This document shows, in pieces, positions 1-39,528 of a DNA stretch of 39,528 nucleotides; the stretch's first letter is position 1; every line of letters begins with the position of its first letter. Source of the DNA: Planctomycetaceae bacterium (GTDB taxonomy: Bacteria > Planctomycetota > Planctomycetia > Pirellulales > Pirellulaceae); NCBI GenBank assembly GCA_007694185.1, contig RECD01000187.1, forward strand, positions 1 to 39,528, in the 5' to 3' direction. The notes beneath the pieces are model-generated. The model did no database searches and had not been told where the DNA came from. It saw only the letters and a program-made list of their open reading frames with translations. A program made the translations under genes and the position numbers.

Positions 1-543
1 TCAGCCGTTGAGCATCAGGCGGATCAGTTCTCGGCAGAAGTCGGGGAGGTCGTCAGGGCGGCGGCTGGTGACGTGATTGCGGTCGACGACGACGGAAGCG
101 TCTTCGTACAAGCCGCCGGCGTTGACCAGATCGTCCTTGATGCCGGGTGAGCCGGTCACGCGAACGCCGCGGTAGACGCCGGCTGAGATCGGGATCCAAC
201 CGCCGTGACAGATCGCGGCGATCGGCTTTTCAGCCGCTTGGAAATCCCGCACCAGTTGCAGCACCGCCGGGTCGCGGCGGAGTTTATCCGGCATGAAGCC
301 GCCGGGAACGACCAAGGCGTCGAAGTCGGTGGCTTTCATGTCTTCGATCGCGGCGTCGGAAACGCACGGGTAGCCATTTTTTCCGACGTACTGGGTGGCC
401 GCCGCGGGCCCTGCCAGGGTCGTCGAGGCCCCGGCTTCCTCCAGCCGCAGTTTCGGGTACCACAACTCGAGATCTTCGTAGATGTCACCCGTCAGGATCA
501 GGACGCTTTGGCCGTGCAGCGGCAGATCGTTCGATTGGCTCAT
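1..543 (-). CDS. DJ-1/PfpI family protein
   Basis: A 180-residue protein of the DJ-1/PfpI superfamily (class I glutamine amidotransferase-like fold). Members include chaperones, glyoxalases and putative proteases, so the exact reaction cannot be read from sequence. The nucleophile-elbow motif AAICHGG is present, with candidate catalytic Cys112 followed by His113. An acidic residue at Glu23 (IYEDLE) and the VVPGGF strand-turn near residues 78-83 also fit the family. I chose the ATG at 543. A longer frame begins with GTG at 582, but that start lies inside a heptanucleotide tandem repeat and adds residues unlike the family. The stop codon is the first three bases of the window, so the gene is complete. 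It lies downstream of the DUF1805 and Nudix genes on the same strand, possibly as one unit. Confidence 0.9.
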   Translation of the reverse strand: MSQSNDLPLHGQSVLILTGDIYEDLELWYPKLRLEEAGASTTLAGPAAATQYVGKNGYPCVSDAAIEDMKATDFDALVVPGGFMPDKLRRDPAVLQLVRDFQAAEKPIAAICHGGWIPISAGVYRGVRVTGSPGIKDDLVNAGGLYEDASVVVDRNHVTSRRPDDLPDFCRELIRLMLNG

Positions 544-569
544 GGTCGGGTGCTCTCGGGCGGGTGTTT

Positions 570-598
570 GGTCACGGGTCACGGGTCACGGGTCACGG
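570..598. repeat. Heptanucleotide tandem repeat, four copies
   Basis: Four perfect back-to-back copies of GTCACGG occupy 571-598, preceded by one more matching G. On the minus strand they read as CCGTGAC units, directly upstream of the DJ-1/PfpI start at 543. The repeat may vary in copy number. Nothing in the sequence shows a function. Confidence 0.9.
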
Positions 599-671
599 CG
601 GAACATCTGAGCTCCCGACGCTCGGCTCCGGCCGTTGTCATGCCATGCTAACAGAGCGGCGGGCCAGGGTC

Positions 672-1007
672 TTACGCAGCCGGGGGGGCGAGCAGGCAGG
701 CGACCGCTTCACGGCCGGTCATGCCGACTCGGATTCCCAACTGATCCGCACGGCGGCTGACCCCGACGATTTTGGCATCGAGCAGATCTTCGCCCGTTCG
801 GAGAGGATGCTCGGGAGTCCCACGGGCGATCGCCAGTGCGATGTCGAAGACATCCGCGCAGGCCACGTCGTAGATCCCGCAGCCGACGATCCCCCGCGGG
901 GTATGCAGCGCGCAGTACTGGCCGCCTTCCCAGGCGTACTGGGCAGCGACGGCTTCGCCCTGCGAGATGCGGACGACATGCTGATCAGCGGAGAGGCCGG
1001 GGATCAT
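672..1007 (-). CDS. DUF1805 family protein (YunC-like)
   Basis: A 111-residue protein that matches the DUF1805 family, which includes Bacillus YunC and has no established biochemical role. The recognisable core runs RGIVGCGIYDVACADVF (about residues 38-54), then an acidic/basic stretch ending in KIVGVSRRADQ, then LGIRVGMTGREAV near the C-terminus, which is the family's closing signature. Length and motif order match the family along the whole protein. There is no signal peptide or membrane segment, so it should be cytoplasmic. It lies 42 bases after the Nudix gene and 128 bases before the DJ-1/PfpI gene, all on the minus strand. The family match is strong; the role is unknown. Confidence 0.85.
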   Translation of the reverse strand: MIPGLSADQHVVRISQGEAVAAQYAWEGGQYCALHTPRGIVGCGIYDVACADVFDIALAIARGTPEHPLRTGEDLLDAKIVGVSRRADQLGIRVGMTGREAVACLLAPPAA

Positions 1008-1049
1008 GATCGGCTCGGCGGGTAAAGAAAGAGGGTACGAGGGGATGAT

Positions 1050-1490
1050 TCAGAATCGCCAGATCATCGGCAGATCGACTTCGCCATCCCGCCAGGCTTC
1101 GATGAACCGTGGCAGGCTCGGCAGGACTTCGCTCGCCAGATAAATTTGGCGGTGGTCCATCCAGTAGTACTCGGAGACTTCGTGGACATCGGGTAGCGGC
1201 TCAACGGCTTCGTCCAGATCGGCCCACCAGAAGGCGAGTTTCGTGCCCCAGGGGGTGACGCTCCGCCAGCAGCAGCGGACAGGCACGACATCGATCGAAA
1301 GTTCTTCTTTCATCTCGCGGACGAGCGCCTGTTGTTCGGTCTCGCCCACTTCGATCGTCCCCCCGGGCAGGCAGAGTTTTCCGGGGGCGGTTACGAATTG
1401 GCTACGACGGATCGTCAGCAATTTGTCGCCGCGGAGCATCACCCCGACAACGCCGCGTTTTCCTTTCACGAACGGTTTGGGGCGATTCAT
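1050..1490 (-). CDS. Nudix hydrolase
   Basis: A Nudix-fold pyrophosphohydrolase of about 146 residues. Substrates of the family are nucleoside diphosphates linked to another moiety, such as oxidised dNTPs, ADP-ribose or dinucleotides. The Nudix box begins at GGTIEVGE and continues to REMKEEL, so the metal-binding REx(2)EE core is intact. The Gly normally found just after this core is Ser here (EELSI). I prefer the ATG at 1490 (MNRPKPF), which puts a normal Nudix N-terminus on the protein. An ATG at 1553 in the same frame would add 21 residues and narrow the gap to the divergent CCA-polymerase gene. The frame ends 42 bases before the DUF1805 gene. The substrate cannot be deduced. Confidence 0.9.
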   Translation of the reverse strand: MNRPKPFVKGKRGVVGVMLRGDKLLTIRRSQFVTAPGKLCLPGGTIEVGETEQQALVREMKEELSIDVVPVRCCWRSVTPWGTKLAFWWADLDEAVEPLPDVHEVSEYYWMDHRQIYLASEVLPSLPRFIEAWRDGEVDLPMIWRF

Positions 1491-1585
1491 TTCGGAGCTG
1501 ACCTGGTATCGTCTGGGGGAGATGCTACCGAGAATGTACCCGTTGGGCATCATTTTTTGCAGACACCTTCCCCGACTTCCGGATT

Positions 1586-2854
1586 GTGGGTTTGTTCGAT
1601 TTTGATAGCGTTCCGGCCGCCGACGCGTTGCGAATCATCCGTCGACTCCAGTCGGACGGGTTCGTCGCCTACCTGGCTGGAGGGTGTGTCCGCGACGGGC
1701 TGTTGGGGTTGGTTCCCAAGGATTTTGACGTGGCCACCGACGCCACCCCGACGACCGTCCGCGACCTGTTCGGCCACCGGCGGACCTTGGCTTTCGGCGC
1801 TTCCTTCGGCGTGATCGGCGTTCAGGGGCAGGGGCCCACGCCGACCGAGGTCGCGACGTTTCGTAGCGATGGCAAGTACAGCGACGGTCGGCGCCCGGAT
1901 CACGTCCGCTACGGGACCGCGGAAGAAGACGCGTTGCGTCGCGACTACACGATCAACGGTCTGTTTTACGACCCGGTGGCAGACACGGTGGTCGATTTCG
2001 TCGGCGGGCGGGCCGACTTGGCCAAGCGGGTCGTGCGGGCGATCGGTGACCCAGGCCTGCGGATCGGCGAAGACAAGTTACGAATGTTGCGGGCGATCCG
2101 TTTTGCCGCGGTCTTGGGATTCACGATCGATTACGGGACCGCGGTGGCGATCCGCCAATTCGCCGCCCAGGTGAAGGTCACCAGCGGCGAGCGGATCGGG
2201 GCGGAGATGCGACGAATGCTGGGCGGTCAGGGCGCCGCGGTGGCGATCGAGCTGTTGGCCGACACCCACCTGTTGGGTGAGATTTGGCCCGGTTTGGAAT
2301 CGGATCGCGAATCGCTGGAATTGGCAGCCCGGATCGCCGGGGCGGTCCAGCCTCCCGATTTTGTCGCCTGTGTCGCCGCGATCGTGGGTGCCACGGCGGC
2401 TGACCCGACCGCGACGATCGACCAGTTGGCGTCGCATTGGCGATGGTCGACGGATGAACGCGAGGGGGTGATGCGATCGGTGCGGGACCGCGACCGGGTG
2501 ATCGCGGCCGAGCGGTTGGCGTGGTCGGTCGTCCAGCCGGCGTTGGTGCGGCGGCACCGCGACAAAGTTTTGGCCGCGGCGGAAGCCTGGGCGATCGCCG
2601 TCGGCGGGGATTTAACAGGAATCAAGTTTTGTCGCCAGCGGATCGCGAACTGGTCCGCCGAACGGCTCGACCCGCCTCACTTGGTTACCGGCCAAACCTT
2701 GATCGGGCTCGGCTACCGTCCCGGGCCGGCATTCAAGCGAGCGCTCGGTAGTGTCCGTGACGCACAGTTGGATGGCCTCATCGGGTCGGAAGCGGAAGGC
2801 ATCGCGATGGCGGTCGGTGTGCTCCGCGAGGCCGGGGCAACCCCATCGGTTTAG
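1586..2854 (+). CDS. CCA tRNA nucleotidyltransferase / poly(A) polymerase family protein
   Basis: A 422-residue class II nucleotidyltransferase of the CCA-adding enzyme / PcnB family, which adds CCA (or A) residues to RNA 3' ends. The catalytic head is clear: GGCVRD at residues 32-37, the two metal-binding Asp in DFDVATDA (Asp46 and Asp48), and the RRDYTIN motif at 118-124 that contributes to nucleotide selection. The tRNA-binding segment [12 protein letters not shown] follows. The C-terminal half is helical and lacks an obvious HD phosphohydrolase motif. Start is GTG at 1586, since the sequence matches the family from the first residues and no in-frame ATG precedes it. CCA addition and poly(A) addition cannot be told apart by eye. 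Its stop codon overlaps the stop of the convergent SpoVG-like gene. Confidence 0.92.
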
Positions 2855-3567
2855 TCAAAGATGCCGGCGCCAAAGCCGCCCGCGTCGTCTTGGTCGGTTT
2901 CCGTGCGGATGGAAGGGGCATCCGCCTGTGGCGGACGGGCCGTTTCACGAACCGCGGGGCGGGGGGACGAATTCGGTTTCGCTGCGGCTTCCCAAGGCTC
3001 CGAAGCGGGGGTTGAGTGGCGTGGCAGATGGGGCGGGGCCGGGACCGAACCGGCCGGACGGGCGGCGTCCACGCGGTGGATCACCGGGGGATCGTCAGAG
3101 TCAGCGGTCGGTTGGGGGCGAGCCTTGGGGGTGAAGTCCTCATCCGAAGACTCCGAGATCGAATCGAAATCGTCGTCATAGCGTGAGCGGTATCCCGGTT
3201 CGGTGGCCCGCCCCAATTCGTTCTCGAACTCGGCCAGCACGACGGCGGAAATCCGTTCGCGGCAATCGCTGTTCACCGGGTGGGCGACATCGGCATAGAG
3301 TTTTTGAGGCACGTCCGAGGCCGCTGGCGCCCGCAGTTTGGCCCCGCACTGATTGCAATACGCCGCCCGCAGGTGGTTCTTGTAATGGCAGCGAAAGCAA
3401 TGGGCCGACAGTTTCCGACTCGGCATCGCGACGAACGGGCCGCTCAAGCCATCGATGATTTTTAGGTCACGGATGACAAAACAGTGGTCCAGGGTGATGC
3501 TGCAGAACGCCCGTAGGCGGTCCTCGCTCCCTTCCATCAGCTTGATTCGGACTTCGGTCACTTCCAC
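2851..3567 (-). CDS. SpoVG-like protein with inserted zinc ribbon and disordered tail
   Basis: A 238-residue protein built on the SpoVG fold, a small nucleic-acid-binding regulator family first known from Bacillus. Residues 1-53 match the SpoVG N-terminal half ([10 protein letters not shown], then [18 protein letters not shown] and PFVAMPSRK). A four-cysteine ribbon follows (CFRC at 57-60, CNQC at 71-74) where SpoVG normally has only a short loop. The SpoVG C-terminal half resumes at about residue 90 ([10 protein letters not shown] to LAEFENELG). Residues 120-238 are Pro/Ala/Asp-rich and probably disordered. Start is GTG at 3567, placing the canonical SpoVG N-terminus first, with GGGAG about 9 bases upstream. 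It lies 147 bases downstream of ispE, a neighbour of spoVG in Firmicutes too. Confidence 0.82.
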
Positions 3568-3714
3568 GGTTCGATTCTCCCTAACCGGAGTGGGTGGTGT
3601 TCGCGTGGGTGGTTTCGGATCCGTCCGAGCGGTTCGATCGATCGGGTCGCCGAGCCCCCGACCGAGAAAAGGAAGGGGGCGTGAAGGACCCGAAGTTTTC
3701 GAAGCCTGTTTCCT

Positions 3715-4782
3715 TTAGCGGCAAAATCTCCAACGGGGACGATTCGAGACGCTCGATAGGACCATCACCAAGCCGGCTGCCGCGGAACGCGACCAGCTAT
3801 CGCGAAGTCGGCGTCCGAGGCGTTCGGCCTCGCCCCGATCTCGGCAGACATGGAAGCAGGCCGCCCCGCTCCCCGTCAGCATGGCGGGTTGGAGACCTTC
3901 GGACTCCATCCGATTGAGTAGTTCTGCGACGGCCGGGGAGAGGCTCTTGGCCGGCTGGGACAATCGATTCAACATCGGGAAGTCTAACGCGCCGGAAGCG
4001 GGCGTTGTCAACGCGGCTAGAAAATTAGCGGACGGCTCGGGTTCATCTGGGACCTTGGCGGCCGCATAGACCTGAGCCGTCGACAGCCCGCCACGGGGAA
4101 AAGCGACGACGAACCAGAGTCGTCGTGGGATCGAAACGATCCGCAGGAGTTCTCCCCGCCCGGTGGCGATCGTGACGGTGGGGCCGACTGCCGACTTCGC
4201 CAGCGGGTCAGGTGTCAAGAAGAACGGGACGTCGCTGCCGATGCCGGCGGCGATGTCTGCCAATTGCTGCTGCGGCGGTTGCAGGCGAGCCAAGGTCACG
4301 ACGGCCCGAATGGCGGCGGCGGCGTCGCTGCTGGCCCCGCCCATGCCGGCGCCGGCCGGGATGCGTTTGCCCGCCACGATGTCGAAGCCGCCCTCGATCC
4401 GCAAAGCATGCTGGGTGGCGGCGACAGCCCGGTGGATCAGGTTGCTCGAATCGTCCGGGATGTCCAACAGCGACCGGGCCGCTTCCCCCAGCGTTCGGGT
4501 CCAGTGGTCGACGGACGGGCGCCACCGGGTTCGCAAGCGGACGCCGGGCAGGTCGGGGGTGTGACGGACCGCGAGCGAATCGAACCGGCTGACCGGGATC
4601 ATCACGGTTTCGATTTCGTGATAGCCATCGGGTCGTTTGCCTCGCAATTCAAGAAACAGATTCAGCTTGGCAGGGGTTCGGATCAGCAGGGTGCGGGGGT
4701 GCGGGGGGGACAAGGGAGCGGCCTGGTACTTGGGCGCGGCGCTTTTAGGTTTAGCGGAAATAGGTTTCCGAAATGCGATCAC
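3715..4782 (-). CDS. ispE: 4-diphosphocytidyl-2-C-methyl-D-erythritol kinase
   Basis: A GHMP kinase that phosphorylates 4-diphosphocytidyl-2-C-methyl-D-erythritol in the MEP pathway to isopentenyl diphosphate. The substrate-side motif TPAKLNLFLELRGKRPDGYHE lies at about residues 36-56. The ATP-binding GHMP loop IPAGAGMGGASSDAAAA is at 141-157, and its Asp153 is the expected catalytic base. DSSNLIHRA at 111-119 and a C-terminal LTGSGAACF glycine motif complete the family pattern. The longest frame starts with GTG at 4782, inside the 3' end of the alpha-E gene (32-base overlap). It has about 35 residues before the conserved core, and I see no better ATG. CTG codons just before the core are weaker alternatives, so the exact start is uncertain. 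The overlap suggests translational coupling. Confidence 0.92.
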   Translation of the reverse strand: MIAFRKPISAKPKSAAPKYQAAPLSPPHPRTLLIRTPAKLNLFLELRGKRPDGYHEIETVMIPVSRFDSLAVRHTPDLPGVRLRTRWRPSVDHWTRTLGEAARSLLDIPDDSSNLIHRAVAATQHALRIEGGFDIVAGKRIPAGAGMGGASSDAAAAIRAVVTLARLQPPQQQLADIAAGIGSDVPFFLTPDPLAKSAVGPTVTIATGRGELLRIVSIPRRLWFVVAFPRGGLSTAQVYAAAKVPDEPEPSANFLAALTTPASGALDFPMLNRLSQPAKSLSPAVAELLNRMESEGLQPAMLTGSGAACFHVCRDRGEAERLGRRLRDSWSRSAAAGLVMVLSSVSNRPRWRFCR

Positions 4783-5689
4783 CGATCCGGTTCATGTCAC
4801 CCTGCAACGAATCGACGAACTGGTGGAGGCCGAAGGCCAGGATATCCTTCGCGGTGGTGGTGTGGAGTCGCTTCAGGACGGCGGTGACTTGGCTCGCCGG
4901 CTTCTTGTGGCGTCGGTCGGTCGATTTGCCTCGGATCGCGGCCAGGGAACTCTGGATATTCTCGATGCAAAACAACACCGAGCGAGGGAACTCGGGGTGC
5001 AACAAGAAAAAATCGACCACCGATTCGCTGCGAATCATGTGGTGGTGCCGACGGTAGGCTTCGAAGCCGCTGATCGAAAACAGCAGACTCGACCACTGCA
5101 GGTCATCCAACGCGGTGCCGACGGAATCGACCGACGGCAGCAGCGTGAAGTACTTCACGTCGAGGATCCGAGACGTCTTGTCGGCCCGTTCCAGCAATCG
5201 CCCCATGTTGGCGAATTGCCAGGCCTGGTCATGGGACATCGTCGCGTCGAGGATTCCCGTCAGCAAATGACAGTGATGCCGGATCACGTCGAAAAACTCG
5301 GTCGCCGAATCGGGTTGGGACCCCGCGCGGGCGGCGGCATCGACAAAATGGTAAAGCGTGTTGATCTGCTCGAAAGCTTCCGAGGAGAGCGATTCGCGGA
5401 CCGACCGGGCGTTCTCGCGGGCGCTCCGCAGCGTCCGGATGACTGAATTCGGATAAGTCTTATCGAAGGCCAGGAATCGGGTGACCGATTCGGCGTCCGC
5501 GACCCGGTAGGACTTGTCGAACGCCGCGTCGTCGCCGGTCGCGTTGATCAATGGCCGCCAGGGCTGATCGACCCCCATCGGTTGATCCAGCACCAGGTTC
5601 AAAGTGACCTCGACGAACCGGGCCGTGTTCTCGGCACGCTCGATGTAGCGGGCCATCCAAAAGATCGATTCGGCGACTCGAGAAAGCAT
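4751..5689 (-). CDS. Alpha-E domain protein (DUF403)
   Basis: A 312-residue, mostly helical protein of the alpha-E/DUF403 family. The family is usually encoded beside a circularly permuted ATP-grasp enzyme and is thought to act with it in making or modifying a peptide-like product; the chemistry is unproven. The family's opening MLSRVAESIFWMARYIERAENTAR is at residues 1-24, and NMGRLLERADKTSRI lies in the middle. I chose the ATG at 5689 because family similarity begins exactly there; a longer frame to 5791 adds an unconserved tail. It follows the ATP-grasp gene by 117 bases. Its last codons overlap the ispE reading frame. A transglutaminase-like partner, often found with this pair, is not present in the window. 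Confidence 0.92.
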   Translation of the reverse strand: MLSRVAESIFWMARYIERAENTARFVEVTLNLVLDQPMGVDQPWRPLINATGDDAAFDKSYRVADAESVTRFLAFDKTYPNSVIRTLRSARENARSVRESLSSEAFEQINTLYHFVDAAARAGSQPDSATEFFDVIRHHCHLLTGILDATMSHDQAWQFANMGRLLERADKTSRILDVKYFTLLPSVDSVGTALDDLQWSSLLFSISGFEAYRRHHHMIRSESVVDFFLLHPEFPRSVLFCIENIQSSLAAIRGKSTDRRHKKPASQVTAVLKRLHTTTAKDILAFGLHQFVDSLQGDMNRIGDRISETYFR

Positions 5690-5806
5690 GTTTGTTGGAA
5701 TCGGCAGGCGTGGTGTTCGCGAGGCGGTGATCGTGTGTTGGTTGTCTTTGGTTGGTCCGCTGCGGGGTGACACAACCGGGCCCCCGATCAACCGGGGAGC
5801 CGCGAA

Positions 5807-7309
5807 TCAGGCATCGGCGTGGGTGTCGACTTCGCCGTGTCCCGGCTCGGCGGCGACCCAGGTATCCTTGCTGCCGCCCCCTTGCGAAGAATTGACGACC
5901 AACGAACCGGCTCGCAGCGCGACGCGAGTCAGCCCACCGGGGAGCACCCAAGTATCGCTGATCCCGTGCAGGATGTACGGGCGCAGGTCGACGTGTCGGC
6001 CGTGCAATTCCCCGTCGATGATCGTCGGCATGCGGGACAGCGACAGGGTCGGTTGGGCGATGAAGTTTCGCGGATCCTGACGGATCTTTTCGGCAAACTC
6101 GGCCCGCTGTTCGGCGGTGGAATGGGGGCCGATCAACATGCCGTAACCGCCCGATTCGCCTGCCGGCTTGACCACCAGTTCGTCGAGGTGAGCCAGCACG
6201 TACTTTTGATCTTCGGGGCGTTGGCAGATGTAGGTCGGGACGTTCGGCAAGATCGGCTCTTCGTTGAGATAAAAGCGGATCATGTCGGGGACGTAGACGT
6301 AGACGACTTTGTCGTCGGCGACCCCGGTGCCGGGGGCGTTTGCGAGCGCCACGTTGCCACGCCGGTAGGCGTCCATCAGCCCGGCGACACCCAAGACCGA
6401 ATCGGATCGAAAAACTTTGGGATCGAGGAACGTGTCGTCCACGCGACGATAGATCACGTCGACCCGTTGCGGGCCTTCGGTGGTCCGCATGTAGACAAAG
6501 CCGTCTTTGACGACCAGGTCGCGTCCCTCGACCAATTCGACGCCCATCTGGTGAGCTAAGAAGGAGTGTTCGTAATAGGCCGAGTTGTACATGCCGGGCG
6601 TCAAGACCACGACGGTCGGATCGCTGACCCGATCGGCCGCCAGCTCACGCAGCATCTCATACAGCCGGGACGGATAATTGCTGACCGGGCGGACCTTGCA
6701 AGTCGCGAATACCTGCGGGAAATTCCGCTTCATCACCGCCCGGTTCTGCAAAACGTAAGACACGCCCGACGGGCAACGGAGGTTGTCCTCCAGCACGAAC
6801 ACGGCCCCGTCGGCGTCACGGATCAGGTCGGTGCCGGTGATGTGACACCAAATCCCGCCGGGTGGCTTCAGCCCGACGCAGGGCTGCAAGTAGGTCGAGG
6901 CCTGTTCGACCAGATCACGGGGAACGATCCCTTCCCGCAGGATTTCCTTCGCGTTGTAGACGTCGTCGATGAACAGGTTCAGCGCCTTGATCCGCTGCTT
7001 CAGCCCCGCCTCGATGTGCCGCCACATCATGCAGCCGACGACGCGGGGGACGATGTCAAAGGGGAAGATCTTTTCGGTGCCGCTGGTGTCGCCGTACACG
7101 GCGAAGGTGATCCCCATCCGGTGCAGCGAGCGTTCGATCGCGGCTTGGCGACGGATCAGATCACCATCGGGGAGCCGATTGATCGCGTCCACCAGCGGCG
7201 CCGCGTCGGGCCGCGGATGGCCGCTCGCTTCGATCAGCTCATCAAAAAAATTCCCCGGGGCGTAGCCCTCGAAGGAGATCGAAGTTTGGCTGACGGACAC
7301 AGAAATCAC
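5807..7309 (-). CDS. Circularly permuted ATP-grasp protein (DUF404/DUF407 type)
   Basis: A protein of about 500 residues, the circularly permuted type 2 ATP-grasp. ATP-grasp enzymes use ATP to join a carboxylate to an amine or thiol; the substrate here is unknown. The family opening is FFDELIEASGHPRP, followed by GITFAVYGDTSGTEKIFPFD. Later blocks include EDNLRCPSGVSYVLQNR, NAPGTGVADDK and VVKPAGESGGYGML, the last being the nucleotide-binding glycine loop, and DLRPYIL. I place the start at GTG 7309 (a second GTG at 7300 is possible). The open frame runs on to 8155, but that stretch is antisense to the DUF1559 gene and unrelated to the family. It is the first gene of the run with alpha-E, ispE and the SpoVG-like gene. 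Confidence 0.9.
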   Translation of the reverse strand: MISVSVSQTSISFEGYAPGNFFDELIEASGHPRPDAAPLVDAINRLPDGDLIRRQAAIERSLHRMGITFAVYGDTSGTEKIFPFDIVPRVVGCMMWRHIEAGLKQRIKALNLFIDDVYNAKEILREGIVPRDLVEQASTYLQPCVGLKPPGGIWCHITGTDLIRDADGAVFVLEDNLRCPSGVSYVLQNRAVMKRNFPQVFATCKVRPVSNYPSRLYEMLRELAADRVSDPTVVVLTPGMYNSAYYEHSFLAHQMGVELVEGRDLVVKDGFVYMRTTEGPQRVDVIYRRVDDTFLDPKVFRSDSVLGVAGLMDAYRRGNVALANAPGTGVADDKVVYVYVPDMIRFYLNEEPILPNVPTYICQRPEDQKYVLAHLDELVVKPAGESGGYGMLIGPHSTAEQRAEFAEKIRQDPRNFIAQPTLSLSRMPTIIDGELHGRHVDLRPYILHGISDTWVLPGGLTRVALRAGSLVVNSSQGGGSKDTWVAAEPGHGEVDTHADA

Positions 7310-7711
7310 TCGCTGCTGGTGACGATGGAGGCCCACGCCGGGTGTCGAGCGTGAGGCTTCTCGGCTCGGTACGGGAGTCGGCCCCGGCCGAGGATATTGG
7401 GACTCCGCCTGCCCAATCGGACTAAGCGTATTCGATCCGCCCCCTGGATGTCGAGTGGATGGGGGCAGCGAACGGAACGGGGGTGTCGAGCGGTTGAGGC
7501 GGTTTCCAGCGACCGGGCGAACGGCGTTACGGCCCGCGCCGGATCGGCGGGAATGCGGCCGACTCCCCAAGCGATCGGCGCCCATTTTTTTCCCAAAAAA
7601 ATGGTGGATTGTCATGACGCCATTCGCAAATAATGGCCGCTCGCGATTAGCCCGATCGGGCGAGCACATGCGTCGTGCCCACAGGCATTTCCCTTCATTC
7701 GGAGACCGATC
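7310..7711. other. Divergent intergenic region, no convincing gene
   Basis: About 400 bases separate the minus-strand ATP-grasp start from the plus-strand DUF1559 start. Short open frames here have arbitrary, Arg/Pro-rich translations and no family match. The region holds an AT-rich perfect hairpin at 7582-7604 and a 10-base palindrome, CCCGATCGGG, at 7651-7660. GGAG sits 8 bases before the DUF1559 ATG. Promoters for both directions should lie here, but I cannot identify them. Confidence 0.6.
7582..7604. repeat. Perfect AT-rich inverted repeat
   Basis: CCATTTTTTT at 7582-7591 is followed by a 3-base loop and then AAAAAAATGG at 7595-7604. The 10-base arms are perfect and stand out in GC-rich surroundings. 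On either strand the structure lacks the GC-rich stem plus trailing T-run of an intrinsic terminator. It could be a binding site or a bent or melting element between the divergent genes. Confidence 0.8.
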
Positions 7712-8866
7712 ATGAGGTTTCGTCGTGTGGATGGATTCACGCTGATCGAATTGCTGGTGGTGATTTCGATCATCGCCGTGATGGTCAGCCTGTTGCTGCC
7801 GGCGGTCCAGTCGGCTCGGGAATCCGCGCGGCGGATGCGGTGTTCCAATCATGTCAAGCAGATGACGTTGGCGCTGCACAACTATGAAACGAGTCATCGC
7901 CGTTTCCCCGCCGGGCGGTTGACTCCCGATTGGCGGGATGCCTCGGGCGTGCGAACGAGCTACACGAATTACAACCAGGTCAATCAGAACCCGGGCAGCG
8001 GCCATTGGACCGGCTTTCGATCGGTTCACATCGCGATCCTGCCGTACATGGAACAGGGCAACCTGTATGACCTGATCGATTTTTCTCGGGCCACGGCCGT
8101 CCGGATGACGACCGACGGACGACCGACCAACGCCAATTACGCGGCGTACTCTCAAGCGGCCGGATTGTTCCTATGTCCCTCGGACCCGAACACCGGCCGC
8201 ATCGTTTCCGAAAACAATTACCGCTGGAACTTCGGCGGTTCGAGCCCGCATGCGGGTGCCCAAGACAGCAATCACAACCACGTGCATTCCGCCAGCCACG
8301 GCGGCTATCGGGCGTCGGGCAACGGCGCCTTCACGATCGGCGAAGGGCTGAGTGTCGCGGCTTACCGGGTCGGCTTGTCGAACGTCGTCTTTCTGGCCGA
8401 ACGGACCAAGGGAAGCGGCCTGAACTTGGCGACCACCCGACCGCCGCTGGAGGACATCGTGACCGTACCCGGCAGGGCCAATCGGTTGTGGTTGCCGGAT
8501 GAGATCATGCAGCGGTGCTCGACGTTCGCCGGCGGGCCAGGCCTGTTCCATTTCAATTCGGCAGGACGTTGGCTGCACGGGAGCAACTTTTCCAACGGTT
8601 GGCCGTTCGCGTTCTACGCCAGCACCTTCTACAACCACGTCGCGTCGCCCAATTGGCGGCATCACGATTGCGGCGGTTGGAGTGCGATCCCCGACGCCCC
8701 CGGCGAGCACGCGATCGTCTCCGCCCGCAGCAAGCATCCCGGTGGCGTGAATGTCGGGCTGGGCGATGGAGCGGTCAAGTTCTTGACCGACTCGATCGAT
8801 CTGAGCCTCTGGCGGGAACTCGGGACGCGGACTCACACCACCGCGGTGGCTTTCGATGGGCCGTGA
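7712..8866 (+). CDS. DUF1559 protein with prepilin-type N-terminus
   Basis: A 384-residue planctomycete DUF1559 protein, a pseudopilin-like secreted family present in many copies in this phylum; its molecular role is not established. The prepilin peptidase site is at Gly8-Phe9 (VDGFTLIELL), followed by a hydrophobic helix to about residue 30 (LVVISIIAVMVSLLLPAVQ). The segment RCSNHVKQMTLALHNYE follows as usual. The C-terminal H-x9-DG motif reads HPGGVNVGLGDG, then AVKFL. The ATG at 7712 has GGAG 8 bases upstream. The protein should be cleaved and methylated by a prepilin peptidase and anchored at the inner membrane or assembled. A small lipoprotein gene follows on the same strand. Confidence 0.95.
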   Translation: MRFRRVDGFTLIELLVVISIIAVMVSLLLPAVQSARESARRMRCSNHVKQMTLALHNYETSHRRFPAGRLTPDWRDASGVRTSYTNYNQVNQNPGSGHWTGFRSVHIAILPYMEQGNLYDLIDFSRATAVRMTTDGRPTNANYAAYSQAAGLFLCPSDPNTGRIVSENNYRWNFGGSSPHAGAQDSNHNHVHSASHGGYRASGNGAFTIGEGLSVAAYRVGLSNVVFLAERTKGSGLNLATTRPPLEDIVTVPGRANRLWLPDEIMQRCSTFAGGPGLFHFNSAGRWLHGSNFSNGWPFAFYASTFYNHVASPNWRHHDCGGWSAIPDAPGEHAIVSARSKHPGGVNVGLGDGAVKFLTDSIDLSLWRELGTRTHTTAVAFDGP

Positions 8867-8924
8867 TCGCGATTCCTGCAGGCCGGAACCGAGGGGTGCG
8901 AGGGCGGGCGATGCGTGGATCAGG

Positions 8925-8978
8925 GCGAGCCCCGGATTTGTCTCTGGCGCGTTCGCCTTCCCGGGCGGCGGGGCTCGC
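8925..8978. repeat. Inverted repeat after the DUF1559 gene
   Basis: GCGAGCCCCG at 8925-8934 pairs perfectly with CGGGGCTCGC at 8969-8978 across a 34-base spacer. The spacer is itself rich in short GC complements. It lies between the DUF1559 stop and the lipoprotein start. It could attenuate transcription into the lipoprotein gene or be a dispersed repeat. There is no T-run. Confidence 0.5.
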
Positions 8979-9056
8979 TCGCCGGGGCGTGACCAAACCT
9001 CGCGAGGGACGAATACGGACTCATCGAACACCCTTTCGACCGTCGGAGCCGTCGTG

Positions 9057-9509
9057 ATGTTGGCGATCGGATTCGTCGTGGGTTTGAGTGCCGGTTGCGG
9101 GCCTCGCCCGATTTCCGCAACGACCGTCGCGTCATCGCAAGCCGCCTGGGACCGGGCGGTGGCGGCTTTCGAGTCAGGTGACGTCGCAACCGCTTTGGAA
9201 TCGCTCAATCTCGCGTTGGGTTCGACAGGTGGCCTCAGCGGCGACCTCTATGTCGACGCGTTGTTGATGCGGGCGGTCTGCCTGGCGGCGGAACGGAGGT
9301 CGGACGAAGCGGATGCCGATCTCGAACTGGCGGCGGAAGGGGTGACCGACCCGGACCAACTCTGCATCGCCCGCGCCGCCGTGTGCTTCAGCCGCGGGGA
9401 GCGAAAGGCGGCGGAACGGCAGATGACCGAGGCCCTGAACTGGAACCCGCGAGCGCCCGAAACGCCGCTGTGGAAGGCCGCGAAGACGATCGCTACGGAC
9501 GGCAGTTAA
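9057..9509 (+). CDS. Small lipoprotein with TPR-like repeats
   Basis: A protein of about 150 residues with a lipoprotein signal: a hydrophobic start MLAIGFVVGLSAGC whose LSAGC lipobox would be cut before Cys14. The remainder is helical and Ala-rich, with tetratricopeptide-like spacing (AWDRAVAAFESGDVATALES, then ALLMRAVCLAAERRSDEADADL, then CFSRGERKAAERQMTEAL). It is probably an outer- or inner-membrane-anchored scaffold. I set the start at ATG 9057; GTG at 9054 is adjacent. The open frame continues upstream to 8856, but that part is unstructured and overlaps the DUF1559 stop. The n-region lacks the usual positive charge, which leaves the start slightly doubtful. No named family is recognised. 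Confidence 0.7.
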   Translation: MLAIGFVVGLSAGCGPRPISATTVASSQAAWDRAVAAFESGDVATALESLNLALGSTGGLSGDLYVDALLMRAVCLAAERRSDEADADLELAAEGVTDPDQLCIARAAVCFSRGERKAAERQMTEALNWNPRAPETPLWKAAKTIATDGS

Positions 9510-9602
9510 GTCGATCCCTGCGGCCGAAGGTCCCCTCGAGGATCAGGTTGGGTTACGCTAACCGATCTACCCTCGGAACCGTCCTTCGATTGATCTCTGT
9601 TC

Positions 9603-11228
9603 ATGGCTCAGGCAGTCTCTCCCAGCGAGTTCGAACCGCCGCTCCGTCGCATCTTTCGGGATTGCCGGGCGCTGTACCAAGCCTGCGGGCGGCTGATGGT
9701 GCGGCGTCATCCGACCGAATTGGGCGAGTTGCTCGAGCGGTTCGACGAACTGATGGAAGACCTGCACCGCGGACTGTTGATCAAGGTCTTCACGGAGATC
9801 AGCCGCGCGGACGGAAGATGGACTTCGGCGGAGAAACGGATCGGCGCCATGCTGATCGAGCACCTGTGGGACGAACCGCTGCGCGGGGCACGACTGCGAG
9901 ACGCGATCGAAGGCTTGGCCGAACGCTCCGATCAACTCAGTTGGGGGTCGCTGCTGGCCCCGTTCGTGCGCTACCCTCCGCTGCGCGATGCGGTCGGTCA
10001 AATCGAGACACTCGTGTCGCGACTGGCCAACTTGATCGCCAAAAGTGATGGTCAGCCGACCGTGGCCGAGACGAGTCGGTTGCACCAGATCCAGGAAGAG
10101 GTCAGCCGCGTGCTGAGGTCCGGCGGTGCCGGACGGGTGACTTGCCAGGAACCGTCCGCGGGGGAAACCGAGTTTCTCCGCTCGCCCGAGCAAGCGGAGT
10201 CCGTTCACGTTGATGGGCCGGACGCCACAGAAGATCCGGCCAAGCGATTGGCGGACGCGTTAGCCGAACTGGAAAATCTGGTCGGGCTGGACACGGTCAA
10301 GCAGCGGGTCCGCTCGCTATCGAATTTCTTGCAATTGCAACGGCGGCGTCAGGCGGCCGGTTTGGCGACGATGCCGATCAGCCTCCACATGTCGTTCGTC
10401 GGCAACCCGGGTACAGGCAAGACGACCGTCGCCCGGATCGTCGGCCAGATCTTGGGGGCCATGGGCATCCTCCGCAGCGGCCATTTGGTCGAAACCGACC
10501 GCAGCGGCCTGGTCGCGCAGTACGCCGGCCAAACCGGGCCGAAAACGAACGCCCTCTGTCAATCGGCACTCGACGGGGTGCTGTTCATCGACGAAGCCTA
10601 CAGCCTGGCGGGTGGTTCGACGGACGACTCGTACGGCCGGGAAGCGATCCAAACCCTGCTCAAGCGGATGGAGGATGACCGCGATCGGCTGGTCGTGATC
10701 TTGGCTGGTTATCCCGACGAAATGGACCGGATGATCCGTTCCAACCCCGGCCTCACTTCGCGGGTCAACACGCGGATCGAGTTTCCTGATTACGCACCCG
10801 TCGAATTGGGCAGGATTTTCGAGCAGCTCTGTAGGCGGAACGACTTCCGGTTGCCGGCCGACAGCCGGCATCGGCTGCTGCTGGCCTTGGCGGCCGCTCA
10901 TCGGCAACGGACTCGCCATTTCGGCAACGGGCGGTTGGCCCGCAACGCGTTCGAGGATTCGGTCCGCAGGATGGCGGACCGAGTCGCCGATGTCCCGACA
11001 TTGACGGAAGCTTTGATGACGACCTTGGCCGCACCGGACATCACGGTGCCCGGGGTGCCAGCCGACCAAATCGAGTCGATGCTCGCAGAACCACACACCC
11101 TGCGGGCGACTTGTCCCCACTGCCAACGGCAATCGCGGGTCCGCGAGGCGGCGCTTGGCAAACGAGTTCGTTGCCCGGGCTGCCAGGAGACGTTCGCTGT
11201 CGATTGGGCCGATGTCGAGTTGGGTTAG
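9603..11228 (+). CDS. CbxX/CfqX-type AAA ATPase with TerB-like N-terminus and C-terminal zinc ribbon
   Basis: A 541-residue protein in three parts. Residues 50-145 resemble a TerB-like helical domain (LLIKVFTEISRADGRWTSAE). Residues 220-470 are an AAA+ module of the CbxX/CfqX (rubisco-activase-like) clade: GLDTVKQRV at 228-236, Walker A GNPGTGKT at 267-274, Walker B GVLFIDEAY with Asp330-Glu331, a sensor strand VVILAGYPDEM near 364-374, and the SNPGLTSRV arginine-finger region near 380-388. The last 38 residues form a zinc ribbon with C504-x2-C507 and C524-x2-C527. CbxX-type ATPases remodel protein complexes and occur well beyond carbon fixation; no rubisco gene is present here. The client protein is unknown. 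ATG at 9603 is the first good start. Confidence 0.87.
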   Translation: MAQAVSPSEFEPPLRRIFRDCRALYQACGRLMVRRHPTELGELLERFDELMEDLHRGLLIKVFTEISRADGRWTSAEKRIGAMLIEHLWDEPLRGARLRDAIEGLAERSDQLSWGSLLAPFVRYPPLRDAVGQIETLVSRLANLIAKSDGQPTVAETSRLHQIQEEVSRVLRSGGAGRVTCQEPSAGETEFLRSPEQAESVHVDGPDATEDPAKRLADALAELENLVGLDTVKQRVRSLSNFLQLQRRRQAAGLATMPISLHMSFVGNPGTGKTTVARIVGQILGAMGILRSGHLVETDRSGLVAQYAGQTGPKTNALCQSALDGVLFIDEAYSLAGGSTDDSYGREAIQTLLKRMEDDRDRLVVILAGYPDEMDRMIRSNPGLTSRVNTRIEFPDYAPVELGRIFEQLCRRNDFRLPADSRHRLLLALAAAHRQRTRHFGNGRLARNAFEDSVRRMADRVADVPTLTEALMTTLAAPDITVPGVPADQIESMLAEPHTLRATCPHCQRQSRVREAALGKRVRCPGCQETFAVDWADVELG

Positions 11229-11262
11229 CTCGCGACGGTCGTCAGGGGACGTGGATCGGCGT

Positions 11263-12279
11263 TCAGCCCTGCAATTGGGCGAGCACCCGCCGGACGATCT
11301 GGTCGATCGCGTCGGGTGAGCAGCCTTCTTCACGTCGTGTCGTCGGGGCCGCGGGCGTGCTGAGCAAATCGCCTTGGACCCCGGCGACGAGATGATCGAT
11401 GCGGTTCTGCATCGCGGCGATCTGTTGCCGTTGGTCTTCGGAAACCGGGACGCGTCCCAGTCCTAAATCCCAGCCGCGAGAGCGAGCCCCGGCGCGGAAC
11501 CCTTCCGGGAATTCGCCGAGCGACAGCATCGCTTCGAACAGCGGCTGCAGTTGATACTGCAGCCGAATCGCGTCGTCGATCCTGCCGTCGACAACCGCCC
11601 GGTGCAGGCTGCGGGTCAATTCGGGAACGACACCGCTGGTCGCGTTCGTGCCGCCGTCAGCCCCCACGATCAGCATCGGTGCGAGCGCCGTGTCCCAGCC
11701 GGTCAAGAAGGTGAAGTCCTCACGCATCGGCCGGATGGCGGCGATCATCCGCATCATGGCAGGCAGATCACCGCTGCTGTCCTTGATCCCGATGATCCGA
11801 GGACACTCGCTCGCCAAGCGGACGGCCGTGTCGACGTCGATCGGCGAGGCAAACAGGGGGATGTTGTAAAGGGTCACGTCGACCCGTACCGCAGCGGCGA
11901 TTTCACGAAAATAGGCGTACACCCCTTCGCTACTGAGCCGGTAGTAAAACGGCGCGACGATCGCGACCGCCCGGACGCCGACATCGGCATAATCGTTACA
12001 GGCGTCGATCGTTTCGCGGGCATTCGCCTCCGCCGCACCGGCGAGCACCGGCACGCGTCCTCGGGTCTGGTCGACTACGATCCGGACGATCCGCCGGCGT
12101 TCTTCGGCCGTGAACCGGACGAACTCACCGGTGCTGCCATTGGGATAAAGCCCGTCGACCCCCCGTTCGATCAGCCAGTCGACGTAGCCTCTCAACTTGT
12201 CCTCATCGACCCGACCGGCGGCATCGACGGGGGTGATGTTCGGCGTCAGGATCCCGGAAATGCGAGCGGCAGAGGGCAT
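11263..12279 (-). CDS. DapA/N-acetylneuraminate lyase family aldolase
   Basis: A 338-residue class I aldolase of the dihydrodipicolinate synthase / N-acetylneuraminate lyase family. These TIM-barrel enzymes cleave or form a C-C bond with pyruvate or a related 2-oxo acid through a lysine Schiff base. The pyruvate-carboxylate loop is GSTGE (residues 48-52), the proton-relay Tyr is Y138 in TLYNIP, and the Schiff-base lysine is K166 in GIKDSSG. I chose ATG 12279; a longer frame to 12312 only adds a basic tail. It is longer at the C-terminus than typical DapA (about 300 residues), ending in a helix with [12 protein letters not shown]. Without lysine-pathway neighbours a sugar-acid aldolase is at least as likely as DapA, so no symbol is given. 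Confidence 0.88.
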
Positions 12280-12385
12280 GTTTGATCTGTCAAAAAAACG
12301 CCGCCGGGTCAACGACGGGTGGTGAAAACTTTGGAGCCGAGCGAGCCGCCGCCGACCCGCGCGGAGCTGTCAAAGGGAGCTTAGG

Positions 12386-14833
12386 TCAAAACCAGCCGAG
12401 TGCAACCAAGCTGTAGCGAACGATCAGCCCGGCGACCACGACGCTCACCATGCTCATCAGTTTAATCAGGATATTGAGGCTGGGGCCGCTGGTATCCTTG
12501 AACGGGTCGCCGACGGTGTCGCCGACGACAGCGGCCTTGTGGGCGTCGCTGCCCTTGCCGTCATGATGCCCCGCTTCGATGTACTTTTTCGCGTTGTCCC
12601 AAGCCCCGCCGCTGTTGCTCATGAAGATCGCCAAACAGAAGCCACATGTCAGACTGCCGGCCAGCAAACCGATCACACCGCCGACGCCCAGCAACAGCCC
12701 CACCAGGATCGGCAACAGCAGCCCCAGCAAGCTGGGGAGGATCATCTCCCGCTGCGCGGCTTGAGTGCTCAATTCGATCGGACGGGCGTAATCCGGCTTG
12801 ACGGTTCCGTCCAGAATGCCGGGGTTCTCGTGAAATTGCCGGCGAACCTCGACGACCATCCCTTGCGCGGCACGACCGACCGATTGCATCGTCATGGCGC
12901 AAAACACAAAGGCGCTCATCGCCCCCAAAAACGCGCCGACCAAGACCCGCGGGTTCATCAGCGATGCGTCGTAGAAATTCGAAAAATCTCGGATGGTCGC
13001 CGCTTCGATCGCAACCAGACGGGATTCCGTTTCCGGGTGGCGGCCACGCCCCGGGGTCGAACCCGGGAAGGCAAAGGCCTCCCAGTCTATGCCGGCCTTG
13101 TCGGCAGGGTCGCGATACACGAGGTACTTTTCTACCTGTTCGCCATCACGTCGGATCAGGAAGTCGGCGCTGGCGGCATGAAACCCATCCCCCTCGACAG
13201 TCGTTGCGAAATCGTCCCCCCAACGTTGAAAACCGTCTCGAACACCCTCGAAATAAGCCGCCAGCAGCGCAAGCGCCGTCAAAGCGGCCGAGCCGATTGC
13301 GAACCCTTTGCCGGTCGCCGCGGTGGTGTTGCCCAAACTGTCCAGGGCGTCGGTACGGTCTCGGACGATCGGATCGAGCCCCGCCATTTCGGCGTTGCCA
13401 CCGGCATTGTCAGCGATCGGCCCGTAAGCGTCGGTCGCCAAGGTGATCCCCAACGTGCTGAGCATGCCGACGGCGGCGATGCCGACCCCGAAAAGGCCGA
13501 GCGAGAAGTATTGCAAGTCCTGAAACCGGCCACCGGTCGCGAACCCGAAGGCGGCCAGGGTCGCGGCACAAATGATCACCACGGGTACCCAGGTGCTGAT
13601 CATCCCGCCCGCGATCCCGCTGATGATCAGCGTCGCCGGACCGGTTTTCGCTTGGGCCGCCAACTCGCGGGTCGGCCGGTACTCGTCACTGGTCGAATAT
13701 TCCGTCCATTTTCCGATCGACCAACCGGCAGCCAAACCGACGATGATGCTCAGCGACACGCCTGGCAGGAACCCGAACAACTTGGTCCCCTCAACGTTCG
13801 GCATCAGCAACATCGACAACCCGACCGCGGCGACGATCACCAACGCGGAAGCGAGATTGATGCCGCGGCCGAGCGCCACCAGCAGGGCCTTTTGGGACAA
13901 TTCCTCGCCCGTTCGCACGGCATAGATCCCGACGATCGATAGCAAAATCCCAGCAGCGGCGATCGCGATCGGCAACATCATCGCGCCCAATTGCGCCGAC
14001 CGCGTCGTCATCCCCTCCGGGACCAAAACGCCGGAACCGAAGGCGGCAACGCCCAACGCGGCGGCCGCCAAAATCGAACCACAGTACGATTCGTAAAGGT
14101 CAGCCCCCATCCCCGCGACATCCCCCACGTTGTCTCCGACGTTGTCGGCGATCGTCGCCGGGTTGCGAGGCGAGTCTTCTTGAAGGCTGTGTTCGACCTT
14201 TCCGACCAAGTCGGCGCCGACGTCGGCCGCCTTGGTGAAAATCCCGCCGCCGACACGGGCGAACAACGCCTGGGCGCTCGCCCCCATCCCGAACGACAGC
14301 ATCGCGACCGAAATCTGGGACAGGGTCATCGTCGAGCCTTCCCGGCCAACCGCCGGCACAATCCAGTACAAAATCGTGAACCAGCCACAGACGAACAACA
14401 GCCCCAAGCCGACGACGGTCAGCCCCATCACCGCCCCGCTGCGGAAGGCGATCGTCAAACCGTCGTTGAGCGAATGCTGAGCCCCCGCCGCCGTCCGACT
14501 GCTGGCCCAGGTCGCGGTCTTCATGCCGAACCAGCCCGCTAGCCCGGAAAACAGACCGCCGCTCAAAAAAGCGAACGGCAAAAATGCCGTTTGCAGGCCT
14601 AAACCGAACGACGCGTAAGCCAACAGCAGGGCGACGACCACGAAAACGATCGCAACCCACTTGAACTGCTGATTCAGGTAGGCCGCGGCACCGCTCCGTA
14701 CACTAGCGGCGATCTCCCGCATCAATTCCGTCCCCTCGTCTCGGCTCATCATTTCGAGGAAAAACCGTCTGGCCCAAAAGAGTGCGATCAGCGCGGCCAA
14801 GGTCGAAAGGGAGATCACTACAGCAGGTGACAC
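12386..14833 (-). CDS. hppA: Membrane-bound ion-translocating pyrophosphatase
   Basis: An integral membrane pyrophosphatase of about 815 residues with many transmembrane helices. It couples PPi hydrolysis to H+ or Na+ pumping across the inner membrane. The PPi/Mg site signatures are intact: [11 protein letters not shown] at 204-214 and DNVGDNVGD at 230-238, with [14 protein letters not shown] (467-479) and a C-terminal [27 protein letters not shown] at 501-510 has Ala where K+-independent enzymes carry Lys, which points to the K+-dependent class. Whether it moves H+ or Na+ is not decided. An extra hydrophilic segment, about residues 538-612, separates two membrane helices. Start is GTG 14833 with AAGGAA upstream; the open frame continues to 14950 without conservation. 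The aldolase gene lies 106 bases downstream. Confidence 0.95.
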
Positions 14834-15046
14834 GCGTGGGTTCCTTGTCGGTGATGGGGGAGGTGGTTTGCGAGCCGTGACCCGCCGTGCGGCCACGGTT
14901 AAAATGATGACGCAAAGGCTGCCCACAAGGGAGCGTCGCAAGCTTGACACGCTCGGGAACGGGCGATCAATGGGAGGGGAGCCGATCGACGCGGCTTACA
15001 ACTCCTCAATCGCCAGTAACGGAAGCTTAACTCCCTCTGTTGGGTT

Positions 15047-15052
15047 TACAAT
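15047..15052 (+). promoter_or_regulatory. Candidate -10 box, leaderless start possible
   Basis: TACAAT lies so that a start site 7 bases after it falls on the A of the ATG at 15059, which would make the message leaderless. No good -35 element is visible at normal spacing, and no Shine-Dalgarno site precedes this ATG. Confidence 0.4.
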
Positions 15053-15058
15053 AGCACT

Positions 15059-18000
15059 ATGAATGCCACAAAGTCGCACCCGGTTTCTCAATTCGCGCCC
15101 CGGTCGCGGGCCCGCCACGGTCGGGGCGTTTCGTTCGGTTGCCGACAACGGACGGCGACACGGGCCAGTATGATCGCTTCGGCTTTGGCGGTGGTGCTCG
15201 TGACCGATTTGGTAGCCCAGGAACCGATACCGCAGGACGGGCCACAGTCAACCTTGTCCGCCCCTGTGGGCGCGGCGGTGGCAGCGGACGCGGCGGCGGG
15301 ACCTGGACCAGACGGCAAAGTCGATGACGGCAAGGTCGATGACGACAAGGTCGATTTCGCCAGTCAGATTCGGCCGCTGCTGTCGGACGCCTGTTTCGCC
15401 TGCCATGGTCCCGACGCCGCGCATCGCGAAGCGGACTTGAGGCTCGACCTTGCCGTCGGTGACGCGGCTTCACCGGTTGGCGGAGCGATCGTACCGGGCG
15501 ATTTGGCGACGAGCGAATTGTGGCATCGGATCAACAGCGACGATCCGGACTTGGTCATGCCGCCACCACACACCGGCAAACGACTGGACGACCAGGCGAT
15601 CGACTTGATCGGTCGCTGGATCGAGCAGGGTGCCGATTTTGCCGAACACTGGGCCTTCGTCCCGCCGCGAAAGGCCGAGTTGCCAGATCGGGCGGCCTGG
15701 GGCGAGTATCACGATTGGCCGTCGGGAACGATCGACGCCTGGGTGCTCGACGCGATGCTCCGTCAAGGCCTATCTCCGTCGCCCGCCGCCGACCGGCAAA
15801 CCCTGATCCGGCGGGTTTATCTCGATCTGATCGGCCTGCCGCCCGAACCGGAGGAGGTCGAGCGGTTTGTCGCGGACCCTTCCCCCAACGCCTACGAACA
15901 GCTCGTCGACCGACTGCTCGAATCGGTCCATCACGGCGAGCGTTGGGGCCGCGTTTGGTTGGACGCCGCTCGTTACGCGGACAGCGACGGGTTCGAGAAG
16001 GACAAACCTCGGTCGGTTTGGTTTTACCGCGACTGGGTCGTTCGGGCACTCAACGAAGACCTTCCTTATGACCAATTCCTGATCAAGCAGATCGCGGGCG
16101 ATCGCTTGCCGGGAGCAACTCAGGACGATTTCGTTGCGACCGGCTTCCTCCGCAATTCGATGATCAACGAAGAGGGTGGCGTCGACCCGGAGCAATTTCG
16201 GATGGAAGCGATGTTCGACCGCATGGACGCGATCGGCAAGTCGATGCTGGGGCTGACCGTGCAATGCGCCCAGTGCCACACGCACAAGTACGACCCGCTG
16301 TCACACGAAGATTACTACGCCCTGTTCGCGCTGCTCAACAATTGCCACGAAGCGAGCCGGACGGTCTACACACCCGAACAACAGACGAAGCGGGAAGCGG
16401 TGTTGGATCGAATCGACGGCTTGATTCGCGAGCGCCTGGACGCGGACGACGATTGGTTGTCGCGGTGGGAGAAGTGGGAGGTGGCCATTCGCCAGACGCG
16501 GGTCAGTCCCTGGCAGCCGATCGAGTTGGCGTTCATCCCGGAGACGATCGGGGGGCAGAAGTATCTGCCCCAGGACGACGGCAGTTACTTGGCAGCCGGC
16601 TACGCCCCGACGAAATTCAACCCGACCGCAGAGGTCACGCTGGCGACGGCCGAACCGATCACCGCGGTGCGATTGGAAATGCTGTCCGACCCCAATTTGC
16701 CACTCGGCGGGCCGGGACGATCGGTCGACGGGACATGGGCCTTGAGCGAATTCGAACTGCAAGTCCTACGCACGGCCGACGATGGGCAGCAGCACTGGGA
16801 GAAAGCGGCTTGGTCGGGTGCCGTCGCGACCATCGATTTACCCGTAACGCCATTGGGCCCACGGTACGCGGACAAATCGGATACGCCCAGGACACTCGGA
16901 CCGATCGGCTTGGCGATCGACGGTGATCCCAACACGGCCTGGCACGGGGATGCGGGGCCGGGCCGGCGAAACGAACCGCAAACCGCGATGTTCGTTTTGG
17001 CCGAACCGATTCCTCCATCGGGAGATCAGCCGCTGCGACTGCGGGTGGCGCTCAGGCAGAACCATGGAGGCTGGAACAGCGATGACAACCAAACCCACAA
17101 TCTTGGCCGATTCCGCGTGTCGGTCACCAACGACCCCCAACCTGCGATCGCGCCGCTGCCGCCACGAGACCTGGCGGAGTTGGAACTGCCGATGGAACGC
17201 CGCTCGCCGCAGCGGACCCGGGAACTGGTCCGGCGGTTTGCGGAGCAGGACGCGTTGCTGCACGATTTAATCGAACCTTTGGAAGCGGCCTGGCGAGACC
17301 ATCCGGAGGGAACGTCCCAATTGGTGTTGCTCGAACGGGAACGGCCACGCGTCACGCACAGGTTGGAACGGGGCGATTTCTTGAGTCCCCGCGAAGCGAT
17401 CACCCCCGGCGTGCCGGCCTGGTTGGGCGGCGAAGTCGCATCGGCCGACGCGTCGGATCGCCTACCCGAGCGGCTCGATCTGGCCCGCTGGGTCGCCAGC
17501 CCCACCAACCCGTTGACGGCACGATCGATCGTCAATCGGTTCTGGCAGGAATACTTCGGGACCGGAATCGTCGCGACAAGTGACGACCTAGGCTTGCAGG
17601 GTGATCCTCCCTCGCACCCCGAATTGCTCGATTCCCTCGCGGCCGATTTCATGGCCGACGGTTGGAGCATGAAGGCGCTGCATCGCCAGATCGTCTTGTC
17701 CGCTACCTATCGCCAGGACTCGGCCGTTACCCCCGAGCGGTTGGCTCGCGACCCAGAGAATCGCTGGCTATCGCGAGGCTCACGCGTTCGAGTTCCGGCC
17801 GAAACGCTGCGGGACCTCGTGTTGTCCGCTGCGGGGCTGCTCGACCGCACCGTCGGCGGCCCGCCGGTCTACCCGCTCGTCCCCGAGTTTTTGTTCGTGC
17901 CCCCGGCCAGTTACGGCCCGAAAAGTTGGGGGCCGATCGAGGCGTCCGGAGGATACCGACGGGCACTGTATGCGTTCCGATTCCGTTCTGTCCCCTTTCC

Positions 18001-18505
18001 CGTACTCGAAACCTTTGACGCACCCAACGGCGATGTCGCCTGCGTGCGGCGTTCGATTTCGAGCACGCCCTTGCAGGCCCTCGTGACGCTGAACGAACCG
18101 GTTTTCGTCGCCGCGGCCCGCGGGGTGGCCCGGCGAGTGATACCGCTCGCCGCGTCGAACGCCGGCGGGGATGACGCGGCGATCGATCAGGCGTTCATGC
18201 GATTGATCAGTCGCCTTCCTGAGGAAACCGAGCGCCAGGTGCTGCGGCAATTGCTCCATGACCAGCGAAAGCGATATGCCGAGGACCCGGCGGCGGCAGC
18301 CGAACTCGCAGGCCACTTTGCCGTAGCGGACGTTGAAAACGCGGACGGCAACGGTGCCGCGGGCGGCGCGGAGGCTGACCAGGGTGAAAACGTCACGGGA
18401 GAACGATCCGGCGAGGAGCCGACCTTCGATGCGGCCGAGCTCGCGGCGTGGACGCTCGTCTGTCGCGTCATCCTGAACCTCGACGAGACGGTCACCCGAC
18501 CCTGA
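15059..18505 (+). CDS. Planctomycete cytochrome C / DUF1549 / DUF1553 protein
   Basis: A 1148-residue secreted protein with the multi-domain architecture typical of Planctomycetota. After a long basic n-region, a hydrophobic signal segment lies at about 38-52 (MIASALAVVLVTDLVAQ). A planctomycete cytochrome C domain follows, with a haem-binding CFACH at 112-116. DUF1549 spans roughly 225-430 and contains LIRRVYLDLIGLPP, WLDAARYADSDG and a second CxxCH, CAQCH at 403-407 in the family motif CAQCHTHKYDP. DUF1553 spans roughly 800-1070 (LARWVASPTNPLTARSIVNR, DLGLQGDPPSHPELLD). The middle, about 500-700, looks like a beta-rich carbohydrate-binding-type region. Function is not established; a periplasmic redox role linked to polysaccharides has been suggested for the family. 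A short DGKVDD repeat precedes the cytochrome domain. Confidence 0.93.
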   Translation: MNATKSHPVSQFAPRSRARHGRGVSFGCRQRTATRASMIASALAVVLVTDLVAQEPIPQDGPQSTLSAPVGAAVAADAAAGPGPDGKVDDGKVDDDKVDFASQIRPLLSDACFACHGPDAAHREADLRLDLAVGDAASPVGGAIVPGDLATSELWHRINSDDPDLVMPPPHTGKRLDDQAIDLIGRWIEQGADFAEHWAFVPPRKAELPDRAAWGEYHDWPSGTIDAWVLDAMLRQGLSPSPAADRQTLIRRVYLDLIGLPPEPEEVERFVADPSPNAYEQLVDRLLESVHHGERWGRVWLDAARYADSDGFEKDKPRSVWFYRDWVVRALNEDLPYDQFLIKQIAGDRLPGATQDDFVATGFLRNSMINEEGGVDPEQFRMEAMFDRMDAIGKSMLGLTVQCAQCHTHKYDPLSHEDYYALFALLNNCHEASRTVYTPEQQTKREAVLDRIDGLIRERLDADDDWLSRWEKWEVAIRQTRVSPWQPIELAFIPETIGGQKYLPQDDGSYLAAGYAPTKFNPTAEVTLATAEPITAVRLEMLSDPNLPLGGPGRSVDGTWALSEFELQVLRTADDGQQHWEKAAWSGAVATIDLPVTPLGPRYADKSDTPRTLGPIGLAIDGDPNTAWHGDAGPGRRNEPQTAMFVLAEPIPPSGDQPLRLRVALRQNHGGWNSDDNQTHNLGRFRVSVTNDPQPAIAPLPPRDLAELELPMERRSPQRTRELVRRFAEQDALLHDLIEPLEAAWRDHPEGTSQLVLLERERPRVTHRLERGDFLSPREAITPGVPAWLGGEVASADASDRLPERLDLARWVASPTNPLTARSIVNRFWQEYFGTGIVATSDDLGLQGDPPSHPELLDSLAADFMADGWSMKALHRQIVLSATYRQDSAVTPERLARDPENRWLSRGSRVRVPAETLRDLVLSAAGLLDRTVGGPPVYPLVPEFLFVPPASYGPKSWGPIEASGGYRRALYAFRFRSVPFPVLETFDAPNGDVACVRRSISSTPLQALVTLNEPVFVAAARGVARRVIPLAASNAGGDDAAIDQAFMRLISRLPEETERQVLRQLLHDQRKRYAEDPAAAAELAGHFAVADVENADGNGAAGGAEADQGENVTGERSGEEPTFDAAELAAWTLVCRVILNLDETVTRP
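15310..15357 (+). repeat. Short in-frame tandem repeat encoding D-(G/D)-K-V-D units
   Basis: Three near-identical 15-base units (gatgacggcaaggtc-like) encode GKVD-DGKVD-DDKVD at about residues 86-99 of the cytochrome C/DUF1549 protein. They form an acidic linker between the signal segment and the cytochrome domain and could vary in copy number. Confidence 0.7.
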
Positions 18506-18524
18506 GACCCGGGGGCTGTTCGAG

Positions 18525-20093
18525 TCAGTCTGCTGCGGCGGCGGGGCCGTTCGGTCCGCTTCGCGGAAGCGATTCACAATAGGCTTCGACCGCGGCGATC
18601 GCGGCGATCACGTCTTCGCGGGTCGTGCGGTGATTGACCACCGCGGCTCGCAAGGCATGTCGACCATCGACCCGGGTGATCGACAGGATCGGCCCACCGC
18701 GTTGTTGAAAATGGATCGCGATCGCCTCGTTCACAGCCATCGGATCAAGGGAACTGAAGCGGGACGGGTCAGCCGTGAAGCAGCAGACGTTGGAGATCAC
18801 GGGCGAAACCAAACGGAGCCATGCAGACCGCTCGATCTGGTCCCCCATCAACGCCGCCAGGTGGCAATTTCGCGAGACGGTTTCCCCCAAAACGGCCTCA
18901 CCGTAGGCCTGGAGCGTCGCCCAAACCTTGAGCGCCCGAAAGCCGCGCGACAGATCGATGCCGTAGTCACAGAACCAGGGCCCGCCCGCACCCAATCCGG
19001 TGTCTCGCGGACGCAGGTAGGGCGATTCGGACGAAAACGTGGCGCGGTGGAGTTCCCCGTCGCGGAGAAGCGCGATGCCACAGTCGTATTGCACCGACAT
19101 CCATTTGTGGAAATCGAACGCCAGTGAATCGGCCCGATCGATCCCCGCGACCAGGTCGCGGTAGGGGGGATCGGCGATCCGCAGCCAGGCGCCGAAGGCC
19201 CCGTCGACATGCAGCCAAAGCTGCTGCTCTGCGCAGATATCGGCGATCGCGTTCAACGGGTCGTGGCTGCCGGTGTCGACCGAACCGGACGTGCCAATGA
19301 CGCAAAACGGCACGCCGCCGGATTGCCGGTCGCTGCGGATCCGCTCGACCAGTTGCCTCGGGCACATGCCGAACGTTCGTGGAGAACGAGGGACCAGCCG
19401 CAGGTTGTCCGAACCGAGTCCGAGCAACTCGATCGCCTTGATGGTCGCTTGGTGGACCCCTTCCACGGCGTAGGCGGTGAGTTGGGGTGCGTCCCGAACT
19501 CCGGTCCGGCGAACGGTCGCCCCGAGCGCCCGTTGCCGGGCGACAGCCAAGCCGATCAGCGTCGCCTGCGAAGTGCCGGTGACCAGCACGCCGCTAGCAC
19601 CGGCTGGCAAACCGAATCGGTCTCGGCACCAGGCGATCACTTCCCGTTCGATGTAGACCGCGCCGTGGTTTCGCCCGCCGCAGTTGCTGTTCATCGTCGC
19701 CGCGACCATCTCCGCCAACAGCCCGGCCACCGTCCCCGTACCCTGAACCCAACCGAAAAAGGCGGGATGAGTGTTCCCCGAGCCGTAAGGGAGGATCTCA
19801 CGCACCATCTTGTCGGCGGTCGCCTCGAGTCCGATCGCCTGGCCGGATTCCTCGAGGGCGGTAGCCCGCATCGCCCCTTCGGGAAACTCCCGCCAAGGCC
19901 GATCGCGGATGTTTTGCAAGTGCTCCAGACACGAATCGAGCAGCTTGTGAGCCACGTCGCGACAGGCTTGCCAATCCTCCGGATCGAGGGAGGGCTGAGT
20001 CTCGGCAGGGTCGTGGGTTCGGCTCACGATGGCTTTCGGCGGCACGGTAGAGGTGGATCGATGGAGCACTGACAACGGACATTGGGAAGGCAT
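18525..20093 (-). CDS. PLP-dependent aromatic-L-amino-acid decarboxylase family protein
   Basis: A 522-residue group II pyridoxal-phosphate decarboxylase, related to aromatic-amino-acid, tyrosine and glutamate decarboxylases. Key residues are visible: GNTHPAFFGW near 106-115, GVLVTGTSQATLIGL at 168-182 (phosphate side), EGVHQATIKA with the ring-stacking His214, HVDGAFGAW with Asp297 for the pyridine nitrogen, and the PLP lysine K330 in FDFHKWM. The enzyme should release CO2 from an amino acid, but the substrate cannot be assigned. I use ATG 20093, which has AAGG upstream. GTG at 20027 (VSRTHDP) is possible since family similarity begins after it. It converges on the end of the DUF1549/DUF1553 gene with only 19 bases between the stops. 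Confidence 0.9.
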   Translation of the reverse strand: MPSQCPLSVLHRSTSTVPPKAIVSRTHDPAETQPSLDPEDWQACRDVAHKLLDSCLEHLQNIRDRPWREFPEGAMRATALEESGQAIGLEATADKMVREILPYGSGNTHPAFFGWVQGTGTVAGLLAEMVAATMNSNCGGRNHGAVYIEREVIAWCRDRFGLPAGASGVLVTGTSQATLIGLAVARQRALGATVRRTGVRDAPQLTAYAVEGVHQATIKAIELLGLGSDNLRLVPRSPRTFGMCPRQLVERIRSDRQSGGVPFCVIGTSGSVDTGSHDPLNAIADICAEQQLWLHVDGAFGAWLRIADPPYRDLVAGIDRADSLAFDFHKWMSVQYDCGIALLRDGELHRATFSSESPYLRPRDTGLGAGGPWFCDYGIDLSRGFRALKVWATLQAYGEAVLGETVSRNCHLAALMGDQIERSAWLRLVSPVISNVCCFTADPSRFSSLDPMAVNEAIAIHFQQRGGPILSITRVDGRHALRAAVVNHRTTREDVIAAIAAVEAYCESLPRSGPNGPAAAAD

Positions 20094-20461
20094 GGCCGGC
20101 CCTTTCCGACCGGACCGTAGCGGCGCAAAACATAGCGGACAGCACGCAAGTGCCACAGGCTTGTTGCCCACAGCGACAAACCGCAGCAGTCGGATTGTTC
20201 CAACGGACTCAACCGGAAACGATCGACCACCTGCGGCCGGTTCACACGGCGAACTGGAGGCGTGGAAAACGCCGGCTACGACGTCGATTCTCGAGATATT
20301 CGAGCGGCCGGGAAGAGCGGTTCATGGTCCCGACGAGGTTGTGAACTTTTAAAGTGGCAGGCACAGTCCCCGTGCCATCCGCCCGCCCGGCTCCCAAAAG
20401 CGTTGCTTTTGGAGGCTCACGGCACACGGTGTGTGCCTACTACTTTGACTTTCGAAACCAT
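20094..20461. other. Intergenic region carrying a repeat element
   Basis: About 370 bases lie between the decarboxylase start and the exbD stop, both on the minus strand. The only structured part is the 96-bp element at 20351-20446, listed separately. The rest (20094-20350) has open frames with no family resemblance. It should hold the decarboxylase promoter, which I cannot locate. Confidence 0.6.
20351..20446. mobile_element. MITE/REP-like element with terminal inverted repeats
   Basis: A 96-bp element with imperfect terminal inverted repeats: AAAGTGGCAGGCACA at 20351-20365, and the complement of 20432-20446 reads AAAGTAGTAGGCACA (13 of 15 match). It contains three hairpins. GGCAC/GTGCC at 20360-20376 and GGCACAC/GTGTGCC at 20421-20437 are placed symmetrically, each 9 bases from its end. 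A central CCAAAAGC/GCTTTTGG lies at 20394-20412. There is no coding capacity. I see no clear target-site duplication and no second copy in the window. The design suggests a short non-autonomous mobile or REP-type repeat. Confidence 0.65.
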
Positions 20462-20872
20462 TCACGGCCTCGGCGGGGCCGATCGACGTGTGGTGACCAG
20501 GGTGATCTGATCGATCCCGGCGTCGCTGGTGTCTTTCAGCAACGGGGCGATGGTCCCGTAGGGAACCGCGGCGTCGACCCGCAACCGGACGGCGGAGATG
20601 TCGCCGAAACGGTCCCGATGCTCGCGGATCCGACGGCCGATCTGCTCGGGCGCGACCACCGCCCCCCCGATCTGATAGGTCCGTTTCGCATCGAGGTGGA
20701 TCGTGAGCCAGCGGGCCGCGGGATCCAGTTTTTCGCCACGGGTCGATGCGGGCAAATCGAGTGGCGGTCGATTCTCGCGCCGAGCCAAATGGCCGGAGAC
20801 GAGGAAAAAGATGATCAACAAAAAAACGACGTCGACCAGCGGCGTCATCGATAGGTTCACACGGTCGTTCAT
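20462..20872 (-). CDS. exbD: ExbD/TolR family biopolymer transport protein
   Basis: A 136-residue ExbD/TolR protein. One N-terminal membrane helix ([19 protein letters not shown], about 9-27) carries the conserved Asp13 used in proton-motive-force coupling, and a periplasmic domain follows. The C-terminal part ([29 protein letters not shown]) is typical of ExbD. It normally works with an ExbB/TolQ partner, and none is encoded nearby. The ATG at 20872 overlaps the tadA stop as ATGA, so translation is probably coupled. An extension of the frame upstream lies inside tadA in another phase and is not real. Assignment to the TonB-type or the Tol-type system is not possible. Confidence 0.9.
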
Positions 20873-21369
20873 TTCTTGCCCAGCGCCCGCTTCGCGGCAA
20901 AGAATTCGGTCAACAAGCTGCCGCATTCGTCCGCCATGATCCCACTGACGATTTCGCAGCGATGATTCAGGCGCGGGTCGTCGAGCAGTCGGTACAAGCT
21001 CTCGACCGCTCCCGCCTTGGGGTCGGTGGCCCCGAAAACGACCCGGGGGATTCTCGCCAACAGGATCGCGCCGGCGCACATCGGACAGGGCTCGAGCGTC
21101 ACGAACAGCGTGCAGCCTTCCAGCCGCCAGTCCGAAAGTGATGAGGCGGCCTGCGTGATCGCCAGCATCTCGGCGTGCGCCGTCGGGTCACGCAATTGCT
21201 CTCGACCGTTGTGGGCTTGAGCCAAAACGCGGCCGTCACGCAGGATCACGGCTCCGACCGGAACCTCGTCCGCCTGGAACGCCAGCTTCGCTTGGCGGAT
21301 CGCCTGCATCATCCCGTCGTGATCCGGGTCGAGCTTGGGCAGGTCGTCGTCGAACCGATATTCGATCAC
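20869..21369 (-). CDS. tadA: tRNA adenosine(34) deaminase
   Basis: A 166-residue zinc deaminase of the TadA family, which converts adenosine-34 to inosine in the anticodon of tRNA-Arg(ACG). The catalytic zinc site is clear: HAE at 66-68, with Glu68 as proton shuttle, and PCPMC with Cys95 and Cys98. [16 protein letters not shown] (35-50) and the HNGRE turn match the family. Start is GTG at 21369, overlapping the TGA of the preceding DUF1080 gene as GTGA; the exbD ATG in turn overlaps this gene's stop. A longer GTG-initiated frame to 21417 adds an Arg/Pro stretch inside the upstream gene and is less likely. The double overlap makes a tightly coupled three-gene unit. Confidence 0.92.
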
Positions 21370-22067
21370 GGTTTGGCCAATTCGCGGACGCGGACGTTGC
21401 GGATTTCGGACTCGCACTGAAACGCGGCAAAACCGACCGGGGTCGATTCTTCCAATTCGGCCCGGATGTCCAGTGGGCGGTCGTCGCGGACGAACTCGAT
21501 GATTTCATCGTCATCGAGCCACGTGACCAGCTTTTTATCGGTGACCCGCATGCGGATTTTGTACCAACGGTTCTGCTCGAACTCGCGGATCATCATCGTC
21601 TCGTTGTTGGCCGCGTCCATCCCGCCGATGCTCGAAAGCCCGATCAGCGAACCGCCCCAACCGCCCAAAATCAAACTGAACCGCTGATCGCCGACCGGCA
21701 ACGTCATGCCGCAGAAAAAATCAAAGCCGTTGGTCCGCCTGGCTTCCAACGAGATCTCGTAGTTCTGCTTCGGGAACTCGCCTTCCCAGCGAACTCCGGT
21801 CAACGGGTCGCCGAAGCCGAGCGAGATCACCCCCTCCTTGATCTTGATCTCCCCATCACCACCGAACCGGGATTCCACCCAGGAGGAACCTTCCTTGATT
21901 TCGAGCGATTTCCAAGCGGCAGCAGCGGGCTTCTCTTTCGCCGGCGTGGGCGGTTCATCAGCCACAGCGAATGGCGTGCCCGCGTAGGCCGCGAAAGCGA
22001 GCACGACGCTCAGCACGCACGGCCCTAGCGGACACTTAAGCGAGTGTGGGGTCAGGATCGAGGACAT
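21366..22067 (-). CDS. Secreted DUF1080 / 3-keto-disaccharide hydrolase-like protein
   Basis: A 233-residue exported protein. Signal peptide: hydrophobic [21 protein letters not shown], likely cut near residue 36 (AVADEP). The rest is a single beta-sandwich of the concanavalin-like type found in DUF1080 proteins: [18 protein letters not shown], then [23 protein letters not shown], then [25 protein letters not shown], and a closing [19 protein letters not shown]. Many family members bind or cleave (3-keto-)glycosides; no catalytic residue is certain here. ATG 22067 has AGGAG about 7 bases upstream. It is the first gene of the unit with tadA and exbD, which is an odd partnership for a secreted protein. 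Confidence 0.8.
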
Positions 22068-22231
22068 CGGGGGACTCCTGGTGACGGCCGGATGGGGCGG
22101 GTCGATCGAACCCGCATCATAACCTGACCGGCGTTTCTGCGAACGCCCGCCGCTCGAACTTGCCCGCTCGGATTCACTCGCTCGAATTCAACAGCAAAGC
22201 GAGTACCCGTCCGCCTCCAGGTCGGATCCGG

Positions 22232-22247
22232 TCACGGCGTGCCGTGA
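22232..22247. terminator. Hairpin just past the membrane-protein gene
   Basis: TCACGGC at 22232-22238 and GCCGTGA at 22241-22247 form a perfect stem about 10 bases beyond the stop of the minus-strand membrane protein. No T-run follows, so termination is only a guess. Confidence 0.35.
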
Positions 22248-22256
22248 GGACAAAGC

Positions 22257-23141
22257 TCATTCCGTCGGGAGAAGTTGAACGGCGATCCCGACGGCCGTCA
22301 CCGCGATGGCGACCACGGCCGCGGTGGCAACGCGGCACAACTGCGACCGGCCTGTCAGCAGTGAGTCGATCGCCACGACCGCTGGGCCCACCAGCAGCAG
22401 CGCGGCATAGCTCCACCACGGATGATCTTCGTAGCTGTAGAACCGCCCCGCCGCAGTCATCACGGTGGCAAAGGCGACGACCGGATACGCCAGTCCCACG
22501 GCGACGCCATGCCGCAGACGACCGCAACCGGCCAACACCACAGCCGGCAACGTCGCGAAGATCGCCGCCATCGTCCACTCGGCAAGGGCGCTGTAAGTGG
22601 TTGCGGCAACAAACATCGGCCCCGCCAAAGAGGCCAACAGGACCAGCGGAAACCAGCGGTCAGAATCTCGCATCGCCAAACGGTCACAGGACCAAAAGCC
22701 GAGCAGGCAGGTCGTGGCCAGCAACAAACCCCAGCCGCGATGAAAAGCCAGCGTATCTTCCCAGCCCTCGCCCGTCGGGAGGCTGATCGTCGCGGTCAGC
22801 ATCGCCAACAAGCCCGCGATGACCCAGCGGCCGCCGGAATCCCGCCAAGCGATACCGGTCAAGGGAGCGAGCAGCGCGGCGGCCATCAGGACGGGCAGGT
22901 AACCACGCTGCCAAAAATCATCCGGCCAAACGGCGAACCAAGGTTCACCCCTGACGATCCTCCAACCGATCAACGCGGCCAGAATCGCAAAACCCCACGC
23001 CAAGCCGATCACGGAGGCCGTGATCGCGAAACCGGGATGGCGAGAGACACTCAGATCGCTGCGCCGATCGGCCAGCAGGCAAGCCGCCAGGACGATCGTC
23101 GCGGGGATCAAGCCGCAGACCAGCCAGATGCTCGCATCCAT
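22257..23141 (-). CDS. Multi-pass membrane protein, unknown function
   Basis: A 294-residue integral membrane protein with about eight to nine hydrophobic segments spread over its whole length. Examples are WLVCGLIPATIVLAACLLA at the start, FAITASVIGLAWGFAILAALIGW, WVIAGLLAMLTATISL, AVAVGLAYPVVAFATVM-like stretches and AALLLVGPAVVAIDSLL. I recognise no family signature. Start is ATG 23141 (MDASIW). The frame opens at a TTG at 23165, but the ATG is better placed at the first membrane helix. It lies between the YceI gene (55 bases upstream on the same strand) and the DUF1080-tadA-exbD unit, with 189 bases before the latter. Confidence 0.75.
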   Translation of the reverse strand: MDASIWLVCGLIPATIVLAACLLADRRSDLSVSRHPGFAITASVIGLAWGFAILAALIGWRIVRGEPWFAVWPDDFWQRGYLPVLMAAALLAPLTGIAWRDSGGRWVIAGLLAMLTATISLPTGEGWEDTLAFHRGWGLLLATTCLLGFWSCDRLAMRDSDRWFPLVLLASLAGPMFVAATTYSALAEWTMAAIFATLPAVVLAGCGRLRHGVAVGLAYPVVAFATVMTAAGRFYSYEDHPWWSYAALLLVGPAVVAIDSLLTGRSQLCRVATAAVVAIAVTAVGIAVQLLPTE

Positions 23142-23196
23142 CTCGAACTCGCCAAGTGAGGCCAACCCTTAGGCCAGGATCGGGACGACGCCCGGC

Positions 23197-23745
23197 TCAG
23201 CGGGCCAACACCAAAGTGGCGGTGATCTCCACGTCGTTCTCGATGTTGCCGACGCCGTAATTCATGCCCCACTTGGTCCGATCGATTTTGAACTTCGCCA
23301 CCAGATGAACCTTGTCGTCGATCGACTCGACTTCGCAGGGAACAGTCACTGCGACCGTCTTGCCGAGCATCGTCATGTCTCCCGTGATCTTGACGTCGGA
23401 CTCATCTTCGGCAGCGATCTTGGTCGCCTTGAAGGTCAGCTTCGGGAACTTACGGACGTCGAAGAAGTCGGGGTTCTTGAGGTGATTGGTCAACTTGTCG
23501 TTGTCCGACCAAAGGCTGTTCGTGTCGATCTCGATCTCCAGCGTACTGGCCGAAGGGTCGTCGAAATTGGCGACCGACTTGACCTTGAACGATTTGAACC
23601 CGCCGACATGCTTGCCGTCTGTTTTGCGTCCGACGAAATCGATTTTCGACTTCTCGGGATCGAGCGTCAGCGCCTCGTTGGCGGCAAGCGGCGAGGAAAG
23701 CAGCAGGGCGATGACCGTCGCCAGAGGCAAAAAACGGAACAACAT
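23197..23745 (-). CDS. YceI family protein
   Basis: A 182-residue secreted YceI-family protein, a lipocalin-like barrel that in relatives binds polyisoprenoid chains. A signal peptide MLFRFLPLATVIALLLSSPLAA is cut near residue 22. The YceI pattern is present: LDPEKSKIDFVGRKTDGKHVGGF near the start, DTNSLWSDNDKLTNHLKNPDFFDVRKFPKLTFKATKI in the middle, and LGKTVAVTVPCEV and the closing NDVEITATLVLAR. ATG 23745 has GAGGA about 8 bases upstream; a longer frame to 23796 only adds a short polar stretch. It stands divergent to the polyprenyl-phosphate transferase gene, 118 bases away. A lipid-carrier link between the two is possible but unproven. Confidence 0.92.
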   Translation of the reverse strand: MLFRFLPLATVIALLLSSPLAANEALTLDPEKSKIDFVGRKTDGKHVGGFKSFKVKSVANFDDPSASTLEIEIDTNSLWSDNDKLTNHLKNPDFFDVRKFPKLTFKATKIAAEDESDVKITGDMTMLGKTVAVTVPCEVESIDDKVHLVAKFKIDRTKWGMNYGVGNIENDVEITATLVLAR

Positions 23746-23863
23746 GGTCGGGATTCCTCGGGAAATGAGCGTGATCGAACGGTAGGTATTCCGCAATTCG
23801 TCTTAGTTTAACCGGTCGGGAAGCAAGCGGCAGCAACTTTGGCATCGGCAGAGGTCCTAGCAT

Positions 23864-25093
23864 GTGGCGGGCGTCCTGACGGAATTCGGTGAACGGGCTA
23901 AGATGAGGCTCGGGTCTGGGGGTCTGGGGATTCAGCCACTGAGCGGTGGGGTTTTGTCGTTGTCCGAACCATGGGTAGGCATCTGGTTGGCGGCCGTGAC
24001 GGCGGTGCCGGCTTGTTTGGTCTCGGGCTTGGTCATGTTCCCGATCCGCCGGCATGCGCGACGGTTGGGATTGCTCGATCGCCCAGGGGGGCACAAGTCG
24101 CATGTCGTGCCGACGCCGCTGGGCGGCGGAATCGGCATCTGGTTGGGCGTGGTCACGACGATCGCCGCGGGCACCTTGGCGGTTGCGGCTTGTCGCGGTT
24201 CGGAATCGCTGCGGGATTGGTTGCCGACCGTCATCGCCACGCACCTCGATGGGGTTTGGTCACGAGTCGGCGAGATCTGGGGACTGATGGCCGGTGGCAC
24301 GATCCTGGTGGGACTCGGTTTGTGGGATGACCGCCGCGGGATCGGTTGGCAACTTCGGCTGGGCGTGCAGTTTCTGGTCGCCACCGGCGTGGTGCTGGGG
24401 CTGGGCTACGGCTTCACGGTCTTCATCCCGCTCCCCTGGCTGACCCAAGCCCTGTCGATCATTTGGGTCGTCGCGTTGATCAATTCGTTCAACATGCTCG
24501 ACAACATGGATGGGCTGAGCGGCGGCGTGGCCATCATCGGCTGCGCCTCCCTGGCGGTCGTCATGTTTTCGACGCCCGGGACGGCAGGGGAACCGCAGTG
24601 GTTTGTGGCCGCGTTGTTGATGGTGCTGCTGGGGGCGGCCGTCGGCTTTTTGTTTCACAACTGGCCGCCGGCGAAGATTTTCATGGGCGACGGCGGCAGT
24701 TATTTCGTCGGTTATCTGATCGCGGTGGCGACGCTGATCGCCACCTACGCCAATTACGAAAGCGGCACGCCGCACGCGGTCTTCGCGCCGGTTTGCGCCC
24801 TGGCCGTCCCGCTGTATGACTTGACGACGGTGCTTTGGATTCGTCTCCGTGAGGGCCGCAGCCCGTTTCAGGCGGATCAGCGACATTTTTCACATCGGCT
24901 GGTAGCGCTCGGTCTTAGCCGAACGCGGGCGGTCCTGACCATCTACCTGGTGTGCGCGACCTGCGGCTTGGCGGCGGTGTTGCTGACCCGAGTCGGCGTC
25001 GACTCGGCCGCGATGGTGCTCGGGATCGTCGGCTGCATGCTGTTGCTGATCGGCATTTTGGAATCGACCGGATGGCGAAACGGAAACGCTTGA
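23864..25093 (+). CDS. Undecaprenyl-phosphate sugar-1-phosphate transferase (WecA/MraY family)
   Basis: A 409-residue polyprenyl-phosphate phosphoglycosyltransferase with about ten membrane helices. It moves a sugar-1-phosphate from a nucleotide sugar onto undecaprenyl phosphate, the first step in O-antigen, capsule or related glycan synthesis. Motifs: LLDRPGGHKSHVVPTPLGGG near 70-89, the catalytic NSFNMLDNMDGLSGG from Asn207 (Asp216 in MDG), PPAKIFMGDGGS with Asp276, and HFSHRLVALGLS. The histidine-rich end resembles WecA/TagO more than MraY. I use GTG 23864 with GAGG about 9 bases before it; ATG 23903 is an alternative. Its 3' end overlaps the ligase-like gene by 22 bases, and the two likely act in one surface-glycan pathway. 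Confidence 0.9.
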   Translation: MAGVLTEFGERAKMRLGSGGLGIQPLSGGVLSLSEPWVGIWLAAVTAVPACLVSGLVMFPIRRHARRLGLLDRPGGHKSHVVPTPLGGGIGIWLGVVTTIAAGTLAVAACRGSESLRDWLPTVIATHLDGVWSRVGEIWGLMAGGTILVGLGLWDDRRGIGWQLRLGVQFLVATGVVLGLGYGFTVFIPLPWLTQALSIIWVVALINSFNMLDNMDGLSGGVAIIGCASLAVVMFSTPGTAGEPQWFVAALLMVLLGAAVGFLFHNWPPAKIFMGDGGSYFVGYLIAVATLIATYANYESGTPHAVFAPVCALAVPLYDLTTVLWIRLREGRSPFQADQRHFSHRLVALGLSRTRAVLTIYLVCATCGLAAVLLTRVGVDSAAMVLGIVGCMLLLIGILESTGWRNGNA

Positions 25094-27642
25094 AAAACGC
25101 TCGCGAATCCGACGTCGCGCTCGGACCCGATCGGACCGATCCGGCTGCGGGGCGATCGTTGTTCACAGCGGACAACGCGTTGGCGCTGGCGATGGGGCTG
25201 ATCGCGGCAACGATCGTGCTGATCGGCTACTGGCCGTGCGACAGCATCGCGGTCACCTCCGGCGACGCCCGCCATTTCGTCGGTTTGCTGTTGTTTGCCG
25301 CCACGCTGGCGATCGTCGCTCGGCCTTGGCCGCTCCGCTGGGCAACCGTCCGCCGAAATGGCGACAGCGACGACCCGGAAGGCGGCCACGAAACGGCCGG
25401 AGTACGGCTTGCTCGCGGCGACGGCCTGGGTAGCGGCGTCCTGGCCGGGACAGTCGTGGAGTCCACGGCCTGGGGCCTGGCGATCTGGCTGGCGGTCTCG
25501 ACCTGGGTAAACGCCGATTCCTCCAATCTCCGCGCGGCGGTCAACGAATGGTGGTGGTGGGTCGCCGCGGCGGCGGCACTCTCGGCCGCCCGGCGTTGTT
25601 CCGCGTCGCCCGCGACCTCGGCGATCTGGATGAAGCTGATCGCAGCGGTCGGTGTCGGGACCGCGGTCTACGGCTGGCATCAGTGGTCGATCGGACATCC
25701 GGCATTGTTGGCGGAATTCGACCGTGATCCCGCGGCGCTGCTGCGGGCGGCGGGAATCGAAGCCGAAGAGGGTTCGTCGCTATGGATCACCTTCCGGAAT
25801 CGGTTGCTCGACGGCGGCCTGACCGGCCCGTTCGCTTTGGCCAACTCGATGGCCGCTGCCTTGGTCGGCGCGTCAGTCGTGCTGGTCGGATTGCTGGGAC
25901 GGGACTGGGGACGGCTCGCCCCGGGACAACGAGTGATCTGGCTGGTCGCGATCGCCCTGGTCGTCGGCATGTTGGCCGCGTCCCGCAGTCGCTCGGCCGT
26001 CGCCAGTGTTGGGTTGATCGGCCTCGCCTGGGTCCTGCACACGGTGCTGTGGGATTGGGGCTGGGGACGATCGAGGCGCGGCCGGTGGCTGGTAACGTTG
26101 GCCGCCCTCGTCGCGGGAATCGGTTCGATCGGGGGGGCGATGGCCGCCTGGCGGTTGGGAGCGCAGACGGAGTGGATCAGCCAGGCGCCGGCATCGGTCG
26201 AGGTTCGGCTGCGTTACTGGATCGCCAGTTGGCGGATGCTCGGCGATCATCCCTGGTGGGGCGTGGGGCCGGGGCAGTTCAAAGCCAGATACGAAGCTTA
26301 CCGTGCGGCGGAATCGACGGAGCAGATCGCCGACCCACACAATTGGTTCTGGCAAACGGTCACGACCGGCGGCTGGCCCGCGGGGCTGATGGTGGTCGCC
26401 ATGGGGGTAGCGTTGGTGGCACGCACCGTTTGGCGACAACGCGCGCTCACCCATGACGAAATGCCGACTGTGGAAGAAACCGGATCCGCTGATCTGCCGG
26501 CCGGCGGGGAGTCGGTGCGAGCGGTTCACGTCGGCGCCACGGTCGGAGTGGCGGTCGCCGGCTTGTTCGGTTGGTTGCTGGGGTTCTGGCCATCACCGGA
26601 CGCCGGGTTGGTCGCGACGCTCGGCGGGGTCGCCTTTTACGTTTTCGCGGCCCGCCAACCCGCTCCTGAAGAACATGGGGGGACAGGTTATCATCCGGCG
26701 GCAGAGCCCTACCGTAGGCTGGCTGGCTGGGCCGTCGCCGCAATGGCTGTCAACCTGTTGTTCGCCGGGGGGCTGACCGTCCCCGGAGTGGCCTTGCCTT
26801 TGTGGGTCCTTGTCGGGATTCAAATCGGCTGGCCGGCAGGTGCAGGAAAACCTGCGGCGACGGCGGCCGACGCGGGGCTCGCGGCGGCCGTGGGCTTGGC
26901 GGATGCCGAGAATCGGACTCAAGCAAGGGCGGTTCAGTTCGCCCGGTTGGCGGCCGGATCGATCGGGCTGGTACTCATTACCGCTTGGCATCGGACCGGC
27001 TTGTTGCCGGTCGATCGAACGGAGCGGGCGTTGGGGCAATTTCGTTTCACTTGGGCGCAAGGCCGTTGGGGCGAAGCCGAATCCGCTATCCGGGAGGCGG
27101 CCGAGGCGGATCGCTGGGACCCAGAGCCGTCACTTTGGCTGACCGAGATGGCGATCCAAATGGCCATCGCCGACCCCCAACAGCGGGAGCGGTGGGAGGC
27201 GAATTGGCGAGCGGCGGAGAAGGAAACCCTGCGGCGCGCCGGCGATGACCCGGTCGTGATTCGTCAATTGGCCGACGGCCACCTGTGGCACTACCAGCGT
27301 TACGGCGAGCCCGAGCGACTGCTTGAGGCGGAACGGGGCTATCGACGGGCGGTCGCGCTGTCGCCGTCTCATGAAACCTACGCGGCACAATTGGCCGAGA
27401 TCCGATTCGAACGCAAACGAATCGAACCGAGTGAAGTGGAGGCAGTGGACCTGGACCCGCTGGAATTGGCGGAACGGGCGGAGCGACTGTCCACGGCGGG
27501 CGGCTATTTCGAACGGACGCTACCCTACCAGCGTTTGCTACCGGCCTCCTTCGCAGGAACGGCGGCGGCGAAGGAACGCATCCGCCGGCCGGCCTCGGAC
27601 GTCTTGGCTGAGCGTTTGAAAGGTATCGAGCGAACCGAATGA
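25072..27642 (+). CDS. O-antigen ligase/polymerase-like membrane protein with C-terminal repeats
   Basis: An 856-residue protein. The first two thirds hold about a dozen membrane helices of the Wzy/WaaL (O-antigen ligase) type. The diagnostic periplasmic block is at about 391-433: GDHPWWGVGPGQFK, then DPHNWFWQTVTTGG, matching the GxGxG...HNxxL pattern. The C-terminal part, about 640-856, is soluble and helical (EAESAIREAAEADRWDPEPSLW, YRRAVALSPSHETYAAQLAEI) with TPR-like spacing. I chose ATG 25072, a basic n-region MAKRKRLKNARE overlapping the end of the transferase gene; the open frame extends to 24952 without conservation. It probably ligates or polymerises lipid-linked glycans in the inner membrane. 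Ligase and polymerase cannot be told apart by sequence alone. Confidence 0.87.
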   Translation: MAKRKRLKNARESDVALGPDRTDPAAGRSLFTADNALALAMGLIAATIVLIGYWPCDSIAVTSGDARHFVGLLLFAATLAIVARPWPLRWATVRRNGDSDDPEGGHETAGVRLARGDGLGSGVLAGTVVESTAWGLAIWLAVSTWVNADSSNLRAAVNEWWWWVAAAAALSAARRCSASPATSAIWMKLIAAVGVGTAVYGWHQWSIGHPALLAEFDRDPAALLRAAGIEAEEGSSLWITFRNRLLDGGLTGPFALANSMAAALVGASVVLVGLLGRDWGRLAPGQRVIWLVAIALVVGMLAASRSRSAVASVGLIGLAWVLHTVLWDWGWGRSRRGRWLVTLAALVAGIGSIGGAMAAWRLGAQTEWISQAPASVEVRLRYWIASWRMLGDHPWWGVGPGQFKARYEAYRAAESTEQIADPHNWFWQTVTTGGWPAGLMVVAMGVALVARTVWRQRALTHDEMPTVEETGSADLPAGGESVRAVHVGATVGVAVAGLFGWLLGFWPSPDAGLVATLGGVAFYVFAARQPAPEEHGGTGYHPAAEPYRRLAGWAVAAMAVNLLFAGGLTVPGVALPLWVLVGIQIGWPAGAGKPAATAADAGLAAAVGLADAENRTQARAVQFARLAAGSIGLVLITAWHRTGLLPVDRTERALGQFRFTWAQGRWGEAESAIREAAEADRWDPEPSLWLTEMAIQMAIADPQQRERWEANWRAAEKETLRRAGDDPVVIRQLADGHLWHYQRYGEPERLLEAERGYRRAVALSPSHETYAAQLAEIRFERKRIEPSEVEAVDLDPLELAERAERLSTAGGYFERTLPYQRLLPASFAGTAAAKERIRRPASDVLAERLKGIERTE

Positions 27643-27802
27643 CCTGTTCGCGAGTATTCTGTCTGGGGGCCCTTCGGCCGTTGACCGCAGGGTGGGACTG
27701 CCCGACCAAGGATGATCGTCTAAACTAAACAAGCGGGTCGGGATCGAATGTCTCGGTCGAGCGATCGGTCGACCAGCGTGGTTTTTTGGGAGTGGTAACG
27801 AC

Positions 27803-29041
27803 GTGTTCAAAACAGGCTTGACGGTGGCGGTCGCCGCGGCGATCGGATTGGGGTTCGGTTGGCTGACGTTTGAATCGCGATACGGCGGAGAGGCGGAGTT
27901 CGGCCCATTTTCGACCGATTCGTCGCTTTCGGCAGCCGACGTTTCTCTCCGCGGTCAGCCAGCGGCGAGCGAAAACCTGCCCAAGATCGAAGTGGTCAAC
28001 GGTGAGGAGTTCGAGTTCGGCGTGATGGAACCGGGGGGCGAGGGGAAACACATTTTCATCGTCCGCAACGTCGGCACGGCGCCGCTGGAATTGCAAGTCG
28101 CCGGCTCGACCTGCAAGTGTACCGTCGGCACGCTCGATACACCGCTGGTGGAACCGGGCGAGCAGACCGAGGTCGTCATGACTTGGAATGCGAAATCCGA
28201 ATTCGAGGAATTCGGGCAATCGGCGCGGCTGAAGACGAACGACCCGACGCGAGGCGAGTTGAACCTCAAGATTCGGGGCCAGGTCGTCAGTTCGATGGCG
28301 ATGTCGCCGCGATCCTTCTCGTTTGGTGACGTCGAATCGGGTGACACGATTCGGCTGGAGTCAGTCATCTACAGCTTCAGCAAAACACCGATCACCGCGG
28401 TCAGCCAATCCTTCAGCGATCCCGACATGACCAATCGTTCCCGCTTCACGGTCGAGGAGGTCGATGTTCAGGAAGCCGGTGACCCGAACTACCAGACCGC
28501 CAGCCAGGCCTTCCGGCTTGCCGTGGAGATCGACCCGGGACTGCGACAGGGGCCGATCCGAGAGAACTTCGTCTTCGAGTTTGCCCCGGCTTCGGCGGTT
28601 CAAGAGGATGGCAATCACGACCCCGACTCGCTTTCGCGGTTCACAGCCGAGATCACCGGTAAGGTGGTGGGGGCGATCACGCTGGTCGAAAGCCGCCGGC
28701 TGTTCGGCACCGAGCAGGGGTACTTCTTCACCATGGGCGAAGTGGACCCCAAGGCGGACCCGCCGCTACGGGCCAACATCCTGTTGCGCGGTCCCGACCG
28801 CGACTCGATCCGGTTGCAATTGGGGGACATCGAGCCGGCTGGGGTGCTGCGAGCCGAATTGGGTGAACCGGTCGGTCGCAGCACCACGGTGCTGGTCCCG
28901 TTGCTGCTGTGGGTCGATCCCGATGCGGGCCCGATCGAACTGATGGGCCGAGGGATCGACGATTATGGCGTCGTTTGGATTCGAGGAGAGGGGCCGGAGG
29001 TTTCACCATTGAAATTACGAATCCGGTTTGTCGTCCGCTAG
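27803..29041 (+). CDS. DUF1573 domain protein, secreted or membrane-anchored
   Basis: A 412-residue protein with an N-terminal hydrophobic segment (FKTGLTVAVAAAIGLGFGWL) that acts as signal or anchor. The DUF1573 domain follows at about 70-150: EFGVMEPGGEGKHIFIVRNVGTAPLELQVAGSTCKC, then the EPGEQTEVVMTW strand. This ASH/MSP-like immunoglobulin-type fold binds other proteins or structures; its partner is unknown. A second, related beta-sandwich half follows (FGDVESGDTIRLESVIYS). GTG 27803 is the start, preceded by GGGAG; no in-frame ATG is better placed. It is 160 bases after the ligase-like gene. It converges on the Ppx/GppA gene with only 5 bases between stops and no visible terminator. Confidence 0.85.
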   Translation: MFKTGLTVAVAAAIGLGFGWLTFESRYGGEAEFGPFSTDSSLSAADVSLRGQPAASENLPKIEVVNGEEFEFGVMEPGGEGKHIFIVRNVGTAPLELQVAGSTCKCTVGTLDTPLVEPGEQTEVVMTWNAKSEFEEFGQSARLKTNDPTRGELNLKIRGQVVSSMAMSPRSFSFGDVESGDTIRLESVIYSFSKTPITAVSQSFSDPDMTNRSRFTVEEVDVQEAGDPNYQTASQAFRLAVEIDPGLRQGPIRENFVFEFAPASAVQEDGNHDPDSLSRFTAEITGKVVGAITLVESRRLFGTEQGYFFTMGEVDPKADPPLRANILLRGPDRDSIRLQLGDIEPAGVLRAELGEPVGRSTTVLVPLLLWVDPDAGPIELMGRGIDDYGVVWIRGEGPEVSPLKLRIRFVVR

Positions 29042-29046
29042 GATCG

Positions 29047-30765
29047 TCACCTGCCCCCGCGGAACATCACCGGGATCCCAAAGACCTCCAGGAACATCCC
29101 GCCGTTCTGTCTCAGCGCCAATTGTTCAATCGAAACGTCTTCCACGCCGGGGGTTTCGACGATCAGCCGCTTCGATTCGCGGACGCAGCGGAGTTGTCGG
29201 ACGCGGCCGCTCCGGGTTTCGTCCAGCGCGATCGCGACGCGCAGGATCGCCGCTAACTTGGAGACCACCACACGGTCCTCGCGGGCCAGCGTCGCGTAAC
29301 CCTCGTGTGTCGGTTGGGGCGAAGCCCTGCGGTGGTAGCGGGCGACGAGGCCAACCAGTAACAAGTCGCCTTGGCTGAGCCCGAACAGCTCGCTGTTGCG
29401 GATGATGTACATCGCATGCTTGTGACTGCTGCGGGTGTTGATGAAGCTGCCGACCTGATAGAGGATCGCGGCGACATGCAGCAGCACCTCGAAACGCTCC
29501 GGCAAGCGATGCTCACGGCGGAGCTGCACGAACAGCTCACTGGCCAAGCCCGCGACGTGCATCGCATGCTCTTCGTTGAAATCGCATTTGCGACCAAGCG
29601 AGAACGCGGACCGAAGGATCTGTTTGCGAAACGCCTCCGCCCAATTCCCGCCGACCGCCATCTCGTTCAACAGGCCTTCCCGCAGGTTGCTGTCGGAAAC
29701 GAGCAGACGTTCGATCGAAAAGTGCTTGGCCAGCAACAGATAAACCAACAGTGCGGACGCAACGGTCGTCGCTTCGATGTAGCTCAAACCATACCGCTTG
29801 ACCACCGCGTCCTCATCCAGCCGCAGCACCTCGGCGGTCAACTTCTCTAGCGCCTCCGTCGGGACTTCAGCCAGGGTGTCCGGTTCCCAGTGCTCCAGCA
29901 GGTGTCGGGCGGCAAAGCGGACGTCCCCCCCGATCGCGATCAATTGGGTGTCCGGCTCCTGGGGCACGGAATCGCTGATCTGGTCGATGAATTTGGCGAT
30001 CTGGTATTCCATCAACTGCCGCCGCCGACCGGCGGAGGGGTTGAGCGATTCCAGCGACTGCAGCAACCGCAACGAACCGAGCCGCAGCGTGTCACTGCGG
30101 AGCATATTGCCGTCACGCAACACAAGCAGTTCCGTGGTCCCCCCACCGACCTCGACCACGATCGATCGGGCCGCGCGGAGCTCCGGGTTTTCTTCCAAGT
30201 GGGGGCTGATCCCCATGAAGGTGACCCGATTCACTTCGGCCTCGTCGATGATTTCGACCACCAGACCGGTCGCGATGTAAATCCGGTCAGAAAAGGCGAG
30301 CCGATTGGCCGCTTCACGGACCGCCGACGTCGCGACGACCCGAATGTTCGACGAGCCACGGATACCGTACTCGCGAAGCACACGCTGGAATCGACGCAGA
30401 ATGCTGACGGAACGCTCGATCGTGGCCCGCGACAGCCGTCGCGATTCGAACGCCTCACGCCCCAAATCGACCGCCTGAATCAGGGTGTCGAGGGTGCGAA
30501 AATCGCCGTCGGACGTGAGCTCCGCGACCGACATCCGAATGCTCGTCGCGCCGATGTCGATCACCGCAACCGACCTTACCTGAGGACGGTCGGGTTCGCC
30601 CTCCGCCGCTGTGTTCCCGATCGAACCCGGCTCCGCTGCATTCCCAGAAAGCGAAGCCGAGGACAACAACGGCGCGTCCTCACTCAGTCCCCCGGCGGGG
30701 CCACCCTGCGCCGGGGCGGCGCTGATTCGGAGATGGTCCGCTCCTTCGCGGGGCAAGTCGTTCAT
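29047..30765 (-). CDS. Ppx/GppA phosphatase family protein
   Basis: A 572-residue member of the exopolyphosphatase / guanosine pentaphosphate phosphatase family, sugar-kinase/actin-like fold. These enzymes remove phosphate from polyphosphate or pppGpp. The phosphate-1 loop AVIDIGATSIRM lies at about 67-78 and the phosphate-2 loop VEVGGGTTELLVL at about 200-212; VVATSAVREAANR and IIDEAEVNR are family blocks. The C-terminal HD-like half contains HAMHVAGLASELF, HVAAILYQVGSFIN and HKHAMYIIRNSELFGLS. Residues 1-60 are a low-complexity extension not typical of the family; ATG 30765 is the longest start and the family begins near 66. Polyphosphate and pppGpp cannot be separated as substrates. With the membrane pyrophosphatase, this window has two phosphate-energy enzymes, in separate units. 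Confidence 0.9.
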   Translation of the reverse strand: MNDLPREGADHLRISAAPAQGGPAGGLSEDAPLLSSASLSGNAAEPGSIGNTAAEGEPDRPQVRSVAVIDIGATSIRMSVAELTSDGDFRTLDTLIQAVDLGREAFESRRLSRATIERSVSILRRFQRVLREYGIRGSSNIRVVATSAVREAANRLAFSDRIYIATGLVVEIIDEAEVNRVTFMGISPHLEENPELRAARSIVVEVGGGTTELLVLRDGNMLRSDTLRLGSLRLLQSLESLNPSAGRRRQLMEYQIAKFIDQISDSVPQEPDTQLIAIGGDVRFAARHLLEHWEPDTLAEVPTEALEKLTAEVLRLDEDAVVKRYGLSYIEATTVASALLVYLLLAKHFSIERLLVSDSNLREGLLNEMAVGGNWAEAFRKQILRSAFSLGRKCDFNEEHAMHVAGLASELFVQLRREHRLPERFEVLLHVAAILYQVGSFINTRSSHKHAMYIIRNSELFGLSQGDLLLVGLVARYHRRASPQPTHEGYATLAREDRVVVSKLAAILRVAIALDETRSGRVRQLRCVRESKRLIVETPGVEDVSIEQLALRQNGGMFLEVFGIPVMFRGGR

Positions 30766-30850
30766 GTCGGAGGTTCGCTCGAAAATTCGGTAGTTCTCTC
30801 CGCATCCTAACCGACACCCGGAATGCTGTCTTCAAACTCCGGGCAACCGC

Positions 30851-31654
30851 TCACAGGGTGCGAATGCGGAGGTTGCGATAGAGCACCTCGCATGGCGGTC
30901 CGGAGTGGATTTGCAAGCCGATCAGGCCACTGCGAGGAATCTCGGGATCGCTTTCGGTGTAGTCAACCGTGCGAACGCCGTTGATGAACAACTCGATCCG
31001 GGGGCCGACACAGCGGATCACATAATCGTTCCAGTCATCCGGCCGGACGAGCTTCTCGATTTGTTCCGCAGTCGGCTCAGCCAAAAATCGCCGCCGCCGT
31101 GATTCGTCATACAACCCGCCCCACACCCAGCGATCGCTGACCCCACCCACGTCTGCCTGGTAGCCCTCAACCTCATCGCTGTCGGGGACGCGTCGAGAAC
31201 GGAACTGGATCCCGCCATTAGCCCCCTTGCCTCGTGTTTTAACCTGCATCCGCAATTCGAAATTGTCGAAATCACGAGTCGTGCATAGGAATTGATTGTG
31301 AGGGATCGGCTTCTCAAGACTGCCCGCCACGATCGCCCCCTCCTCGATCCGAAACCAGACTTCCTTGCCTTCCCAACCCTGGAGCGTTCGGGAGTCGAAC
31401 AACGGCACGAAACCGGCGTCCGATTCAGCGGCGGCAGTGGCCTTGGCGGTGGCCGTGAGCGGGTCCGCAATCGCACCCGTCGGCGGATCGCCTGCGGTGC
31501 CCAACCGGGGCAATGTCCCCACGCCCCCGCAGAGCAGGACGATCACGATCAGCGGTCGCCCGAGCCCGCCCGTAACGATCGACGTGGAGGTGTCCCTGCC
31601 GAACGGATTTGACAGGCATCGGTTGGGGCAGCGGTTGAGTGCGGTTCGAAACAT
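30851..31654 (-). CDS. DUF1080 (3-keto-disaccharide hydrolase) domain protein
   Basis: A 267-residue exported protein. A hydrophobic signal segment (LIVIVLLCGGVGTLPRLGTAG) ends near residue 55. The DUF1080 domain starts at FVPLFDSRTLQGWEGKEVWFRIEEGAIVAGS and continues with FDNFELRMQVKTRG, the glycan-face block GGIQFRSRR, then EVEGYQADVG and GGLYDESRRR, ending in GLIGLQIHSGPPCEVLYRNLRIR. DUF1080 proteins act on 3-keto-glycosides or related sugars in partner with oxidoreductases. Start is ATG 31654 with GGAG upstream; the longer frame to 31762 lies in the preceding gene. It sits 41 bases downstream of the Gfo/Idh/MocA gene on the same strand, so the two are probably cotranscribed. Confidence 0.88.
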   Translation of the reverse strand: MFRTALNRCPNRCLSNPFGRDTSTSIVTGGLGRPLIVIVLLCGGVGTLPRLGTAGDPPTGAIADPLTATAKATAAAESDAGFVPLFDSRTLQGWEGKEVWFRIEEGAIVAGSLEKPIPHNQFLCTTRDFDNFELRMQVKTRGKGANGGIQFRSRRVPDSDEVEGYQADVGGVSDRWVWGGLYDESRRRRFLAEPTAEQIEKLVRPDDWNDYVIRCVGPRIELFINGVRTVDYTESDPEIPRSGLIGLQIHSGPPCEVLYRNLRIRTL

Positions 31655-31695
31655 CGGCGGAGACTCCGTAGGGGGAATGATGGCGAATCCGTTGA

Positions 31696-32892
31696 TCAGC
31701 GCCGGGCGGCGGGATGAAGCAGTGGCAGCCAGGCGGCGTTCTCCTGACTGCTCTGCACGCACTGCTGGATGAAGAACATCCCCTCAACCCCGTCGTAAAC
31801 GTTGGGATAAACCGTGTCACGGCGGTTGATCGACTCGCCACCGCCGCGGATCGCCATGTCATCGAAGGCGGACGCGTAAACGTTCGCGAAGCCTTCGAAG
31901 AATCCCTCAGGGTGCCCGCTGGGCAAGCGGCACGCCGCCGCGCCGCTGGTGGTCATGTGCGGTGCATTCGGATCGCGTGTGTAAATCTGATGCGGGCGAC
32001 CATTCTGGCGAACGATCATTTCGTTCGGGTTTTCCTGCCGCCATTGCAACGCACCTTTCGTGCCGTCGATCTCGATCGTCAGGTCGTTCTCCCGGCCATG
32101 GCTGATCTGGCTCGCGGTCACCGTGCCCAAGCCGCCATTTTCGTAACGGATCACCGCGGTGCCGTAATCGTCCAACACCCGCCCCTCGACGAACGACTTC
32201 AGGTGGCAGGAAACCGATTCCGGCTTCAACCCGGTCATGTAGCGGCCGAGGTTGAAAGCGTGGGTCGCGATGTCGCCAAAGGCGCCCGCAGCCCCGCTCT
32301 TGCCCGGGTCAGTTCGCCAGGATGCCTGTTTCTGGTTTTCTTCTTCCAACTTGGTCCGCAACCAGCCCTGAACGTACTGTGCCCGGATCGCTTGGATTTC
32401 CCCCAATTCCCCCGCCAAGATCATCTCGCGGGCCATCCGGACCAACGGATAACCGGTGTAATTGTGCGAGACGGCAAAGATGACGTCGGATTCTTCGACC
32501 GTCTTCAACAGGTCTTCGGCTTGAGCCAAGTCGAACGTCATCGGCTTGTCGCAAATCACGTTGAACCCGGCCTGAACCGCGGCCTTGGCGATTTCGTAGT
32601 GAGTATGGTTGGGGGTGGTGACACTGATGAAATCGATCCGTTCCCCGGTGGGCAACTTGCTTTCGGCGTCCAGCATCGCTTCGTAGCTGCCATAGGCCCG
32701 GGACGGGGCGATGTCGTAACTCGGCGCCGACGCCTTGCTCCGCTCCGCGTCGCTCGAAAGCGCGCCCGCGACGAGGACGGCGCGATTGTCCAAGCAGGCC
32801 GCGATCGAATGGACGCGACCGATAAATGACCCTTGGCCGCCCCCGACCAATCCCATGCGAAGTTTACGATTCAGCGGTTCGTTGATGCCCAT
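31696..32892 (-). CDS. Gfo/Idh/MocA family oxidoreductase
   Basis: A 398-residue NAD(P)-dependent sugar oxidoreductase. The Rossmann loop GLVGGGQGSFIG lies at about 14-25. VTTPNHTHYEIAKAAV and the active-site CDKPM (family EKP motif, with Asp in place of Glu) follow, then GDIATHAFNLGRYMTG, where the His is the usual catalytic residue. The C-terminal alpha/beta domain contains EIDGTKGALQWR. There is no signal peptide, so it should be cytoplasmic unless exported by another route. It is followed by a secreted DUF1080 gene after 41 bases. The pair suggests oxidation of a sugar followed by cleavage of the oxidised glycoside, but different compartments would need a transport step. The substrate is unknown. 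Confidence 0.93.
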   Translation of the reverse strand: MGINEPLNRKLRMGLVGGGQGSFIGRVHSIAACLDNRAVLVAGALSSDAERSKASAPSYDIAPSRAYGSYEAMLDAESKLPTGERIDFISVTTPNHTHYEIAKAAVQAGFNVICDKPMTFDLAQAEDLLKTVEESDVIFAVSHNYTGYPLVRMAREMILAGELGEIQAIRAQYVQGWLRTKLEEENQKQASWRTDPGKSGAAGAFGDIATHAFNLGRYMTGLKPESVSCHLKSFVEGRVLDDYGTAVIRYENGGLGTVTASQISHGRENDLTIEIDGTKGALQWRQENPNEMIVRQNGRPHQIYTRDPNAPHMTTSGAAACRLPSGHPEGFFEGFANVYASAFDDMAIRGGGESINRRDTVYPNVYDGVEGMFFIQQCVQSSQENAAWLPLLHPAARR

Positions 32893-32964
32893 CGGACGAG
32901 ATTCCTTGAGGAAAAGGGTGGTGGAGAGGGTCGGATCGCAATCGTAAATCGATCGGCAATCGCC

Positions 32965-32970
32965 TACAAT
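32965..32970 (+). promoter_or_regulatory. Candidate -10 box
   Basis: TACAAT about 75 bases upstream of the small membrane-anchored protein gene at 33045. The same hexamer precedes two other plus-strand genes. No convincing -35 is seen. Confidence 0.3.
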
Positions 32971-33044
32971 GTACCTGCCGCGTCGGAACCCTACCCGGCT
33001 CGGCGATGCCGTTCGCTTTTCTCCGCTGATGTGTCAGGTCCCAA

Positions 33045-33665
33045 ATGAACAAGCTGCCCCTGCTCAACGAAACCGAGAACTCGCCTGCCTGCCCGAGTTG
33101 TTGCTGTCCCGGTTGGCGATGGATCGGGGCGTTGCTCGCCATCGTCTCGATCGCGTCACTCGGCGGATTTTGGCTCGGCCGAACTGAGCGAGACGCCGCC
33201 GCAGCTCCCCCCGTAGCGTCATTGCCAGCCGGGTTGCCGATTTTGGACGCGACTGCGGCCGTCAGCAGCGAGCGGTATTCGATCGCAACTGGCATCATCA
33301 GCGACGAATCGGAGGGTTTTTTCGTACTCGACCACAGCACCGGCATTCTGCAATGTCGGGTTTACTCACCACGGATGGAAGCATTCAATGCCACCTACAC
33401 GGCAAATGTCGCCGAAGCGTTGGCCGTCGGCGGCAAAGGGGGCGGTTACCTGATGATCACCGGCGTGGCCGACATGACCCGAGGGCGACGAGCTGCCCAA
33501 ATCGCCCCGCTGGTCGTCTACGTCCTGCACACCGCCACCGGAAACTACGGAGCTTTCGCGGTCCCGTTTGACCGCCAAGCCGCGGTTTCGGGTCGGCCCC
33601 AAGTCGGGACGCTGATCCCGATCCCGACCGGCATGGGGACCGCATCCGTCCTGCCGACCCGCTGA
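33045..33665 (+). CDS. Membrane-anchored protein of unknown function
   Basis: A 206-residue protein. A short N-terminus has a cysteine cluster (CPSCCCPGW, residues 16-24). One membrane helix follows (IGALLAIVSIASLGGFWLG, about 27-45), then an extracytoplasmic domain of about 150 residues. That domain contains GIISDESEGFFVLDHSTGILQCRVYSPR, SLAVGGKGGGYLMITG-like stretches and a C-terminal PTGMGTASVLPTR. I recognise no named family; the composition looks conserved rather than random. The ATG at 33045 is used. It lies 163 bases before ftsH on the same strand and divergent from the Gfo/Idh/MocA gene (152 bases). Linkage to ftsH could mean a quality-control or envelope role, but this is only position. 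Confidence 0.7.
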   Translation: MNKLPLLNETENSPACPSCCCPGWRWIGALLAIVSIASLGGFWLGRTERDAAAAPPVASLPAGLPILDATAAVSSERYSIATGIISDESEGFFVLDHSTGILQCRVYSPRMEAFNATYTANVAEALAVGGKGGGYLMITGVADMTRGRRAAQIAPLVVYVLHTATGNYGAFAVPFDRQAAVSGRPQVGTLIPIPTGMGTASVLPTR

Positions 33666-33784
33666 TCCCGCCCGAACCGCCGGCTTCACGCGATCGCTTT
33701 CGACCTTCCCCCCGTGTATGCCGGGGGTTCACCTCTGGCGTCTTGGGGCTGGATCAGCCGCTACGCTTGTTCAGAGGCTTGGGA

Positions 33785-33790
33785 TACAAT
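33785..33790 (+). promoter_or_regulatory. Candidate -10 box of ftsH
   Basis: TACAAT 38 bases before the ftsH ATG. A TTGTTC at 33767-33772 is too close (12-base spacer) to be a good -35. The call rests on the hexamer alone. Confidence 0.35.
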
Positions 33791-33828
33791 TCGAGATTCA
33801 CCATCTGGACCGCAGGACAAGAGATTTC

Positions 33829-35868
33829 ATGGAGAAGAAGCGAAGCGAAGAGTCGACGCCCACGCGGCGGGGCGGCAATTCGTGGTTGATCGCACTCGTA
33901 TTGGTGTTGGCATTCGGCTTGATCTTCCTCAATCGCGAGGAGGATCGCTCGCGGATCACGGCCAGTTTTTTCAACGATCAGTTGACGGCCGGGAATGTCG
34001 AATCGGTAGAAATCACCGGTTCCAAGGTCTTGGGGACCTTCAAAACGGAAGTCGCCGAACCGGTCCGCCCCGGGACGACGCCGGTGGCGGACGCCCCGGC
34101 GAAGATGTTGAACAAAAAGTTCTACTTCATCCGGCCGGCCGAAGACGGCTTTGCTACCCGGTTGTCCGAACGATTGGTGACCGCCAACGTCCCCTACGAG
34201 TTCGCCCCACCCGACAACCGAGCCGAAATCATCGGTTGGATGGTGATGATCGCCCTCTTGCTCGGCATACCGCTGTTTTTGTTCTACACCCTGCGGCGGA
34301 CCCGAAATGACATCATGGGGGGGGGCTTTTTGTCGGGATTCAGCAAGAGTCCCGCCAAACGGTACGAGGGTTCGGATCAGCCGATCACGTTCAAAGACGT
34401 CGCCGGATTGGAGGGTGTCAAAGCGGACCTGCAAGAAATCGTCGATTACCTGAAAACCCCCGACAAGTTCCAAAAATTGGGCGGTCGGGTACCCAAAGGC
34501 GTGCTGCTAAACGGCCCTCCGGGAACGGGAAAAACGCTGCTCGCACGGGCGGTCGCCGGCGAAGCCGATGTCCCCTACTTTTCGGTCAACGGCTCCGAGT
34601 TCATCCAGATGTTCGTCGGGGTCGGCGCCAGCCGCGTCCGCGACCTGTTCAAGACAGCGAAGGAACAATCGCCGGCGATCATCTTCATCGACGAAATCGA
34701 TGCCGTCGGTCGTCAACGAGGTGCCGGCCTGGGTGGCGGACACGACGAACGGGAGCAGACGCTGAACCAGATCCTCGGTGAAATGGACGGATTCACGCCC
34801 AGCCAAGCCGTGATCGTGGTCGCCGCCACCAACCGCCCTGACGTGCTCGATCCGGCGCTGCTCCGTCCGGGCCGGTTCGACCGACACATCACGGTCGGAC
34901 GTCCGACGATGAAAGGACGTGAAGAAATTTTTAAGGTTCACGTTCGCGATGTCCCCTTAGGCGATGACGTCGACCTGAAACGACTGGCCGCCGGCACGGT
35001 CGGTTTGACCGGCGCCGATATCCGCAACATGGTCAACGAAGCCGCCCTGTGGGCCGCTCGGAATGACAAAAAAATGGTCGAGATGTCCGATTTCGACTAC
35101 GCCCGTGACAAGATCCTGATGGGAGCCAAACGTGAAGAGGTCCTGCAGGAATCGGAAAAGGAAAAGACGGCTTATCACGAAGCCGGACACACCCTGACCG
35201 CATGGCATCTGGATGGTGCGAACGTGGTTCACAAGGTGACGATCATCCCCCGTGGTCGCGCCCTGGGCGTGACCCATTACGTCCCGAACGAGGATCGCCT
35301 CAGCATTTCGAAACGGGAATTGGAACACCAATTGGTAGTTCTGCTCGGTGGCCGGGCCGCCGAAAAGATCATCTATCAAGAGACGACCGTCGGTGCGGAA
35401 AACGATTTGGAACGCGCAACCAGCCTGGCGCGGCGGATGGTCACCCACTGGGGAATGAGCCCCAAGGTGGGGCCGGTCAGCTACAAAACTGGCGACGACG
35501 ACCCGTTTTTGGGACGCGAACTCCACCAATCCCGCCCGTTCAGCGAACACACACAGGAAGTGATCGACGAAGAGGTCGCTCGGATCTTGCTGGAAGCCGA
35601 CCAACAGGCTGAGGATTTGTTGCTGGAACGTCGTGACCAGTTGGAAAAGATCACCCGGGCGCTGCTGGAAAGGGAGGAACTGAGCGAGGCGGAGATCACC
35701 GAACTGATCGGCTTGTCGACGCAGGCCCGAGCCGCAAAAGCCCGAGCTGCGAAGCAGCCGAAACCTGCCGAGGATCAAACGGTCATCGCTCCCGCTCCGG
35801 AAATCGAGCCCGAGGGAACGCCGACGCCCGCGTCGGATGCAACCTTGAGATCAAACGGGCAGGGCTGA
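33829..35868 (+). CDS. ftsH: ATP-dependent zinc metalloprotease FtsH
   Basis: A 679-residue inner-membrane AAA+ protease that degrades misassembled membrane proteins and some soluble substrates. Two membrane helices (about 19-34 and 134-154) bracket a periplasmic domain. The AAA domain has Walker A GPPGTGKT at 229-236, Walker [10 protein letters not shown], the second region of homology with [18 protein letters not shown], and the pore-loop MFVG. The peptidase has HEAGH at 450-454, and the third zinc ligand is expected in the [12 protein letters not shown] block. The C-terminus is Ala/Pro-rich. Start is ATG 33829, matching the FtsH N-terminal helix; the open frame goes on to 33718. A run of nine G lies at 34317-34325, coding for MGGG between the second helix and the AAA domain. 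Confidence 0.97.
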
Positions 35869-35872
35869 ACGT

Positions 35873-35887
35873 GCCGCCAATGGCGGC
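35873..35887. terminator. Hairpin between ftsH and the convergent ggt gene
   Basis: GCCGCC at 35873-35878 pairs with GGCGGC at 35882-35887 across a three-base loop, between the two stop codons (35868 and 35898). It could serve both directions, but there is no T-run. Confidence 0.4.
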
Positions 35888-35897
35888 CAGCTAGCGG

Positions 35898-37679
35898 TCA
35901 ATCGGCGGCGGCCGAGCCTTCCGTGCGAGGGTCGGTCGCTGCCACCAGGTTCCCCTCCGGTGTTCGTTCGATCGCCTGGGCGATGCCGATGTTCCCCGGA
36001 GTGGCCATTTTGTGCCCCCGTGATTCGACGTCTCGCAGCACCTCGGGAGCCCAATCACCCTCTGGCATCAATCGGTCAGGGCTCCATTGGTGATGGACGC
36101 GGGGCGCGGCCAACGCCTGGTCGACGCTCAGACCCTGGTCAAGCACCCGCAGGATGCACTGCAGCGTCGCGGAAATGATCCGGGGACCGCCCGCCGCGCC
36201 ACAGGTGAGTCGCGGGGTCCCGTCCGAATTGAGCACGATCGTCGGGCTCATGCTCGACAACGGCCGTTTACCGGGTTGAACCGAGTTCGCTTCGGCGCCG
36301 ATCAGACCGAACGCGTTCGGCGTCCCCGGCGCGATACTGAAATCGTCCATCTGGTTGTTCATCACGACACCGGTCTCGGGGATCACGACGCAACTGCCGA
36401 ACGTCGTGTTGACGGTGTTCGTGATCGCTACCCAGTTTCCCTCGGCATCGACGGCGGTCAGGTGCGTCGTGTGACGCCGGTTGAATAGGTCGTCGGTGGC
36501 CCGCGGCGGCATCCCGTGCGAACGGACTTCCCGAGCCTGCCGAATGTCGATCTCAGCCGATAATTGGCGACAATATTCTGGGTCGACCAGACCCCGCGGG
36601 ACCGCAGCAAAGTCGGCGTCTCCCAACCAATGGGCACGATCGGCGAACGCCCGTTTCATCACCTCGGCCAACACGTGAATCGCCGTCGCCGGTTCCTCGC
36701 TGAGCCAACGCCCCATCGGGAACCGTTCCAGCATGATCAGCATCTGGGCGATGTGCATCCCGCCGGAACTCGGCGGCGGAAAACCGACGATCTGGTGTCC
36801 CCGATAACTGGTCACGAGCGGTTCGCGAGACTTCGCCACGTAGCCGGCGAAATCGGTTCGGTCCAGCAAGCCTTCGTTGCCGGCCATCCAGCGGGCGCAT
36901 GCTTCCGCGAACGGACCACGGTAAAACCAATCCGGACCTTCCCGAGCGAGCGCCGCGAGCGTTCGTCCCAAATCGGGCTGACGCAACCGGTCACCCACCG
37001 CCAGCGGAGATCCGTCCCCCTTCAAAAACTGCTCGGCGGCCGCCGGGAATCGGGCCAAGGAAGGCGATTTGCGACGAATGGCCGAAGCGGTCGCATTGCC
37101 GATCAGGTAGCCCCGCTCGGCCACGTCCGCCCCTTCGGACAGGCTGCTCGACCAGCCGCCTCGGCCGTAGCTTAGGCTCAGTTTGGCCAGCGCAGCGACT
37201 TGACCGGGAACCCCCGATGCCAGCGGCCCGATCTGGCTCGCCAGCGGGTCGAGCTGGCCGTCGCGCACGTACATGTCGCGATGGGCTCGGCCAGGAGCGG
37301 TCTCGCGTCCGTCGATCGCGATCAGCTCACCCGCGGCGGTGCGGCCCAAAACGAAACACCCGCCGCCGATGCCCGAGTTGTGCCCGTCGACCACCCCCAG
37401 CATGATCGCCGCGGCGACGGCGGCATCAAACGCGTTGCCACCCCGAGCCAAGGCGTTCATCCCGGCTTGAGTCGCCAACGGGTGGACGGTGGCAACGGCG
37501 TTTTTCGAACCGCGAGCGGTTGCGCTCCTTGCCGCAGTCGGGACAACCGGCGGTTGATCTTGTCCAACAGCCCGCCGTTCAGGCGCGCCCGGTTCGAGCC
37601 ACCCCAGCGGTCCCAGGGTAAAACCGCCGACAAGGGCGGCGATCGCCCTGCGGCGATCGAGTAGGTTCGTGTTGAGCAA
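35898..37679 (-). CDS. ggt: Gamma-glutamyltransferase
   Basis: A 593-residue N-terminal-nucleophile hydrolase of the gamma-glutamyltransferase family. It cleaves the gamma-glutamyl bond of glutathione or related peptides and is made as a precursor that self-cuts before a Thr. The large-subunit side has ATVHPLATQAGMNALARGGNAFDAAVAAA, GIGGGCFV and DGRETAP. The cleavage and nucleophile site is Thr404 in RHTTHLTAVDAEGNW, and the small subunit continues with NTVNTTFGSCVVIPETGVVMNNQMDDFS and RPLSSMSPTIV. An N-terminal twin-Arg-like stretch (DRRRAIAALVGG) and hydrophobic helix suggest export, possibly by Tat. ATG 37679 is used. It converges on ftsH; the next gene upstream on the same strand (37730-38479) lies 50 bases away. 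Confidence 0.94.
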   Translation of the reverse strand: MLNTNLLDRRRAIAALVGGFTLGPLGWLEPGAPERRAVGQDQPPVVPTAARSATARGSKNAVATVHPLATQAGMNALARGGNAFDAAVAAAIMLGVVDGHNSGIGGGCFVLGRTAAGELIAIDGRETAPGRAHRDMYVRDGQLDPLASQIGPLASGVPGQVAALAKLSLSYGRGGWSSSLSEGADVAERGYLIGNATASAIRRKSPSLARFPAAAEQFLKGDGSPLAVGDRLRQPDLGRTLAALAREGPDWFYRGPFAEACARWMAGNEGLLDRTDFAGYVAKSREPLVTSYRGHQIVGFPPPSSGGMHIAQMLIMLERFPMGRWLSEEPATAIHVLAEVMKRAFADRAHWLGDADFAAVPRGLVDPEYCRQLSAEIDIRQAREVRSHGMPPRATDDLFNRRHTTHLTAVDAEGNWVAITNTVNTTFGSCVVIPETGVVMNNQMDDFSIAPGTPNAFGLIGAEANSVQPGKRPLSSMSPTIVLNSDGTPRLTCGAAGGPRIISATLQCILRVLDQGLSVDQALAAPRVHHQWSPDRLMPEGDWAPEVLRDVESRGHKMATPGNIGIAQAIERTPEGNLVAATDPRTEGSAAAD

Positions 37680-37729
37680 GGTGTGCGCAGTGGGTCAGCG
37701 GATCGAAACGGACGGCCCGCGGTGACCGC

Positions 37730-38479
37730 CTACAGCAGCGTCTCGAGCAGACGACGCAGCTTCCTCATTTCCACGCGGTGCTCCAAACCTTCCATCGGGG
37801 TGATGTGGATCGACAGTGCCCGGTCATACTTTTCCCGCTCCAGTTGAGTGATCAACTTGGCGTAATCGACACTCCCCTGTCCGACGCTGACCTGGAACCG
37901 ATCCGGTTTGGTATCCCTCAAGTGAACGTGATAAACGAACTTCAAGATCTTGTCGAGGCTTTTCTGTTTGGCCGGCCCGACGATGAACACGCTCGGGTCG
38001 AGCGTGATGCCGAGCCCCTCGATGTTGTTGCACAACACCATCAGCGTGTCCGGGTCTTCGCTCAACCGCCCCAATTCCGTTTTGACGGCGACCCGCGCCC
38101 CTTCGACTTCTGCGATCTGCACCAACTTCCTCAGGTGCTCGACCTCTTCATTGAACGGCGTGCCCAATTCCGCCGATGGGACGGTCAGCGTCACGACTTT
38201 GGTCAGCTTGGCGAGCTTGCAGATCTCGCCGAAATCGGCGTAATGCTGCTCGCCGGTCGAATCGAGCTGAATGCTGTAACCGACGATGTCCAGCCGGTGA
38301 CCGGCTCGGAGCACATGGGCAGCACGGTCGACATGCTCAAGCAATTCGCTCGGCTTGATCACCCCATCCTGTTCGTGGAGATCGATTTCGATCGCCGCGA
38401 ACTCGAGGTCGTACATGATTTCGATGATTTCGGGCAGCGAGCGTCCGGGCCAACAAGCGGTCGATGCGGATATCAACAT
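37730..38479 (-). CDS. Sugar phosphate isomerase/epimerase-like TIM-barrel protein
   Basis: A 249-residue TIM-barrel protein of the AP-endonuclease-2/xylose-isomerase-like superfamily, annotated as sugar phosphate isomerase/epimerase. It opens with MLISASTACWPGRSLPEIIEIMYDLEFAAIEIDLHE. It then has LDSTGEQHYADFGEICKLAKLTKVVTLTVP, a conserved VAVKTELGRLSEDPDTL where metal-binding acids are usual, LGITLDPSVFIVG and YHVHLRDTK, and ends in YDRALSIHITPMEG. His and acidic residues in VHLRD and the SIHI strand could bind a metal. Relatives act as sugar epimerases, lyases or isomerases; the substrate cannot be named. It follows surE by 150 bases and precedes ggt by 50 bases, so the three may form a loose unit. 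Start ATG 38479. Confidence 0.85.
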   Translation of the reverse strand: MLISASTACWPGRSLPEIIEIMYDLEFAAIEIDLHEQDGVIKPSELLEHVDRAAHVLRAGHRLDIVGYSIQLDSTGEQHYADFGEICKLAKLTKVVTLTVPSAELGTPFNEEVEHLRKLVQIAEVEGARVAVKTELGRLSEDPDTLMVLCNNIEGLGITLDPSVFIVGPAKQKSLDKILKFVYHVHLRDTKPDRFQVSVGQGSVDYAKLITQLEREKYDRALSIHITPMEGLEHRVEMRKLRRLLETLL

Positions 38480-38629
38480 GAATGGTGTCTGGCTTCCAAA
38501 AGGTCCGATGGGGTCGAACCGTCAGCTTACTCCGCAAACGCCCACCGACGAAACCCCGAAAGGAGTGACTCCGCGGCGCGCGGCGCAAGCGGCGACGATT
38601 GTGACACCACCTTGCGGCCGGACGGCAAG

Positions 38630-39388
38630 CTAGCATTTCAAATTCCAATCCCGCATCGACTCGATCAGCCCGTATCGGGTCAGGTCGAAATCGAGCGGGG
38701 TGACGGTCACGAACCCCTCGCTGAGTTGGGTCAAGTCCGTCTCTTGCGGTGGCGGTTCCTGCGGCTCGCTCCACAACGCCCAGTAATAGTCCCGACCGCT
38801 CGGGTCGCTCCGCTTTTCGTACCGACGGCCGTACTGGGTCAGCCCCATCGGGACGACTTTCACCTCAGTCGGATGCTCGGTGGCGCGGGTGGGAATGTTG
38901 ACGTTGAACAGTTTGCCGCGGGACTCCTCGTGTCCGACGATCCCGTCGACCACGTTTCGGGCGATCACGGCAGCGGCCAGCAAATCGGGGTCCTCGCTAT
39001 GTTCCATCGATACCGCGATGCTGGTGATCCCAAAAAAAGAACCTTCGATCGCGGCCGCGACCGTACCGCTGTAGAGCACATTGATCCCCGCGTTCAGCCC
39101 ACTGTTGATGCCGCTGACGACGAGATCGGGCTTCCAGGGACAAAGCTCAACGATCGCCAGCTTCACGCAGTCCGCGGGAGAACCTTCCACCGCCCAAGCC
39201 CAGTGACGCCCGTCTCGCTTCAACGACTTGCAAAGCAGCGGCGTCAGGTAGGTGATCGAATGCCCGACACCGCTCTGCTCGGTCGCCGGGGCCGCGACGA
39301 AGACTTCGCCCAAGTGCCGTAGTTGTTGCGCCAGGGCAGCCAAACCGGGCGAATAAACGCCATCGTCGTTGCTCAACAAAATCCGCAT
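38630..39388 (-). CDS. surE: 5'/3'-nucleotidase SurE
   Basis: A 252-residue SurE phosphatase, a metal-dependent nucleoside monophosphatase with exopolyphosphatase activity in relatives. The metal site is SNDDGVYSPGL at 6-16 (Asp8, Asp9), Ser39 in TEQSGVGHSIT, and the SGINSGLNAGINVLYSGTVAAA block where Asn is the fourth ligand. WAVEGSPADCVKLAI and FNVNIP are further family blocks. Length and order match SurE fully. ATG 39388 begins exactly at the family's MRILLSNDDG. It is the first gene of the minus-strand run at the right edge; 140 bases of intergenic sequence remain beyond it. Confidence 0.95.
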   Translation of the reverse strand: MRILLSNDDGVYSPGLAALAQQLRHLGEVFVAAPATEQSGVGHSITYLTPLLCKSLKRDGRHWAWAVEGSPADCVKLAIVELCPWKPDLVVSGINSGLNAGINVLYSGTVAAAIEGSFFGITSIAVSMEHSEDPDLLAAAVIARNVVDGIVGHEESRGKLFNVNIPTRATEHPTEVKVVPMGLTQYGRRYEKRSDPSGRDYYWALWSEPQEPPPQETDLTQLSEGFVTVTPLDFDLTRYGLIESMRDWNLKC

Positions 39389-39497
39389 CGATCGCTGCTC
39401 ACTTGGGGGTTCTGTCTGGCGGGTGCCAGATATTTATTGTTCCGACCGCTCGATCCGAATCTAACTCAGACCGCTGCCGACATCCCAGGGGGGGCGG

Positions 39498-39528
39498 GCA
39501 AAGCAGCGGGGATCGAGCAAAGCAGCGG
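39498..39528. repeat. Two direct repeats at the window edge
   Basis: GCAAAGCAGCGG occurs at 39498-39509 and again at 39517-39528, a 19-base period, ending at the last base of the window. This may be the beginning of a longer array that continues outside. Confidence 0.6.

Follow-up and report, generated by a model that had tools for sequence, protein, structure and literature searches.

The window analysed here, a stretch of DNA of 39,528 nucleotides, carries at 20351-20446 a compact palindromic element of 96 bp, and raises the question of what this element is, how far it extends and whether anything still moves it. The first-pass annotation had described imperfect 15-bp terminal repeats, and reading the sequence confirmed that AAAGTGGCAGGCACA (20351-20365) and AAAGTAGTAGGCACA (the reverse strand of 20432-20446) are identical at 13 of 15 positions. 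The left hairpin (20360-20376, GGCAC...GTGCC), made imperfect by one A.C mismatch, begins at 20360 and the right hairpin (20421-20437, GGCACAC/GTGTGCC) has its last base at 20437; each therefore lies 9 bases off its end of the element, as had been proposed. The third, central hairpin was located at 20394-20412, where CCAAAAGC and GCTTTTGG form an 8-bp stem, a pattern expected only 0.02 times by chance in the window when up to three mismatches are allowed. The parts of the element are as follows.

20351-20376, plus strand: left REP unit, with tag GTGG and hairpin GGCACAG-TCC-CCGTGCC, including the one mismatch
20394-20412, no strand assigned: central spacer hairpin CCAAAAGC-GTT-GCTTTTGG, common, with variations, to the longer copies in this genome
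20421-20446, minus strand: right REP unit, inverted, with tag GTAG and the perfect hairpin GGCACAC-ACC-GTGTGCC

The element thus combines two inverted REP units within one unit, which is a feature of REPINs. By anatomy, two inverted REP hairpins tagged GTAG or GTGG around a spacer, it is a REPIN, so that the earlier description as a MITE or REP-type unit can be narrowed to a REP doublet. The REP end did not recur elsewhere in the window.

Dispersal, which had been suspected, was evident in the genome itself (5.8 Mb in 288 contigs, 99% complete according to its listing). A search with the element returned 23 matches at E<=1, and 15 stretches at E<=1.5e-10 including the window's copy, two of which were partial at about 56-59 bases. 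A 26-base REP half matched 25 places in this genome as against 0 for the reversed pattern, and a 16-base half 33 places as against 3 for the reversed control. In total, 43 distinct REP units were recognized, 33 of them with an inverted partner, and two copies had the form of compact 68-bp REPINs. The genome searches yielded neither a single copy at a conserved place nor a lack of homologues, the two outcomes named beforehand as contrary to a dispersed repeat. When the 14 near-full copies were aligned, the best of the 91 pairs was 90.5% identical over the core and the median was 80%, thus no recent copying is visible among these copies. Separately, contig C199 carries a small REP array (L018, around 1460-1600), with three halves in the same direction at a spacing of 33 bp.

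The alignment of the 14 near-full copies also showed that the dispersed unit is longer than 96 bp and spans about 137 bp.

20335-20471, no strand assigned: whole dispersed unit, about 137 bp, delimited by copy alignment, arm scores and DNA fold
20335-20350, plus strand: left outer arm GAGGTTGTGAACTTTT, matching the consensus arm GAGGCTGTGAATTTTT with two mismatches
20447-20471, minus strand: right outer arm, with consensus GAGGCTGTGAATTTTTGCGAAAGGC when read inward; it contains the stop codon of the ExbD gene and pairs with the left arm

The 96-bp core of the first-pass annotation therefore stands, while its limits at 20351 and 20446 do not, as the inverted arms run on to about 20335 and 20471. 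In the 14-copy alignment, the right arm equals the left consensus GAGGCTGTGAATTTTT lengthened by GCGAAAGGC. The left arm reached a local score of 12, a score attained by none of 5600 random 35-mers, with a consensus derived from the same copies. Of the 28 flanks of the 14 copies, 16 had arm scores exceeding those of 99% of random places at the same loci and 12 did not, in a test that is partly circular since the consensus was taken from the copies scored. In the predicted DNA fold of the window's copy the two arms pair over 12 bp; for the 96 bases alone, the DNA fold gave z -2.7, with 5 of 200 shuffles as good. Across the genus, the 16-base arm matched 11 places in this genome (control 2) as against 5 in four other genomes (control 6), and these five matches, which are at control level, had no REP within the inspected bases. 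By eye, no arms were found beside the doublets of relatives (23 loci scanned, 15 with doublets; L032 and L275 are one place).

Tentatively, we suggest that the REPIN of this lineage gained inverted arms of 16-25 bases together with a shared spacer hairpin, that the nested unit of about 137 bp spread whole, and that the transposase was then lost, a history that we regard as possible but less likely than not. If true, REPIN boundaries can grow through capture of flanking palindromes. A composite origin offers another account of the arms. MITEs are short, non-coding elements with terminal inverted repeats, and one that ends in the outer repeats (GAGGCTGTGAA...) and is mobilized by a DDE-type transposase might once have been entered by a REPIN, after which the outer unit spread. 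Such an origin would agree with the arm scores in 16 of the 28 flanks, with the pairing of the arms in the DNA fold and with the armless doublets of the inspected relatives, but we consider it unlikely: inspection of this genome's copies by eye revealed no target duplication outside the arms, 12 of the 28 flanks lack the arm though the copies retain their REPs, and the two compact 68-bp copies are REPINs. Moreover, all eight 24-base arm matches in this genome adjoin REP sequence, and thus no arm-ended transposon was found by a search with the arm sequence.

Two further observations concern the surroundings of individual copies. At L003, half of the central hairpin (AACGCTTTTGGGA) recurs immediately beyond the right REP, as though this copy had undergone rearrangement. 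Several copies (L002, L005, L006, and L075) are flanked by a further palindrome, approximately CCCGGGTCGCGCAGCGCACCCGGGG, which may be another dispersed repeat. A simple scan did not find CCCGGGTCGCGCAGCGCACCCGGGG in the window.

Two minus-strand genes neighbor the unit, one of them overlapping it.

18525-20171, minus strand: pyridoxal-dependent decarboxylase gene (PF00282, E 2.8e-49), the next minus-strand gene after the unit
20462-20872, minus strand: ExbD gene (PF02472 ExbD, E 9.7e-20), ending inside the right arm

The gap around the element had been called otherwise featureless, a description that fails because the right arm runs into the 3' end of the ExbD gene, whose TGA stop codon (20464-20462, minus strand) lies within the arm. 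A frame at 15059-18502 encodes PSCyt1, PSCyt2 and PSD1 domains, which gives the window a planctomycete character. The neighboring deaminase has orthologs in all five genomes of the genus, including this one; in the other four genomes, the few kb fetched around it contained no ExbD gene and no decarboxylase gene, and the gene neighborhood of the unit is unconserved there and offers no empty site for comparison. At E<=1e-60, the decarboxylase gene (18525-20171) itself was detected in only two genomes, this one included, among 24 from the relatives' set.

The predicted RNA fold of 20341-20456 (-46.4 kcal/mol, z -3.6) was better than all 200 shuffles, in line with the earlier expectation that the element would fold strongly on transcription, and the window's copy is predicted to form a strong mRNA hairpin at the 3' end of ExbD. 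Half of the near-full copies (7/14) follow an open frame of more than 240 codons at a distance of no more than 60 bp, and among mechanically derived frames whose stops fall inside the unit the longest has 186 codons. An mRNA role is possible. That the unit exists as an RNA-level element, a transcription terminator or mRNA-stabilizing hairpin selected at gene ends, would fit both the fold and the placement after long frames, yet we hold this to be very improbable, as an Rfam scan of the window gave no family at gathering score, the copies have the tags and doublet arrangement of REPs beside genes of REP-associated HUH tyrosine transposases (RAYTs), features that a terminator could do without, and distant lineages among the named genomes carry the same REP half.

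The REP reads AAAGT[A/G]G[C/T]A followed by a stem of 7 bp and a loop of three bases, which is usually TCC; the layout of the unit is a GTAG or GTGG tag, two bases, stem and loop. Units were gathered by their tag together with the initial two bases of the stem. Six or more of the seven stem positions paired in 33 of 44 tag contexts from this genome and in 274 of 400 from others, compared with 5 of 228 when the sequence was shuffled. Because a pattern containing the stem had been used to retrieve many of the loci from other genomes, the clean figures are those for this genome and the shuffled sequence. The stem sequence varies between genomes while complementarity is kept, with perfect stems including GGCACAC, GGCTCAC, GGCATAC, GGCACTC, GGCACGT, GGCACAT, GGCACGG, GGCACGC, and others, each with its complement. 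Perfect stems made up 19 of 33 in this genome as against 259 of 274 elsewhere. The lower share in this genome was considered as proof of decay and discarded, since many of the loci elsewhere were retrieved with an exact-stem pattern.

The 26-base REP pattern was present in at least 118 stretches of named genomes (L124-L241). Among 93 neighboring REP pairs within 200 bp in these loci, 53 were inverted with tags outward, 39 had the same direction and one had the opposite inverted orientation. The hosts among the matches listed were Planctomycetota, Candidatus Poribacteria, one member of the Verrucomicrobiales and one record named only "Bacterium." The occurrence of a common REP pattern in Candidatus Poribacteria and Planctomycetota suggests transfer or strong conservation between phyla. 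Four IMG/VR contigs labeled as viral (L314-L319) also bear the REP, and may be prophages or mis-binned host DNA.

The first-pass annotation had pointed to a matching transposase of the TnpA-REP type, and such a partner was found beside REPs of this kind in relatives but was not detected in the genome itself. In this genome, there was no match to PF01797 (Y1 transposase) at E<=0.001, and none at E<=10 to P0001, a 112-residue part of the RAYT of G001, a member of the same genus. The relatives' set comprised 40 genomes, this one among them, and PF01797 matches occurred in 29. They were present in all nine other genomes that bear the element at E<=0.001, but their presence alone says little because they were also found in 20 of the remaining 31, a group to which this genome belongs. 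P0001 itself scored 25.2 bits against PF01797 (cut-off 23) and matched NF047646 (REP-associated tyrosine transposase) with E 2.1e-14, below the cut-off of that model. In the PDB it matched only TnpA-REP 4er8 (E 0.041) and one ribosomal protein that is unrelated, plasmid searches gave two weak records (34-36% identity), and a PADLOC search gave no match.

Genes of this RAYT lineage adjoin matching REP doublets in several relatives, one of which belongs to the same genus. In G001, the RAYT frame ends in a TAA stop that shares two bases with the start of a REP; an assembly gap cuts the doublet, and the inverted partner lies beyond the gap. Seven of 30 loci fetched with P0001 had REP units near the RAYT, excluding one lone match with six mismatches: REPs were on both sides in G095, G065, G085, and G037 and on one side in G039, G028 had a divergent REP form on both sides, and G043 was also among the seven. 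Two motifs, NHVH (HUH) and YI..NP (tyrosine), were invariant in the 7 RAYTs aligned. Among 40 loci of RAYT-type genes picked by PF01797 in REP-bearing relatives, a REP adjoined the gene in one (L079), lay about 1.4 kb away in L094 and was farther off in L087 and L096, in a scan with a consensus that divergent REPs would escape. The majority of the RAYT-type genes sampled therefore lack this REP next to them, which counts against the proposed partnership. No match to P0001 was found at E<=1e-5 in the 118 named REP loci listed.

Within the order, P0001 had matches at E<=0.001 in 62 of 146 genomes, and the REP was present in 20 of the 146, this genome included. At E<=1e-15, the RAYT was found in 11 of the 20 REP-bearing genomes as against 19 of the 126 others (both, 11; REP only, 9; RAYT only, 19; neither, 107), giving p 2.3e-4, and 3e-4 to 5e-4 at other thresholds, all uncorrected for phylogeny. 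Three genomes, this one, G035, and G056, have at least 10 REPs each and no match to the RAYT lineage of G001 at E<=1e-15.

Taken together, we conclude with high confidence that the 96-bp element is one copy of a non-autonomous REPIN family served by an HUH-Y1 transposase (IS200/IS605-like), and that it is most likely stranded here. The family looks old and immobile, because searches of this genome detected no RAYT and no two of the 14 copies compared are more than 91% identical. Hence, it is most likely a remnant that no longer moves, and probably a fossil. Continued mobility, by means of a RAYT that the assembly gaps conceal or that gene transfer provides, appears improbable to us: an assembly of 288 contigs could hide a RAYT in a gap, and G001, G003, and G004 of the same genus do have PF01797 matches, but the genome is listed as 99% complete, the PF01797 and P0001 searches found nothing in it, G002 of the genus is likewise without a PF01797 match, and the copies have diverged.

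For this REPIN family, a mechanism may be proposed by analogy with studied REPtrons, in the parts of PMC8266576 and PMC3116915 considered here. On single-stranded DNA, each REP would be bound at its tag and hairpin by a RAYT whose gene lies elsewhere; the enzyme would cut near the REP and would then transfer or copy the doublet to a different extragenic site. The cognate RAYT flanked by a matching REP is found in relatives only. One genus holds a transposase-bearing and an apparently transposase-less member, providing a natural comparison for the fate of REPINs after RAYT loss, which also bears on whether the REP tags truly bound the moving unit. In addition, a RAYT-dependent repeat family is documented in a little-studied phylum.

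Compared with known systems, the element resembles a MITE in being short and non-coding with terminal inverted repeats, but differs in that no target duplication was seen by eye and no parent transposon with matching ends was found. REPtron Sm of Stenotrophomonas maltophilia, as described in the consulted part of PMC8266576, likewise has a perfect-stem REP with a 3-base loop and a GTAG tag, whereas its stem is 8 bp rather than 7 bp and of another sequence, and the present family is described from its sequence. The GTAG-tagged REPs and REPtrons covered by the relevant parts of PMC3733652 and PMC6006769 share the GT[AG]G tag 5' of the hairpin and the position of REPs beside HUH-Y1 transposase genes, while the present REP is common also to Candidatus Poribacteria; the family was not found by name in these parts, supplements aside. 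The sections of PMC3733652 considered report GTAG repeats from the PVC superphylum and state that REPtrons can be lost by deletion, and PMC8049555, in the part considered, models the persistence of REPINs and also brings up the loss of RAYTs. In comparison with the REPINs of PMC3116915, in the portion consulted, the copies described here differ in sharing a spacer hairpin and outer arms and in the lack of a RAYT detected in their own genome, while the two inverted REPs with conserved ends, the spacer, the dispersal and the association with a RAYT lineage are alike in both.
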